This document shows positions 1-64,000 of a DNA stretch of 64,000 nt, one piece after another. Numbering within the stretch: position 1 is the stretch's first letter; the number at the start of each line of letters is the position of its first letter. Made by a program: the position numbers and the translations under genes. The notes under the pieces were generated by a model that saw only the letters and a list, made by a program, of their open reading frames with translations, had not been told where the DNA came from and did not search any database. The stretch comes from Pseudonocardiaceae bacterium. Its GTDB lineage: Bacteria > Actinomycetota > Actinomycetes > Mycobacteriales > Pseudonocardiaceae. The stretch is from the NCBI GenBank assembly GCA_009379815.1, contig WHSY01000011.1:1-64000 (forward strand), in the 5' to 3' direction.

Positions 1-320
1 GACTCGGGTTGCGCGCCACCACCGCCGCGCTTACGGCACGAGAGGTCCACCCGGCCGGTCCTCACGTACGAGTCGAAGACGCTGACCAACCGGCCGTAGT
101 CGAGCCTGCGCTGCACACTGAATCGGCCAGTGCGCGCACTCACCGTCCTCGACGCGAACACGGCGCCGAGTGAGGGCGTGTAGGTGCTGCCGCGTGCCTC
201 AGCGAAGCTCGTCAGCGCCTTGATCGTCTTCTCGTACTGGCCGATCGTCGACTCCATGTAGCCAGCCGCGCGCAGTTCCGCGACAACAACCGAAGCGATC
301 CCTGTGATCGTCGTATCCAT
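1..320 (-). CDS. Tyrosine recombinase/integrase, N-terminal part (cut by window edge)
   Basis: The reverse strand is open from an ATG at 320 to the window edge, giving 106 codons. The protein begins MDTTITGIASVV and continues with an Arg/Tyr-rich helical stretch (GYMESTIGQYEKTIKAL) typical of the SAM-like core-binding domain of tyrosine recombinases. The catalytic half lies outside the window. I chose ATG 320 over ATG 326 because a GGAGAGGAG ribosome-binding site sits about 6 nt before 320 but directly against 326. Inverted TTAARCCGA motifs lie 60-170 bp upstream and could be recombinase or repressor sites. The family call rests only on the N-terminal domain. Confidence 0.6.
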   Translation of the reverse strand, partial: MDTTITGIASVVVAELRAAGYMESTIGQYEKTIKALTSFAEARGSTYTPSLGAVFASRTVSARTGRFSVQRRLDYGRLVSVFDSYVRTGRVDLSCRKRGGGGAQPE

Positions 321-380
321 GGCCATCTCCTCTCCGCAGGGCGTATGGACACGGCAGACGCTAGCCACGAGCCAGCGGAT

Positions 381-448
381 CGTTAAGCCGAGGAATCAGT
401 CACCGACCCCCACCAACACAGGCAATCCCACGCTTCCTCGGCTTAACG
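381..448. repeat. 15-bp inverted repeat upstream of the integrase
   Basis: CGTTAAGCCGAGGAA at 381-395 is repeated as an exact reverse complement at 434-448, with 38 bp between the arms. It lies in the non-coding stretch between the integrase start and the IS3 fragment. The spacing is too long for a classic tyrosine-recombinase core site, so it may be an operator, accessory arm sites or a hairpin. The arms share the TTAARCCGA core with the palindrome at 470-489. Confidence 0.7.
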
Positions 449-469
449 CAAGGCTCGGCATAATCGGAA

Positions 470-489
470 TTAAACCGAATTCGGTTTAA
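470..489. repeat. Perfect 20-bp palindrome at the IS3 breakpoint
   Basis: TTAAACCGAATTCGGTTTAA is identical to its own reverse complement. It sits exactly where homology to the IS3 transposase begins. Each half carries TTAAACCGA, close to the TTAAGCCGA core of the flanking inverted repeat, so four related half-sites lie within 110 bp of the integrase start. A recombinase or repressor binding site is an inference. Confidence 0.7.
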
Positions 490-826
490 CAGTGACGCCG
501 GCAGCCAATACACCGCAATCCGCTACGCGAACCGACTCGCAGACGCCGGTGCGCTGGCCTCCATCGGCTCGGTCGGCGACAGCTACGACAACGCGCTCGC
601 CGAGTCCGTGATCGGGCTGTACAAGACCGAGTGCGTGCGCCGCGACGGGCCGTTCCGCGGCGTCGACGACCTCGAACTCGCGACTCTGAGCTGGGTCGAC
701 TGGTTCAACAACCACCGCCTGCACAGAATGATCGATAACGTGCCGCCCATCGAGTACGAGACCCTGTACTACCGTCAGAACCAGCCCGTCCAGCAGCCGC
801 TGGCGGGAGAACCGAGCCTCCACTGA
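488..826 (+). pseudogene. IS3-family transposase (OrfB), 3' fragment
   Basis: The frame reads from about 488 without a usable start and ends in TGA/TAA at 826. It contains the conserved C-terminal block of IS3 OrfB: SDAGSQYTAIRY, GSVGDSYDNALAES with the last acidic residue of the DDE triad, then LYKTE and a WFNNHRLH motif near the end. Full OrfB proteins are about 280-300 aa and only about 110 remain, so the HTH/OrfA part and the first catalytic Asp are missing. The break coincides with the palindrome at 470-489. It cannot be active alone. Confidence 0.85.
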
Positions 827-850
827 ACCCGGGGCGGTTCACCGGGCAAC

Positions 851-1006
851 ATGGTCCACGTCGACGTCAAAGAGGTCGGCCGAATCTCCGATCGTGGGAA
901 CTGGTCCGCCCACGGTCGCAGCATCCGCCCCGCGAGAAAGTGCAATCTGGGCTCTGACTACTTCCACACCCTCGTCAGAAACAACTCCCGGGTTGACCAT
1001 CGATAG
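851..1006 (+). pseudogene. IS481-like transposase fragment
   Basis: The 51-codon frame from ATG 851 contains MVHVDVKEVGRISD, followed by HGRS and YFHTLVRNNSRV. These match the order of blocks around the first catalytic Asp of IS481-family transposases (VHVDVKKLGRIPDGG, then YxHTxVDDHSR). The second block has lost the usual DDHSR acidic residues (RNNSR). It begins 25 bp after the IS3 fragment and overlaps the tail of the decayed integrase on the other strand. It is a small fossil with no flanking inverted repeats that I can see. Confidence 0.55.
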
Positions 1007-1610
1007 CCTCTCGCAGCGTTACGGCGACCTTCTCGTATGGGCTCCGTGCCTCGATAGCAGGAGCGACGATCGTGGTAGCCACCGGCTCCGGCCGTGCGGG
1101 CAACCGATCGAACAGGCTCGTCGCGGCCCGCTGGTCGGACTCCGAGAGCCACGCCGCGTACACCTTCAAGGTGGTCGCGCCACCGCCACCGTGTCCCAGG
1201 CGGCCCGCCACGGTCCGCACGTCGACGCCGGCGGCGATCAGCTCGGTCGCCGAGTAGTGCCGAAGCTTGTGGATCGATGTCTTGATGCCCAGGCGCGCGG
1301 CGAGACGCCCGTACCGCTGGGTCACCGAGTCGGGCTTGAGGCACGTCGAGCCGTCGATCGCGGGAGAGAACACGAACGCCTCGCCACCGAGCTCAACGCC
1401 CACCGCCTGTGCACGTGCGGTGCATCGCTCTCGGTGCGTCCTGAGCAGCGCAACGGTCTCCGAATCGAGCGCGAGGCGCCGGTGCTGGTGGGTCTTGGTC
1501 CCCTTCTCCCAGGTTCGGCCGCTGCGCTGCCCACCGCGAGCGCTCGGAACCCGGCGGGCCCTACCAGGGCAGTCGTCGACCCAGTACCGTTCTCCATCAC
1601 CTGGGGTCCT
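975..1610 (-). pseudogene. Integrase C-terminal catalytic domain fused to a GntR-like N-terminus, truncated
   Basis: The reverse frame is open from a stop at 1611-1613 to TGA at 975. It contains the catalytic half of a tyrosine recombinase: KTHQHRRLALD, FVFSP, then HKLRHYSATELIAAG (HxxR), AGRLGHGGGG (second His) and a nucleophile Tyr in LKVYAAW. After a Pro-rich linker it reads SPYEKVAVTLREAI, the usual start of the GntR winged helix found behind many actinomycete integrases, then stops. The N-terminal SAM-like domain and first catalytic Arg are missing, and no good start exists, so I call it a remnant. A GTG at 1403 gives a 142-aa product but lacks a ribosome-binding site. Confidence 0.75.
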
Positions 1611-2005
1611 TCACCGTCGTGGCCACTTGGTCGTGATCACGGAATCCAAGCCCTACGTCAGCTCAACTCCGGCCGCGGCGTGTCACCAAGAACCCCGCAA
1701 CTCCCAGATTGGCTACGAAGAGCCAGAAATTGCGAGCCGGCAGGTAGCCCGAACGAACCCACCTGGTCTCCCGAGCCCAGGTAGCACCCAGCCCCGGGCG
1801 GTGGCGGATGTCCACAGGATCACGTCGTCGGTGTGGGGCCTTCGGACGTGGTCCAGGCCTGGCCGTCGACCTTATGGTCCGGTCGCAGGCGGCGGGGCGC
1901 TTGTGGCGTCCTTCGCCGCTTGCCCTGCCGACGCCGGCGGGGCCGCTCGACGGGCTTGCAACGGGTTCGGGCCCCTGTACTTATCGCGCAGCGAAGGAGC
2001 AGTAC
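1611..2005. other. Intergenic region, no gene recognised
   Basis: Short open frames here show no recognisable family motifs. The stretch between the integrase remnant and the CoA ligase start is probably eroded mobile-element DNA plus the ligase promoter. No convincing -35/-10 pair was identified. Confidence 0.4.
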
Positions 2006-3529
2006 GTGCTCGCCACAGGCAATCTGACACTGAACGACGTCCTGGCCCACCGGGCCGAGGCCGACGGCGACCGGATCGGGCTGATCTGGGAGTCTACCGA
2101 ACGACAGTGGACGGAGATGTCGTTCGGCGAACTCGCCGAACGCGCTGCACGTCTGGCCGGAGGCCTGCGGGACTGCGGCGTGCGCGGTGGTGACCGCGTC
2201 GCCTTACATATGACGAACAGGCTCGAGTTCATTGTCGGGATGTTCGCGATCAGCCACATTGGGGCGGTCACCCTGCCCACGATCGCCTCCTACGCCGTGG
2301 ACGAGCTGCGGTACGTCCTCGACCACGCCGAGTCCAAGCTAATCATCGTCGATCCAGGCCGCCGGGCGATAGCCGACGAGGCCGCCGAGCTATGCGAGGA
2401 CACGAGCCCGGTCGTCGTTGGGACAGACGAGCTCGACGACAAGCTCAGCGGTGAGCCCGTACCCGCCGCCACCGTCGGCGCCTCCGACCCCGCGGTCCTG
2501 ATGTACTCCTCGGGTACCACGGCTCGGCCGAAGGGCATCCTGCTCAGCCACCAGGCGCTGGTGCTCTCCGGTGAGCTCAACGCCCAGCATCAGCGTTTGC
2601 AGCCTACGGACCGCAGCCTGTGCGTACTCCCGCTGTTCCACGTGAACGCGATGAGCATCTCGATGCTCGCAAACATGGTCACCGGGAGCACCCTCGTGCT
2701 GACCGAGACCTTCGACCCACTTCGCTACTGGAGCCAGGTCCGCACCTACGGCATCACGGTCGGAAGCTTGGTCGCCAACCCGATCCGCCAGGTCATGGAG
2801 TTGCCGGAGCAGGCCATCGACCGGCGGCACAACCTCCGGATTATGATCTTCGGAATGCCGCTGACCCCGGAGCAGATCAGCGAGTTCGAGCGGCGTTACG
2901 ACGTCGCGCTGATCAACATCTGGGGGATGACCGAGGACCTCACGATCGGGACGCGGTCACCGCTGTACCTGCCCCGGAACCCGAACTCGATCGGGCTACC
3001 CATGTCGGGGGTCGACCTGGGCGTCTTCGATGCCGACGGCCGGGAGCTCGGACCGAACGAGATCGGCGAGGCCCGCTTCATCGGCGGCCCCCGCCTGGAC
3101 CGCTACTTCCGCGACCTGGATAGCACCGAGGCCTCGAACTGCGACGGCCGCTTCTGCACCGGCGACACGATGACAGTCGACGAGCTCGGCTACTTCCACT
3201 TCCTGGATCGAACCAAGGACGTCATCAAAATCAAGGGCGAGAACGTCGCCTCGGCCGAGGTCGAGCGGGTCCTGATCACCTATCCGGCCGTCGCCGACGC
3301 CGCGGTGGTCGGTGTCCCCGACACACGGCGGGACGAACGGGTCGTCGCCTACGTCCTGCCCGCGCCGGGCGCCACGATCGACGTCGACGAACTGCGCACG
3401 TTCTGCAGTCGCAGCCTGGCCAGGTTCAAGCTGCCGCACGAGGTACACGTCGTCGACGACATGCCACGCACCTCGATCGGCAAGATCCGCAAGAACGAGC
3501 TCCGCGACAAGGCGCGCGGCAGTGTCTGA
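2006..3529 (+). CDS. Class I adenylate-forming acyl-CoA ligase (CaiC-like)
   Basis: The 507-aa enzyme is predicted to activate a carboxylic acid as acyl-AMP and transfer it to CoA. The P-loop-like motif YSSGTTARPKG lies near residues 166-176, WGMTED around 310, the hinge region DRTKDVIKIKGENVAS at about 405-420, and the C-terminal catalytic Lys in TSIGKIRKNEL near the end. I chose GTG 2006 because GAAGGAG sits 6 nt upstream and the longer open frame adds low-complexity sequence with no homology. The order of motifs and the LFHVNAM segment resemble crotonobetaine/carnitine-CoA ligases, but substrate cannot be read from sequence. It stands alone between mobile-element remnants and monooxygenase fragments, which suggests lost pathway partners. 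Confidence 0.85.
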   Translation: MLATGNLTLNDVLAHRAEADGDRIGLIWESTERQWTEMSFGELAERAARLAGGLRDCGVRGGDRVALHMTNRLEFIVGMFAISHIGAVTLPTIASYAVDELRYVLDHAESKLIIVDPGRRAIADEAAELCEDTSPVVVGTDELDDKLSGEPVPAATVGASDPAVLMYSSGTTARPKGILLSHQALVLSGELNAQHQRLQPTDRSLCVLPLFHVNAMSISMLANMVTGSTLVLTETFDPLRYWSQVRTYGITVGSLVANPIRQVMELPEQAIDRRHNLRIMIFGMPLTPEQISEFERRYDVALINIWGMTEDLTIGTRSPLYLPRNPNSIGLPMSGVDLGVFDADGRELGPNEIGEARFIGGPRLDRYFRDLDSTEASNCDGRFCTGDTMTVDELGYFHFLDRTKDVIKIKGENVASAEVERVLITYPAVADAAVVGVPDTRRDERVVAYVLPAPGATIDVDELRTFCSRSLARFKLPHEVHVVDDMPRTSIGKIRKNELRDKARGSV

Positions 3530-3697
3530 GGCAGTCAGCGACTTTCGGTTGATCACGGCGCCTAGCTTGGTGATCACGGTGATCGACGACGGTCTGCACG
3601 ACGATGCACCGATGCGCTCCCCGCAGCTAGCGGATGCCGTGGCGGGGTTCCGGGTGTGACTACGAGGGACCACGAAGGAGCACCTGCAGTCGCCGGG

Positions 3698-4128
3698 TCG
3701 ACGACGGTCTTCCAGTGCTCCGCGCAGTGGGCGACCCCCAACCCCAACTACTTGCGCGATGTTTCCGACGAGACCCAGCTGCTGATGGAACAAGTCCCGT
3801 TCTACGAGCAGTGGTACCGGCTGCGGCTGCTCTGGATCTACCAGGACAAGCTGCACGCCACGCTGCAGATCGATCCGGACTGACCGCACCCGGAGCGCGC
3901 CGTCAGCGCCGCGAACAACAAGAGCCGCGAGTTCCTCACCAAGCACCTCCGGGCTGAGATCGCCGGTCACGAGGACGAGCTCCTGGACGGGCAGTGACCA
4001 ACACCCCGTGGCGTCTGATCGACTACTGGTGGATGACGCACGAGCCCAACCTCGACGACTTCACCACCACCGCCGACGAGACAGCGAGGATCGATGGCCC
4101 GGCCAGCTGGACACGGACACGCGTTTGA
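3698..4128 (+). pseudogene. Baeyer-Villiger monooxygenase (4-HAPMO type), broken forward pieces
   Basis: One frame reads TVFQCSAQWATPNPNY, VPFYEQWYRLRLLW and LHATLQIDPD, which is the middle of 4-hydroxyacetophenone-type FAD monooxygenases. It is cut by TGA at 881-883 past 3000 (codon for the expected Trp of DPDW) and resumes as HPERAVSAANNKSREFLTKHL before a second stop near 3994. Immediately after, in another frame, comes TPWRLIDYWWMTHEPNLDDF, the C-terminal end of the same family, stopping at 4128. The segment between these two pieces is missing here but part of it lies inverted at 4229-4437. The gene is clearly dead. Confidence 0.75.
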
Positions 4129-4231
4129 GCCGCGACGACGAGAGATCATCGACACGTGCGCCGAGCTCTTCGCCAGCCGCGGGTACGCGGCCACGAGCAT
4201 CAGCGACATCTGCACGGCGGTGGGACCTGCA
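4094..4231 (+). pseudogene. TetR-family regulator, N-terminal HTH only
   Basis: The frame MARPAGHG, EIIDTCAELFASRGYAATS and ISDICTAVG is the start of a TetR DNA-binding domain with its helix-turn-helix. At about 4228 the expected continuation (recognition-helix end and dimerisation domain) is replaced by sequence that makes sense only on the other strand as monooxygenase. The resulting 71-aa frame to 4309 is therefore a chimera. Its ATG lies inside the last codons of the forward monooxygenase piece, so the regulator probably once followed that gene. Confidence 0.6.
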
Positions 4232-4437
4232 GCGTTGCGGTACCAGGTGGACATCCCGCGGTGCGTCCAGATCATCTTCGAGTGGGCCTCGTCGACGCGC
4301 CGGTTGTAGTCCTGGCACACCTCGGGTCGGACCCGGCCGAGGCGATGCCGCGCTCGAGCATCTCGGTGAGCAGCCTGGTGATGTAGCCGACCTCGCATTC
4401 GGTGTGAAAGATGACGCTGCCGCCGGCAGGTCCACCA
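4229..4437 (-). pseudogene. Baeyer-Villiger monooxygenase, inverted internal piece
   Basis: Read on the minus strand, this holds GGSVIFHTECEVGYITRLL and, after a frameshift, VCQDYNRRVDEAHSKMIW plus THRGMSTWYRN. These are consecutive blocks from the C-terminal half of 4-HAPMO-type monooxygenases. They belong between the two forward pieces at 3698-4128 but point the other way and abut the truncated TetR frame at about 4228. Inversion plus a frameshift explains the pattern. Confidence 0.65.
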
Positions 4438-4736
4438 CAACGTCCTCGAACTTCGTGGCGTTGTGCGACTACCTTCGTGCGGTTGACCGCCGAGAGCTGC
4501 AGGTAGTCGTGCTCGTAGACCCAGATGTGGTTCAGCCGGTGCATGATGATGTCCACGTCGACGTCCGGACCGTCGAGAACGTCCTGGGCCACCACGGCCC
4601 TGGCTGGCTTGTTCCAGAACATCCTTATGAGCGATCCGAGCGCTGCGACGGCCTGTACCCGGTGGGTGAGGAGGCGACGATGCCAGGTCCCGACCACGAC
4701 CACGGTCATCCCGACCACTTAGTCGGAGGCGGCACC
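4438..4736. other. Non-coding stretch before the PucR-type regulator
   Basis: Both strands have open frames through this region, but none shows a domain I recognise. It may be more eroded DNA from the rearranged monooxygenase locus and should contain the promoter of the downstream regulator. A GGAGG ribosome-binding site lies at 4725-4729. Confidence 0.4.
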
Positions 4737-6743
4737 ATGTCAAGCACACCCCAGAACAGCCGCAGCCAGCCTGCGTCTCCCGACGCCGACGCGCGACCGG
4801 AGTCGGTGGCCGACGCAACGGACAGGGGCCACCATCTCAGCGCCCGCACCGTCGAAGCCCTCCTCGACCTGCTCAACGAGAATGGCGATACCGACCCCGA
4901 TGAGGTACAGCGTGTGCTGGACAACGACGCTATCGATCCCGCCGTGGGCCAGTCCATCACCACCCGCGTCCAGCGGATCCGAGCGCACCTCAGCCGTGCC
5001 GAACGGCGCCGCAACGAGCTGGCGGCGCTGTTCGCCAGCAGCCGCGAGCTCGCCGAGCAGCGTGAGGTCGGTCCGTTGCTGCGGCGCCTCACCCGGCGTG
5101 CGCACGACCTGCTGGGCGCCGATCTGACCTGGCTCGCCGAGATCGACCCCGGCAGTGGAGAGCTCGTCGTGAAAACCACGACCGGCACGGTGTCCTCGGA
5201 ACTCGAGGGCGTCCGAGTGCAGCCGGGACTCGGGATGGCCTGGTTCGTCGCGGCCCACCGTCGGGCGCACTCCACCACGCAATACCACGTCGACCCCGGC
5301 TTCCCCCATGACGACGGGGCCGACCGAGCCCTGGCCGCGGAGGGTGTCGTCTCGGCGCTCGCCGTACCACTTGTAACCGGCGAGGACGTCATCGGAACCC
5401 TGTTCGTCGCCGTGCGCCACGAAGCCGAGTTCCAGGTCGACCAGGTCACTCTGCTAACCGCCTTCGCCGACCACGCCGCGGTCATCCTACAGGGAGCCCG
5501 GCTGCTGACCCAGGCACGCGACCTCGCCGACGAGGCCGAGGACAGCCGCCGGCAGCTCAGCCGGCATGTGGCAGCGATGGAGCGAGCCCACGCCAACCAC
5601 GCCGAGTTGACCGACTGCGTGTTGCGCGGCGAGGACGCCGTGCAGGTCGCCGCGACGCTAGGCAGGGCTATGAAGCGGCATGTCATGATCCTCGACGACG
5701 AGCGGGCCCCGTACGGCGAGTCCCATGTCGGCTTCCCGGGCGAGGACTCCTGGCGGCACCCTGCGGTGGACGGCGCCCTGACCGAGAGCCGCCGGACCGG
5801 ACGCTTCGTACCGATCTCGTCCCCCCAGGTCGCCGGCGTGGTCGCGGTCGTCGCCGGCGGCACCTTCCTCGGCGCGCTGCTCATCGCGCACGATACGTCG
5901 GCGCTCGGGCCGGTGGAACACAAGACGATCGAGGACGCAGCCCGGATCATGGCGTTGCTGCGGCTCAAGCAGGATGCACTCGCTGACGCCGAGGAGCGCG
6001 TGCGGGGCGAACTCCTGGGCGACCTCGTCGACTCCGAGGCCGCGGACCTCGACGAGCTCCGGAGGCGGGCACGGGCGCGCGGGACGAACCTGGACGAGCT
6101 GCGCCGCATCTTCGTCCTGAGCGTCGACTCCGGGCGGCGACGCGAAGCCATCCGCGCGGTCAACTCGCTGGCCGAGGGGCCCGCACTGGTCGCCGAGCAC
6201 GCCGGGGCCGTAGTGATGGCGCTTGGCAAGTCCAATCCACTCGATGTTAGGCGGATCTGGGAGAGGGTGCGCACCCGGCTCGACACCGAGGTTCTCGTCG
6301 TCGAGGCACCCACGGCGGCGACGTGCTGCGAGGTGCCCGTGCGCTACCGGGAGGCCCGCGGCTGCCTGGCTCTGCTCCCGGCTCTGGGGGTGACCGACGC
6401 CGGGACCACCACCACGCCCTACAGCCTATACGCGCGTCTGTTCGAGCCGAATGCGCAGGACATCGACGACTTCGTCACCGCCACGATCGGCCCGCTGCTG
6501 CACAGCGACCGCAGCCGCGGCACCGACCTGCTGCAGACCGTCAACACCTTCGCCGAATGCAACGCCAGCAAGACGCGGACCGCACGATCGCTGCATCTAC
6601 ACCCGAACACCGTGATGCAGCGCCTCGAGCGCGTCGGCAAGCTGCTCGGCGAGGGATGGCGGGACCCGGACGTATTCTTCCGGATCCAGGTGGCTGCCCG
6701 GATTGACCGGCTGCGCCAGAATGCGACCTCCGCTGAGCGGTGA
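4737..6743 (+). CDS. GAF-domain regulator with PucR/CdaR-type C-terminal HTH
   Basis: The 668-aa protein has a disordered N-terminus (1-30), a helical segment rich in Arg/Glu (70-110), a GAF-like sensor domain (about 110-260, ending VTLLTAFADHAAVIL), a short coiled coil, a central PucR-like region, and a C-terminal helix-turn-helix around 600-640 (FAECNASKTRTARSL followed by LHPNTVMQRLERV). This architecture is that of one-component activators of catabolic genes. ATG 4737 has GGAGG 7 nt upstream; the much longer open frame before it covers pseudogene DNA. It may once have controlled the broken monooxygenase and the CoA ligase. The effector is unknown. Confidence 0.85.
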   Translation: MSSTPQNSRSQPASPDADARPESVADATDRGHHLSARTVEALLDLLNENGDTDPDEVQRVLDNDAIDPAVGQSITTRVQRIRAHLSRAERRRNELAALFASSRELAEQREVGPLLRRLTRRAHDLLGADLTWLAEIDPGSGELVVKTTTGTVSSELEGVRVQPGLGMAWFVAAHRRAHSTTQYHVDPGFPHDDGADRALAAEGVVSALAVPLVTGEDVIGTLFVAVRHEAEFQVDQVTLLTAFADHAAVILQGARLLTQARDLADEAEDSRRQLSRHVAAMERAHANHAELTDCVLRGEDAVQVAATLGRAMKRHVMILDDERAPYGESHVGFPGEDSWRHPAVDGALTESRRTGRFVPISSPQVAGVVAVVAGGTFLGALLIAHDTSALGPVEHKTIEDAARIMALLRLKQDALADAEERVRGELLGDLVDSEAADLDELRRRARARGTNLDELRRIFVLSVDSGRRREAIRAVNSLAEGPALVAEHAGAVVMALGKSNPLDVRRIWERVRTRLDTEVLVVEAPTAATCCEVPVRYREARGCLALLPALGVTDAGTTTTPYSLYARLFEPNAQDIDDFVTATIGPLLHSDRSRGTDLLQTVNTFAECNASKTRTARSLHLHPNTVMQRLERVGKLLGEGWRDPDVFFRIQVAARIDRLRQNATSAER

Positions 6744-7480
6744 ACGGCATCGCCTCGCGGTGCCGGTTGGAAAGGCTCGGTGAGCTTCGGCCGCCTGCAG
6801 CGCCGCGCTCATCCTGTCGTCGATGTCCATGCGGCCGAGATCGAGAAGGGGCCGACTGTGACTCCGACATGAGCGTCGTGTGACCTGCGGTGCGGTGCAC
6901 GAAATCCCCCGGAATCACCAGGCCACACAAATCTGCCCACTTCTGTCTACAGCGCTCAGCAGGTTCCCCATACTCGCCGATGCCGACTCGGTCGATCTTG
7001 GAGTCATCGGCAGTCCACCCGACGATCCGCTGCCCGTCTCCGCCAGCAACCCGACTTCAAACGCCGCACCAGGTATAGAGGGTCATTTTTGATGCGATAA
7101 CGGGCGAGACAGGCATCGTTCGACTGACCGGAGAGCGCAGACGGCGGATGCGCCCCTCTCAGCACAGCGCCTGTGGCTGACGGTCGGTCAGCAGATCCCA
7201 CAGTTGTACCCGCGCACGATGGGTGAATCTGCCATGTCGGGCACCACTCACGATGCGGTAGAAGTTCAAGGTGCGGGACTGCTCAGAAGCGACTGACAAC
7301 CTCTGGGTCGACTCTGAGCTGCGGCGACCCTCAGGCGCACGGCTCGAACGAGGCGACGTCCCACCGGGCGCAGCAGAGGTAGGACGACACGTTTCGAGTA
7401 CGCCCCGCCGCTGCGGCCACACCCGCCCCGCCCAGCCGCGACGGGGCGCAACACCAACGAGAACCTAGCAGGGAGTGCCA
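6744..7480. other. Long intergenic region without a recognised gene
   Basis: About 740 bp with only short frames. The minus strand around 7160-7290 reads FYRIVSGARHGRFT and VQLWDLLTDRQPQAL, which looks protein-like, but I cannot assign it and it lacks a start. The last part should hold the promoter of the two-gene unit starting at 7481. Confidence 0.45.
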
Positions 7481-7861
7481 GTGTCGACTTTCCCGAGCCT
7501 GGATTATGTGCAGGCGCTACGTGCGCACTGCAATAGTCTCGAACCGTTCAACAAGGCCACCGAATGGGCTGACGTGAACCTAGTCCTCACATTCGGCGAG
7601 AAGCGCTTCTGGTTGAAGGTGTACCGCGGTCAGATCATCGACGTGATGGAATACCTCCCCATGTCGAACGCCTTCGGCTACCGGGTCGTGGTCAGTGGCC
7701 AGGAAGATGCCTGGCGGGACCTGATGAGCGGCACCAAGTCGTGGGCGCTGCTGAGCACGGGCCGGATCACAATCGACGGTGACCTCCTTGAGGCCAACCG
7801 CATTCACGAAGCCCTCTGCTTGCTAGTCGAGTCCCTGGCCGACGTCCCTGAGGAGAAATGA
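7481..7861 (+). CDS. Small protein, SCP2-like fold suggested, function unknown
   Basis: The 126-aa soluble protein has no signal peptide or membrane segment. Its alternating hydrophobic pattern (LVLTFGEKRFWLKVYRG, FGYRVVVSGQ, then SWALLSTGRITIDGDLLEANR) resembles the sheet and lipid-binding pocket of sterol-carrier-protein-2-like domains; this is an inference from pattern, not from a motif. GTG 7481 is preferred to GTG 7475 because AGGGA lies 6 nt before it. It ends 6 nt before the alpha/beta hydrolase, so the two are surely co-transcribed and likely act on the same hydrophobic substrate. Confidence 0.6.
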   Translation: MSTFPSLDYVQALRAHCNSLEPFNKATEWADVNLVLTFGEKRFWLKVYRGQIIDVMEYLPMSNAFGYRVVVSGQEDAWRDLMSGTKSWALLSTGRITIDGDLLEANRIHEALCLLVESLADVPEEK

Positions 7862-7867
7862 AGTCCC

Positions 7868-8701
7868 ATGTCGCTTGAGATCATTGGCCGCTACGTCGAC
7901 GTCGACGGAACGCGGACCTACTACGAGGAGTGCGGCGAGGGGGTTCCGGTCTTCTGCATCCACACCGCCGGGGCCTGCTCCATCGAGTACTACCAGTTCC
8001 TCCCCGCCCTTGCCCGGCACGGATTTCGGGTGATCGCCGTGGACCTGCCCGGACACGGCAAGTCCTATCCGGTGAACTGGGAGCCGTTCCGGCGGATGCA
8101 CGACTACGCCGAGTTCGTGTGGCGGATCATCGAGACGGTCTGCGGCTCCGAGAAGCCGATCGTGCTAGGCACCTCGATCGGCGGCGACATGACCGTGGAC
8201 CTAGCCTGCCACCACTCTGCGGACATCCGGGCCGCGCTGGCACTCGAGGGTGCGGCGCACACGCCAACGTTCCCGGACATCCGCATCTACGAGGACCCGC
8301 ACGCCTGCCCCAGTTGGCGGGACACGATGGAGCGGGCCGCCATCTCCTCGCTCTACTATCCCACGAGCGAGGAGAAGGTCATCGAGACGCGCTGGATGCA
8401 CCGCTACGCCCCGCAGGAGATCGCGGTGGCTGACCTGGAGTGCTGGGCGCACCACGACGTGCGCGAGCACCTCAAGAACATCAGCTGCCCGATCATGATC
8501 TTCAAGGGCGAGGCCGACTACTACGTCCCGGATCATCTCCTGCAGGCCACCGTCGACGGGATCCGCGACGGTCTCGCGGAGTTCGTCGTCGGCCCTCGGA
8601 TGGGCCACTACCCAATGTTCGAGCAGCCCGAGGACCTCACCGATATCTGTGTCGACTTCCTCAAGCGGCACTCAGTCCTCGACAAGGCCGTCAGCGCCTA
8701 A
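7868..8701 (+). CDS. Alpha/beta hydrolase
   Basis: The 277-aa enzyme has the full alpha/beta hydrolase set. The nucleophile elbow GTSIGG places Ser103 as nucleophile, Asp217 follows strand 7 (FKGEADYY) and His247 sits in MGHYPM. The oxyanion-hole region is CIHTAG near residue 35. There is no secretion signal, so it acts in the cytoplasm as an esterase, C-C hydrolase or related enzyme. It follows the SCP2-like protein by 6 nt. No cofactor or substrate motif narrows the function further. Confidence 0.85.
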   Translation: MSLEIIGRYVDVDGTRTYYEECGEGVPVFCIHTAGACSIEYYQFLPALARHGFRVIAVDLPGHGKSYPVNWEPFRRMHDYAEFVWRIIETVCGSEKPIVLGTSIGGDMTVDLACHHSADIRAALALEGAAHTPTFPDIRIYEDPHACPSWRDTMERAAISSLYYPTSEEKVIETRWMHRYAPQEIAVADLECWAHHDVREHLKNISCPIMIFKGEADYYVPDHLLQATVDGIRDGLAEFVVGPRMGHYPMFEQPEDLTDICVDFLKRHSVLDKAVSA

Positions 8702-9027
8702 CGGGCGGCCACGGGGTGGTCGGCGGCGCGCCCGTCGGCCACCCCTGCGTCACGCGCATCTCCTCGCAAGCGCGGCTGTCCTCGGAGGTCTTGGCCTCCG
8801 CCGATCAGTTCAGACTCGCCGTGCGCGTCGGCAGGCCCGTTGGTCACCTCGAAGTGCTCAAAGTGCAGGTCAACTCGTCGCGCCAGGTGTGCAAGGTCCG
8901 GCGGAGGCGGACGATTAGAGTTCCCCGCTTTCCCGGACACCTGCCCTGGGTGACGTTGGTCGCCTGTGAGCGAACACCGGCGAGCGCCCAGCCAGCCGCT
9001 CGGCTGTCTCGAGCACAGCGCAGCCGC
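8702..9027. other. Intergenic region, nothing recognised
   Basis: No frame on either strand carries a motif I can name. The open frame on the minus strand through here is continuous with the carboxymuconolactone-decarboxylase fragment but loses all family resemblance below about 9028. Confidence 0.4.
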
Positions 9028-9114
9028 TTCGCCGAACATCTTCGTGCTGAACCTCTTGACCATCGCCCCGTAGAGGCCGGTGATCTCGGCCTTGGGGATC
9101 CTGGGGGTAGACAT
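9028..9114 (-). pseudogene. N-terminal fragment of a carboxymuconolactone decarboxylase-like protein
   Basis: From ATG 9114 the minus strand reads STPRIPKAEITGLYG and VKRFSTKMFGE, a typical start for actinobacterial AhpD/CMD-family proteins. After 29 codons the resemblance ends and the catalytic Cys-x-x-Cys part is absent. It lies in the jumbled stretch between the hydrolase and the hydrogenase accessory operon. The call rests on a short match. Confidence 0.45.
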
Positions 9115-9388
9115 CTCGTCCGGGACGTTGCTGACGAAGGTGATCGGGAACAGCGCGGTCATCCCGGGTCGTCGGGGAAGATCCAGCGAACCGGGTGGTC
9201 GCGGTGGCGTTCGGCTCGTGCTGCTCGGCCAGGTCGTCTCGGACGTGCCCGGCGGCACGTCCGCGGTGGAGGTCGACCTGGTGCCCGGCTCTTGCCCGCA
9301 CTGCTCGGCGGCGCCAACGACGCGGTCACCGAGCCGCGTCCGGGACCGTTTCGGCTTCGAGGTCCTCGACGGCATCGGGTCCACCGAG

Positions 9389-9475
9389 TCGGATCGCCTC
9401 TGCGGTCACGAGTCCCGCAGAGCCCCGCGGATCCGGGATGTTGACCTCGAAGTCGGTCTCGACCCGGACCGGGGT
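9389..9475 (-). repeat. Inverted partial copy of the Cas4/RecB-like gene at 13646
   Basis: The reverse complement of this 87-bp stretch nearly equals 13992-14077. It encodes RVETDFEVNIPDPRGS in both places and differs by a few substitutions and one 3-bp indel. The copy is inverted and about 4.6 kb from the intact gene. It ends at 9475, exactly where sequence leading into the first hydrogenase accessory gene begins. It marks a recombination breakpoint at the head of the operon. Confidence 0.85.
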
Positions 9476-9516
9476 TCGACGGCACCGAGAACGACGAGAT
9501 CCTCACCTTGCGCACC

Positions 9517-10011
9517 ATGGCGCTGACCGATGAGGAGAAGGCTGAGGCCCGCGCCACCGACGAGCGTGCGAGGGAGCTGCTCGACCGCGTCGACTCGATG
9601 CCGGGCGAGATGCTGGAGCGGCTGCACGGCGTGGTGCGGTACATGGAGGGGATCACCGGGGAGAGCAACGGTCGCGGGCCGGACCCGATCGAGACGATCA
9701 CGACGCCCGGCACGCCCTGGTGGGATCCCGGCGCTGACGCCTCGGTGTCCCCGGAGACCGATAGCGTGGTGGTGTCGGGGACGCCGGTCGCCAAGGGCAG
9801 CCGGGTGGTGCTTCGCCCGGGTCACCGGCGTGCCGATGCGCAGGACATGTTTCTCGTGAACCACACGGCAACGGTGGCTGCGGTGCTCTTCGACGTCGAC
9901 GGCGAGACGCACGTGGCGGTCACGATCGACGACGATCCGGGGACCGACATGGCCATCGCGCACGGCCGGTTCCGCTACTTCTCCCCCGACGAGATCGAGC
10001 CGCTGCCATGA
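9517..10011 (+). CDS. Hydrogenase-operon conserved protein, possibly truncated at its 5' side
   Basis: The roughly 164-aa protein has a charged helical N-terminus (LTDEEKAEARATDERARELL) and a C-terminal domain with VVLRPGHRRADAQDMFL, VAAVLFDVDGETHVAV and FRYFSPDEIE. Proteins like this accompany actinobacterial [NiFe]-hydrogenase operons; its biochemical role is unknown. It overlaps the maturation protease by 4 nt (ATGA), which shows co-translation. The frame stays open upstream to the breakpoint at 9476 (reading FDGTENDEILTLRT), so the native start may have been lost; ATG 9517 is the best remaining one and has no strong ribosome-binding site. Confidence 0.65.
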   Translation: MALTDEEKAEARATDERARELLDRVDSMPGEMLERLHGVVRYMEGITGESNGRGPDPIETITTPGTPWWDPGADASVSPETDSVVVSGTPVAKGSRVVLRPGHRRADAQDMFLVNHTATVAAVLFDVDGETHVAVTIDDDPGTDMAIAHGRFRYFSPDEIEPLP

Positions 10012-10628
10012 GCCCGCACACGATGATCGCCGGCATCGGCAACATCTTCCTTCGCGACGACGCGTTCGGCGTCGAGCTGGCGCAGCGCCTCGAGTCCGAG
10101 CAGCTTCCCGACGGCGTGCAGGTCGTCGACTACGGGATCCGTGGGATGCACCTGGCCTACGATCTGCTCGAGATCGCACCGGAGACCACGATCCTGCTGG
10201 ACGCCATTCCGCGGGGGGCTGACCCCGGGACGCTGTTCGTTCTGGAGATCGGGCTCGACGACCTGCCGTCGGTCGACCCGTCCACAGTCGACTCGCACGG
10301 CATGGCCCCGGATGCGGTGCTCGCGCTGCTGGACAACCTCGGCGGCAGTGCGGGCCGGACGCTGCTGGTCGGCTGCCAGCCGGCGACGACCGAGGAAGGC
10401 ATGGGCCTGTCCGAGACGGTTGCCGCTGCCCTCGAGCAGGCCGTCGAAATGGTGAAGGATCTGTTGCACGACAAGGGAAAGGACGGTGACGGGAATGTCC
10501 AAGAAGAAGTTGTTCGTACTGGTACTGATCGGGCTGGCGTTCGTGGCGATGTCGCTGCGGGGGGAGATCGAGCGGTACCGCAAGATCAGCGAGATGTGAA
10601 GGCGACCGCGGCCAACCCACGGAGGTGA
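10008..10628 (+). CDS. [NiFe]-hydrogenase maturation endopeptidase (HyaD/HybD, peptidase M52)
   Basis: This peptidase removes the C-terminal extension of the hydrogenase large subunit after nickel insertion. The motif GIGNIFLRDDAFGVEL opens the protein with the first metal ligand, LLDAIPRG supplies the second acidic ligand and DSHGMAPDAV the His. The family is usually about 160 aa; this frame is 206 aa, and the extra Arg/Asp-rich tail runs through the small gene at 10495 in another frame. The tail may be a natural overlap or the result of a lost stop. No large subunit is present in the window to serve as substrate. Confidence 0.85.
   Translation: MSPHTMIAGIGNIFLRDDAFGVELAQRLESEQLPDGVQVVDYGIRGMHLAYDLLEIAPETTILLDAIPRGADPGTLFVLEIGLDDLPSVDPSTVDSHGMAPDAVLALLDNLGGSAGRTLLVGCQPATTEEGMGLSETVAAALEQAVEMVKDLLHDKGKDGDGNVQEEVVRTGTDRAGVRGDVAAGGDRAVPQDQRDVKATAANPRR
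10495..10599 (+). CDS. Small single-span membrane protein of hydrogenase operons (DUF6893-like)
   Basis: ATG 10495 to TGA 10599 encodes 34 aa: a Lys-rich start (MSKKK), one transmembrane helix (LFVLVLIGLAFVAM) and a charged tail (RGEIERYRKISEM). Small proteins of this shape sit between the maturation protease and hypC in actinobacterial hydrogenase clusters. It lies wholly inside the 3' part of the protease frame but in another phase, and 33 nt before hypC. Its role is unknown; a membrane anchor or regulator is possible. Confidence 0.65.
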   Translation: MSKKKLFVLVLIGLAFVAMSLRGEIERYRKISEM

Positions 10629-10632
10629 GCAC

Positions 10633-10932
10633 ATGTGCCTTGGCATTCCCGGTGAGGTCATCGAGATCCTGCCCGAGTCGCCCGACCTGGCCAAGGTCGA
10701 CGTCAGCGGCGTCAAGCGTGCAATCAATATCGGCCTGTTGACCGACGACCCGCCACAGCCGGGTGACTGGGTCCTCATCCACGTCGGCTTCGCCCTGTCC
10801 AAGATCGACGAGGAGGAGGCACAGGCCGCGATGAACTTCCTGGAGGGCATCGGGCAGGCCTATGAGGATGAGATAGAGGCGTTGCTTTCCTCCCAGATCG
10901 ACGAGCAGGCCCCCATCGACGAGAAGGGATGA
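10633..10932 (+). CDS. hypC: Hydrogenase maturation chaperone HypC
   Basis: The 99-aa protein starts MCLGIPGEV with the essential Cys2 that binds the Fe(CN)2CO unit and contacts HypD and the large subunit. GGAGGTGAGC lies before ATG 10633. The core beta-barrel (KVDVSGVKRAINIGLL, GDWVLIHVGFALSKIDEEEA) is typical; the C-terminal 20 residues are acidic and longer than in E. coli HypC. Its stop overlaps the hypD start by 4 nt. Confidence 0.95.
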   Translation: MCLGIPGEVIEILPESPDLAKVDVSGVKRAINIGLLTDDPPQPGDWVLIHVGFALSKIDEEEAQAAMNFLEGIGQAYEDEIEALLSSQIDEQAPIDEKG

Positions 10933-12101
10933 GCGCGATGCGTTTCGTCGACGAGTACCGCGACGCGGACAAGGCCAGGGCGCTGTCCGCGAAGATCGTC
11001 GGCCTGTGCGAGCCGGGCCGGCAGTACAAGTTCATGGAGGTCTGCGGCGGGCACACGCACACCATCTACAAGCACGGCCTCGAGGACTACCTGCCGGAGT
11101 CGATCACTCTGGTGCACGGTCCCGGCTGTCCGGTGTGTGTGATCCCGATGGGCAGGGTCGACGACGCGATCGCGCTCGCGGAGCAACCGGACGTGATCAT
11201 GACATCGTTCGGCGACATGATGCGGGTTCCCGGCGGGCGAGGCTCGTTCTTCGACTCCAAGGCGGCGGGCACCGACATCAGGATGGTGTACTCGCCGCTG
11301 GACGCGTTGAAGATCGCCCGCCAGAACCCGGACAAGCACGTGGTGTTCATGGCGATCGGGTTCGAGACCACCGCGCCGTCGACGGCGATGACGGCGCTGC
11401 GGGCCGAGGCCGAGGGGATCGAGAACTTCTCGATCTTCTGCAACCACGTCACGATCATCCCGGCCATCAAGGCCATCCTCGACTCCCCCGACCTTCGCCT
11501 GGACGGGTTCATCGGCCCTGGCCACGTCTCGACGGTGATCGGGTGCCGGCCGTACGAGTTCATCGCCGCCGAGTACGACAAGCCGCTGGTGACGGCCGGC
11601 TTCGAGCCGCTGGACATCCTGCAGTCGGTCTACATGCTGCTGTTGCAACTGTCCGAGGGCCGGTCCGAGGTCGAGAACCAGTACGGCCGGGTGGTCCCGT
11701 GGGACGGCAACATGGTCGCGCTCCGAGCGGTCGAGCAGGTGATGGAACTGCGGCCGTACTTCGAGTGGCGCGGCCTCGGGTTCATCTCGCATTCCGCGCT
11801 GCGGATGAAGGAACACTTCGCCCGCTACGACGCCGAACGACACTTCTCGCTGCCGGGCGTGCGGGTCGCCGACCCCAAGGCCTGTCAGTGCGGCGAGGTG
11901 CTCAAGGGTGTGCTCAAGCCCTGGGAGTGCAAGGTGTTCGGCACGGCGTGCACCCCCGAGACACCGATCGGCACCTGCATGGTCTCCTCCGAAGGGGCCT
12001 GCGCCGCCTACTACAACTTCGGACGGTTCTCCCGGGAGCGGGTGCGTCAGGCGAGCCAGCCGCAGCCCGTGACGATCGAGGCGGGGGCGCGCAAGGCATG
12101 A
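10929..12101 (+). CDS. hypD: Hydrogenase maturation protein HypD
   Basis: The 390-aa protein is the scaffold for assembly of the Fe(CN)2CO cofactor with HypC and HypE. Conserved blocks are visible: FMEVCGGHTHTIYKHG, VHGPGCPVCV, GFETTAPSTA and FCNHVTI. The C-terminal Cys-rich part (DPKACQCGEVLKG, FGTACTPETPIGTCMVSSEG) supplies the [4Fe-4S] ligands. The start overlaps hypC (ATGA); ATG 10938 is a nearby alternative. Length agrees with the family. Confidence 0.95.
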   Translation: MSAMRFVDEYRDADKARALSAKIVGLCEPGRQYKFMEVCGGHTHTIYKHGLEDYLPESITLVHGPGCPVCVIPMGRVDDAIALAEQPDVIMTSFGDMMRVPGGRGSFFDSKAAGTDIRMVYSPLDALKIARQNPDKHVVFMAIGFETTAPSTAMTALRAEAEGIENFSIFCNHVTIIPAIKAILDSPDLRLDGFIGPGHVSTVIGCRPYEFIAAEYDKPLVTAGFEPLDILQSVYMLLLQLSEGRSEVENQYGRVVPWDGNMVALRAVEQVMELRPYFEWRGLGFISHSALRMKEHFARYDAERHFSLPGVRVADPKACQCGEVLKGVLKPWECKVFGTACTPETPIGTCMVSSEGACAAYYNFGRFSRERVRQASQPQPVTIEAGARKA

Positions 12102-12129
12102 CCTCCACCCAGTGCGAGAAGGTGGACCT

Positions 12130-13311
12130 ATGACGGAGCAGCGGCAGGCCAACTGGGCCGAAGAGGCGGTGCGCGAGCACGCCGAGGATGCCGCGGTGCA
12201 CGACCACGAGCTGGCCCAGTACCCGTCCGGGGCCGACCACCCGAGCCGGGAGCAGCAGGTGCTGGACCGGATCGAGAAGGCCAGGGCGCGCAAGCCGAAG
12301 GTGAAGGAGGAGCGGATCACCCTGGCCCACGGCGCGGGTGGTAAGGCCACCCAGTCGCTCGTGGAGGCGATCTTCCTCGACTCCTTCCGCAACCCGTTGC
12401 TGGAGCCGCTCGAGGATGCCGCCACCGTCACGGCGAACGGGACTCGGCTGGCCTTCACCACCGACTCCTTCGTCGTCTCGCCGCTGTTCTTCCCCGGCGG
12501 CGACATCGGCGACCTGGCGATCAACGGGACCGTCAACGACCTCGCCGTCTCCGGGGCGACGCCGATGAGCCTGTCGGCAGGCTTCATCCTCGAGGAGGGC
12601 TTCCCCGTCGCCGACCTGCGGCGGATCGTGGCATCGATGAAGGCGGCCGCGGAAGCGGCCGGCGTACAGATCGTCACCGGTGACACCAAGGTGGTGGAGC
12701 GGGGCAAGGCCGACGGCTGCTACATCAACACCGCGGGCGTCGGGTTGCTCGATCCGGGCCGCGAGCTCGGGATCGCCACCGCACGCCCCGGCGATGCCGT
12801 CATCGTCTCCGGTCCGGTCGGCGAGCACGGCATGACGATCATGCTGGAGCGCGGCGAGCTCGACATCGAGGCGGAACTGGTCTCGGACACGGCTCCGCTG
12901 CACGAACTGGTGGCGACGCTGCTCGAGGCCGACAGCGGCGTCCGCGCGATGCGCGACGCCACCCGCGGCGGCGTCGCCACCATCCTCAACGAGGTCGCTC
13001 AGGCGGCCGGCGTGGCGGTCGTCGTCAACGAGAGCGATGTCCCCGTCCGGGCCGAGGTGCGTGGCGCCTGCGAGCTGCTCGGCATCGACCCGCTCTACGT
13101 GGCCTGCGAGGGCAGGCTCGTGACGATCGTGGACGGGTCCCGCACCGACGAGGCGCTGGCCGCGCTGCGGTCACACCCGCTCGGGGCCGAGGCGGCCGTG
13201 ATCGGCCGGATCGCCGACGATCCGCCGGGTCTCGTTCTGCTCAACACCGGATTCGGCGGCACCCGGATCGTCGACCTGCTGGTCGGCGATCCGTTGCCCC
13301 GGATCTGCTGA
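12130..13311 (+). CDS. hypE: Hydrogenase maturation protein HypE (carbamoyl dehydratase)
   Basis: HypE dehydrates the carbamoyl group placed on its C-terminal Cys by HypF into thiocyanate, the CN source for the hydrogenase iron. The protein (393 aa) ends in PRIC, carrying that Cys. The PurM-like ATP-binding fold begins at ITLAHGAGGKATQ, with TTDSFVVSPLFFPGGDIG and NDLAVSGA. An acidic N-terminal extension of about 55 residues precedes the fold, longer than in E. coli. AAGGTGG sits 6 nt before ATG 12130. Confidence 0.95.
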   Translation: MTEQRQANWAEEAVREHAEDAAVHDHELAQYPSGADHPSREQQVLDRIEKARARKPKVKEERITLAHGAGGKATQSLVEAIFLDSFRNPLLEPLEDAATVTANGTRLAFTTDSFVVSPLFFPGGDIGDLAINGTVNDLAVSGATPMSLSAGFILEEGFPVADLRRIVASMKAAAEAAGVQIVTGDTKVVERGKADGCYINTAGVGLLDPGRELGIATARPGDAVIVSGPVGEHGMTIMLERGELDIEAELVSDTAPLHELVATLLEADSGVRAMRDATRGGVATILNEVAQAAGVAVVVNESDVPVRAEVRGACELLGIDPLYVACEGRLVTIVDGSRTDEALAALRSHPLGAEAAVIGRIADDPPGLVLLNTGFGGTRIVDLLVGDPLPRIC

Positions 13312-13356
13312 CCACCCCAGGGAGGCGCGCTGACACGCGGTGAGCTGCTCGCCGAG

Positions 13357-13635
13357 ATGCTGGCCGAACGGCCCGAGCCCGGTGAGCTGGTCTACGTCGA
13401 GCGCCGGGGCGACAGCTACACGTGGTGTCGCGCCGGCGTCGGTACCGTCGTGACGGGACCCGACGCCGGCGACCCACTCCCGGATGCGTGGGTGTACTAC
13501 GGGGGCCGGTGGCCCGACGAGCCCGACCGGATGCCGGCGTTCTTCGACGACCTCCTCGCCGAGATGGAGGCCGCTGCCGGCGGTGAGGATCGCTGCCGGT
13601 GGTCGCTGGACGATCCCTGGCCACACGGGCACTGA
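13357..13635 (+). CDS. Small acidic protein of the hydrogenase operon, unknown function
   Basis: The 92-aa soluble protein contains LVYVERRGDSYTWCRAGVG, WVYYGGRWPDEPDRM and a C-terminal DDPWPHGH. I do not recognise a characterised family. The frame is open upstream to 13330, where AGGGAGG precedes a CTG codon and the residues TRGELLAEM; translation from that CTG would give 101 aa and better spacing. It lies between hypE and the Cas4/RecB-like gene with short gaps, so it is part of the same operon. Confidence 0.65.
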   Translation: MLAERPEPGELVYVERRGDSYTWCRAGVGTVVTGPDAGDPLPDAWVYYGGRWPDEPDRMPAFFDDLLAEMEAAAGGEDRCRWSLDDPWPHGH

Positions 13636-13645
13636 GCGGGTCGCG

Positions 13646-14731
13646 ATGGCCTATCTCATCACGGCAGCCGACCGGGCGGCGTTCAAGCGGTGTCGCCGGG
13701 AGTGGGATCTCGGGGCGCACACCCGGCAGGACTACGAGCCGCGTGAGCCGACACGGCGGCTCGATCTCGAGCGGGCGCTGCGTGACGCGCTGGCCGTCTA
13801 CTACTTCCCCGGCATGTGGGAGTGGAATCGCTCGATCGTCAATCCGCTCGTGCACCAGGCCCTCGACCGGTCGCTGAATGCCCAACGCGACGCCGCCGAG
13901 GACGAGCAGACCCTGCAGGACGTGGCGACCCGCGGGCACGCGCTGCTCGATGCCTACGCGGCGTGGGCCCCGACGGTGGACCACTTCACCCCGGTCCGGG
14001 TCGAGACCGACTTCGAGGTCAACATCCCGGACCCGCGGGGCTCTGATGCGGGACTCGTGACCACAGACGGCGATCCGATCCGCTACACCGACCGCCTCGA
14101 CCTGCTGGTCGTCGACGCCGACGACGCGTACTGGGCGGTGCAGCATCGGCTGGCCGACGAGCAGTGGGCCGACGCCGACACGTTGCTGCTCGACGAGCGC
14201 ACGGTGGCGTGGTGCTGGGGGTGGGAGCTGTTCTACCTCGGCATGCAGGTAGCCGGAACGGTCTACAACGAGCTGCGCCCCGGACGGGAGCGACCGGCTG
14301 GTGCTGGTGCACAGGCCGCCGACGTCGGGCACCCGCGCATCCGGCACCGGCGCATGTACGCACGGGCCAGCCGGGTGCCCCGCGAGCGATTCCGCACCGA
14401 GGGCACCGACACCTTCCGCCGGACCCGGATCCGCCGCAGCCAACCGGAACTGCTACGGGCTCGTGCCGACCTCGCCGCCGAGGCGATCGAGGCGACCCGG
14501 CCTGACCTGGCCGTCTACCCGAGCCCTGCCGAGCAGGTGTGCGCGCGCTGCGAATACCGGCCACCGTGCCTTGCCATCAACGAGGAGGGTGACGTCGACG
14601 CGGTGCTCGCGCGGTCCTACCGGCCACGGCCACCCCCGGCTCTCGAGGAAGGCAGGCTCGGCGGGGGCGCCTGGTCCATGGGCCGCGGTGCCGCGCCACC
14701 CCGGTTGGGGCGGCGCGGCACCGCGCGGTGA
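13646..14731 (+). CDS. Cas4/RecB-like PD-(D/E)XK protein in a hydrogenase operon
   Basis: The 361-aa protein has an N-terminal Cys (AAFKRCRREWDLG) and a C-terminal cluster CARCEYRPPC, the layout that binds [4Fe-4S] in Cas4 and AddB-type nucleases. Between them, VRVETDFEVN and RYTDRLDLLVVD match the first acidic motifs of the PD-(D/E)XK fold. The expected ExK is read as VQHR, so catalysis may be lost. There is no CRISPR array or cas gene nearby. It is the last gene of the hydrogenase accessory operon and has an inverted fragment copy at 9389-9475. Its role is unknown. Confidence 0.65.
   Translation: MAYLITAADRAAFKRCRREWDLGAHTRQDYEPREPTRRLDLERALRDALAVYYFPGMWEWNRSIVNPLVHQALDRSLNAQRDAAEDEQTLQDVATRGHALLDAYAAWAPTVDHFTPVRVETDFEVNIPDPRGSDAGLVTTDGDPIRYTDRLDLLVVDADDAYWAVQHRLADEQWADADTLLLDERTVAWCWGWELFYLGMQVAGTVYNELRPGRERPAGAGAQAADVGHPRIRHRRMYARASRVPRERFRTEGTDTFRRTRIRRSQPELLRARADLAAEAIEATRPDLAVYPSPAEQVCARCEYRPPCLAINEEGDVDAVLARSYRPRPPPALEEGRLGGGAWSMGRGAAPPRLGRRGTAR
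14685..14724 (+). terminator. Hairpin terminator at the end of the hydrogenase accessory operon
   Basis: GCGGTGCCGCGCC at 14685-14697 pairs perfectly with GGCGCGGCACCGC at 14712-14724, with a further CCCC/GGGG stem inside the loop. It lies within the last codons of the Cas4/RecB-like gene and just before the convergent gene at 14752. There is no T-run, as usual in high-GC actinobacteria. Confidence 0.65.
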
Positions 14732-14751
14732 CTCAGACTCGGTCTACCTGC

Positions 14752-15159
14752 TCATCCGGCCTGGTCGCCGGGACGCAGGTTGGGCATGCTCGAGTCCGTC
14801 GGTGTGCCGGGGTCGACCCCGGGCTCCTCGCGGTCCTGGCGCCGCTGCTCCTCCGACTCGTCGAGCGCCCTCTCATTGCCCTGCGGGGTGTGGCTCTCCC
14901 CCACCCCGAGGGGGCTGGTTCCGGACGTGTCGGTGGACGGCACCCCGGCCTTCTCGGTCTCGGAGATGTCCCGACCCGCATAGGGTTGTTCGTTGACCTC
15001 GTAGGGGTGGTCTCCGTACGAGGTCTGCTCGCTGCTCGTGACGCGTCCCTCGTACGGGGGTACGACGCCAGCGAGCTCCTCGTCACCACCTGTGTGCAGA
15101 TCGGGCCCGATGCTGCCCGGGTAACCGGGCACGGCTCGCTTGTCTTCGCCTTCGGTCAT
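14752..15159 (-). CDS. Acidic, largely disordered protein of unknown function
   Basis: The 135-aa protein begins MTEGEDKRAVPGYPGSIG and is rich in Gly, Glu, Asp and Pro, with DLHTGGDEELAGVVPPYEG and a long Glu/Arg tail. No folded domain, signal or membrane helix is visible. ATG 15159 has AAAGGAG 7 nt upstream; the longer open frame is not needed. Similar short acidic proteins occur in Pseudonocardia-like genomes but have no assigned role. Confidence 0.65.
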   Translation of the reverse strand: MTEGEDKRAVPGYPGSIGPDLHTGGDEELAGVVPPYEGRVTSSEQTSYGDHPYEVNEQPYAGRDISETEKAGVPSTDTSGTSPLGVGESHTPQGNERALDESEEQRRQDREEPGVDPGTPTDSSMPNLRPGDQAG

Positions 15160-15299
15160 GAGAGACTCCTTTCTCGCTCTCGCCGAAGCCAACGGCTACC
15201 CGGCACGCCGCGGTGCCAAACATACGGATCGGTACCGGACGGGCACAGTGCGCTATGAGCGCGCCGCGGGCCTGCGGGTGGCACCTCGCGGTGCCGGAG

Positions 15300-15473
15300 T
15301 CAGCCGGGGAAGTCGGCGCCGCAGTCCTGGCAGACCTCGGGGTGCGACGTGCTCGCCATGCGACCACAGACCGCGCAGACCAGGTGCGCCCAGCACACCG
15401 TCTCGCCGCCCTCGTCCGGGTGGTCGGGCGGTCGGTCCCCGGGCACTTCCACTGTCGGCCCCACTCGGACCAT
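15300..15473 (-). CDS. Small zinc-ribbon protein
   Basis: The roughly 57-aa protein has two Cys pairs, CAVCGRM and CQDCGADF, plus an earlier single Cys (ETVCWAHLVC), forming a probable zinc ribbon. The start ATG 15473 gives MVRVGPTVEVPG; ATG 15485 is possible but overlaps the divergent promoter region. It is divergent from the acyl-CoA synthetase at 15512 with only 38 bp between starts, so the two promoters must overlap. No function is assigned. Confidence 0.6.
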   Translation of the reverse strand: MVRVGPTVEVPGDRPPDHPDEGGETVCWAHLVCAVCGRMASTSHPEVCQDCGADFPG

Positions 15474-15511
15474 CCTAGAGTGCACGGTGCAGCCGGCACA
15501 GGGAGGCAGCT

Positions 15512-18776
<3,265 letters not shown>

Positions 18777-18822
18777 GACCTGCTTGCAGGGTCGAAGCAT
18801 CGGCACCGAGGAGGCATCCGAC

Positions 18823-18867
18823 ATGGACCGCGAGACCTGCTTTTGCTTGTCAGGGTCGAGCCCATGA
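18823..18867 (+). CDS. Possible cysteine-codon leader peptide (14 aa)
   Basis: ATG 18823 is preceded by GAGGAGG with 6-7 nt spacing and opens a 14-codon frame encoding MDRETCFCLSGSSP. Its TGA at 18865-18867 overlaps the ATG of the CoA-binding protein gene (ATGA). Two Cys codons (TGC-TTT-TGC) sit in the middle. Cysteine-codon leader ORFs that tie translation of sulfur genes to Cys-tRNA supply are known in mycobacteria; function here is inferred from that pattern, the strong ribosome-binding site and the neighbouring sulfhydrylase. Confidence 0.5.
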   Translation: MDRETCFCLSGSSP

Positions 18868-19367
18868 ACGCCGTCGGAGAGCGCAACGACCACGGGATGA
18901 CGATCGGCGACCGCTTCCGCATCCTGACCCGCTATCGGACAATCGCCATGGTGGGGCTGAGCTCGAACTACTACAACGCGAGCTCGTTCGCCGCCATCTA
19001 CCTCGACGCCAACGGCTACGACATCGTGCCGGTCAACCCCGCCCAGGCCGGCAAGCGCCGGATCCTCGGTCGCCCCGTCCACGCCGATCTGCGCGAGGCC
19101 GCCGCAGCCCACCCGCGGCCGATCGAGATCGTCGACGTCTTCCGACCCTCGCACGAGGTGGCGCCGATCGCCGAGCAGGCCATCGAGATCGGCGCCAGGG
19201 TGCTGTGGTGCCAGCTCGGCGTGATCAGCCCCGAGGCCGCCGAGCTGGCCCGCTCGGCGGGCCTGGACGTCGTCATGGACCGCTGCTGCAAGATCGAGCA
19301 CGCGCGGTTCTTCGGCGGCCTGCGCACCATCGGCCTCAACACCGGCATCGTCACCAGCCGGCCCTGA
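18864..19367 (+). CDS. CoA-binding (Rossmann) domain protein
   Basis: The 167-aa protein is a stand-alone CoA_binding_2 domain: TIAMVGLSSNYYNASS at the nucleotide-binding turn, YDIVPVNP, and EIVDVFRPSHEVAPIAEQAIE, LWCQLGVISPEAA further on. It has a CCKIEHARFF segment late in the chain. Such proteins bind CoA or related ligands; physiological role is unclear. The start ATG 18864 overlaps the stop of the short Cys-rich frame, implying translational coupling. It lies downstream of metY and is probably in the same transcript. Confidence 0.8.
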   Translation: MNAVGERNDHGMTIGDRFRILTRYRTIAMVGLSSNYYNASSFAAIYLDANGYDIVPVNPAQAGKRRILGRPVHADLREAAAAHPRPIEIVDVFRPSHEVAPIAEQAIEIGARVLWCQLGVISPEAAELARSAGLDVVMDRCCKIEHARFFGGLRTIGLNTGIVTSRP

Positions 19368-19400
19368 CCGCAAGCCGGCGGGCCCGCACACGGTCGGCGG

Positions 19401-20636
19401 CTACCCCGCGCCCGGTGGCATCGCGGCCGCGCGGTGGCGCTGCGCCGCGGCGCGGGTGGCAGGATGCGCGCGCAGCATCCGGCGGCCGAGCATCATCAGG
19501 CTGCCCGCGATGACGAGCCCGGCCGCGGCCGCGAGCCACGCCATCGGGTAGGAGCCGCTCGCGGCGAGCAGCCCGAACCCGATCGGCCCCACGAATCCGC
19601 CCACGTAGATGCCGGCTTGGGTGATCGACGTGGCAGCGGCCGGAGCTGCCGGGTGCAGCCGCACCACCGCGAAGTTCAACAGTCCCGGCCACGCCCAGCC
19701 CAGCCCGTAGCCGACGGCGGTGCCGAGCAGCAGCGTCGTGGTCGAGCCGACCGCGAGCAGCGCCGGGCCGAGCGCACCGGCGGTGAGCATGCCGGCCACG
19801 ACCGCGATATGTCCTCCCGACCGCCGGTCGGCCAGCCAGCCGGCGAGCACCCGGGCGGTGACCCCGACGATGCTGCCGAAGGCCAGCGTGAGCCCCGCGG
19901 CGGCCGCGCCGACGCCCTGGTCGACGGCGGAGTCCACGAGGAAGATGCCCAGACAGCTGGCCGATGCGGCCGCGAACGCGCCACCCGTGCCGACCACCAC
20001 GAGTGCTGCGGTGGCCCGGTCGAGATCACCGGCCTCCCGGCGCGGCCGCGCGCCTGCTTGCCCACGGGGAGCCGCCGCCATCGCGGCCAGCGCGAGTGCG
20101 GCCGCCATCACGAAGGCCCACCGCCAGCCGACGGTCAGCGCGACCCCGGGCACGGCGGCGCCCGCGATCAGCGTCGCCGCCGGGATCGCGGCCTGCTTCA
20201 ACCCGAACGACAGGCCCTGCCGGTGGGCGGGTATGTGGCGCGACAACGCGGAGTTCGTGGCGAGCTGGCCGAGCGCGTTCGCACCGGCCCCGATCACCAG
20301 AGCTGCGACCAGCGTCGCATAGGAGCGTGCCCCCAGCCCGATGCAGAGCATCGACGCCACGGCCAGCAGCACCCCGGCCTGGCTGGTCACCCGCGCACCG
20401 AAACGCTCGACCAGCCAGCCTGAGGGCACCGATGTCAGGGCACTCGTTCCGAAGTACGCCGCGACGGCCAGCCCGAGGCCGGCCGCGGTGAAGCCCAGCT
20501 CGGCGCCGATCTGGACGACGAGGCCGCTGACGAGGAACACCGGCATCACCGTGGCGGTCGTGACGGCGATCGCTGCGACCACCGCGCGTCCCGCACCGGG
20601 TACGGGCCGTGCGCCACGACGGGCAGCTTTCGGCAT
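19401..20636 (-). CDS. Major facilitator superfamily transporter
   Basis: The 411-aa protein has about 12 hydrophobic segments in two six-helix halves separated by a charged loop (RGQAGARPRREAGDLDR, near residue 195). The cytoplasmic loop after helix 2 reads GWLVERFGARV, a variant of the MFS GxLxDRxGRR motif; a second copy GWLADRRSGG lies in the C-terminal half. It probably exports or imports a small molecule, with no substrate signal. It is convergent with the CoA-binding gene and divergent from the ATP-grasp gene. Confidence 0.82.
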   Translation of the reverse strand: MPKAARRGARPVPGAGRAVVAAIAVTTATVMPVFLVSGLVVQIGAELGFTAAGLGLAVAAYFGTSALTSVPSGWLVERFGARVTSQAGVLLAVASMLCIGLGARSYATLVAALVIGAGANALGQLATNSALSRHIPAHRQGLSFGLKQAAIPAATLIAGAAVPGVALTVGWRWAFVMAAALALAAMAAAPRGQAGARPRREAGDLDRATAALVVVGTGGAFAAASASCLGIFLVDSAVDQGVGAAAAGLTLAFGSIVGVTARVLAGWLADRRSGGHIAVVAGMLTAGALGPALLAVGSTTTLLLGTAVGYGLGWAWPGLLNFAVVRLHPAAPAAATSITQAGIYVGGFVGPIGFGLLAASGSYPMAWLAAAAGLVIAGSLMMLGRRMLRAHPATRAAAQRHRAAAMPPGAG

Positions 20637-20777
20637 CGCATCCGAACCTAGTGGCGCGCCGTCGGCACCGTGCTGTTCGCCGCGTCACACCGGCCGCGCC
20701 GGTGGTGGGTCGCGAGGTTTACGCCCACGACACGCGGGACATCCTGTCCCCGCTTCGCGACGGGAAGGATGCCTACC

Positions 20778-22058
20778 GTGCCCGAGAACGTCTTTGTGCT
20801 TGGCCTGGATGAGCACAACCACGAGGTCCTCGAGGATCTTCCGGATGCGGGTCAGTACCGCTTCCACCCGCTGCTGACCATCGAGGAGCTGCAGTACGGC
20901 GAGCAGATCCCGCTACGGGCGTTGCTCGAGAAGGCGCAGACGCAGCTCGAGAACTTCGACGGCAGCGTCGATGCGATCATCGGTTTCTGGGACTTCCCGG
21001 TCAGCACCATGGTGCCGATCCTGTGCCGGCGCTTCGGTGGGATGCGCTGCGTCAGCCTGGACGCGGTCGTCAAGTGCGAGCACAAGTACTGGAGCCGCGT
21101 CGAGCAGCAGAAGGTGATCGACGAGTACCCCAGTTTCGGGCTCGTCGACCCGGAGCGTGACATCGCGCCCCCCGAGGGGGTGGGTTATCCGCTGTGGGTC
21201 AAGCCGGTGAAGTCGTTCTCCTCCGACCTGGCCTTCGGGGTCTCCGACGTCGAGGAGTTCCGCGACGCGCTGGCCCGGATCCGCGAGGGTATCGCCCGCC
21301 TCGGTGAACCGTTCGAGATCCTCCTCGAACACCTCGACCTGCCATCCGAGATCGCCGAGGCCGGCGGGCAGGTCTGCCTGGCCGAGGAGAGCGTCAGTGG
21401 CCGGCAGTTGACCGTCGAGGGCTACCGGTACCGCGGCAGGACCCACGTTTACGGGGCGGTCGACTCGGTCCTGCACGACGACAGCCCGAGCTTCGAGCGC
21501 TTCCAGTACCCGGCATCGGTACCCGAGCGGGTCAGTGACCGGATGGCCGACATCTCCACCCGGATTCTCGATCGGGTCGGGCTGGACAACACCACCTTCA
21601 ACATCGAGTTCTTCTGGAACGAGGAGACCGACGCGCTGTACGTGCTGGAGGTCAACCCACGGCACTCCCAGAGCCACGCCGAGCTGTTCGAGCAGGTCGA
21701 CGGAGCATCGAACCATCAGGCCCTGGTGCGCCTCGCGCTCGGCCGCGACCCGGAGGGGTCGCACCGGTCCGGCCCGTACCCGGTGGCGGCCAAGTGGTTC
21801 CTGCGGCACTGGAACGACGGCGTGATCCGCCGCCACCCCACCGACGACGAGATCGCCGCCGTCGAGCGCGAGATCGACGGGGTCACCGTCGACGTCATCG
21901 CCCACGAGGGCGACCGGCTCTCGGAGCTCATCGACCAGGACAGCTACAGCTACAAGATCGCCAACATCTACATCGGCGCCAGCAGCGAGGACGACCTGCG
22001 TGCGAAGTTCGAGAAGTGTGCCGACATGCTGCCGTTCGAGTTCGACGACGATGCCTAG
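20778..22058 (+). CDS. ATP-grasp ligase-like protein with an extra C-terminal domain
   Basis: The 426-aa protein has the ATP-grasp layout: an N-terminal PENVFVLGLDEHNHE Rossmann-like part, WVKPVKSFSSDLAFGV (ATP-binding Lys), the acidic FEILLEHLDLPSE, and the Mg-binding TTFNIEFFWNEETDALYVLEVNPRH spread over the C-terminal half of the fold. After residue 350 comes a distinct tail with DVIAHEGDRLSELIDQDSYS and KIANIYIGASSEDDL. Such enzymes join a carboxylate to an amine or thiol; the substrate is unknown. GTG 20778 has GGGAAGGA 8 nt upstream. A deleted paralogue follows at once, then a CocE-type hydrolase. Confidence 0.75.
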   Translation: MPENVFVLGLDEHNHEVLEDLPDAGQYRFHPLLTIEELQYGEQIPLRALLEKAQTQLENFDGSVDAIIGFWDFPVSTMVPILCRRFGGMRCVSLDAVVKCEHKYWSRVEQQKVIDEYPSFGLVDPERDIAPPEGVGYPLWVKPVKSFSSDLAFGVSDVEEFRDALARIREGIARLGEPFEILLEHLDLPSEIAEAGGQVCLAEESVSGRQLTVEGYRYRGRTHVYGAVDSVLHDDSPSFERFQYPASVPERVSDRMADISTRILDRVGLDNTTFNIEFFWNEETDALYVLEVNPRHSQSHAELFEQVDGASNHQALVRLALGRDPEGSHRSGPYPVAAKWFLRHWNDGVIRRHPTDDEIAAVEREIDGVTVDVIAHEGDRLSELIDQDSYSYKIANIYIGASSEDDLRAKFEKCADMLPFEFDDDA

Positions 22059-22099
22059 TTGATCCATCGAGTCGGCGGTCCTTCGAGAAGGGTGCGACC

Positions 22100-22391
22100 A
22101 CGCCCGAGAACGTCTTCGTGCTCGGCTACGACGAGCACAACTTCCGGATTCCGCCGGCACCCGAGCCCGGAGGAGATCGAGGCGATCCAGCACATCGTGC
22201 CCGGCACCACCATCGATCTCACCGTCCATGCCGGGGACCGGCTGAGTGATCTCCGCGAACAGGACAGCTACAGTTACCAGCTGGCGAGCGCCTACATCGG
22301 CGCGGCCGACGAGGCGGAGCTGACGGCGAAGTTCGAGCAGGTCGTCGCGGCGCTGCCCTTCGAGATCGACGACGTCAGTGACGGTCGCTGA
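22100..22391 (+). pseudogene. Internally deleted paralogue of the ATP-grasp gene
   Basis: It opens with TPENVFVLGYDEHNFRI in one frame, matching the first 17 residues of the intact gene (PENVFVLGLDEHN). It then jumps, in another frame, to RHPSPEEIEAI, LTVHAGDRLSDLREQDSYS and AELTAKFEQVVAALPFEIDD, which match that gene's last 75 residues. About 330 codons, including the whole ATP-grasp fold, are missing, and the two parts are out of frame. A start codon equivalent to GTG 20778 is also lost. The second frame alone spans 22059-22391 as a 110-aa ORF and could still make a free C-terminal domain. Confidence 0.75.
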
Positions 22392-22430
22392 CCAGTCGAG
22401 GCCCGACCACCACGGTCAGGAGTTTGATCG

Positions 22431-24455
22431 ATGCGGACGGTGACGTCGCTGCCCCACGCCGTCCGGGAGGAGGAGCATGTCTGGATCCCGTTGCGGGACG
22501 GGGTCCGGCTGGCCGCGCGGATCTGGCGCCCCGCGTTCTCCGAGCTCGAGCCGGTACCGGCGATCCTCGAGATCATCCCGTACCGGCAGCGGGACCTCAC
22601 GGCACGCCGGGACTCGATCCACCACCCCTACTTCGCCGGGCACGGCTACGCGGGCGTGCGGGTGGACCTGCGGGGCAGCGGCGAGTCGGAGGGCGTGCTC
22701 ACCGACGAGTATCTCGACGAGGAGCTCGCCGACGCCGAGGACGTGCTGGCCTGGCTCGCCGAGCAGCCCTGGTGCACCGGCCGTAGCGGCATGATGGGCA
22801 TCTCCTGGGGCGGGTTCAACGCGCTGCAGGTCGCCGCCCGCCGCCCGCCCGGCCTGGACGCCATCGTGACCGCCAGCTCGACCGACGACCGCTATGCCGA
22901 CGACGTGCACTACATGGGCGGCTGCCTGCTCTCGGACAACCTGTCCTGGGCGTCGACCATGTTCGCCTACAACTCATGCCCGCCGGAGCCGGCGGTGGTC
23001 GGTGACCGCTGGCGGGACATGTGGCACGCCCGGCTGGCTCGCAGCGGGCTGTGGCTCGAGGAGTGGCTGCACCACCAGCGGCGCGACGACTACTGGCGGC
23101 ACGGCTCGATCTGCGAGGACTACGCTGCGGTGAAGTGTCCCGTGCTCGCCGTCAGCGGCTGGGCCGATGGGTACTCCAACTCGGTGTTCCGGCTGCTCGA
23201 GCACCTCGAGGTGCCGCGCAAGGGACTGGTCGGGCCCTGGTCGCACAAGTACCCGCACCTGGGTGAGCCGGGACCGGCCATCGGGTTCCTGCAGGAGCTG
23301 GTGCGGTGGTGGGATCACTGGCTCAAGGACATCGACAACGACGTCATGGACGACCCGATGCTGCGGATCTGGATGCAGGAGACGGTCCCGCCGTTCACCG
23401 CTTACGAGGAACGGCCCGGCCGCTGGGTGGGCGAGCCGAGCTGGCCGTCACCGCACATCCACGCCACCGAACAGGCTCTGGAACGTAACCGGATCGCGCG
23501 GCCGGGCGAGACCGTGAGATCCGAGGAGCTCACGATCGAGTCACCGTTGTCGGTCGGGCAGTACGCCGGCAAGTGGTGCTCCTACAACGCGCCGCCGGAC
23601 CTGCCCTATGACCAGCGTGAGGAGGACGGCGGGTCGCTCGTCTTCGATACCGACGAGTTCACCGATCGGTGCGAGATCCTCGGCTCGCCCGTCCTCGACC
23701 TCGAGATCGCCTCGACCCGCCCGGTGGCGATGGTGGCGGCGCGCCTGTCCGACGTCGCACCGGACGGCCGCGCGACCCGCATCAGCTACGGCCTGCTCAA
23801 CCTCACCCACCGCGACTCCCATGCCGAACCCGAGCCGCTGGTACCCGGACAGCGCTACCAGGTGACCCTGCAGCTCAACGCCATGGCCCAGGCTCTCCCG
23901 CCCGGGCACCGGCTGCGGGTCGCGATCTCGACCTCCTATTGGCCGTTGGCGTGGCCGCCGCCCGAGCCGGTGCGGTTGTCGGTGTTCACCGGCTCCAGTC
24001 GACTCCTGCTGCCGACCCGTCCGGTCCGTGAGTCCGACGAGGTGTCGTTGCGCCCCTTCGACGAGCCGGAAGGCGCGGAGCCGATCGCGGTCACGCAGAT
24101 CAGGCCCGGTGAGGAGCGCTGGACGGTGTCTCGTGACCTGGTTCGGTACGAGTCCGCGCTGGAGGTTGTCAAGGATCTCGGCGTCGTGCGCTTGGACGAC
24201 ATCGACCTCGAGGTCACTCGCCGCGCCTACGAGCGCTACAGCTGGGTCGGCGACGACTTCGACTCGGTCCGCGGCGAGACGGAGTGGCGGATCGGCTTCG
24301 AGCGGGGCGACTGGCAGGCCTCGACGGTGACCCGCACCGTGTTGAGCTCCACGGCCACGGAGTTCCACCTCCGCGCGGAGCTCGATGCCTACGAGGGCGA
24401 CCAGCGCGTCGCGTCCTACAACTGGGACAGCACCGTGCCGCGCGACCACGTCTGA
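22431..24455 (+). CDS. CocE/NonD-family hydrolase (peptidase S15-like)
   Basis: The 674-aa enzyme combines an alpha/beta hydrolase domain with a C-terminal jelly-roll (PepX_C) domain from about residue 350. Ser125 in MGISWGGFN is the nucleophile, Asp in SGWADGYSN (about 246) and His in GPWSHKYPH (about 271) complete the triad. The family includes cocaine esterase, X-Pro dipeptidyl peptidase and glutaryl-7-ACA acylase. There is no signal peptide. It lies 39 bp after the ATP-grasp remnant, so an amide made by the ligase might be its substrate; that is speculation. Confidence 0.88.
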   Translation: MRTVTSLPHAVREEEHVWIPLRDGVRLAARIWRPAFSELEPVPAILEIIPYRQRDLTARRDSIHHPYFAGHGYAGVRVDLRGSGESEGVLTDEYLDEELADAEDVLAWLAEQPWCTGRSGMMGISWGGFNALQVAARRPPGLDAIVTASSTDDRYADDVHYMGGCLLSDNLSWASTMFAYNSCPPEPAVVGDRWRDMWHARLARSGLWLEEWLHHQRRDDYWRHGSICEDYAAVKCPVLAVSGWADGYSNSVFRLLEHLEVPRKGLVGPWSHKYPHLGEPGPAIGFLQELVRWWDHWLKDIDNDVMDDPMLRIWMQETVPPFTAYEERPGRWVGEPSWPSPHIHATEQALERNRIARPGETVRSEELTIESPLSVGQYAGKWCSYNAPPDLPYDQREEDGGSLVFDTDEFTDRCEILGSPVLDLEIASTRPVAMVAARLSDVAPDGRATRISYGLLNLTHRDSHAEPEPLVPGQRYQVTLQLNAMAQALPPGHRLRVAISTSYWPLAWPPPEPVRLSVFTGSSRLLLPTRPVRESDEVSLRPFDEPEGAEPIAVTQIRPGEERWTVSRDLVRYESALEVVKDLGVVRLDDIDLEVTRRAYERYSWVGDDFDSVRGETEWRIGFERGDWQASTVTRTVLSSTATEFHLRAELDAYEGDQRVASYNWDSTVPRDHV

Positions 24456-24458
24456 GGT

Positions 24459-24500
24459 CGTGAGTGGCGATGTGAGCTATCGCTCGCATCGCCACTCACG
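24459..24500. terminator. Bidirectional hairpin terminator (GTGAGTGG type)
   Basis: CGTGAGTGGCGATG at 24459-24472 pairs with CATCGCCACTCACG at 24487-24500, extended inward by GAGC/GCTC around a TATC loop. It separates the convergent hydrolase and hypF genes and overlaps the hypF stop codon. The same GTGAGTGG arm occurs in the hairpins at 50870 and 63224. Confidence 0.8.
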
Positions 24501-26739
24501 AGCGCTGAGCTGCGGCGACGGCGACCTGCCCGAGGCTGATGCCGCCGTCGTTGCAGGGCACCCGCTGATGCACCAGCACGCCGAAGCCCGCACCCTCCAG
24601 CCCGTCGACGGTGCGGCCGAGCAGCAGCAGATTCTGGAACACGCCACCCGACAGCGCCACGGTGCCCATCCCGGTGGTGTCGCGCAGCCGTCGGCAGACC
24701 GCCACGATCGCATCGGAGACACCGGCGTGGAACCGGGCCACGATGACCGGCGGGTCCACCCCGGCGAGCAGGTCGTCGACCACGGAGCGGACCAGGTCGC
24801 CGCCGGACAGCTGCAGCGGTGCCGCGCCGGAGATCGTCGACGGGTAGCCCTCACGGATGGACGGGTCGGCCCACTGCTCCAGTTCGATGGCGGCCTGACC
24901 CTCGTAGTTGATCGTGTCGCGAACCCCGAGGATGGCGGCCACGGCATCGAAGAGCCGCCCGGCGCTCGACGTGAGCGGCGCGTTGACCCCGCGCCGGCCC
25001 ATCGTCACCACGGTGTCCCAGTCGGCCGTGTTGCGTGCCAGCACCGGCAGGTCGGCCGGCGGGTCACCGCCGAAGGAGGCGTCGAGATAGGCCGCGGCCA
25101 TCCGCCACGGCTGGCGGATCGCCGCGGTGCCGCCGGGCATCGGCATCGGTGCGAGGTGGGCCAGCCGCTCGAAGCCGGCCAGGTCGGCCAGCAGGAACTC
25201 CCCACCCCAGATCGTGCCGTCGCTGCCGTAGCCCAACCCGTCGAAGGCCACCCCGAGAACAGGGCCCTCGACGCCGTTGTCGGCCAGGCAGGACGCGATG
25301 TGCGCATGGTGGTGCTGCACCCCGATCAACTCGACGCCGTCGAGCTCGCGGGCGTGCTTGGTCGACAGGTACTCGGGGTGCAGGTCGTGGCCGACCACCT
25401 GGGGCTCGACGTCGAAGAGCCGCTGGAAATGGGCGATGCCCTCGGTGAACGAGCGTAGCGTCTCGTAGTTCTCGAGGTCCCCGATGTGGTGCGAGACGAA
25501 CGCGTGGTTGCCCCTGGCCAGGCAGAAGGTGTTCTTGAGCTCGGCGCCGCATCCCAGCACCGGGCGCGGCACCGGCCGGGCCAGCCGCACCGGTTCGGGC
25601 GCGTAGCCGCGGGAGCGGCGCACCGGGAGCTCGGCGCCGCGGAATGCCCGGGTCACCGAGTCGTCGGTGCGGGTGTGGATGGGCCGGTCGTGGGTGAGGA
25701 ACGCGTCCGCGATGCCCGAAAGCCGCTGGGTGGCGTCGTCGTCGCGGTAGGCGATCGGCTCATCGGAGACGTTGCCGCTGGTGAGCACGATCGCCGCACC
25801 GGTCTCGCGCAGCAGCAGGTGGTGCAGCGGGGTGTAGGGCAGCATCACCCCGAGTTGCCCGTTGCCCGGCGCCACCGCGGGGGCCACCGGCGCGCCGGGT
25901 CGGCGTGGCGCCAGCACGACCGGCCGGCGCCTGCCGGTCAGCAGCGCCGCCGCGGTGTCGTCGAGGTCGCACAGCGCCCGCGCCGCGTCGAGGTCGGCGA
26001 CCATCACGGCGAAGGGCTTGTCCTCCCGGTGCTTGCGGGCCCGCAGGGTCGCGGCGGCATCATGGTCGGCGGCGTGCACGGCGAGGTGGTAGCCGCCCAG
26101 CCCCTTGACCGCGAGCACCCCGCCCGACCGGAGCAGCGCCGCCGCCGCGGGCAGCGGGTCGCCACCGGGACCACCCACCAGCTGCAACCGCGGCCCGCAG
26201 TCGGGGCAGCAGACGGGCTGGGCGTGGTAGCGGCGGTTGGCCGGGTCGTGGTACTCGGCGGTGCATGCCTCGCACATCGGGAAGCCGCTCATCGTGGTGA
26301 ACGGCCGGTCGTAGGGAACGTCGCGCACGATCGTGAACCGCGGCCCGCAGTTCGTGCAGTTGATGAACGGGTAGCCGAACCGCCGGTCGGCAGGGTCGGC
26401 GAGCTCGCGCAGACAGTCGTCGCAGGTCGCGCTGTCGGCCGAGATCAGCGTGTCACGTCGTCCGGCGCGCTCGCTGGACACGATCGTGAACCCGGCCTGC
26501 CCCGTGGGGTGCAGCGGTGCCGTCTGCACCCGCTCGATGACCGCCAGTGGGGGTGCGTCCCGAGGCAGCGCGGTGAGGAATTCCTCGATCGCGGTCCGGC
26601 CGCCCTCGAGCTCGACGAACACCCCGGACGTGTCGTTGCCGACCTGACCGGCCAGCCCGAGCCGTCCCGCCAGGGCATGAACGTACGGTCGGAAGCCCAC
26701 TCCCTGCACGACGCCCTCGACCCTGACCCCGATCCTCAT
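24496..26739 (-). CDS. hypF: Hydrogenase maturation carbamoyltransferase HypF
   Basis: The 747-aa protein makes carbamoyl-AMP from carbamoyl phosphate and passes the carbamoyl group to HypE. Domains in order: acylphosphatase-like (VRVEGVVQGVGFRPYVHALA, residues 3-90), two zinc fingers (CDDCLREL ... CTNCGPRF; CEACTAEYH ... CCPDCGPRL), a YrdC-like domain and a Kae1-like domain with QHHHAHIAS. I chose ATG 26739, the family start; the open frame continues 180 codons further with no homology. It is divergent from hypA and 10 kb from hypCDE. Confidence 0.93.
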   Translation of the reverse strand: MRIGVRVEGVVQGVGFRPYVHALAGRLGLAGQVGNDTSGVFVELEGGRTAIEEFLTALPRDAPPLAVIERVQTAPLHPTGQAGFTIVSSERAGRRDTLISADSATCDDCLRELADPADRRFGYPFINCTNCGPRFTIVRDVPYDRPFTTMSGFPMCEACTAEYHDPANRRYHAQPVCCPDCGPRLQLVGGPGGDPLPAAAALLRSGGVLAVKGLGGYHLAVHAADHDAAATLRARKHREDKPFAVMVADLDAARALCDLDDTAAALLTGRRRPVVLAPRRPGAPVAPAVAPGNGQLGVMLPYTPLHHLLLRETGAAIVLTSGNVSDEPIAYRDDDATQRLSGIADAFLTHDRPIHTRTDDSVTRAFRGAELPVRRSRGYAPEPVRLARPVPRPVLGCGAELKNTFCLARGNHAFVSHHIGDLENYETLRSFTEGIAHFQRLFDVEPQVVGHDLHPEYLSTKHARELDGVELIGVQHHHAHIASCLADNGVEGPVLGVAFDGLGYGSDGTIWGGEFLLADLAGFERLAHLAPMPMPGGTAAIRQPWRMAAAYLDASFGGDPPADLPVLARNTADWDTVVTMGRRGVNAPLTSSAGRLFDAVAAILGVRDTINYEGQAAIELEQWADPSIREGYPSTISGAAPLQLSGGDLVRSVVDDLLAGVDPPVIVARFHAGVSDAIVAVCRRLRDTTGMGTVALSGGVFQNLLLLGRTVDGLEGAGFGVLVHQRVPCNDGGISLGQVAVAAAQRS

Positions 26740-26812
26740 GAGATCATTATCCGCGCTTGACAAGCCCGGGACCAGGCAGTCCACTGGGGCGCAACGCGAG
26801 GAGTGACGCGAG

Positions 26813-27145
26813 GTGCACGAACTGTCGATCACCCAGAGCGTCGTCGACACGGTGTGCGAGCGGATGCCCGACGCTACGGTGCGAAGGATACGCCTGGACA
26901 TCGGCCGGCTGTCCGGGGTGGTGGCAGACTCGGTGCGGTTCTGCTTCGATCTGGTGGCAGAGGGCACCGTTCTCGACGGTGCGGTCCTCGAGATCGTCGA
27001 ATCGCCTGGGCGGGCACGCTGCCGCGCCTGCGACGCCGAGTTCGAGGTCAACGACCTGCTCGCGCTGTGTGGCTGCGGTGCGCAGGAGCTGGAGCTGCTC
27101 GCCGGACAGGAACTCATGATCAAGGAAGTCGAGGTGGCGGCCTGA
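26813..27145 (+). CDS. hypA: Hydrogenase nickel chaperone HypA
   Basis: The 110-aa protein delivers nickel with HypB. The GTG start gives MHELSIT, where His2 is the nickel ligand. The zinc site is CRACDAEF followed by LCGCG. ALRGGxLSG-like segment DIGRLSGVVADSVRFCFD is conserved. GAGGAG lies 7-8 nt upstream of GTG 26813. It overlaps hypB by one nucleotide (TGATG). Confidence 0.93.
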   Translation: MHELSITQSVVDTVCERMPDATVRRIRLDIGRLSGVVADSVRFCFDLVAEGTVLDGAVLEIVESPGRARCRACDAEFEVNDLLALCGCGAQELELLAGQELMIKEVEVAA

Positions 27146-27945
27146 TGTGTGCGACCTGCGGTTGCTCGGACGCCGGCGGGGTGACGGTGACCGACGCCGC
27201 CGGCTCGGCGCACCAGCACGTGCATGGCCACGGTCATGACCACGGGCACGACCACGCTGCCCACGAGCACGCTGACGACGGGCACGACAGCCGCACCGTG
27301 ACGCTCGAACAGGCGGTGCTCGCCCGCAACGACGAGCTCGCCGAGCGCAACCGTCGCTGGTTCGCCGACAACGGGGTACTCGCGCTGAACCTGATGAGCT
27401 CACCCGGTGCGGGCAAGACCACCCTGCTGGAACGCACCGTCGCCGAGCTGGGCATCGAGCTGGGCATCGGCGTGATCGAGGGCGATCAGGAGACGCTGCT
27501 CGACGGTGAGCGCATCCGGGCCACCGGCGCGCCGGTGGTGCAGATCAACACCGGTGCCGGCTGCCACCTGGATGCCAGCATGCTGGCCGACGGGCTGCGC
27601 ACACTCGATCCCGCGACAGGGTCGATGGTCCTCGTCGAGAACGTCGGGAACCTGGTGTGCCCGGCGCTGTTCGACCTGGGTGAGGACTCCAAGGTGGTGA
27701 TCGCGTCGGTCACCGAGGGTGCGGAGAAGCCGTTGAAGTACCCCCACATGTTCCGGGTCGCCCAGCTGGTGCTGCTGAACAAGATCGACCTGCTGCCCCA
27801 CCTCGACTTCGACGTCGAGCGCTTCCTCGACGGCGCCCGGCGCGCCAATCCCCGGATCGAGGTGCTGGAGGTGTCGGCGACCCGCGGCGACGGCATCGAC
27901 CGCTGGTATGAGTGGCTGCGCGGTCGTCACGCGCAGCTTCAGTAG
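27145..27945 (+). CDS. hypB: Hydrogenase nickel-incorporation GTPase HypB
   Basis: The 266-aa GTPase stores and transfers nickel. It starts MCATCGCSD with the CxxCGC high-affinity nickel motif, followed by a His-rich stretch (HGHGHDHGHDH, residues 28-48) for nickel storage. The G domain has the P-loop SSPGAGKTT (about 92), the metal-switch Cys-His in GAGCHLDA and the guanine motif NKID. Its stop overlaps that of the convergent PspC-domain gene by a few bases. Confidence 0.95.
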   Translation: MCATCGCSDAGGVTVTDAAGSAHQHVHGHGHDHGHDHAAHEHADDGHDSRTVTLEQAVLARNDELAERNRRWFADNGVLALNLMSSPGAGKTTLLERTVAELGIELGIGVIEGDQETLLDGERIRATGAPVVQINTGAGCHLDASMLADGLRTLDPATGSMVLVENVGNLVCPALFDLGEDSKVVIASVTEGAEKPLKYPHMFRVAQLVLLNKIDLLPHLDFDVERFLDGARRANPRIEVLEVSATRGDGIDRWYEWLRGRHAQLQ

Positions 27946-28127
27946 CCCGCCTTGGGGATGATGATCCATGCCCCGATGTAGATCAGGAACTGCGGACCCG
28001 GCAACACGCAGGACACCACGAACAGCAGCCGCACCATGTTCGGGCTCAGGCCGAACCGGTGAGCCAGGGCCGCACACACCCCGGCGATGACCTTGCCCTC
28101 CTGGGGCCGGACCAGTGTGGCACTCAT
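27939..28127 (-). CDS. PspC-domain small membrane protein
   Basis: The 62-aa protein is nearly all PspC domain: VIAGVCAALAHRFGLSPN then one hydrophobic helix (LLFVVSCVLPGPQFLIYIGAWIII). The N-terminus MSATLVRPQEGK is cytosolic. GAGGAG precedes ATG 28127. PspC proteins work in envelope-stress signalling; small single-domain forms are common and uncharacterised. The open frame continues upstream into an unrelated hydrolase remnant, which I treat separately. Confidence 0.8.
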   Translation of the reverse strand: MSATLVRPQEGKVIAGVCAALAHRFGLSPNMVRLLFVVSCVLPGPQFLIYIGAWIIIPKAGY

Positions 28128-28128
28128 C

Positions 28129-28325
28129 GCTCTCCTCTTCGTGACTGTTGTCATCATGCTGCCTCGGCCGGCCGAGCGGCGCATCCGGGTGCCGACCCTG
28201 ACGTTCCTCGGGGTCGACCGCGTGACCGCACCACCTGAGGTGCCGGCCGGTCCCTGCAGGGTCGCACCGCCCTGCCGGGTGAAGTCTGCCAGGTCGAACG
28301 TCTCGAAATCGGCCGGTACAGGCAT
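28129..28325 (-). pseudogene. N-terminal remnant resembling a homoserine O-acetyltransferase-like hydrolase
   Basis: From ATG 28325, with AGGAG upstream, the frame reads MPVPADFETFDLADFTRQGG and ATLQG. This matches the start of MetX-like alpha/beta hydrolases (xDLGDFxLQSGxTLPxARLAYKTYG). Homology stops after about 25 codons, before any catalytic residue, and the frame then runs through basic sequence into the PspC gene. The family call is tentative. Confidence 0.4.
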
Positions 28326-28356
28326 CGTCGTCGCTCTCCTGGCTGCGGGTCCCGGC

Positions 28357-29142
28357 TCAGCGGGCGTTGTGGAAGATGACGCCGAGGACGTGGCGGTCGC
28401 CGGAATGCACGGCGCTGACGCCGTGGCGCAGCTGCACCCGATGGTAGCCGCGAGCACCGAGGCGGGGCCGGTTGCGCACCGGGAAGATCACGGCCTGGCC
28501 GAGTCCGGGTCGGGCGACCATGGGTCGGGACTGCTGGCGGGGCCGCTGCTCGACGAGCACGCTCTCCCCGCCGGTGAAGTCCTCGTCGGGGGTGTTGAGC
28601 ATGAACAGCACCTGCAGCGGGAACGTCAGCTCGCCGTAGACGTCCTGGTGCAGGCAGTTGTAGCCGCCCGGGCCGTAGCGCAGCACCAGCGGCGTGGGCC
28701 GGTGCTGGCCGGCCTCGGCGCACCGCGCGACGAGCTCGCCGTGTTCGGTGGGAAAGGTGGGCTCGCCGAGCAACCCCGCCCAGCGGTTCGCGACCGCGGC
28801 CAGCGGCGGGTAGAGGCTGGTCCGCAGCGCCTGGACGAGCGGTGGCAGCGGGTCGGCGAAGTAGCGGTAGCTGCCCTCACCGAAGGAGTACCGCGCCATC
28901 ATGATCGTGCTGCGGAACGCGGCGTCGTCGTCGAACACGTCGATCAGCTGCTGGCACTGCTCGGGCGAGAGCAGCGGCGGGGTCACAGCGAACCCGGCCC
29001 CGTCGAGCTGGGCGGCCAGCTGCGACCAGTCCAGGCCTGCCAGCGCCGGCAGCTGCGGCGGAACCGGTCCCGCGGCGGGCCCGGAGTCCGCCGCTGCGTC
29101 GGCGAAGTCCAGATCCAGGGCGGCGGTGCTGGCGTCGACCAT
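28357..29142 (-). CDS. 2OG-Fe(II) dioxygenase (DUF2086-like) of the alkylation-repair cluster
   Basis: The 261-aa protein has the Fe(II) ligands His and Asp in YNCLHQDVYGE and the distal His in LRHGVSAVHSG, followed by RHVLGVIFHNAR with a 2-oxoglutarate Arg. Upstream it has FRSTIMMARYSFGEGSYRYF. The fold is the double-stranded beta helix of 2OG oxygenases and the family resembles DUF2086. It starts at ATG 29142 behind GAGGAAC. It follows ogt by 110 bp on the same strand. A role in oxidative demethylation of alkylated bases is inferred from this context. Confidence 0.78.
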   Translation of the reverse strand: MVDASTAALDLDFADAAADSGPAAGPVPPQLPALAGLDWSQLAAQLDGAGFAVTPPLLSPEQCQQLIDVFDDDAAFRSTIMMARYSFGEGSYRYFADPLPPLVQALRTSLYPPLAAVANRWAGLLGEPTFPTEHGELVARCAEAGQHRPTPLVLRYGPGGYNCLHQDVYGELTFPLQVLFMLNTPDEDFTGGESVLVEQRPRQQSRPMVARPGLGQAVIFPVRNRPRLGARGYHRVQLRHGVSAVHSGDRHVLGVIFHNAR

Positions 29143-29252
29143 CGGGTTCCTCCTCGTCGTCGGTCCTCGGCGGGTCGCGCCGCGCAACCGGGTGCCCGCC
29201 CTGCGCTCTGGTAAACCCCACGGGCACCTGGCGCAGGGCCGCTACCAGGTGC

Positions 29253-29774
29253 TCACGGCCAGGTCAGGTCGAGTTGGGGGGCGCGGTCGCAGGCTTCGAG
29301 GTCGAGCAGCGCCCGCTTGGCCGCCTGGCTGCCGGCATAGCCGACCAGCGAACCGTCAGAGCCGACGATGCGGTGGCAGGGCACGACGATCAGCACCGGG
29401 TTGCGGGCGAGGGCCCAGCCGACCTTGCGGAGCCTGCGGGCATCGGCGTCCGGCAGCGCGAGCATCGCGGCCAGCCCGGCGTAGGTGGCGGTCGCGCCGT
29501 AGCCGATGGCCTCCAGCGCGGCCAGGACACGCCGGTCGAAGGCGCTGCAGTCGGCAAGGTCGACCGGCACGGTGACGCTGCGCAGCTCCCCGCCGAGGTA
29601 GGCGTCGAGCTCGCGGCGCGCCCGGTCCAGCAACGCCCTGGCGGCCGGGGAAGCCCCGCCCGCGCCGACGTCGGTTGCGGTAGGCGCGACGGCGCACCGG
29701 GTCAGCCCGGTGTCGGAGGCGGCCAGGGTGAGCGTTCCGAGCGGGGTGTCGTGGGTGGCGGTCATGGCGGTCAT
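29253..29774 (-). CDS. ogt: Methylated-DNA-protein cysteine methyltransferase (Ogt type)
   Basis: The 173-aa protein repairs O6-alkylguanine by moving the alkyl group to its own Cys in VPCHRIVGSDG (about residue 132). The winged-helix and Asn hinge region RRLRKVGWALARNP precedes it. ATG 29774 has GGAGTGAG upstream and yields MTAMTATHDTPLGTL. It begins just after the alkB stop, so the two are co-transcribed. It is the second methyltransferase of the cluster. Confidence 0.92.
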   Translation of the reverse strand: MTAMTATHDTPLGTLTLAASDTGLTRCAVAPTATDVGAGGASPAARALLDRARRELDAYLGGELRSVTVPVDLADCSAFDRRVLAALEAIGYGATATYAGLAAMLALPDADARRLRKVGWALARNPVLIVVPCHRIVGSDGSLVGYAGSQAAKRALLDLEACDRAPQLDLTWP

Positions 29775-29779
29775 GGCGC

Positions 29780-30211
29780 TCACTCCAGTCCGGAGACGCG
29801 CAGGGCGATGTTGAGCCGGCCGTGGTCCAGGTCGATGTCCGGAACCTCGAACTCGGGCAGCAGTGCAGGCACTCCGTGATAGGCCAACCGGTTCTCCCGG
29901 CCGAAAACGAGCAGGTCGCCGGACAGCAGCGGGATGTCGGTCCACGGCTTGCCTCGATGCTCGGCGTGGCCGATCCGGAACAGGCACGCCGCGCCCAGGC
30001 TCAGCGACACCACGGGGTCGAGGGTTCGCTCGTCGCGATCCTGGTGCATTCCCAGTCGGGCGTCGGCGTCGTAGAAGTTCACCAGCGCGACGTCGGGCCG
30101 GTAGCCGGCCTCGGGCTCCAGGTAGGCCTCGGCCACGGCGTTGCGGCCCAGCTCGGCGAGCCAGCCGGGTAACGGGATCACGCCGGCGGCGGGAGCGGGG
30201 TACCAGTTCGA
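29780..30211 (-). pseudogene. alkB: AlkB-type DNA dioxygenase, 5'-truncated
   Basis: The frame contains the AlkB catalytic core: VALVNFYDADARLGMHQDRDE (HxD iron ligands), RENRLAYHGV (distal His) and LNIALRVSG (2OG Arg). Full AlkB proteins are about 200-215 aa with a nucleotide-recognition lid. Here an in-frame TGA at 30212-30214 leaves at most 143 codons. The best start, GTG 30181, has no ribosome-binding site. The first 70-80 residues are gone; only 35 nt separate the TGA from the upstream methyltransferase stop, which suggests a deletion. A shortened active protein is not excluded. Confidence 0.65.
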
Positions 30212-30249
30212 TCACACGGCCCTCCCGGGGCCCGGGGGTTGTCCGGGGC

Positions 30250-31041
30250 TCACGCCGGCTCTCCCTCGACCGCGGGGCGGCAGTGCCGGCACGGCCGGTA
30301 CCCGGCTCCGAGCGCGCCGGTCAGGGTGCGGAAGCCGTGCCGGTGGGCCGGAGTGATCCGCCGGGCGTTGCGGCAGGTCGGAAAGCACACCACCCCGGTG
30401 GTGTCGCTGCCCAGGTAGTGCACACCCGCTTTGGCCAGGGTGTCGATCTCGTCGAGGTCGGCGTGCTCGCCACGCAGCAACGCCGCCTTGCTCGACGGGC
30501 CGAAGAGGTACTGGCCGAGCGTCCCGTCGGTGCGGACCACCCGGTGGCACGGGATCAGCAGCGGCACCGGGTTGCCGGCCAGCACCGACCCGACCGCGCG
30601 GAAGGCGTTGGGTCGGCCGGCCTCGCGAGCCACCCAGGCATACGGGCGGGTCTCCCCGGCCGGGATGCGTCGCGTCGCCGACAGCACGTCACGCTCAAAG
30701 TCCGACAGCCCGCGCAGGTCCAGCGCCGGCCCGGCGGATTTCGTGCCTCGCAGGGCGGGCAGCAGCCCGCGGGGGGCGCGGGTCGCCGGGCGCAGCGGCC
30801 GCTGGTACCGGGTGCGGTAGGCCTCGCGGAACTCCTCGCCGTCGCCGGGCAACGACTCGGCGGTGCGCAGGAAGCTCACCCCGTCGCGGGTGAACGCCAC
30901 GTACACCTCACCGAGCGGGCCAGGGGCGCGCATCCAGCTGTCGAACACCGCGTCGGACAGGCTCGCGGGCGCGGCCACCCTCAGCCGGCCGAGCGCACCC
31001 ACGACCGGGTCGAGGGTCGGGTCCAGTCCGTTGCTCATCAT
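30250..31041 (-). CDS. Ogt-type methyltransferase with C-terminal Ada zinc domain
   Basis: The 263-aa protein has a guanine-methyltransferase domain with active Cys in LIPCHRVVRTDG (about residue 163). It ends in an Ada metal-binding domain: GVVCFPTCRNARR then YRPCRHCRPA, a four-Cys zinc site of the type that takes methyl groups from phosphotriesters. In E. coli Ada this zinc domain is N-terminal and followed by an AraC HTH; here the order is reversed and no AraC HTH is visible. ATG 31041 lies behind GAGGAG and overlaps the sigma-factor stop (ATGA). Confidence 0.85.
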   Translation of the reverse strand: MMSNGLDPTLDPVVGALGRLRVAAPASLSDAVFDSWMRAPGPLGEVYVAFTRDGVSFLRTAESLPGDGEEFREAYRTRYQRPLRPATRAPRGLLPALRGTKSAGPALDLRGLSDFERDVLSATRRIPAGETRPYAWVAREAGRPNAFRAVGSVLAGNPVPLLIPCHRVVRTDGTLGQYLFGPSSKAALLRGEHADLDEIDTLAKAGVHYLGSDTTGVVCFPTCRNARRITPAHRHGFRTLTGALGAGYRPCRHCRPAVEGEPA

Positions 31042-31658
31042 CGGGAACTCCTCGGTGCCGTGAGCGTGGCCCGATCGTTTCGGGGATCCAGCAGCGCTCG
31101 CAATCGATGCAACCCACGAAAGACGTGGGACTTGGCGGTGCCTTCGGGACACCCGAGGACCTCGGCGACCTCGGCGATCGGCAGGTCGGCCACATGGCGT
31201 AGCACCACCGCCGCCCGCTGGGCGTGGGGCAGCCGAGCCAGCTGCGCACCCAGCTCGCGCCCCAACTCGTCGGCCTCGACCCGGTCCTCCACGCTGGCCC
31301 CGACCGCTGGTCGGTCATACTCCTGGGCCTCTGCCGACGCGGGTGCGGGGCGACGGTTCGCATCGCGGACCGCATTGCGGCCGGTGTTGACGACGATGGC
31401 CAGCAGCCACGCCCGGGGCACCAACGCCTCGATCCGAGCGGTGTCGTAGCCACGCAGCGCTCGGTAGGCACGCAGCAACGACTCGGCCGCGAGATCCTCG
31501 GCCTCGGCCGGGCGCCCCGTGATCCGCAGCGCCACCGAGTACACGACACCCTGATAGGCGCGCACCAGCTTGGCGAACCCGTTGTCGAGGTCTGCTACCA
31601 GGCTGGCCCGCACGACCTCGGCCGCCGGATCCACCGTCATCGCCGGCTCGTCCACCAT
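31038..31658 (-). CDS. ECF-type RNA polymerase sigma factor
   Basis: The 206-aa protein has sigma region 2 (VYSVALRITGRPAEAEDLAAESLLRAYRAL over two helices), an acidic linker, and region 4 with LPHAQRAAVVLRHVADLPI, then EVAEVLGCPEGTAKSHVFRGL as the HTH. It lies at the head of a minus-strand set with Ogt-Ada, AlkB, Ogt and a 2OG oxygenase and overlaps the next gene by 4 nt, so it likely directs or amplifies an alkylation response. No anti-sigma factor is next to it. ATG 31658 is the chosen start; ATG 31640 is an alternative. Confidence 0.85.
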   Translation of the reverse strand: MVDEPAMTVDPAAEVVRASLVADLDNGFAKLVRAYQGVVYSVALRITGRPAEAEDLAAESLLRAYRALRGYDTARIEALVPRAWLLAIVVNTGRNAVRDANRRPAPASAEAQEYDRPAVGASVEDRVEADELGRELGAQLARLPHAQRAAVVLRHVADLPIAEVAEVLGCPEGTAKSHVFRGLHRLRALLDPRNDRATLTAPRSSR

Positions 31659-31840
31659 GCCCCTATCAACACCACCGCCACCCCATCGGTTGCATGCCCC
31701 GCGAGTCGTCCCGCTAGCCCGAGCACTCAGGGCACAGACTTTGGACGCCCTCGACACCGAGATCCGGCGAGGCCACCGCAACAGGAGGACGACAGGACCG
31801 CAACCACCCCGCTGGCGCACGTTCTACGCGCCGAGCACGG

Positions 31841-31956
31841 ATGAGGCTGGAGTTCGTCCGCACCTTCGACGCCGGGCCTCCACGACGTGGTCCGCGCTCA
31901 CCGAGTCCGACCGCCTGGGCCGATGGTTCGGCACCTGGAGCGGACTGCCCAGCTGA
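31841..31956 (+). pseudogene. SRPBCC/AHSA1-like fragment with frameshift
   Basis: ATG 31841 opens MRLEFVRTFDA and, after a shift of frame near 31875, continues TTWSALTESDRLGRWFGTWSG. This is the first 35 residues of an Aha1/SRPBCC-domain protein. A stop follows at 31956 and the rest is missing. It lies in the 376-bp gap between the sigma factor and the toxin-antitoxin pair; I see no other gene there. Confidence 0.5.
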
Positions 31957-31997
31957 ATCTCGCCCGTCCCGCAGGGCGATCGTCCAGCGAAACGAAA

Positions 31998-32027
31998 TTG
32001 GCTAAGTTGGCTAAGTTGGCATAGACT
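31998..32027 (+). promoter_or_regulatory. Iterated TTGGCTAAG element and likely toxin-antitoxin promoter
   Basis: TTGGCTAAG occurs twice in tandem (31998-32006, 32007-32015), followed by a partial third unit TTGGC. A TAGACT -10-like hexamer at 32022-32027 lies 18 bp from the first TTGGCT. Transcription would begin close to ATG 32035, so the message may be leaderless. The repeats are good candidates for the antitoxin autoregulatory operator. Inferred. Confidence 0.5.
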
Positions 32028-32034
32028 GGGCGGT

Positions 32035-32313
32035 ATGAGTGCAGAGCCGTCCGAATTGTCAGTCAGTCAAGCCCGGGATCACTTCTCTGACGCGGTGAGC
32101 CGGGCGAGCTTTGCTGGCCAGATCACCTACATCACCCGTGGGCGCGGTCATCGCCGCGCTGCGGCGATTGTGCCCGCCGAGTTGGTCGAGGAGTACGAGG
32201 CGATGCTCGACAGCGAGGATGGTCGCATTGCCCAGCAGCGGCTGGCGGACCTCGAAGCCGGCCGGGCGAGCGCCGTCTCGGCTGACGAGGCGACCCAGAC
32301 ACTCGGGCTGTGA
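32035..32313 (+). CDS. Phd/YefM-type antitoxin
   Basis: The 92-aa protein has the N-terminal DNA-binding fold of the Phd/YefM family (LSVSQARDHFSDAVSRA, then ITYITRGRGHRRAAAIVPAELVEEYE spread over the second half). The C-terminus is acidic and flexible, as expected for the toxin-neutralising part. Its stop overlaps the toxin start (GTGA). Tandem TTGGCTAAG repeats lie just upstream and no ribosome-binding site of note precedes ATG 32035. Confidence 0.85.
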   Translation: MSAEPSELSVSQARDHFSDAVSRASFAGQITYITRGRGHRRAAAIVPAELVEEYEAMLDSEDGRIAQQRLADLEAGRASAVSADEATQTLGL

Positions 32314-32585
32314 GTGCTGCCTACTCATACACCGTTCAGTACGACGCGAGAGCCGTCAAGGAGTTGGGCAAGCTCGACAAGCCCGTGGCCCGGCGCATCG
32401 TCACCGCCGTTGAGGCGTTGCGGGCCGATCCGCGTCCGGCCGGTTGCCGGGCACTGACCGGTTTCCCCGGCCTGTGGCGAATCCGGGTCGGCGACTACCG
32501 GGTCGTCTACACGATCAAGGACGCAGAACTTGTGGTGCTCGTGCTGCGCATTGCCCATCGCAGCGCCGTCTATCGACGCCTGTGA
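32310..32585 (+). CDS. RelE/ParE-superfamily toxin
   Basis: The 91-aa protein starts with GTG at 32310 within the antitoxin stop. It has the RelE pattern: YTVQYDARAVKELGKLDKPV, ADPRPAGCRALTGFPGLWRI, then RVGDYRVVYTIKDAEL and RIAHRSAVYRRL. The basic residues in the last segments (R, H, R, Y) match the mRNA-cleaving site of RelE toxins. The overlap with the antitoxin ensures antitoxin is made first. Confidence 0.88.
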   Translation: MSAAYSYTVQYDARAVKELGKLDKPVARRIVTAVEALRADPRPAGCRALTGFPGLWRIRVGDYRVVYTIKDAELVVLVLRIAHRSAVYRRL

Positions 32586-32797
32586 GCGGGCGCTGACCAC
32601 GATCCCGCCGATCGCCGGGTTCCGGTACGCGGGCGTGCTGGTCGACTTGCACGTCGCGCAGCTTCATCTGCAGGCCGTCGGTCCCGGCGCGCGCCGTCGC
32701 CGGCGCGGCGCGCCATCGAGAATGTTGCACAGCTGCGCACACCCGTGCGCGCGAGCAGCTCGACACCGTCCGGCCGGCCGGCCGACGATAAGAGCTG
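32586..32797. other. Intergenic region, nothing recognised
   Basis: The stretch between the toxin and the convergent tryptophan dioxygenase holds no gene I can support. It has several GC-rich short inverted repeats (for example GGCGCGGCGCGCC around 32700) that might end transcription. Confidence 0.35.
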
Positions 32798-33595
32798 TCA
32801 CAGTGCGGCACGCAGCTCCCAGAGCTCGGGGTAGAAGCGCAGGTCGAGCCGAGAGCGCAGGTACGGCGCCCCGGAGGAGCCGCCGGTGCCGGACTTGGTG
32901 CCGATCTGGCGTTCCACCATCAGGACGTGTCGCGCCCGCCAGGTGGCCATCGCCTGGTCGTGCTCCAGCAACGCCTCCGCCAGCTCCCACAGCGGGCCGT
33001 GAGCATCCCGGTCGGCACTGATCGCGCGCAACGACTCGCGACGGGTGTCGCCGTCGTCGACGCCGAAACCGTGGCGGGCGAGCAGCCGCAGGTAGGCGTC
33101 CCACAGCGTCGGCTCCTGCAACCGCCGCGTCAGCCGGGACCGCTCGTCGCCGGACACTCCGCGCAGCCGCTCCAGGAAGTCCGGGTCCTTCGCGCCGGAG
33201 AGGAACTCGACCTCCCGGAACTGCACCGATTGGAAGCCCGACGCGGGCGCGAGGTTCGCCCGGAAGGTGAGGAAGTCCTGCGGCTTCATGGTGTCGAGCA
33301 CGTCGACCTGCTCGACGAGCACTGCCTCGATCACCCGGCACCGCTGCAGCCGCAGCCGCGGTGCGTAGCTCTCCCCCTCGAGCATCCGGTCCCGGGCGTC
33401 GGACAGCTCGTGCAGCAGCAGGCCGAACCACAGCTCGTAGACCTGGTGGATGGTGATGAACAGCAGTTCGTCGTGCGCCGGCGGGTCGGCCAGCGGTCGC
33501 TGCGCCGACAGCAGCCGCTCCAGTTGTAGGTAGCTGCCGTAGGACAGCCTGCCACCCTGCTCGCCGAACCGGGGATCCGTACCGAGCTCGGCCAC
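32798..33595 (-). CDS. Tryptophan 2,3-dioxygenase
   Basis: The 265-aa heme enzyme opens the indole ring of tryptophan to N-formylkynurenine. LSYGSYLQLERLL is the N-terminal signature, FITIHQVYELWF the substrate-pocket helix, and WRARHVLMVERQIG followed by GTGGSSGAPYL contains the proximal heme His and the flexible loop. Length is normal. No kynureninase or kynurenine formamidase is next to it; an AsnC/Lrp remnant and an M24 peptidase lie upstream. The kynurenine pathway partners must be elsewhere. Confidence 0.93.
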   Translation of the reverse strand: MAELGTDPRFGEQGGRLSYGSYLQLERLLSAQRPLADPPAHDELLFITIHQVYELWFGLLLHELSDARDRMLEGESYAPRLRLQRCRVIEAVLVEQVDVLDTMKPQDFLTFRANLAPASGFQSVQFREVEFLSGAKDPDFLERLRGVSGDERSRLTRRLQEPTLWDAYLRLLARHGFGVDDGDTRRESLRAISADRDAHGPLWELAEALLEHDQAMATWRARHVLMVERQIGTKSGTGGSSGAPYLRSRLDLRFYPELWELRAAL

Positions 33596-33699
33596 CTGCC
33601 CAGGCTATCGCGGTCGCCGCGCGGGCGGTCGGCGCTCGAAGGGTGTCGACAGCACCACTGTCGTACGGGTGAATACCTTCGCCGCCTCCCGGATCTGGC

Positions 33700-33844
33700 G
33701 CAGCGGCCTGCTCGAGCCAGCGCACCCGCTGGTGCACCGCCGACACCGACAGCCCGACCCGCTCGGCCAGCTCGGCCAAGCTGCAGCGGCCGTCGGCGGC
33801 CAGCGCGGCCGCGATCGTGGCGTCCGTCGGGTCCAGCGTGCTCA
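33700..33844 (-). pseudogene. Lrp/AsnC regulator, N-terminal HTH remnant
   Basis: The minus strand reads LSTLDPTDATIAAALAADGR then CSLAELAERVGLSVSAVHQR and VRWLEQ, the complete HTH of an AsnC/Lrp regulator. The frame loses homology right after the HTH, so the RAM ligand-binding domain is missing. It begins against the stop codon of the M24 peptidase and has a CTG where a start codon would be expected. The regulator probably once controlled the dioxygenase gene. Confidence 0.65.
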
Positions 33845-34963
33845 GGCGGGCAGCGCGGTCAGCGCCCGCGGCCGGTTGTTCAGCCGCCGTACCCCGTCCG
33901 CCGTGACGACGACGATGTCCTCGATGCGGGCGCCCCACCGGCCCGGCAGGTAGATGCCCGGCTCGACGCTGAAGGCCATTCCCGGCTCCAGCACCAGGTC
34001 GTTGCCGCCCATCATGTACGGCTCCTCGTGCACCTCGAGTCCGATGCCGTGGCCGGTGCGATGGATGAAGTGGTCACCGAACCCGGCCTCGGTGATGGGC
34101 TCGCGAGCCGCGGCGTCCACCTGGGCGGCGGTGGCGCCGGGACGCACCGCGGCCACCGCCGCGTCCTGGGCGGCCTGCAGCACCGCATAAGTGGCGGCGA
34201 CGTCGTCGGCCCCCGGTTCACCGATCGTGTAGGTGCGGGTGCAGTCGGAGTGGTACCCGGCCGCGGTGGGGCCGCCGATGTCGACCACGACGACGTCGCC
34301 GCGGGCCAGCACGCGGTCCGACACGTCGTGATGCGGGCTCGCACCGTGCGGGCCCGACCCCACGATCACGAATGCGGCTTCGGTGTGGCCCTCCTCGACG
34401 ATCCCCGCCGTGATGCCGGCACCGGCCGCGGCTTCGGTGCGGCCCGGCGCCAGCCACTCCCCCATCCGCGCGTGCACCCGGTCGATGGTGGCCGCGGCCT
34501 CGGCCAGCGCCTCGATCTCGGCGGTGTCCTTGCGCATCCGCAGCTCGCGCAGCACCGGTGAGGCGAGCACCTGCTCGCCGTCCGGCAGGGCGTCGCGCAG
34601 CCGCAGCACATGCGAGGCGGGCATCGCGTCGCCCAGCGCTACCCGTCCGAGCCGCCCGGGTAGCAGGTCGGCCACTAGCCGGTAGGGGTCGTCGGCGTCG
34701 GTCCAGTCGGCGACCTGCAGGCCCAGCTCGGCCACCGGTGTGCCGTCCAGGCCGGGCCGCTCGAGGCGGGGCACGACGAGCGCGGGGTCACCGTCGGCGG
34801 GCAGCACCAGGCAGGTCAGCCGCTCGTGGGAGGTGGCCGCAACGCCGAGCAGGTACCGCAGGTCCGGGCTCGGCGTCAGCAGCATCGCGTCGACTCCAGC
34901 GGCGCGGACGGCGTCTCTCGTCCTGGCCAGCCGGTCGGTCAACGTCTCGAGGGGGGCACGCAT
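33842..34963 (-). CDS. M24-family Xaa-Pro aminopeptidase/dipeptidase
   Basis: The 373-aa protein has a creatinase-like N-terminal domain (residues 1-140) and a pita-bread catalytic domain. Metal ligands are visible: Asp in VVVDIGG, Asp in YHSDCTRTY, His in HRTGHGIGLEVHEEP, Glu in SVEPGIYLPG and Glu in RIEDIVVV. It removes an N-terminal residue before proline or cleaves X-Pro dipeptides. ATG 34963 has AGGAGC 6 nt upstream; the longer open frame is not supported. Confidence 0.9.
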   Translation of the reverse strand: MRAPLETLTDRLARTRDAVRAAGVDAMLLTPSPDLRYLLGVAATSHERLTCLVLPADGDPALVVPRLERPGLDGTPVAELGLQVADWTDADDPYRLVADLLPGRLGRVALGDAMPASHVLRLRDALPDGEQVLASPVLRELRMRKDTAEIEALAEAAATIDRVHARMGEWLAPGRTEAAAGAGITAGIVEEGHTEAAFVIVGSGPHGASPHHDVSDRVLARGDVVVVDIGGPTAAGYHSDCTRTYTIGEPGADDVAATYAVLQAAQDAAVAAVRPGATAAQVDAAAREPITEAGFGDHFIHRTGHGIGLEVHEEPYMMGGNDLVLEPGMAFSVEPGIYLPGRWGARIEDIVVVTADGVRRLNNRPRALTALPA

Positions 34964-35045
34964 GGGTAGCTCCTGGTCAAGCCTCGGATCCGGTATCCGG
35001 AGCCTAGTCAGGGCGAGTGCGCTGGGCTGCACGGGTTCATGGGAC

Positions 35046-37225
<2,180 letters not shown>

Positions 37226-37294
37226 GCGCGCAGTTGTGGCCCGAGAGGGAATACCCGCCGAAACAAACTTTGGTTCAAACGCTATGAGGGGCCT

Positions 37295-39541
37295 GTGTCG
37301 AATCAGGGGTACGAAGAGGAACTGCGGTCCGAGCGGAGCCACGTGGCCGGGCTCTACGCGCGGCTCGACGCCGAGCGCGCGCGAGTGAAGGGCGAGTACA
37401 ACGCGGCGTTGCGGGGCCCTGTCTGTCAGGAAAATGGCGGGACACCCATGGACCGGGACGTCCGGGTGCGCGCGTCGGCCAAAGAGATGAAGCGGCTGGA
37501 CGTCGCGGACAACGGGCTGTGTTTCGGCCGGTTGGACACCCTTTCGGGCGACCATTCGTACATCGGCCGGATCGGCCTTCTCGACGAGGAGAACGACTAC
37601 GAACCGGTGTTGCTGGATTGGCGGGCACCGGCGTCGCGCGCGTTCTACGTCGCCACCGCCGCGACCCCGGAGAACATGCGTCGGCGCCGCCAATTCCACA
37701 CGCGCGGGCGCCAGGTGGTCGATTTCACCGACGAGGTCCTCGGCCGCCCGGTCGGCGCGGAGCGGGGTGGCCGAGGCGACACAGCGCTGCTCGCGGCGGT
37801 CAACGCGCCGCGCGGTGACGGGATGCGCGACATCGTGGCGACGATCCAGGCCGAGCAGGACGAGATCATCCGACTCGATCACCCGGGTGTGCTGGTGATC
37901 GAGGGCGGCCCAGGCACCGGGAAGACCGTGGTGGCGCTGCACCGCGTCGCTTACCTGCTCTACACCCAGCGGGAGCGAATGGAACGCCATGGCGTGCTCG
38001 TGGTCGGGCCCAACCCGGCGTTCCTGAACCACATCAGCCGCGTTCTGCCGTCGCTGGGCGAGTCCGCGGTGGTGTTCATGACCCCCGGCGACCTCGTGCC
38101 CGGCCTCCACGTCACCGCCGAGGACGCCCCGGAAGCCGCGCGGCTCAAGGGCTCACTGAAGATCCTCGACGTGCTCGCGGCGGCGATCGCCGACCGGCAG
38201 CGGCTGCCGGAGCATCCGCTGCCGATCGAGCTGGCGGACGTCACGGTGCGGATCGACGCCGAGACCGTGGAGTGGGCCAGGGAGGAGGCGAGCGCGAGCG
38301 CACTGCCGCACAACGACGCCCGCGCGGTGTTCAGCGAGATCGTCACGTGGGTGCTCACCGAACGGGCGATAGCCCGGATCGGCCGGGGCTGGCTGACCCG
38401 GGCGGACCGCGAAGCATGGGAGCGCCTGCGGGCGGACCTGCTCGAAGAGCTCGCGGATCACGACAAGTTCGCCGCCGCGCTCGACGAGCTCTGGCCGGTG
38501 CTGACGCCGGAAACAGTGTTGGCACCGCTGTACACGTCCCCAGAGCGGCTGCGGGCGGCCGGTGCGGACCCGGCGTTGTCGCGCGCCGACGGCGACGCCT
38601 GGACGGTGTCGGACGTGCCGCTGCTCGACGAACTGGTCGACCTGCTGGGTCGCGACAAGTCGGCCGACCAGGCCGCCGAGCAGGAACGGAAGGCCGAGGC
38701 CAAGGCCGAGGCCGAGTACGCGGCCGGCGTGATGGACATCCTCGTCGACCGCCAGGACTCGATGGACGACGAGGACCACCTGTTCGCCACGGACCTGCTC
38801 TACGCCGAGGATCTGGCGGATCGCTTCGTCGAGCGCGACACCCGGGAACTCGCCGAACGCGCCGCCGCGGACCGGGACTGGACCTACCGGCACGTCGTGG
38901 TCGACGAGGCCCAAGAACTGTCCGAAATGGACTGGCGGGTGCTGATGCGGCACTGCCCGGGCCGATCGTTCACTGTGGTCGGCGACCTCGCCCAACGCCG
39001 GTCGGTGGCCGGAGCGACATCGTGGGACACGACGCTGGAGCCGTACGTACCCGGCCGCTGGGTCTACCGGTCGCTGTCGGTGAACTATCGCACCCCGGCG
39101 GAGATCATGACCGTCGCCGCCGCGCTGCTCGCCGAGTTCGCACTCGGGCTCCAGCCACCGGAGTCGGTCCGCGCGTGCGGCGTCCAGCCATGGTCCAGAC
39201 GAGTCACCGAGGACGAACTACCCGCTGCCATCGAGGAATTCGTACGGGACGAAGCCGGCCGCGAAGGCACCAGCGTCGTGATCGGGCCACCGGGAGTGCC
39301 GGGCGCGGTGGTGGCTGTGCCGGCTTCGGAGACGAAGGGCCTAGAGTTCGACGCCGTCCTGGTCGTGGAACCAGAACGGATCCTCGCCGACGGCCCACGG
39401 GGCGCGGCCGAGCTCTACGTCGCCCTCACCCGCGCCACCCAACGCCTCGGCGTCCTGCACCAGGGCCCCTTGCCGCGGGCCCTGACCGTACTCGCCGAAA
39501 CCGGGACACCCGCCCAGGCCGGGAATCAACGGTTGGCGTAG
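37295..39541 (+). CDS. helR: HelR-like helicase-fold protein (rifamycin resistance)
   Basis: The 748-aa protein is a UvrD/HelD-like SF1 ATPase. HelR proteins bind RNA polymerase, displace rifamycins and confer tolerance. The N-terminal coiled coil (YEEELRSERSHVAGLYARLD) resembles the HelD arm. Walker A is GGPGTGKTVVAL near 204, Walker B VVVDEAQELS near 533, a motif III-like VVGDLAQRRS near 560, and motif VI ELYVALTRATQRLGVL at the end. GTG 37295 has GAGGGG 3 nt upstream. It is intact while the adjacent rox is broken. I looked for a rifamycin-associated element upstream and found none. Confidence 0.85.
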   Translation: MSNQGYEEELRSERSHVAGLYARLDAERARVKGEYNAALRGPVCQENGGTPMDRDVRVRASAKEMKRLDVADNGLCFGRLDTLSGDHSYIGRIGLLDEENDYEPVLLDWRAPASRAFYVATAATPENMRRRRQFHTRGRQVVDFTDEVLGRPVGAERGGRGDTALLAAVNAPRGDGMRDIVATIQAEQDEIIRLDHPGVLVIEGGPGTGKTVVALHRVAYLLYTQRERMERHGVLVVGPNPAFLNHISRVLPSLGESAVVFMTPGDLVPGLHVTAEDAPEAARLKGSLKILDVLAAAIADRQRLPEHPLPIELADVTVRIDAETVEWAREEASASALPHNDARAVFSEIVTWVLTERAIARIGRGWLTRADREAWERLRADLLEELADHDKFAAALDELWPVLTPETVLAPLYTSPERLRAAGADPALSRADGDAWTVSDVPLLDELVDLLGRDKSADQAAEQERKAEAKAEAEYAAGVMDILVDRQDSMDDEDHLFATDLLYAEDLADRFVERDTRELAERAAADRDWTYRHVVVDEAQELSEMDWRVLMRHCPGRSFTVVGDLAQRRSVAGATSWDTTLEPYVPGRWVYRSLSVNYRTPAEIMTVAAALLAEFALGLQPPESVRACGVQPWSRRVTEDELPAAIEEFVRDEAGREGTSVVIGPPGVPGAVVAVPASETKGLEFDAVLVVEPERILADGPRGAAELYVALTRATQRLGVLHQGPLPRALTVLAETGTPAQAGNQRLA

Positions 39542-39551
39542 CGATTCGCGT

Positions 39552-39583
39552 GCGGCCGGCCCCCCTGAGCCAGGGCCGGCCGC
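39552..39583 (+). terminator. Hairpin terminator after helR
   Basis: GCGGCCGGCCC at 39552-39562 pairs perfectly with GGGCCGGCCGC at 39573-39583 around a 10-nt loop. It begins 10 nt after the helR stop and has no T-tract. Confidence 0.75.
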
Positions 39584-39704
39584 GAACGCCTGTGCCCTCC
39601 GAATGTCTCGACCCGAGCGGAACTGCGAACGAATTGCCGAGCGGAATTGCGACACCCTGGCCGCCCACTACCGTGGTCTGACGGGGTGGTGGCGCCCAGA
39701 TATG

Positions 39705-39800
39705 ATCCGCTTGCTCAGCGCCTTGACCCGCAATCGGTCGGTGTCGACGACCTTGCCATCGGCCACGACGTGCGACCAACCCTCGTCGTGGCCGCGTGCC
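39705..39800 (-). pseudogene. IS5-type transposase fragment
   Basis: The minus strand reads HDEGWSHVVADGKVVDTDRL followed by RVKALSK. This fits the block around the first catalytic Asp of IS5/DDE-superfamily transposases (HEGWxHVxxDGxxxxTDR). About 30 codons remain. It lies in the 388-bp gap between helR and the DUF1707 gene, which otherwise contains the terminator, an imperfect tandem repeat at 39610-39655 (CGAGCGGAAyTGCGAm units) and nothing I recognise. It marks the right border of the resistance segment. Confidence 0.5.
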
Positions 39801-39929
39801 AGCCCGCTGTCGCCAGCGGGATGGCCGGGCGGCCGCATCCAGCGTGAAGGGCAACCGGACGGGGCCGCTACCCGCCGTCGGGAACCGAAGCACCACGGAT
39901 CTTGCAACGGGGCTACCCGCGTTACTGTC

Positions 39930-40544
39930 ATGCCTATGGCGGAGCCCTACGAGACGCCCCCGGCCGACGGCGACCGGGAAGCCGCCGTCGCGCGCCTCAC
40001 CGAGCACGTCGGCTCCGGCCATCTCACCCTTGCCGAGTTCGACGCGCGTGCGCGGCAGACCTACAGCGCGACCTCAACGGGCGAACTGGTCGCCGTCACC
40101 GCGGACCTGTCGGCGCCGACCGCCCCGGCACCTCCGAGGCGAAGGGCGCGACGTTGGGTGGTGGCGCTGTTGGGCGGCTCCACCGTCACCGGGCGGTGGC
40201 GGTTGAGCGGGACGCTGACGTCGATCTCCTTGATGGGCGGCACCACGCTGGACCTGCGCGATGTCGAACTCGACGGTGCGGAGGTCACGATCACGACGAT
40301 CGCGCTGCTGGGTGGTGACGACATCTACGTGCCCGACGGTGTCGACGTGGAGATGACCGGCTTCGCGCTGATGGGCGGCAACGACGAGTACGGCGTGACG
40401 ACCGAGGTGCGGCCCGGCGCCCCGAGGGTGCGGATCCGGGCATTCGCGGTGATGGGCGGGGTCGACCTGTGGCGGGTGCCCGCAGGATCGAGCACCCGCT
40501 CACTGCGCCAGGTCAGGAAGCGGATCAAGCACCACTGGCACTGA
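39930..40544 (+). CDS. DUF1707-domain protein with cell-wall-active-antibiotics-response-like C-terminus
   Basis: The 204-aa protein starts with a DUF1707 domain ([36 protein letters not shown]), a module of SHOCT-like shape. A basic linker follows. The C-terminal half is a repeated beta pattern with [46 protein letters not shown] and [10 protein letters not shown], like LiaF/DUF2154 domains. No membrane helix is clear. ATG 39930 and ATG 39936 are equally possible; no ribosome-binding site precedes either, so translation may be leaderless. Function is unknown. Confidence 0.78.
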
Positions 40545-40593
40545 TACCGGTGACGGTATCCTCCCGCGACGGGCAGCATGGCAGGCTGCACAT

Positions 40594-41562
40594 GTGGACC
40601 GGCCCCTGTTGTTGCTCGATGCCGCCAGCCTCTACTTCCGCGCGTACTTCGGTGTGCCGGACACGGTGACCGCCCCGGACGGCACGCCCGTGAACGCGGT
40701 GCGGGGTTTCGCCGACATGATCGCCCGGTTGGTCGTCGCGCACCGCCCGGCGCGGTTGGTGGCCTGCCTGGACCTCGACTGGCGCCCCGCCTTCCGCGTC
40801 GCCGCGATGCCCTCCTACAAGGCGCACCGGGTCGCCGAGACACACGGCCAGGCGCCGGACGAGGAGGCAGTGCCGGACACTCTCGCACCGCAGCTGCCGG
40901 TGATCCTCGAGGTGCTCGCCGCGGCCGGCGTCGCCACAGCGGGCGCCGAGGGCTACGAGGCCGATGACGTGATCGGCACCCTGGTCGCCACCGAGAAGCG
41001 CGATCCGGTGACAGTGGTCAGCGGCGACCGCGACCTGTTCCAGGTGGTGCGCGAGGAACCGACCCCGGTCCGGGTCGTCTACGTGGCCCGCGGCCTCGCC
41101 AAGGCCGAGGTGATCGGCCCCGCCGAGCTCGCGGCGCGCTGCGGACTCCCCCCGACCGACACCGGCGCCGGATACGCGGACCTCGCCGCATTGCGGGGCG
41201 ACCCGTCCGACGGTCTGCCCGGCGTGCCCGGGGTCGGGGAGAAGACGGCCGCCACGCTGATCGGCCGGTTCGGCTCGGTGGAGGGCCTGCTGGCCGCGCT
41301 GGACGACCCCGCGGCGGCCCTTGCCCCTGCCGTGCGCGCCAAGCTGACCGCGGCGCGCGACTACCTGACCGCCGCCCCCGCCGTGGTGCGGGTGGCCACC
41401 GACGCCGAGGTGCACGTCGACCGGGGCGACGCGCTGCCGCCCGCATCCTGCGACCTGGAGGCGCTGGCCGCGCTGCAGCGCAGGTGGGGCCTCGGTGCGT
41501 CCGTCGACCGGCTGACCGCGGCGCTGCGTGGCGATCAGGGACCCGGCGCGGCCACCTCGTAG
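40594..41562 (+). CDS. 5'-3' exonuclease (DNA polymerase I N-terminal domain-like)
   Basis: The 322-aa protein is a stand-alone FEN-type nuclease. Acidic metal ligands appear in [36 protein letters not shown] and [12 protein letters not shown]; the helix-hairpin-helix DNA-binding motif is [18 protein letters not shown]. It likely removes RNA primers or flaps and acts beside Pol I. It starts with GTG 40594, [10 protein letters not shown]. It is convergent with the DUF4333 gene. Confidence 0.9.
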
Positions 41563-41894
41563 ACACCACCATCGGTGCGCACGGTGATCCTCACCTCGCG
41601 CAGATCACCGTCGACGGTGGCCCGGCAGGTGAAGCTGCGCCCGGCCTCGACCGGCTGATCCGTGGGACACGACACCGACCCGACGGCGTAGCCGCTGCCG
41701 GTGAGCACCCGCTGCACGCCCTGCTGCACGGCGGTCTCGTCGAACACGGTGATCCGGAACCATCCCCGGTTGACGAGGCCGAGGGCGAGGACGGCGGCGA
41801 CCAGCAGCGCGAGGCCTGCGAGCAGCCACGGCAGCGGTGACAACGGCTCCTGCTGCCGATGGCGGGGACCCGGCTGCGCGCGCGGTGTGCTCAC
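41535..41894 (-). CDS. DUF4333-domain membrane-anchored protein
   Basis: The 119-aa protein has a Pro/Arg/Gln-rich cytosolic start, one transmembrane helix ([20 protein letters not shown]) and an extracytoplasmic DUF4333 domain with a Cys pair ([21 protein letters not shown]) that probably forms a disulfide. GTG 41894 overlaps the stop of the helicase gene (GTGA), so it is coupled to helY. Function is unknown. The last 28 bp overlap the convergent exonuclease gene. Confidence 0.75.
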
Positions 41895-44641
41895 TCGGGT
41901 GTGCCCATCGCGACGACCCCGCGGCGCACCGCCCGCACGGCCGCGGCCGCAGCCGCTCCGACCTGCGACGCCTCCCCGGCCACACCGCGGATCTGATCGA
42001 GCAGGTCGACGACCTGCCGGCACCAGCGCACGAAGTCACCCGCGGACAGCTCCGCGCCGTTGCGCTCCGCGGCGGCGAGCACCGCGGACAGCGACTCGCC
42101 CCGTGCCCAGCGGTACACCGGCCAGGCGAACCCCGGGTCGGGCTCGCGGGTGCGCTCGAGCCGGTGACGCCGCTCGTCGTCCTCGAGCCCGGCCCAGGTC
42201 CGCATGGTGGCCGCCAGCACGTCGGTCACCTCGCCGGCGGGCACCGACGCCGTAGGGCCCTCGTCCCGGCGCGCCTCGTAGACCAGCGCGGAGACGACAG
42301 CCGCGAGCTCGGCGGGCTCGCACCCGTCCCAGAGCCCGTGCCGCAGGCACTCCGCGGCGAGCAGGTCGGACTCCGACCACAGCCGTGACAACCGCTTGCC
42401 GGCATCGGTGAGGCGCTCCCCGTCGAGGTAGCCGCGCTCGGCCAGCAGGCCGCGGATCCGGTCGAAGGCGCGCGCGAGCGAGTGCGTGGTCGCCGCCACC
42501 TGCTGGCGCAGCTTGTCGGTCTCGCGAGACAGCCGGTCGTACCGCTCCGCCCAGCGGGCGTGGGCCTCCCGGTCGTCGCAGCCGTGACAGGGGTGGGCCC
42601 GCAACGCCCGGCGCAGCGCGGCGAGCTCGGCGTCGTCGGCGGTCTCGCTGCCCGTCGGGGCCTTGCGGCGGCCGCGCGGTGGCGCCTCGATACCGGTGTT
42701 GCGCAGGCTCGACGCCAGGTCGCGGCGCACCCGGGGCACCTTGTGCTCCACCCGCTTGGGCAGCCGCATCGTGCCCAGCACCTGCACCGGCGTCGGGAAG
42801 TCGGCGACCGACAACCGCCCGGCCCAGCGGTCCTCGGTGAGCACGAGCGGGCGCGGCTCGTCGGTGGGCGGGTTGGTCCCCGGATCGAGCACCACCGCGA
42901 GCCCGGAGCGCCGCCCGCCCGGCACCGCGATCACGTCACCGCGCTGCAGCCCGGCCAGCGCGTCGCCGGCCTGTGACCGGCGCTGCGCGGCGCCTTGCCG
43001 GGCCCGCAGCCGCTCCCGTTCGGAGATCCGGCGCCGCAGCGCCGCGTACTCGGCGAAGTCGCCGAGATGGCACGTCATCGACTCGGCGTAGCCGGCCAGG
43101 CCCTCCTCGTTGCGCTCGATCCGCCGGGCGAGCCCCACCACCGAACGGTCGGCCTGGAACTGGGCGAACGACTGCTCGAGCAGCGCCCGCCCCCGGTCCA
43201 CCCCGACCCGGTCGACGAGGTTGACGGCCATGTTGTAGCCGGGCCGGAAGGAACTGTGCAGCGGGTAGGTGCGGGTCGAGGCCAGCCCGGCGACCTTTGT
43301 GGGATCGACGCCGGGCTGCCAGAGCACCACCGCGTGCCCCTCGACGTCGATGCCCCGGCGCCCGGCCCGGCCGGTGAGCTGGGTGTACTCGCCCGGAGTG
43401 AGGTCGACGTGCGACTCGCCGTTGAACTTCACCAGCCGTTCCAGCACGACCGTGCGGGCCGGCATGTTGATGCCCAGCGCCAGTGTCTCGGTGGCGAACA
43501 CCGCGCGGACCAGGCCGCGCACGAACAGCTCCTCGACGGTCTCCTTGAACGCCGGCAGCAGCCCCGCGTGGTGGGCCGCCACGCCCCGCTCGAGCGCCTC
43601 GCGCCACTCCCAGAAGCCGAGCACACCGAGGTCGTCGTCCGGCAGGTCCGCGGTGCGCTGGTCGACGGTCCTGCGGATCTGCGTGGCCTCGTCAGCCGTG
43701 GTCAGCCGCAACCCGGTGCGGACGCACTGGGTCACCGCCGCATCGCACCCCGCCCGGCTGAAGATGAAGGTGATCGCGGGCAGCAGCCCGGCCCGGTCGA
43801 GCCGGGCCACCACGTCGGTCCGCGGCGGCGGGCGGAAGCGAGGACCCCCGCCGCCGCGCGGCCCACCACGGCGCGGCCGTGACCCGCCTGCGCCATGGCG
43901 GCGCTCCATCTCCTCGACGTGGCGGACCAGATCCGGGTGGACCGTGAGCTTGCCGCCGCGCTGCTCGGCGAACAGGTCGAACATCCGGTTGCCGACCAGC
44001 ATGTGCTGCCACAGCGGTACCGGGCGCTGCTCGTCGACGACCACGGCCGTGTCGCCGCGGACGTCGACCAGCCAGTCGCCGAACTCCTCGGCGTTGCTCA
44101 CCGTCGCGGACAGGCCCACCAGCCGTACGGACTCCGGCAGCTGCAGGATCACCTCCTCCCACACCGCACCGCGGAACCGGTCGGCCAGGTAATGCACCTC
44201 GTCCATCACCACGTAGGCGAGCCCGTCGAGCGTCGAGCTGCGCGCGTAGAGCATGTTGCGCAGCACCTCGGTGGTCATCACCACGATCGGCGCCTCGCCG
44301 TTGATCGACGTGTCCCCGGTGAGCAGGCCGACCTGCCGCGCGCCGTGCCGGGCGGACAGGTCGGCGTACTTCTGGTTGGACAGCGCCTTGATCGGTGTGG
44401 TGTAGAAGCACTTGCGCCCCTGCGCCAGCGCCAGGTGCACGGCGAACTCGCCCACCACCGTCTTGCCCGCCCCGGTCGGGGCGCAGACCAGCACCCCGTG
44501 CCCGCCGTCGAGCGCCTCGCACGCCTCGCGCTGGAACGGGTCGAGCTCGAAGCTCAGCCCGGTGGTGAAGTCGTCGAGCTCGGGGTGGGCGGCCCGCCTT
44601 CGGGACGCGGCGTACGCCTCGGCTGGGGAGCGGGTTGCCAC
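41891..44641 (-). CDS. helY: Ski2/Mtr4-like DEAD/DEAH-box RNA helicase (HelY)
   Basis: The 916-aa protein has SF2 motifs: Walker A CAPTGAGKTVVGEF near 52-60, TTPIKALSNQKYADL (motif Ia), VMDEVHYL (motif II) near 146, VGLSATVSN (III), and LTGRAGRRGIDVEGH (VI) near 420. A C-terminal DSHCT-like helical domain follows. It likely unwinds structured RNA in processing or decay. It is 54 bp from tatC, in the common actinobacterial order. Confidence 0.92.
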   Translation of the reverse strand: MATRSPAEAYAASRRRAAHPELDDFTTGLSFELDPFQREACEALDGGHGVLVCAPTGAGKTVVGEFAVHLALAQGRKCFYTTPIKALSNQKYADLSARHGARQVGLLTGDTSINGEAPIVVMTTEVLRNMLYARSSTLDGLAYVVMDEVHYLADRFRGAVWEEVILQLPESVRLVGLSATVSNAEEFGDWLVDVRGDTAVVVDEQRPVPLWQHMLVGNRMFDLFAEQRGGKLTVHPDLVRHVEEMERRHGAGGSRPRRGGPRGGGGPRFRPPPRTDVVARLDRAGLLPAITFIFSRAGCDAAVTQCVRTGLRLTTADEATQIRRTVDQRTADLPDDDLGVLGFWEWREALERGVAAHHAGLLPAFKETVEELFVRGLVRAVFATETLALGINMPARTVVLERLVKFNGESHVDLTPGEYTQLTGRAGRRGIDVEGHAVVLWQPGVDPTKVAGLASTRTYPLHSSFRPGYNMAVNLVDRVGVDRGRALLEQSFAQFQADRSVVGLARRIERNEEGLAGYAESMTCHLGDFAEYAALRRRISERERLRARQGAAQRRSQAGDALAGLQRGDVIAVPGGRRSGLAVVLDPGTNPPTDEPRPLVLTEDRWAGRLSVADFPTPVQVLGTMRLPKRVEHKVPRVRRDLASSLRNTGIEAPPRGRRKAPTGSETADDAELAALRRALRAHPCHGCDDREAHARWAERYDRLSRETDKLRQQVAATTHSLARAFDRIRGLLAERGYLDGERLTDAGKRLSRLWSESDLLAAECLRHGLWDGCEPAELAAVVSALVYEARRDEGPTASVPAGEVTDVLAATMRTWAGLEDDERRHRLERTREPDPGFAWPVYRWARGESLSAVLAAAERNGAELSAGDFVRWCRQVVDLLDQIRGVAGEASQVGAAAAAAVRAVRRGVVAMGTPE

Positions 44642-44695
44642 CCCACCAGGCTAATCACACCCGTCCCGGTCCCGCCGGACGCGCCGACTACAGGA

Positions 44696-45613
44696 TCAGG
44701 TGACGTCGTCGTACCCGGCGACCGGTTCGACGCGGTGGTCCAGCGTCGACGCTTCGTCGGGGTCGAGATCGTCCCAGCCCTGCTCGGCGCGCTGCCGCAC
44801 CACCCGGCGGTCGTGCAGGTAGGCGATGAACACCGCGAGTTCGAAGAGCACCACCAGTGCGAGGGCGAGCGCGATCATCGAGATCGGGTCCTGGCCGGGC
44901 GTGGCGACCGCGGCGAAGACGAAGAGCCCGAAGATGCTCCCCCGCTGCCAGGAGCGCAGCTTGGTGTACGGCAACACCCCGACCAGATTGAGCATCACGA
45001 TGATCAGTGGCAGTTCGAAGCTGACCCCGAACACCAGCAGCATGAGCAGCAGGAAGCCGACGTAGGCCTTGCCGTTCAGCGCGACGGTGAACGCACCGTC
45101 ACCCAGCCCGACCAGAAACGACAATCCGGCGGGCACCACGAAGTAGGCGAGCACGGCGCCGACCGCGAACAGGATGCTGGCCACCCCGACGAAGACCATC
45201 GCGAAGCGCCGCTCCTTGACGTGCAGGCCGGGGGTGATGAAGGCCCAGATCTGATAGAGCCAGACCGGGCCGGTGAGCACCGCACCGGCAGCCAGGCCCA
45301 CCTGCAGGCGCGTGTTGAACGCGTCGAACGGGCTGGTCTGCAACAGTTGGCACTCACCCGGGTTCGGCGTCAGGCGCACCCCGGGCGGCAGGCCGCAGTA
45401 CGGGCCGGTGAGCAGTTCGTTGAGGCTGGCGAAGCCGAGCGGGTGCACCCCCCACCAGAAGAAGCCCAGCACGCCGCCGGCGGCCAGCGCCAGCATGGCG
45501 ACCGTGAGCCGGTTGCGCAGCTCGTAGAGGTGCTCCATGAGCGTCATGGAGCCGTCGGGGTTGGCGCCGCGGCGCGACCCGGGGCGGCCCAGCGGCAAGC
45601 GCACCCCTGTCAC
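44696..45613 (-). CDS. tatC: Twin-arginine translocase subunit TatC
   Basis: The 305-aa protein has six transmembrane helices and the signature start MTLMEHLYELRNRL (residue 23 on), whose conserved Glu contacts the twin-arginine signal. FWWGVHPLGFASLNEL, AFITPGLHVKERRF and FELPLIIVMLNLVGV are conserved. The C-terminal cytosolic tail is acidic and longer than in E. coli. It lies 10 nt downstream of tatA on the same strand. The upstream 22 residues may belong to the protein or the start may be ATG 45547. Confidence 0.95.
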   Translation of the reverse strand: MTGVRLPLGRPGSRRGANPDGSMTLMEHLYELRNRLTVAMLALAAGGVLGFFWWGVHPLGFASLNELLTGPYCGLPPGVRLTPNPGECQLLQTSPFDAFNTRLQVGLAAGAVLTGPVWLYQIWAFITPGLHVKERRFAMVFVGVASILFAVGAVLAYFVVPAGLSFLVGLGDGAFTVALNGKAYVGFLLLMLLVFGVSFELPLIIVMLNLVGVLPYTKLRSWQRGSIFGLFVFAAVATPGQDPISMIALALALVVLFELAVFIAYLHDRRVVRQRAEQGWDDLDPDEASTLDHRVEPVAGYDDVT

Positions 45614-45623
45614 CCGCCTCTCG

Positions 45624-45908
45624 TCAGCGGGTGGTGTCCGTGCGGGGCTGCGGCTGCTCGGCCGGCCGGGGCGGGTCCGGCTGCGGGCTCGACGGTGGCA
45701 GCGCCTGGGTCTGCTCGCGCTGCGCGGTCGTGTCGGCGGGCTCGTCGCCCTGGCTGTCGTCCGAGCGCAGCCCCTTGGTCTCGGCCTTGAAGATGCGCAT
45801 GGACTGGCCGATGGAGCGCGCGGCGTTCGGCAGCTTGGTCGCGCCGAACAACAGCACCAGCACTCCCAGCAGCAGGACCAGTTCCCAGCCTCCCGGAATC
45901 CCTGGCAT
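45624..45908 (-). CDS. tatA: Twin-arginine translocase subunit TatA
   Basis: The 94-aa protein has one N-terminal transmembrane helix (WELVLLLGVLVLLFGATKLP), the hinge FGATKLP, an amphipathic helix (NAARSIGQSMRIFKAETKG) and a long acidic, Pro/Gln-rich cytosolic tail, the standard layout of TatA. It is followed closely by tatC. A strong AGGAGAG site precedes ATG 45908. Confidence 0.95.
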   Translation of the reverse strand: MPGIPGGWELVLLLGVLVLLFGATKLPNAARSIGQSMRIFKAETKGLRSDDSQGDEPADTTAQREQTQALPPSSPQPDPPRPAEQPQPRTDTTR

Positions 45909-45944
45909 GTGGCGCTCCTCTCCTAGCGTTCTACCTGCTCGATC

Positions 45945-46175
45945 TTACGCGGTGGCCGGTCCCGGTGGTTCACCCGACGGGTGGCGGCGGCGGTCGAGCT
46001 CGACGCGCAGCGCGGCCATCCTGGCGCTGAGCAGCCCGACACCCCGGGTGAGTTCGCCCCGGGTGACCCGCGCGGCGTCGGCGACCCGGCGCACCGGCCC
46101 GATCAGCCGCAGCAGCAGCACCAGCACGACGACCAGGGCGCCGGCGACCAGCAGCAGGCTCGTCAAGTACGGCAT
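45945..46175 (-). CDS. Small membrane-anchored protein next to tatA
   Basis: The 76-aa protein has one N-terminal hydrophobic helix (LTSLLLVAGALVVVLVLLL) followed by an Arg-rich amphipathic region (RVTRGELTRGVGLLSARMAAL). It lies 36 bp upstream of tatA and 10 bp after pafC, all on one strand, so it is part of the pafBC-tatAC gene run. The role is unknown. Confidence 0.65.
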   Translation of the reverse strand: MPYLTSLLLVAGALVVVLVLLLRLIGPVRRVADAARVTRGELTRGVGLLSARMAALRVELDRRRHPSGEPPGPATA

Positions 46176-46185
46176 GACCGTCACG

Positions 46186-47157
46186 CTATCCTGCCGTCGT
46201 CGGCGGCAGGTGACGGGATCGGCGAACGGCGGCTCGGGCGCGCTCGCTGACCGCGTCGGCGAGTTCGGCGGGCTCGAGCACCGACGCGTCGCCGCCCAAT
46301 CCCAGCACGAGGCGCACCATCCACTGGGTGTCGGCGTAGCGCATCCGTACCGTCGCCGCCCCGCCTTCGGCTCCCTCGACATCCTCCACCGGGTAGTACT
46401 CGGCCACCCACCGGGCATCCGGTGCGAGGGTCAGCACAGCCACCTGCTGGTCGGGCTCGGCGCGGAACAGCCCCGCGGAGACGTCGGTCGGCCGCGCGTG
46501 CGACGGCGGCACGGCCGGCTCGTCGAGGACGGTGACGTGGTCGATGCGGTCGAGCCGGAACAGCCGTACCGCCTCGGCGCTGCGGCACCACGCCTCCAGG
46601 TAGCTGTGCCCCTCCACCAGCAGCAGCCGCATCGGGTCCACGGTGCGCTCGCTGACGGCGTCCCGGGAGGCCGTGTAGTAGCGGGTCCACAGCGCGCGGC
46701 GCCGGTCCAGCGCGTCACGCACGGACGTCAACGCGGCCTCCTCACGCGTCGCCAGGCCCACGACCACGGCCTGCTGCCCGGTGGCGTGACCGGCGGCCGA
46801 CTCGATCTTCGCCAGGGCACGCCGCACCGCCCCGGCGTCGACCACACCCGGTGTCTCGGCCAGCGCCCGCAACGCCACCACCAGTGCGGTTGCCTCGGCC
46901 GCCGAGGGTCGCAGCGGGCGGCGCATCCCTGCGTCGAAGGTCACCGTGACGGTCTCACCCTCGAAGGAGAGGTCGATGAGGTCACCGGGCCCATACCCGG
47001 GCAGGCCGCACATCCACAGCAGCTCGAGGTCGCGTCGCAGCTGACGCGGGGTGACGTCGAAGTCGGCGGCCGCCTCGTCGATGGGCACGCCGGGGCGGCC
47101 CAGCAGGTAGGGCACCAGCGCCAGCAGCCGGGGCAGCCGGTCGGCGACACCCGGCAT
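46186..47157 (-). CDS. pafC: WYL-domain transcriptional regulator PafC
   Basis: The 323-aa protein has an N-terminal winged HTH (PIDEAAADFDVTPRQLRRDLELLWM), a WYL domain with RLLLVEGHSYLEAWCRSAEAV, VRLFRLDRI, and a C-terminal WCX domain. With PafB it activates DNA-damage genes in mycobacteria, independently of LexA. It starts at ATG 47157, overlapping the pafB stop. Known pafBC loci adjoin pafA; here a molybdopterin oxidoreductase and a VOC protein lie between. Confidence 0.9.
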   Translation of the reverse strand: MPGVADRLPRLLALVPYLLGRPGVPIDEAAADFDVTPRQLRRDLELLWMCGLPGYGPGDLIDLSFEGETVTVTFDAGMRRPLRPSAAEATALVVALRALAETPGVVDAGAVRRALAKIESAAGHATGQQAVVVGLATREEAALTSVRDALDRRRALWTRYYTASRDAVSERTVDPMRLLLVEGHSYLEAWCRSAEAVRLFRLDRIDHVTVLDEPAVPPSHARPTDVSAGLFRAEPDQQVAVLTLAPDARWVAEYYPVEDVEGAEGGAATVRMRYADTQWMVRLVLGLGGDASVLEPAELADAVSERARAAVRRSRHLPPTTAG

Positions 47158-48128
47158 CAGCCCGCCTCCCCGGTAGCGGCCAGCAGGCGCGAGCGCACCG
47201 CGGCGGCCAGTGATTCCGGTTCGATGACCACGGCATCCGGCCCGTGCCCGGCGATCCACCGCGCCGCCACGTCGGTCGCGGGCAGCTCCACCGCCACCAG
47301 GTCGCCGCCGACCCCGTCGAGTGCGAGCCTGCCCAGCACGCGCGCCTGCCGGCGCAGCCCGTGCGCGTGACCATCGGCCAGCCACAGCCGCGCGGTGTGC
47401 GACACCGCGGGAGGCTCCGCGGAGCCGGACACGATCTCGAGCAGGTCGACCTCCTCGGGGCGGCGCACCGCACCGGCGGGCCCGATCGTGCGAACCGGGC
47501 CGACGATCCTCGACACCCGGAAGCAGCGGGTGGCGCCGCGGTCCCGGTCATGCCCGGCGACGTACCAGCGACCCCGCCACGACACCACGCCCCACGGCTC
47601 CAGGGTGCGCGCGGCGGGCTCGGCCGCGGGATGCCTGCGGTGGCTGAAACCGACCACCCGGCCGGCCTGCACGGCGGAGATCAGCGGGGTCAGCGCCGGT
47701 TCGGCCGCCCGGACCCGGGGCTCCACCGCCGGGACGGGCACCGCGTCGACGTCCACCCCGGCGGCCCGGAGCTTGTGCAGCGCGCCCTGCGCGGCCCCGG
47801 CCAGCTGCGGGGAGTCCCACAACCGCGCCGCCAGGGCGACCGCGGCCGCCTCATCGGGCTCGAGATCGATGTCGGGCAGCTCGTAGTCCCGCCGCGCGAT
47901 CCGGTAGCCCTCGGCGACCTCGAGGCCCGCGACGCCGGTCTCCAGCGGCACCCCGAGGTCGCGCAGCTCGGCCTTGTCGCGCTCGAACATCCGGAAGTAC
48001 GCCTCGTCGGAGGGAGCGTCGGCGTAGCCGGGAACGATCCGCCGGATCCGCTCGGCGGTGAGGTACTGCCGGGTGGACAGCAGGCACAGCACCAGGTTCA
48101 CCAGGCGCTCGGCGCGGGCGGATGACAC
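47157..48128 (-). CDS. pafB: WYL-domain transcriptional regulator PafB
   Basis: The 323-aa protein has an N-terminal HTH (ERLVNLVLCLLSTRQYLTAE, IRRIVPGYADAPS), a WYL domain (GVVSWRGRWYVAGHDRDRGA, RCFRVSRIVG) and a C-terminal WCX domain. It works as a heterodimer with PafC in a DNA-damage response in mycobacteria. It is the first gene of the minus-strand run and is divergent from the oxidoreductase at 48287. A small hairpin (CCGGTG...CACCGG) lies in the intergenic region. Confidence 0.92.
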   Translation of the reverse strand: MSSARAERLVNLVLCLLSTRQYLTAERIRRIVPGYADAPSDEAYFRMFERDKAELRDLGVPLETGVAGLEVAEGYRIARRDYELPDIDLEPDEAAAVALAARLWDSPQLAGAAQGALHKLRAAGVDVDAVPVPAVEPRVRAAEPALTPLISAVQAGRVVGFSHRRHPAAEPAARTLEPWGVVSWRGRWYVAGHDRDRGATRCFRVSRIVGPVRTIGPAGAVRRPEEVDLLEIVSGSAEPPAVSHTARLWLADGHAHGLRRQARVLGRLALDGVGGDLVAVELPATDVAARWIAGHGPDAVVIEPESLAAAVRSRLLAATGEAG

Positions 48129-48286
48129 GGGGGCAGCTTAGGTCGTGAGCGCTGTCCGGTGTGGGAGCACCGGAAAGCCGGCAGCTCGACCGCCACGCCA
48201 CCCGGAACGCGCGCGGTGCCCGCACGTGCGGCGGGTCGACACGGGATCCGTCACCGGGTCATGCTGACCGGACGTTGGAGGTGAGC

Positions 48287-50371
48287 ATGATTCCTGTAGG
48301 CCCGGGGCCTGATTCGACGCGGGTGGTCAAGGCTGCCTGCCCGCACGACTGCCCGGACACCTGCGCCATGCTGGTCACCGTGGATGCCGAGGGCCGGGCG
48401 GTCGGTGTCGGGGGGAACCCGGATCAGCCGGTCACCGCCGGGTTCCTGTGCGGCAAGGTCTCGAACTACCTCGACCGCGTCTACGGTGAAGACCGGCTGC
48501 TGCGCCCGCTGGTCCGCACCGGAGCCAAGGGTCGGCAGGCCTTCCGGGAGGCGAGCTGGGACGAGGCGCTCGACGTCGTCGCCGGCGGGCTGCGGGCGGC
48601 GATCGACCGGCACGGCGCCGAGTCGATCCTGCCGTACAGCTACATGGGCACGATGGGGCTGCTGCAGAGCAACTCCATGAGCGCGCGGGTGATGCACGCG
48701 CTCGGCGCCAGCAAGCTGGTTCGCACGGTGTGCGCGAGCGCCGGCGTCGCCGGGACCGCCGCCACCCAGGGGCAGTCCCCCGAGGTCGACCCGGAGCGCT
48801 TTCCGAACTCCCGGTACGTGCTGTGCTGGGGATGGAACCCACTGTCGACGGCACCTCACCTGTGGCGGCTGATCCTGCAGGCACGCCGGGAGGGCGCCAA
48901 GCTCGTCGTGATCGATCCGTTCCGCAGCCGCACCGCACGGCTGGCCGACGAGCACGTCCGCCCGCTGCCGGGCACCGACGGTGCGCTGGCGCTGGGGATG
49001 ATGCGGGCGCTGCTCGACGGCGAGCTGGTCGACGAGGCGTGGTGCCGCGCGCACACCACCGGTTTCGACGAGCTGTGCGACCGGCTCGACGACTACCCGG
49101 TGGCACGCTGTGCGCAGCTGTGCGGCGTGGACGCCGCCACGATCACCCGCATCGCCGGCGAGTTCGCCACCACGCAGCCCTCGCTGCTGCGGCTCGGAGT
49201 GGGCGCGCAGCGCCATCTCGGAGCCCCGGTCGCCTACCGCACCATCGCCTGCCTGCCCGCCCTGGCCGGGTCCTGGCGCCACGACGGCGGCGGCTTCTCC
49301 TACGTCCCGCTCGCCACCACCACCGCGATCGACCGCACCGCGCTGCAACGGCCCGACCTGCTGCCGCGCGAGGTGCGCAGCATCAACATGTCGCAGCTCG
49401 GGGATGCGTTGACCGATCCGGACCTCGACCCTCCGGTGGCCGCGCTGGTCTGCTGGGGCGCCAACCCCGCCCGGATCGCGCCGGACCAGACCAAGGTGCT
49501 GGCGGGGCTGGGCCGCGAGGACCTGTTCACCGTCGCGATCGAGCAGGTCATGACCGACACCGCGGCGCACGCCGACGTGGTGCTGCCCGCCACCACCCAA
49601 CTCGAGCACCTCGACGCGGTGCCCTCCTGGGGCCACCACTACGTGACGTGGAACGAGCCCGCGATCGCCCCGTGCGGGCAGGCCAAACCCAACACCGAGA
49701 TCTTCCGTTTGATCGCGGCGCGGTTGGGGCTCGACGACCCGTGCTTCGCCGAGACCGACGAGCAGATGCTCGCCGCGGCCCTCGCCGACGAGCCGGGTGG
49801 TGTCGGCCTGCCCGAGCTCCGTGACCGGGGCTTCGTCAAGATCGACCTCGGTCAGGGGGCAGCACCGCACGCCGAGGGACACTTCCCCACCGACGACGGC
49901 AAGCTTGCGCTGCACGCGCCCGCACTGGCCCGGCGCGGCATCGACCCGGTGCCGTTCTACGACCCGCCTGCCGAGGTCGCCGACGCGCAGCTCGCCACCC
50001 GCTTCCCGCTCGCGCTGGTCACGCCGAAGACGCACATGTTCCTGAACTCGACGTTCGCCGACCAGCACCGGCAGCATCGGGCCCATCCCGAACCGTTCGT
50101 CGTGATCCACCCCGAGGACGCCCGGCCGCGGGGAATCGGCGACGGGCAGCAGGTGCGGGTGTTCAATGACCGCGGCTCGTTCGTCATGACGGCACGGGTC
50201 TGCGACGACACCCGGCCGGGTGTGGCGACGGCGCCCATGGGGTGGTGGAGTCGCGACCACGCCGACGGGCTGGGCGGGCAGGCCACGACCTCGCAGCGGC
50301 TCACCACCCTGGCCGCCGCGCCGATCTTCAACGACAATCGCGTCGAGATCGCGACCGTGCCCGCCGGGTAG
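48287..50371 (+). CDS. Molybdopterin-dependent oxidoreductase (formate-dehydrogenase-like)
   Basis: The 694-aa protein begins VKAACPHDCPDTCAMLVTV, then FLCGKVSNYLDRVY: the four Cys that bind an N-terminal [4Fe-4S] cluster. The MoCo-bisPGD domains follow (LCWGWNPLSTAPHLW, LVVIDPFRSRTA, LPGTDGALALGMM) and a C-terminal barrel. There is no twin-Arg signal, so it is cytosolic. No partner subunit or maturation gene is next to it. ATG 48287 lies behind GGAGGTGAGC. The substrate is not evident. Confidence 0.85.
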   Translation: MIPVGPGPDSTRVVKAACPHDCPDTCAMLVTVDAEGRAVGVGGNPDQPVTAGFLCGKVSNYLDRVYGEDRLLRPLVRTGAKGRQAFREASWDEALDVVAGGLRAAIDRHGAESILPYSYMGTMGLLQSNSMSARVMHALGASKLVRTVCASAGVAGTAATQGQSPEVDPERFPNSRYVLCWGWNPLSTAPHLWRLILQARREGAKLVVIDPFRSRTARLADEHVRPLPGTDGALALGMMRALLDGELVDEAWCRAHTTGFDELCDRLDDYPVARCAQLCGVDAATITRIAGEFATTQPSLLRLGVGAQRHLGAPVAYRTIACLPALAGSWRHDGGGFSYVPLATTTAIDRTALQRPDLLPREVRSINMSQLGDALTDPDLDPPVAALVCWGANPARIAPDQTKVLAGLGREDLFTVAIEQVMTDTAAHADVVLPATTQLEHLDAVPSWGHHYVTWNEPAIAPCGQAKPNTEIFRLIAARLGLDDPCFAETDEQMLAAALADEPGGVGLPELRDRGFVKIDLGQGAAPHAEGHFPTDDGKLALHAPALARRGIDPVPFYDPPAEVADAQLATRFPLALVTPKTHMFLNSTFADQHRQHRAHPEPFVVIHPEDARPRGIGDGQQVRVFNDRGSFVMTARVCDDTRPGVATAPMGWWSRDHADGLGGQATTSQRLTTLAAAPIFNDNRVEIATVPAG

Positions 50372-50454
50372 GCACAGTACGTCCGGTCCGGACGCGACCG
50401 CCGCTGGCCGCAGGGCTTGCGGCACGTACTCCCCCATGTCAGGAGATCACCGAG

Positions 50455-50850
50455 ATGGCCGACTTCCCTCCGATCACCCATATCGCCGTGACCGTCACGG
50501 ACCTCGCGGTGAGTCGCCCGTGGTACGGGCGACTGTTCGGATCCGAGCCGGTGCTCGACGAGGACGCCGGCGCGTTTCACCATGCCGTGTTCGCGCTGGG
50601 TTCGGGCACCCTGTTCGGCCTGCACACCCATCCGGCCGGCGATACCGGCGTCCGGTTCGACGAGCGCAACTCCGGCCTGGACCACGTCGCGTTCGGCTGC
50701 GCGAGCCGGACGGAGCTCGAGCAGTGGGCGAGGCACCTCGACGAGCTGGGCATCGAGCACGGTGGTGTGGTCGACGCGCACTACGGGTCCGGCCTGTCCT
50801 TCCGCGACCCCGACAACGTCGCACTCGAGTTCTTCGCCCCCCCGTCCTGA
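50455..50850 (+). CDS. VOC (glyoxalase/bleomycin-resistance fold) protein
   Basis: The 131-aa protein has two beta-alpha-beta-beta-beta modules: THIAVTVTDLAVSRPWYGRLFG and LDHVAFGCASRTELEQWARHL. Candidate metal ligands are His in HIAVTV, His in LDHVAF and Glu in NVALEFFAP. It is probably a metal-dependent lyase, isomerase or dioxygenase of small molecules; the exact reaction cannot be told. It follows the molybdopterin enzyme by 83 bp. Confidence 0.83.
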   Translation: MADFPPITHIAVTVTDLAVSRPWYGRLFGSEPVLDEDAGAFHHAVFALGSGTLFGLHTHPAGDTGVRFDERNSGLDHVAFGCASRTELEQWARHLDELGIEHGGVVDAHYGSGLSFRDPDNVALEFFAPPS

Positions 50851-50869
50851 ACCCGCCCCCGTCCGGCGC

Positions 50870-50920
50870 TGAGTGGCTCGTGAGCGTCCCCGGCACTCGG
50901 TCGCCGGGAAAACCCACTCA
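50870..50920. terminator. Compound hairpin between VOC gene and pafA
   Basis: TGAGTGG at 50870-50876 pairs with CCACTCA at 50914-50920; inside, TCCCCGGC and GCCGGGA pair with one bulge. It lies between convergent genes, and the outer arm belongs to the GTGAGTGG hairpin group seen at 24459 and 63224. Confidence 0.6.
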
Positions 50921-50937
50921 CCGGGGTCGCAGCCACG

Positions 50938-52296
50938 TCACAGCGAGGCGATGAGCCGGTCGACCCGCTCGTCGACAGCGCGGAACGGGTCCTTGCACAG
51001 CACGGTGCGCTGCGCCTGGTCGTTGAGCTTGAGGTGCACCCAGTCGACGGTGAAGTCTCGCCCGGCTGCCTGGGCGGCGGCGATGAAGTCGCCTCGCAGC
51101 TTCGCCCTCGTGCTCGGCGGCGGGGTGTCCTTGGCCGCCTCGATCTCCCCGTCGTCGGTGACCCGGTCGACCAGGTCCTTGCGCTGCAGCAGGTCGAACA
51201 GGCCGCGGCCACGCCGGATGTCGTGGTAGGCGAGGTCGACCTGCGCGACCCGGGGGTTGGCCAGGTCGAGCCCGCTGCGGGAACGGTAACGCTCCACGAG
51301 GCGGTGCTTGATCGCCCAGTCGATCTCCCGGTCGATCAGGCTCAGGTCGTGGTGCTCGACCGCGTCGAGGGTGCGGCCCCACAGTTCGACCACGCGGTCG
51401 GTGACGGGGTCCGAGCCACGGCGGGCGATGTGCTCCACCGCGCGGGCGTGGTACTCGCGCTGGATGTCCAGCGCGGACGCCTCCCGCCCGCCTGCCAGCC
51501 GGACCGGCCGTCTGCCGGTGAGGTCGTGGCTGATCTCCCGGATGGCCCGGATCGGGTTGTCGAGCGTGAAGTCCCGGAACGCGACCCCGTCCTCGACCAT
51601 CTCGAGCACGAGGTTCGCCGTGCCCACCTTGAGCAGGGTGGTGACCTCGGACATGTTCGAGTCGCCGACGATGACGTGCAGCCGCCGGTAGCGCTCGGCG
51701 TCGGCGTGTGGCTCGTCACGGGTGTTGATGATGGGGCGCGACCGGGTCGTCGCCGACGACACGCCCTCCCAGATGTGCTCGGCGCGCTGCGAGAGGCAGT
51801 AGACGGCGCCGCGAGGAGTCTGCAGCACTTTGCCGGCACCGGCGATGAGCTGTCGGGTGACCAGGAAGGGCAGCAGCACGTCGGCGATCCGGGAGAACTC
51901 GCCGGCACGGGCCACCAGGTAGTTCTCGTGGCAGCCGTAGGAGTTGCCCGCGGAGTCGGTGTTGTTCTTGAACAGGAAGATGTCGCCGCCGATGCCCTCG
52001 TCGCCGAGCCGCCGCTCGGCGTCGACCAGCAAGTCCTCGAGGATGCGCTCGCCGGCCTTGTCGTGGGTCACGAGCTGGATCAGGTCGTCACACTCCGCCG
52101 TGGCGTACTCCGGGTGGGAGCCGACATCGAGATAGAGGCGGGACCCGTTGCGCAGGAACACGTTGGAGCTGCGCCCCCACGACACCACCCGGCGGAACAG
52201 GTAGCGGGCCACCTCGTCGGGTGACAACCGCCGCTGCCCGTGGAAGGTACAGGTGACCCCGAACTCGGTCTCGACACCGAAGATCCGACGCTGCAT
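50938..52296 (-). CDS. pafA: Pup-protein ligase PafA
   Basis: The 452-aa enzyme attaches Pup through its C-terminal Glu to substrate lysines. The start [20 protein letters not shown] carries the Mg-binding Glu of the glutamine-synthetase-like fold; [20 protein letters not shown] and [20 protein letters not shown] are catalytic-site blocks. Unlike Dop it lacks the Dop loop. It is convergent with the VOC gene and downstream of prcA. Confidence 0.95.
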
Positions 52297-52487
52297 GGCC
52301 CCCAGCGTAAGCTCCGCAGCGCGTTCCGGGAGCGCTCATGTGGGCTGCTCGGTGCCGGAGCAGCTGCACCGTACCGGTCGTGAGGGCAACCGCGCCGACC
52401 GTGACCTGGTGTGTCGCAGCTGCGAACTCGCTGCATCGGACAGCGGTGCGGGCCCGAATTTCTCACCCCGAGCCGCGGGCCGCTGCG

Positions 52488-53303
52488 TCAGCCCTGGCCG
52501 TCGCCCGTCGGCTCGCTGCCACCCGGGTCGGGCGTGTCGTCGCCCGAGGACCCGGCTGCGCCCTGGCCGGTGTCGAGCATCGCGGTCAGGGCGGCGCCGG
52601 TGATCCTGCGGAAGGCGCGCAACGGCCGGTTGCGGTCGAGCACCGCGACCTCCAACTGCCCCAGGCCCAGAGTCCGGGACGCCCCTCCGTTGGCGGCCGA
52701 ACCGGCCGATGCGGTCCCGCTCGTCCCGCCCGGTCCGGCGGTGCCGAGCGCAGCCACCGCCACCCGGACCGCCTCGCCGGTCTCCATCCCGTAACGGAAG
52801 GAGTCCTTCATCGCGGCGGAGATGGCGTCGGCCTGGCCACCCATCACCACGAAGTTCGGCTCGTCGCCGATCGAGCCGTCGTAGGTCAGGTGGTAGAGCT
52901 GGTCGGAGTCGGAGTCGGCGCCCACCTCGGCCACGCACAGCTCCACCTCGTAGGGCTTCTGCTGCTCCGAGAAGATCGTGCCCAGCGTCTGCGCGTAGAC
53001 GTTGGCCAGCGCGCGCCCGGTGACGTCACGACGGTCGTAGGAGTAACCGCGCACGTCGGCCACCCGGATGCCTGCCACGCGAAGGTTCTCGAACTCGTTG
53101 TAGCGCCCGACGGCGGCGAAGCCGATCCGGTCATAGATCTCGGAGACCTTGTGCAGCGCGGTGGACGGGTTCTCGGCCACGAACAGCACCCCGCCGGTGT
53201 AGGTGAGCACCACGACGCTACGACCTCGGGCGATGCCCTTGCGGGCGAGTTCCGAACGGTCCCGCATGACCTGTTCGGCCGAGGCGTAGAACGGCATCGT
53301 CAC
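52488..53303 (-). CDS. prcA: 20S proteasome alpha subunit
   Basis: The 271-aa protein forms the outer rings and gate of the 20S core. The N-terminus [20 protein letters not shown] and [19 protein letters not shown] are typical. It has no catalytic Thr. The last 45 residues are a Gly/Thr/Pro-rich tail not needed for the fold. GTG 53303 or ATG 53297 may be the start. It lies 60 bp downstream of prcB, with a short tandem duplication (GGGGTGTGTCAGCC) in between. Confidence 0.94.
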
Positions 53304-53363
53304 GGCGGGACCTCATTCTCGACGTCGACTTCGGGTTTCGGGGTGTGTCAGCCACGGGGTGTG

Positions 53364-54224
53364 TCAGCCCCCGGGCTTGTCGCGCCGCCCGGCGATCACG
53401 GCCTCCGCGATCTGCTCGGTGGCCTCCTCGGGGAGCTCGACCGCCCCGTCAGCGGCGTTGATGGTGACCACGGTCGGATAGATGCGCCGGACGGTGTCCG
53501 GGCCGCCGGTGGCGGTGTCGTCGTCTGCCGCGTCATAGAGCGCCTCGATCGTGTTGCGCACGGCGGTCGCCTGATCGTGGTTCGGCTCGTGCAACTTCTT
53601 CAGCGCAGAACGAGCGAACAGCGAGCCGGAGCCCACCGCGTGGTAGCCGATGGTCTCCTCGTAGCGACCTCCGACGACGTCGAAGGAGACGATGCGCCCG
53701 GCGCGGTCCGGGTCTGACGCATCGAGGTCGAAGCCTGCGAACAGCGGCACCGCCGCCAACCCCTGCAGGGCTGCCCCGAGGTTGCCCCGGACCATGCTCG
53801 CGAGCTTGTTCGCCTTCCCGTCCAGCGTCAGCGACACGCCCTCGATCTTCTCGTAGTGCTGCAGCTCGACGGCGAACAGCCGCACCATCTCCACCGCGAC
53901 ACCGGCCGAACCCGCGACGCCGGCGGCGGAGTAGTCATCGACGACGAAGACCTTCTCGGTGTCGCGCTGGGCGATGAGGTTGCCCATGGTCGCGCGGCGG
54001 TCGCCGGCGATCACCACCCCGCCGGAGAAGGTCACGGCGACGATCGTCGTGCCATGCGGCGCTTGGGCACTCACGTCACGGCCTGCCTCCCCCGCGCCGA
54101 AGCGCCCCGGTAGCAGTTCGGGGACCGCCGCGGAGAGGAACTCCGTGAAGGACGAGGATCCCGCCGTGAAGTAGTGCGCTGGAAGGGCCGCACCCGGGTA
54201 CGACCGGGCCGTGGACTGCTCCAT
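53364..54224 (-). CDS. prcB: 20S proteasome beta subunit (catalytic)
   Basis: The 286-aa precursor has a 58-residue propeptide ending in PHG; cleavage exposes Thr59 ([11 protein letters not shown]) as nucleophile. The Asp/Lys partners lie in [10 protein letters not shown] and the [10 protein letters not shown] segment, and [13 protein letters not shown] is conserved. It degrades pupylated proteins with PrcA and ARC. It starts at ATG 54224, 51 bp after pup. Confidence 0.95.
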
Positions 54225-54275
54225 CGGGGGTGTCTTTCTCCTCGTTGCCGACGGTTGTGTGCGTGTCGCGGGCGG

Positions 54276-54470
54276 CTACTCGCCGCCCTTCTGGACGTAG
54301 GCGCGCACGAAGTCCTCGGCGTTCTCCTCGAGGACGTCATCGATCTCGTCGAGGATCGCGTCCACGTCCTCGCCGAGCTTCTCACGCCGGTCCTGACCGC
54401 CGGCAGCGCCCTCGCCGTTGTCCTCGTCGCCGTCGCCGCCGCCTTGCCGCTGTGCCTTCTCCTGTGACAT
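54276..54470 (-). CDS. pup: Prokaryotic ubiquitin-like protein Pup
   Basis: The 64-aa disordered protein is rich in Gly, Asp and Glu, with the ARC-binding helix LGEDVDAILDEIDDVLEENA in the C-terminal half, then AEDFVRAYVQKGGE. It ends in Glu rather than Gln, so it is ready for PafA without Dop deamidation. It lies between dop and prcB in the standard order. Confidence 0.95.
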   Translation of the reverse strand: MSQEKAQRQGGGDGDEDNGEGAAGGQDRREKLGEDVDAILDEIDDVLEENAEDFVRAYVQKGGE

Positions 54471-54561
54471 CTCGCCTCCTGCTCAGACCATCGTCACTCC
54501 GGAGTCACTTCCGCACCATACCCAGCAAACCCGACCGGCGCCGGTACACCGGCAGGGTCGA

Positions 54562-56064
54562 TCAACCACGCGTGATCGCGTCCACCAGTTCCTGTGCACT
54601 GGCAGACGCCTCGATCAGCGCCCCGACGTGTGACCGCGTGCCGCGCAACGGCTCCAACGTGGGGATCCGTACCAGCGATTCCCGGCCGAGGTCGAAGATG
54701 ACCGAATCCCAGGACGCCGCGGCCACCTCCGCCGGGTAGCGCTCCAGGCACCGGCCCCGGAAGTAGGCCCTGGTGTCCTCCGGGGGAGAGCTGACAGCCG
54801 AGAGCACCTCCTCCTCGGTCACGAGGCGCTTCATCGATCCCCGCGTCACCAGCCGGTTGTACAGGCCCTTGGCCAGCCGCACGTCGGAGTACTGCAGGTC
54901 GACCATGTGCAGCCGGGGTGCGGCCCAGCCGAGCCCGTCGCGCGACCGGTAGCCCTCGAGCAGCTGCAGCTTCGCCGGCCAGTCGAGCCGGTCGGCGCAC
55001 TCGGCCGGGTCACGTCCCAGCGCGTCGAGCACCTCACCCCAGGTGCGCAGCACGTCGCCCGAGGTTTCGTCCGGCTCACCCTCGCGCGCGAAGAAGGCGG
55101 CCACCCGCTCGTGGTAGGCGCGTTGCAGGTCCAGGCCGGTGTAGCGGTTCCCGCCCGAGAGCTCCACCCTCGCCTTCAGCGACGGATCGTGACTGATCGT
55201 GTGCACAGCGCGTACGGGCTCGGCCAGCCGCAGGTCGTCGAACCGCTCACCGGCCTCGATGAGGTCCAGTACGAGCGCGGTGGTGCCGACCTTGAGGTAG
55301 GTGGAGTACTCCGCGAGGTTCGCGTCGCCGATGATGACGTGTAGCCGACGATACTTGTCGGCATCGGCATGCGGCTCGTCGCGGGTGTTGATGATGCCTC
55401 GCTTGAGCGTGGTCTCGAGCCCGACCTCGACCTCGATGTAGTCGGCGCGCTGCGACAGCTGGAACCCGGCCTCCTCTCCCGCGGTGCCGATGCCCACCCT
55501 GCCCGAGCCGCACACCACCTGGCGGGAGGCGAAGAACGGGATGAGTCCGGAGGCCACCGCGGTGAACGGCGTCGAGCGTGCCATCAGGTAGTTCTCGTGC
55601 GTGCCGTAGGAGGCGCCCTTGCCGTCGATGTTGTTCTTGTAGAGCTGGAAGGCCGGCTGGTCGGGCACGGTCCGCGCCCGCAGCGCCGCCTCCTCCATGA
55701 TCCGCTCGCCCGCCTTGTCCCACACCACGGCGTCCCGCGGGTTGGTGACCTCCGGCGCGGAGAACTCCGGGTGGGCGTGGTCGACGTAGAGCCGGGCCCC
55801 GTTGGTGAGGATGACGTTGGCCGCGCCGAGGTCGTCGAGTTCGGGGTCCTGCTGCGTCAGCCCGCTCTCACCGAGGTCGAAGCCACGGACGTCGCGCAGC
55901 GGCGACTCCACCTCGTAGTCCCAGCGTGCCCGCTTCGCGCGCGGCAATTCCGCGGCCGCGGCGTAGGCGAGCACGACCTGGGTGGAGGTGAGGACGGGGT
56001 TGGCGGAGGAGTCCCCCGGGACGGCGATGCCGTACTCCACCTCGGTACCCATGATCCGGCGCAT
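54562..56064 (-). CDS. dop: Pup deamidase/depupylase Dop
   Basis: The 500-aa protein is the PafA paralogue that removes Pup from substrates. [20 protein letters not shown] carries the Mg-binding Glu, [15 protein letters not shown] is the Dop-specific loop, and [20 protein letters not shown] is shared with PafA. Since Pup already ends in Glu, only the depupylase activity should be needed. ATG 56064 gives [15 protein letters not shown] 56052 is possible. Confidence 0.94.
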
Positions 56065-56173
56065 GCCCACGAGCCTACGGGCCGCGAACCGCCCATCGCG
56101 CCCGCGAGTGGCCCTGCACGACCTTGCACGGCGGGGCACGACCGGGCACGGCCGGGTTCCGGGGCCGCGAGGC

Positions 56174-56241
56174 GGCCCTTCGCCTCACCGGATGAGGCAA
56201 GGGCCACCTTCGTAGCGCGGGAGGGGCTGCGAAGAGCCCCT
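56174..56241 (-). terminator. Two hairpins downstream of arc
   Basis: GGCCCTT-C-GCCTCA at 56174-56187 pairs with TGAGGCAAGGGCC at 56193-56205 with one bulged base. A second stem, AGGGGCT/AGCCCCT, spans 56222-56241. They lie between the arc stop and the dop start and would end arc transcripts, leaving dop to its own promoter. No T-tract. Confidence 0.6.
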
Positions 56242-56256
56242 TCGCGGCACGGGCGG

Positions 56257-58062
56257 TTACAGGTACTGGCCGGTGTTGGTCGCCGTGTCGATCGCCCGGC
56301 CGGAATCGGCGTTCTTGCCGGTCACGAGGGTGCGGATGTAGACGATCCGCTCACCCTTCTTGCCGGAGATGCGCGCCCAGTCGTCCGGGTTGGTGGTGTT
56401 GGGCAGGTCCTCGTTCTCCGCGAACTCGTCGACGATCGCGTCGAGCAGGTGGTTCATCCGCAGGCCGGGCTGGCCGGTCTCGAGCACCGACTTGATCGCG
56501 GCCTTCTTCGCCCGGTCGACGATGTTCTGCACCATCGCGCCGGAGTTGAAGTCCCGGAAGTAGAGGACCTCCTTGTCACCGTTGGCGTAGGTGACCTCGA
56601 GGAACCGGTTGTCCTCGCTCTCGGCGTACATCCGCTCGACAGTGCCCTGGATCATCGCCTGCACGCAGGCCTGGGCGTCGCCGCCGAACTCCGCGAGATC
56701 GTCGGCGTGCAGCGGCAGCGACGTCGTGAGGTACTTCGAGAAGACGTCCTTGGCCGCCTCGGCGTCCGGCCGCTCGATCTTGATCTTCACGTCCAGCCGG
56801 CCCGGACGCAGGATCGCCGGATCGATCATGTCCTCGCGGTTGGATGCGCCGATGACGATGACGTTCTCCAGGCCCTCCACGCCGTCGATCTCGGACAGCA
56901 GCTGCGGGACGATGGTCGTCTCCACGTCGGAGGACACCCCTGACCCGCGGGTACGGAAGATCGAGTCCATCTCGTCGAAGAACACGATCACCGGAGTGCC
57001 CTCGGAGGCCTTCTCCCTGGCCCGTTGGAAGATCAGCCGGATGTGCCGCTCGGTCTCGCCGACGAACTTGTTCAGCAGCTCCGGGCCCTTGATGTTGAGG
57101 AAGTAGCTCTTGGCGTTGTCGGCGTCGTCGTCGCCCTCGCCGCGGGCCAGCGCGACCTTCTTGGCCAGCGAGTTGGCCACCGCCTTGGCGATGAGCGTCT
57201 TACCGCAGCCGGGCGGGCCGTAGAGCAGCACGCCCTTGGGCGGGCGCAGCTCGTAGGTGCGGAACAGGTCGGCGTGCAGGAACGGCAGTTCCACCGCGTC
57301 ACGGATCTGCTCGATCTGATTGCCCAGGCCGCCGATGTCGTGGTAGCCCACATCGGGCACCTCCTCGAGGACGAGGTCTTCGACCTCGGCCTTGGGCACC
57401 CGCTCGTATGCGTAGCCCGCCTTGGTGTCGACGAGCAGGGAGTCGCCGGACTTGAGCACCACCGCATCGTCGGTCAGGTCCTCGGGCCGGGGCGCCAGCG
57501 GTTCGGACAGCCATACCACCCGCTCCTCGTCGGCGTGCCCGATGACCAGCGCCCGTTGCCCGCCGTCGAGCACCTCGCGCAGCGTGCAGATCTCGCCCGT
57601 CGCCTCGTAGCTGCCGGCCTCGACCACCGTGAGCGCCTCGTTGAGCCGCACGCTCTGGCCGCGTCGCAGCTCCGCGGTCTCGACCGCGGGGGAGACCGCG
57701 ACGCGCATCCGACGGCCGGAGGTGAATACGTCGACGGTGCCGTCCTCGAAATTGTCGAGGAACACGCCGTAGCCACTCGGTGGCTGGGCCAGGCGGTCGA
57801 CCTCCTCGCGCAGCGAGAGCAGCTGACTGCGCGCGTCACGCAGCGTCTCGACCAGCTTGGTGTTTCGCTCGGTGAGCTGCGTCACCGAGGCGGACGCCTC
57901 GGCCAGCCGTTCCTCGAGCAGCCGGACGTGGCGCGGGGACTCGGTGAGCCTGCGCCGTAGTAGCGCCACCTCGTCCTCGAGCATCCTGATCTGGGCGGTC
58001 GTGTCGGGGTCCTCGCCCCCCCGACCCCCGTCGGGCCGGCCGCCGGGATGATCGTGCTGCAT
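56257..58062 (-). CDS. arc: Proteasome-associated AAA ATPase ARC/Mpa
   Basis: The 601-aa ATPase binds Pup, unfolds substrates and feeds the 20S core. An N-terminal coiled coil (about 25-80) is followed by two OB folds and the AAA domain with Walker [14 protein letters not shown] (about 279) and Walker [13 protein letters not shown]. The arginine-finger region reads [11 protein letters not shown]. The protein ends in GQYL, the penultimate Tyr being the proteasome-docking residue. ATG 58062 is preceded by GGAGGAGG; the longer open frame is spurious. Confidence 0.95.
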
Positions 58063-58199
58063 GACGGCACCTCCTCCCGTGCTGTGTCTCGACCCACCAC
58101 GGTACGGGAGAAGACGCATTCTCGTGAGATGTCGAGGGCGGTACCGGCGCGTTGTCCGGGGGTGAACAACGTCACGGGCGGCGCGACGAACGCGTCGAG

Positions 58200-60219
<2,020 letters not shown>

Positions 60220-60313
60220 GACCGTGATCCTAGGACCCGGTGCGTGCGACCCGCGTGATCCTTCGGGTCGCCGGGGCCTCCGGTTGTCGGGGCCATGGCC
60301 TACCCTGCCGCAC

Positions 60314-61219
60314 GTGACCGAGATCGGGGTGCAGGTGGCCGAAGCGGAGTCCGGCGATGGCCGGCGCCGGCCGGCGTTGTCACCTTCCCGGGCGGCCGAT
60401 TTCAAGCAGTGCCCGCTGCTCTACCGCTTCCGGGCGATCGACCGCATCCCCGAGACGCCGACCCGGGTGCAGGTCCGCGGGACGGTCGTGCACGCCGTGC
60501 TGGAACGCCTCTTCGCGCTGCCGCCCGCGCAGCGCGAACCGGCGGTGGCACGCGAGATGGTCGGACCGGCATGGGAGAACGTCCTCGCCCATACCCCGGA
60601 GCTCGCCGCACTCTTCGAGGGCCCTTCCGACCCGGAGCTCGCCGAGTGGCTGGATTCGGCGCGAGCGCTCGTCGACTCCTACTTCGCGCTGGAGGATCCT
60701 CGACGGCTGCAGCCCGAGGCCTGCGAGCTGCGGCTGGAGGCGGAGGTGCCTGCCGCCGGAGCGGCGGATCCGGTGCTGCTGCGCGGTTTCGTCGATCGCC
60801 TGGACGTCGCCGCCACGGGCGAGATCCGGGTGGTGGACTACAAGACGGGGTCGGCACCGCGTGAGGTGTTCGAGGCCAAGGCGCTGTTCCAGATGAAGTT
60901 CTACGCGCTGGTGCTGCTGCGGACCCGCGGGGTGCTGCCACGCCTGCTGCAGCTGCTCTACCTCGCCGACGAGCAGTCACTGACCTACACACCCGACGAG
61001 GGTGAGCTGGACCGCTTCGAGCGCACCCTGAGCGCGATCTGGACGGCAATCCTGCGCGCCGCAGCCACCGGCGACTTCCGGCCGAGCCCCGGCCGGCTCT
61101 GCGAGTGGTGCGACCATCAGGAGCGCTGCCCGTCCTTCGGCAACACCCCGCCGCCCTACCCGGGCTGGCCCGATCCGGACGTGGGGGCCCCGGTGCCGGC
61201 GCGGGAGCGAGAGGAGTAG
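60314..61219 (+). CDS. RecB-family PD-(D/E)XK exonuclease
   Basis: The 301-aa protein has QVRGTVVHAVLERL (the GxxxH motif), LLRGFVDRLDV (Asp) and IRVVDYKTGSAP (DxK) of the RecB nuclease fold. An N-terminal Cys (FKQCPLLYRF) and a C-terminal CEWCDHQERC can bind a [4Fe-4S] cluster as in Cas4/AddB. This type of gene stands beside arc-trmI in many actinobacteria; its role is unknown. GTG 60314 follows the family start; sequence before it is non-coding. Confidence 0.88.
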   Translation: MTEIGVQVAEAESGDGRRRPALSPSRAADFKQCPLLYRFRAIDRIPETPTRVQVRGTVVHAVLERLFALPPAQREPAVAREMVGPAWENVLAHTPELAALFEGPSDPELAEWLDSARALVDSYFALEDPRRLQPEACELRLEAEVPAAGAADPVLLRGFVDRLDVAATGEIRVVDYKTGSAPREVFEAKALFQMKFYALVLLRTRGVLPRLLQLLYLADEQSLTYTPDEGELDRFERTLSAIWTAILRAAATGDFRPSPGRLCEWCDHQERCPSFGNTPPPYPGWPDPDVGAPVPAREREE

Positions 61220-61993
61220 ATGGACGCCTTCTACGAGGAACTCGAGCCGGGTCGCTACCGCTCCACCGAGCACACCGTCGGCCCGTGGTCGGCGGACATG
61301 CAGCACATGGGTCCGCCGTCGGCGCTGCTGACCCGGGCTCTCGAGCGATGCCAGCCACGCGAGGACGTGGCGCTGTCCCGGGTCACCGTCGAGGTGCTCG
61401 GCGCGCTGGCTCCGGTGGAGGTGGCGGTCTCCGCGCAGGTGGTGCGCCCGGGACGGACCGTCGAGTTGGTCGGCGCCGAGCTCACCGCGGAAGGGCGGCC
61501 GGTGGCCCGGGCCTGGGGCTGGCGCCTGGCACTGGCCGACACCGCCGACGTGGCCGGCGGCGCCGCGGCGGCGCTGCCACCACCCGAGCAGGCCGAGCCG
61601 CGGCAGGCCCCGCCCGAGTGGATCCCCGGCTACCTCGATGCGCTGGAGTGGCGCTGGCTGCGGGGCCACCTCGGTGAGCACGGCCCCGGGACGGCGTGGG
61701 CGCGGCTACGGGTCGCCCTCGTGGCAGGCGAGGACCCGTCGCCGCTGCAGCGGTTGATGGCCACCGCCGACTCCGCCAACGGCATCGCGTCCCGGCTGGA
61801 CTTCACCCGTTGGCTGTTCCTCAACACCGATCTGTCGGTGCACCTGCACCGCCGACCCGCGGGCGAGTGGCTCGCGGTCGACGCCGAAACCGCGATCGGA
61901 CCCGCCGGCGCGGGGGTGTGTTCCGGGGTGCTGCACGATCGGTCCGGGCCGGTGGGCCGCAGTTCCCAGGTGCTCACGGTCCGCCCCCGCTGA
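61220..61993 (+). CDS. Acyl-CoA thioesterase-like protein (double hot dog)
   Basis: The 257-aa protein has two hot-dog-like halves. The first has YRSTEHTVGPWSADMQHMGP and PVEVAVSAQVVRPGRTVEL; the second has DSANGIASRLDF and FLNTDLSVHLHRRPAGEW, then WLAVDAETAIG. This resembles TesB-like thioesterases of mycobacteria. It starts directly at the RecB-like stop (ATG at 61220), so the two are co-transcribed. Confidence 0.8.
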   Translation: MDAFYEELEPGRYRSTEHTVGPWSADMQHMGPPSALLTRALERCQPREDVALSRVTVEVLGALAPVEVAVSAQVVRPGRTVELVGAELTAEGRPVARAWGWRLALADTADVAGGAAAALPPPEQAEPRQAPPEWIPGYLDALEWRWLRGHLGEHGPGTAWARLRVALVAGEDPSPLQRLMATADSANGIASRLDFTRWLFLNTDLSVHLHRRPAGEWLAVDAETAIGPAGAGVCSGVLHDRSGPVGRSSQVLTVRPR

Positions 61994-62023
61994 CACGCCT
62001 GGCTCGGCAGAACCGGGAGCCTG

Positions 62024-62869
62024 TCAGAACCGGCAGGAGCGGATGTCGGTGGCCAGGATCGCCTTGGCCCCCGCGACGGACAGCCGGTCCATGATTCGGT
62101 TGGCCTCCCGGCGGGGCACCATCGCGCGGACGGCCACCCAGCCCGGGTCGGCCAGCGGCGCCACCGTCGGTGACTCGATACCCGGGGTGATCCGCATCGC
62201 GTCCTCGAGCAGCGGCTTCGGGCAGTCGTAGTCGAGCATGAGGTACTGCTGGGCGAAGACCACACCCTGCAGCCGTGCGGCGAGCTGCGCCTTCTCCGAG
62301 GAGTCGGGCGATCCCCGGCCCTCGAGCAGGACGGCCTCCGAGGAGCAGATCACGTCGCCGAAGGCGACAAGGCCGTGCTGGCGCAGTGTGCGTCCCGAGC
62401 CGACCACATCGGCGATCGCATCGGCGACCCCCAGCTGCACCGAGATCTCCACCGCCCCGTCGAGCCGGATCACCTCGGCTCCGACGCCGTGGTGGGTCAG
62501 GTCCTCGCGCACCAGCCGCGGGTAGGACGTAGCCACCCGCAGCCCCTCCAGGTCGCCGACCTTCCAGTCCCGCCCCACCGGAGCGGCGTAGCGGAACGCG
62601 GAGGACCCGAAGCTCAACGCGAGCCGCTCGTCGACCGGTGCTTCGGAGTCCAGCGCCAGGTCACGCCCGGTGATGCCGAGGTCGAGCTCGCCCGAGCCCA
62701 CATAGATCGGGATGTCCTTGGGGCGCAGGAAGAAGAACTCGACCTCGTTCAGCGCGTCGATGATGGTCAGATCCTTGACGTCGTGGCGCTGCCGGTACCC
62801 GGCCTCGACCAGCATCTCGGACGAGGGCGCCGCCAGAGCCCCCTTGTTGGGTACCGCGACGCGCAGCAT
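62024..62869 (-). CDS. hisG: ATP phosphoribosyltransferase HisG (long form)
   Basis: The 281-aa enzyme performs the first step of histidine synthesis, joining PRPP and [33 protein letters not shown] and [20 protein letters not shown] (PRPP-binding loop region) are conserved. The C-terminal ACT-like domain, residues 210-281, gives feedback by histidine. ATG 62869 lies behind GAGGAG. It is 57 bp downstream of hisE. Confidence 0.95.
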
Positions 62870-62926
62870 GCCGTTCTCCTCGGTCACAGGTAGGTGGTCA
62901 CAGGTCGGTGCTCCCAGATATGGGGT

Positions 62927-63190
62927 TCAGAGGTGACGGTAGACGTCGGCGGTGCTCAGCCCGCGGCCGAGCATGAGCACCTGCACCCGATACAGCAGCT
63001 GCGAGATCTCCTCCGCGAGCCGCTCGTCCGACTCGTGCTCGGCTGCGATCCACACCTCGCCTGCCTCCTCGAGCACCTTCTTGCCCTGGGCGTGCACCCC
63101 GGCGTCGAGCGCCCGCACGGTTCCCGAACTCTCCGGCCTGGTGCGTGCGCGCTCGGTGAGCTCGCCGAAGAGCTCCTCGAACGTCTTCAC
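62927..63190 (-). CDS. hisE: Phosphoribosyl-ATP pyrophosphatase HisE
   Basis: The 87-aa enzyme catalyses the second step of histidine synthesis. All-helical MazG-like fold with [17 protein letters not shown] and [19 protein letters not shown] holding the metal-binding Glu residues. GTG 63190 ([11 protein letters not shown]) has GGGAGG 10 nt upstream. It forms a hisE-hisG unit separated from metH by a strong hairpin. Confidence 0.94.
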
Positions 63191-63223
63191 GACTAGCCAT
63201 CCTCCCACGCCTGTGGACAGGTC

Positions 63224-63266
63224 GTGAGTGGTGGTGATGCGAGCCCTGGCTCGCATCACCACTCAC
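63224..63266 (-). terminator. Hairpin terminator after metH (GTGAGTGG type)
   Basis: GTGAGTGGTG...ATGCGAGC on the left pairs with GCTCGCATCACCACTCAC on the right, with a 3-nt bulge and a short loop. It lies just after the metH stop and before hisE. The outer arm is the same as in the hairpin at 24459. Confidence 0.75.
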
Positions 63267-63272
63267 AGGCCG

Positions 63273-64000
63273 CTAGGCGTTGAAGTACTTCGCCTCGGGG
63301 TGGTGGGTGACGATGGCGTCGGTGGACTGCTCCGGGTGCAGCTGGAACTCTTCGGACAGCTCGACGCCGATCCGGCCGGGCTCCAGCAGCTCGACGATCT
63401 TGGCGCGGTCGGCGAGCTCCGGGCAGGCCCCGTAGCCCAGCGAGAACCGCGCCCCCCGGTAGCCGAGCTTGAAGAACTGCTCGACGTCCTCCGGGTCATC
63501 CGCGCCGATCGTCGCACCGTCGGGGGTGGTCAGCTCGGCGCGGACCCGAGCATGCCAGTACTCGGCTATCGCCTCGGTGAGCTGTACCCCCAGGCCATGG
63601 ACCTCGAGGTAGTCGCGGTAGGCGTCCTTGGCGAACAGCTCGGCGGCGTAGTCGGCGATGGGCTGGCCCATGGTGACCAGGGTCAGTGGCAGCACGTCCA
63701 CCTCGCCTGCGTCCAGCGCCGCGTCCTTCGGCCGGTAGAAGTCGGCCAGGCACAGGTGGCGGTCGCGCTGCTGGCGGGGGAAGGTGAACCGGCAGCGCTC
63801 GGCGGCGTCGGGCCGTGGTTCGGCAAGCACCACCAGCGAGTCCCCGTCGGACGCGCACGGGAAGTAGCCGTAGACCACTGCCGCGTGCGCGAGCACACCA
63901 TCGGTGGACAGCTGGTCGAGCCACGCCCGCAGCCGTGGCCGGCCGTCGGACTCCACCAGCTCCTCGTAGCTCGGACCGCTCCCGCTGCGGACGCCGCGCA
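63273..64000 (-). CDS. metH: Methionine synthase MetH, C-terminal part (cut by window edge)
   Basis: The open frame runs from the window edge to a stop at 63273, giving 242 codons. It is the AdoMet-activation domain of cobalamin-dependent methionine synthase: ADFYRPKDA, PLTLVTMGQPIADY, EYWHARVRAEL, YRGARFSLGYGACPEL and FQLHPEQSTDAIVTHHPEAKYF are conserved. This domain reactivates cob(II)alamin. The catalytic and cobalamin domains lie beyond the window. Confidence 0.93.
   Translation of the reverse strand, partial: RGVRSGSGPSYEELVESDGRPRLRAWLDQLSTDGVLAHAAVVYGYFPCASDGDSLVVLAEPRPDAAERCRFTFPRQQRDRHLCLADFYRPKDAALDAGEVDVLPLTLVTMGQPIADYAAELFAKDAYRDYLEVHGLGVQLTEAIAEYWHARVRAELTTPDGATIGADDPEDVEQFFKLGYRGARFSLGYGACPELADRAKIVELLEPGRIGVELSEEFQLHPEQSTDAIVTHHPEAKYFNA

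Follow-up and report, generated by a model that had tools for sequence, protein, structure and literature searches.

The adaptive response to DNA alkylation is known chiefly through Ada, a methylated activator, and the position directly 3' of a sigma factor gene is the customary site of the gene for its anti-sigma factor. In published work, Ada works with RNA polymerase and cannot activate transcription without the sigma factor (PMC4437013), the SigH network takes in genes possibly involved in the repair of alkylated DNA (PMC3489674), and alkB of Streptomyces venezuelae is under LexA control (PMC9380542). A literature search, with the main ECF classification outside its scope, recovered no description of an alkylation module that couples a sigma factor to Ogt(-Ada). 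In the locus described here, which lies in a 64,000-nucleotide stretch of a Pseudonocardiaceae genome (the window; the source assembly is a 733-contig draft), the customary anti-sigma position is occupied by an Ogt-Ada fusion.

Gene content of the locus

Open reading frames and Pfam matches confirmed the originally predicted run of five genes in one direction, from the sigma factor through Ogt-Ada, alkB and ogt to an oxygenase, all on the minus strand of the window:

31668..31694, minus strand: promoter-like element TGCAAC-N15-GGTGTT (exact match), 9 nt 5' of the sigma factor ATG
31038..31658, minus strand: ECF sigma factor, 206 aa (Pfam Sigma70_r2 and Sigma70_r4_2)
30249..31041, minus strand: Ogt-Ada fusion, 263 aa (Pfam, PDB sequence matches, AlphaFold, Foldseek, alignment)
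29780..30215, minus strand: alkB with an internal deletion and frame change (PF13532 positions 72-194 only; homologue comparison)
29253..29774, minus strand: free-standing ogt, 173 aa (Pfam, ORF, N-terminus)
28357..29142, minus strand: 2OG-Fe(II) oxygenase of the PF09859 (Oxygenase-NA) family, 261 aa (Pfam, 3.5e-75)

The sigma and Ogt-Ada genes are joined by an ATGA overlap, 33 nt separate the Ogt-Ada stop from the GTG of the vestigial alkB at 30215, and the next gaps measure 5 nt (alkB to ogt) and 110 nt (ogt to oxygenase), the last of which makes the oxygenase no more than a possible co-transcript of the upstream genes. A consensus scan of positions 27900-32000 of the window recovered neither a sigma-70 promoter nor an intrinsic terminator; with the element 9 nt from the ATG, the sigma transcript is predicted to be leaderless.

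The sigma factor consists of regions 2 and 4 only, as is typical of the ECF type, and with an overlapping partner directly 3' it displays the arrangement of a sigma/anti-sigma pair. This partner combines an N-terminal extension, an Ogt domain with a PCHR motif and, at the C-terminus, a zinc domain of the Ada type bearing four cysteines. Pfam recovered DNA_binding_1 and, above cut-off, Ada_Zn_binding (PF02805), and a PDB sequence match aligned the zinc cysteines with C38, C42, C69 and C72 of N-Ada, indicating a zinc domain with the methyl-accepting cysteine of E. coli-type Ada. Foldseek searches with the AlphaFold model (pLDDT 80.6) recovered 1sfe (9.3e-11) and the M. tuberculosis OGT, and more weakly the methylated N-Ada 1u8b (2.8e-3), so that both the motif and the fold are those of an O6-alkylguanine transferase. 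The C-terminus falls right behind the zinc domain, and Pfam returned no match in the protein to the AraC-type HTH half of N-Ada20. Sigma-coupled Ogts carry an N-terminal extension, of 32-52 residues in the 14 loci properly measured by script and recognised by visual inspection of the alignment in the remainder, versus 5-9 residues in five free Ogts. The arginines with which N-Ada reads DNA were set aside as a possible discriminator, as their positions fall in an alignment gap; no claim is drawn from them.

The alkB match to 2OG-FeII_Oxy_2 (PF13532) is confined to model positions 72-194 (of 194), leaving the domain without its N-terminal part. Within a comparison set of L001 (apparently full-length), L004, L005 and L091, inspection by eye against the L001 homologue showed a MIELVPRSRR start followed by a deletion of about 70 codons and a frame change, with the C-terminal part open at 30181-29780. 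In a draft assembly of this kind the damage may be a true deletion or an assembly error. The free-standing ogt matches DNA_binding_1 and Methyltransf_1N and is without the N-terminal extension.

The oxygenase matches PF09859, which we take to be the former DUF2086, over its full length (positions 1-172 of 172, 3.5e-75), and by sequence it appears to be an ordinary member of the family, with no difference seen. It had been proposed as a plausible new alkyl-lesion repair enzyme; a putative repair role agrees with the description of this family as acting on damaged DNA, but membership in a known Pfam family removes the newness. The further proposal that it could compensate for the damaged alkB is not supported: there is a second AlkB-family match at C718, and L001 and L005 have the oxygenase together with an alkB that appears to be full-length. 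No sequence relatives were found in the PDB at E<=1, its AlphaFold model was discarded as poor (pLDDT 58.2), and a literature search on DUF2086, PF09859 and Oxygenase-NA returned nothing relevant.

Conservation of the sigma-Ogt pair and its promoter-like element

Sigma homologues of 44-66% identity precede Ogt(-Ada) in a first set of related loci, the sigma gene lying immediately 5' of Ogt in 25 of the 27 distinct loci, window counted (L015, being from the same genome as L004, was dropped). The two exceptions, L011 and L012, have no sigma, one consisting of a zinc domain by itself and the other of a partial match, and were left out. The two genes overlap by 4 nt in 16 of these 25 loci, again counting the window, and the alignment shows PCHR to be retained in all 25 Ogts. 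Four zinc cysteines are present in 15 of the partners, and the zinc domain is absent from the other ten. The device occurs in two versions, Ogt alone and Ogt with an Ada zinc domain.

In a phylum-wide sample 31 of 396 Actinomycetota genomes were matched; one of the 30 non-window matches was left unretrieved, and among the 29 loci retrieved sigma stands beside Ogt in 27, every one with a zinc domain. The search for the gene set elsewhere thus showed a linkage kept far beyond the window genome, and the sigma-Ogt(-Ada) pair is recurrent across Actinomycetota. Sigma and Ogt distances are correlated in a mirror-tree comparison (r=0.70, n=24 with L019 excluded for a mis-called start), a value reached by 0 of 2000 permutations, which shows shared descent and not contact. 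A contact between the two proteins has circumstantial support from one natural fusion, a single 448-aa ORF on a Streptomyces plasmid in which sigma region 4 is combined with Ogt and the zinc domain; Pfam does not detect sigma region 2 in this ORF, and the element is absent there. On Streptomyces plasmids sigma-Ogt-Ada also adjoins SARP and methionine-cycle genes.

The element, in the form YGCAAC-N14/15-GGKGTT, is present in all 24 testable loci of the first set, among them 8/8 held-out loci that were retrieved after it was defined and match it with at most one mismatch. Among the 27 phylum loci, five have no match within two mismatches, and the L227 match appears misplaced. The window genome holds one exact copy of TGCAAC-N15-GGTGTT, such that the regulon there may be a single operon, and ten one-mismatch matches, compared to four in all for a reversed-pattern control.

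Genomes with the module yielded 106 element matches, 74 of which were retrieved after leaving out 23 sigma-operon sites, six matches that fall in a G044 palindromic repeat and three located inside genes. The genes behind these elements include five oxygenase, four ogt, four SDR, three SnoaL-like and three small-protein genes, the SDR, SnoaL, small-protein and transporter references having been taken from the matches themselves, with one self-match per class. Three of the contributing genomes (G202, G203, G204) are Actinomycetospora and two (G205, G206) Pseudonocardia. In module-free genomes of the family, with 36 matches and 30 loci retrieved, none of the 32 sites in these loci precedes such genes, a zero that is weaker for the oxygenase, which these genomes may lack, than for ogt. 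In G202 the oxygenase and ogt lie within about 10 kb of the sigma locus on separate elements, leaving four of the five oxygenase and three of the four ogt cases truly distant from sigma. Looked at from the oxygenase, 12 of its 17 homologues in module genomes belong to the sigma operon or follow a copy of the element, and the other five are outside the operon with no preceding element. The element precedes both sigma and these recurring targets and may be read by this sigma. Sequence comparison lends good support to an alkylation regulon driven by an ECF sigma. The prediction of a sigma-headed alkylation unit is supported, both by the conserved linkage and by a conserved promoter-like element that also marks separate repair genes in other genomes.

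Ogt(-Ada) as a possible sensor, and the alternatives

Sequence comparison establishes the conserved pair, element and predicted regulon, and we infer from these that Ogt(-Ada) controls sigma, whether it does so positively or negatively, which signal induces the response, and that sigma itself binds the element. Our preferred reading, to which we assign a probability of roughly 0.6, is that, within an ECF-driven alkylation response, the product of the sigma-overlapping gene serves as a suicide alkyl acceptor and also regulates that sigma. The likeliest mechanism would have Ogt(-Ada) as a sensor controlling sigma, a role that the original prediction, although it named the Ogt-Ada fusion, did not take into account. 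In the unstressed cell it would keep sigma inactive or give it no assistance; when the Ogt cysteine takes an alkyl group from O6-alkylguanine, or the cysteine of the Ada zinc domain one from a methylphosphotriester, sigma would become active and read TGCAAC-N15-GGTGTT. Its own operon would then rise, supplying more alkyl acceptor, ogt, AlkB and oxygenase, oxygenase, ogt and detoxification-like genes located elsewhere in the genomes of other species would also be raised, and the loop would be closed by newly made Ogt(-Ada) that is not yet methylated. With ten first-set partners lacking it, the zinc domain is excluded as a sensor common to all.

More tentatively, the suicide alkyltransferase might act as an anti-sigma factor on the ECF sigma it is paired with, in two versions, phylum-wide and with a parallel in another ECF group. 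In this form a single alkyl group from damaged DNA would both spend the enzyme and free sigma, making repair, sensing and release one chemical event. If an alkyltransferase is indeed the switch, this would represent a type of sigma control with a covalent, irreversible repair event as its signal.

The strongest alternative, though an unlikely one, is that sigma runs an alkylation-repair regulon in which Ogt(-Ada) is merely the first effector, with the signal arriving via LexA/PafBC, an Ada-type gene, a redox anti-sigma factor or the level of sigma itself. A repair gene adjoining sigma may indeed be just its first target, and the reported LexA control of alkB in Streptomyces venezuelae (in the portion of PMC9380542 cited above) is in keeping with this. 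So is the window genome itself, where contig C13 encodes a 565-aa Ada-type ORF with an Ada zinc domain and an ogt nearby. This gene also modifies the original prediction of an ECF sigma acting instead of an Ada activator: the sigma-headed unit stands but the exclusion of Ada does not, and sigma and Ada responses would operate in parallel. Against a pure effector role speak a pairing and overlap that hardly vary, the extended N-termini of the sigma-coupled Ogts, an added Ada zinc domain that lacks the HTH half normally found with it, and the natural fusion.

It is considerably less probable that the regulon responds broadly to genotoxic electrophiles or natural products and not to methylation as such, with the alkyltransferases as one arm. 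The SDR, SnoaL-like, flavin-reductase-like and transporter genes behind the element in module genomes and the SARP and methionine-cycle neighbours on Streptomyces plasmids would fit such a role, but oxygenase (five) and ogt (four) are the genes most often behind the element, and the flavin-reductase-like and most transporter matches are single cases, some of which may be due to chance. Least probable by a further step is an E. coli-type Ada activator, with a methylated zinc domain on an Ada box recruiting polymerase: despite the alignment of the zinc domain with N-Ada, its four retained cysteines and the essential sigma factor in Ada-activated transcription (as given in part of PMC4437013), such classical activation is unsupported, as an AAT-N4-8-GCAA box is found upstream of 0/27 element sites, Ogt-Ada lacks the GCAA-reading HTH half of N-Ada, and the element is retained where the zinc domain is not (10/25 partners).

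Comparison with known systems

In the preferred reading, with Ogt(-Ada) as regulator, there appears to be an actinobacterial group with a sigma dedicated to alkylation defence, whose partner is a repair protein that could double as sensor. The alkyl-transfer chemistry of Ada would seem to be rewired to a sigma factor, in a phylum with many soil bacteria and antibiotic producers, and the predicted promoter and regulon are directly open to testing.

One parallel is a second ECF-Ogt group (L021-L042), likewise with an ECF sigma and an overlapping, extended Ogt, which differs in a sigma only about 28-33% identical, the figure on which it was separated post hoc. The 4-nt overlap is present in 13 of its 15 loci with a sigma match (7/22 without one being left out of this count), some loci contain a further ogt and oxygenase, and no zinc domain was seen in the group. 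An element of about YCTCAC-N17-CGTCT occurs in 20 of the 22 loci, from which it was itself derived. Actinobacterial ECF sigma/anti-sigma operons such as SigH-RshA share with the present system the translational overlap with a downstream partner and a common element before sigma and its targets; there the partner is a redox-sensing anti-sigma factor, whereas here it is an alkyltransferase. With the Ada response of E. coli (ada-alkB, alkA, aidB) it shares the Ogt domain, the N-Ada zinc domain, AlkB enzymes and, likely, irreversible methyl transfer as the signal. In contrast to that response, no Ada box is present at the sites examined, the zinc domain lies C-terminal to Ogt and is free of an AraC-type HTH, and transcription is probably entrusted to a dedicated ECF sigma factor.

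Organization and conservation of the sigma-alkyltransferase pair

The five genes lie where the original prediction had placed them, and Pfam profile analysis resolves them, in order of transcription between positions 31658 and 28357, as follows:

Gene 1, minus strand: ECF sigma factor with regions 2 and 4
Gene 2, minus strand: Ogt-Ada fusion, an Ogt DNA_binding_1 domain followed by Ada_Zn_binding
Gene 3, minus strand: AlkB, partial
Gene 4, minus strand: free Ogt
Gene 5, minus strand: PF09859 (Oxygenase-NA)

The sigma stop codon overlaps the Ogt-Ada start as ATGA. Relative to the gene in the homologous locus L001, the N-terminal part of the window alkB is gone through a deletion and a frame change, although in a 733-contig draft the deletion may be an assembly fault. 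Just after the oxygenase, a gene start on the minus strand (28325 to about 28230) breaks off; 25 residues of it are 56% identical to L005:11933-12007. It resembles the N-terminus of a hydrolase or acyltransferase and is a second damaged gene at the locus besides alkB. Divergent from the operon, on the plus strand (32035-32585), a Phd/YefM-like gene (below the Pfam cut-off) and a ParE-family toxin gene (Pfam) are likely to form a toxin-antitoxin pair. The genome has four Ogt-type matches in all. As contig C13 encodes a 565-aa ORF bearing the Ada zinc domain, with an ogt nearby, and contig C718 a second AlkB-family match (60.5 bits against a cut-off of 31.2, model positions 70-194), the sigma locus is not the sole alkylation response of this genome, nor the damaged alkB its sole AlkB-family gene.

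A scan of genome contigs recovered 12 loci. At a loose limit of 1e-10, 188 of 200 genomes in the order sample gave matches, mostly to general Ogt proteins, while at 1e-26 the class sample gave 9 of 394, counting the window genome and G014. The first set comprises 27 distinct loci, with the window counted and one duplicate taken out. The sigma gene directly precedes Ogt in 25 of these, the exceptions being L011, where a zinc domain stands alone, and L012, where the match is partial. All 25 pairs retain the PCHR motif, 16 show a 4-nt sigma-Ogt overlap and 15 retain the four zinc cysteines. In the phylum sample 31 of 396 genomes matched; the sigma gene adjoins Ogt in 27 of the 29 loci fetched, and the zinc domain is present in exactly these 27. 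The pair also occurs on plasmid records, including those of Rubrobacter radiotolerans and three Streptomyces. On the three Streptomyces plasmids (L216, L217, L218) it is adjoined by SARP-type regulators and metK/metF or metF/metH. L011 encodes a stand-alone 70-aa mini-Ada zinc domain (5995-6207), 73% identical to that of the fusion, without an adjoining Ogt or sigma; a nearby MFS gene resembles, by eye, one behind the promoter-like element in L171.

A Streptomyces sp. NBC_00212 plasmid carries a single 448-aa ORF (L219:3428-4774), annotated as 'MGMT family protein', in which sigma region 4, Ogt and the Ada zinc domain are fused. Because sigma region 2 is unrecognised in it and the element is absent, this fusion is suggestive only.

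Promoter-like element and predicted regulon

The DNA before the sigma gene, read in 18 loci (one a duplicate), contains TGCAAC-N15-GGTGTT or a near variant except in L001 and L002, where an oxygenase gene lies directly upstream of sigma. In L002 the element heads the oxygenase-sigma-Ogt-Ada run, and in L001 a contig end cuts off the corresponding region. The form YGCAAC-N14/15-GGKGTT is found in all 24 first-set loci with enough upstream DNA, and in eight further loci (L084-L091), obtained after the element was defined, it recurs in 8/8, differing at no more than one position. Of the 27 phylum-set loci, 22 match at up to two mismatches, often as TGAAAC (the L227 match, one of the 22, is probably misplaced); among all 200-nt windows of these loci, both strands, 28 of 938 attain this level, true sites counted. 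The Streptomyces plasmids (L216-L218) have G or A as the first base, and Rubrobacter (L215) differs at two bases. The distance from element to start codon is 9 nt in 12 of 21 measured loci and 7-12 nt in 19, from which leaderless transcripts are predicted.

The sequence argument for an ECF-driven regulon is strong. The window genome has one exact match, at the sigma operon, and ten one-mismatch matches versus four for the reversed pattern. Counting sigma sites and some repeats, YGCAAC-N15-GGKGTT occurs 106 times across the 24 genomes that carry the module, and its reversed pattern 12 times; in 24 same-family order-sample genomes lacking the module the figures are 36 and 20. Inspection of the genes downstream of 74 matches retrieved from module genomes yielded recurring targets:

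Genes recurring behind the element
Oxygenase: 5 genomes (G192, G132, G202, G205, G206)
ogt: 4 genomes (G204, G203, G202, G206)
SDR: 4 genomes (G205, G206, G321, G201)
SnoaL-like protein: 3 genomes
Small protein family, motif about ARYAxxAYPGPxGEL: 3 loci (L126, L128, L142); no Pfam match in the two members scanned (L128, L142)

The start codon lies 8-9 nt past the element in 8 of 19 such genes, and the element-linked oxygenase and ogt genes, G202 excepted, either lie on a different contig from sigma or are separated from it by 50 kb or more. None of 32 sites in control genomes, chosen as module-free and not by oxygenase content, precedes such a target. By our own tally, which includes L001 with its promoter off the contig, 12 of 17 oxygenase genes in module genomes either belong to the sigma operon or follow the element, and five do neither. 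A gene that we take to be SARP-like follows the element in G162 (L059).

A second ECF-Ogt group and published systems

Twenty-two order-sample loci (L021-L042) were set apart after the fact. Another ECF sigma, about 28-33% identical, lies beside an extended Ogt in 15 of them, 13 of these with a 4-nt overlap (ATGA), and a different element, about YCTCAC-N17-CGTCT, occurs in 20 of the 22 loci from which it was itself derived, hence not independently. Gene order here is sometimes ogt-sigma-ogt-oxygenase. With its own sigma and element, this group indicates that the sigma-alkyltransferase pairing may have more than a single origin or point of divergence.

A literature search by listings, with papers mostly unopened and the main ECF classification outside its range, found no publication recognisable as describing such a pairing, whose novelty is provisional. 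The parts seen of an ECF review (PMC8103513) mention neither alkylation nor methyltransferase, and those of PMC4520597 hold nothing relevant to the pairing. According to portions of the respective papers, the SigH network of C. glutamicum includes genes possibly for alkylated-DNA repair (PMC3489674), and LexA and alkB are treated in S. venezuelae (PMC9380542).

Ogt(-Ada) as a candidate sensor

We infer that Ogt, with or without the zinc domain, acts as the sensor for sigma, because the pairing is near-constant and commonly overlapping, the coupled Ogts bear an N-terminal extension, the zinc domain is kept while the DNA-reading half is absent, and an Ada box is lacking at all 27 element sites examined. 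The extension, scored by script, amounts to 32-52 extra residues in 14 sigma-coupled Ogts versus 5-9 in five free Ogts, and was seen by eye on the alignment in 11 others, the window included. Both restraint of sigma and assistance to it would be compatible with the sequences. In L089 and L090 the coupled Ogt domains have PCHR and lack the RAVG 'arginine finger' stretch, with a second ogt match following; these may be sensors only.

Structure comparison of the predicted window Ogt-Ada model (pLDDT 80.6) finds similarity to Ogt structures (1sfe, 9.3e-11) and a weak match to methylated N-Ada (1u8b, 2.8e-3). Relative to E. coli Ada the domain order is reversed, with the zinc domain C-terminal, and the AraC-type HTH is absent by both Pfam and alignment. 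E. coli Ada takes up a methyl group at Cys38 and subsequently activates together with RNA polymerase in a manner requiring sigma (PMC4437013), which offers a precedent for tying Ada chemistry to sigma-dependent initiation.
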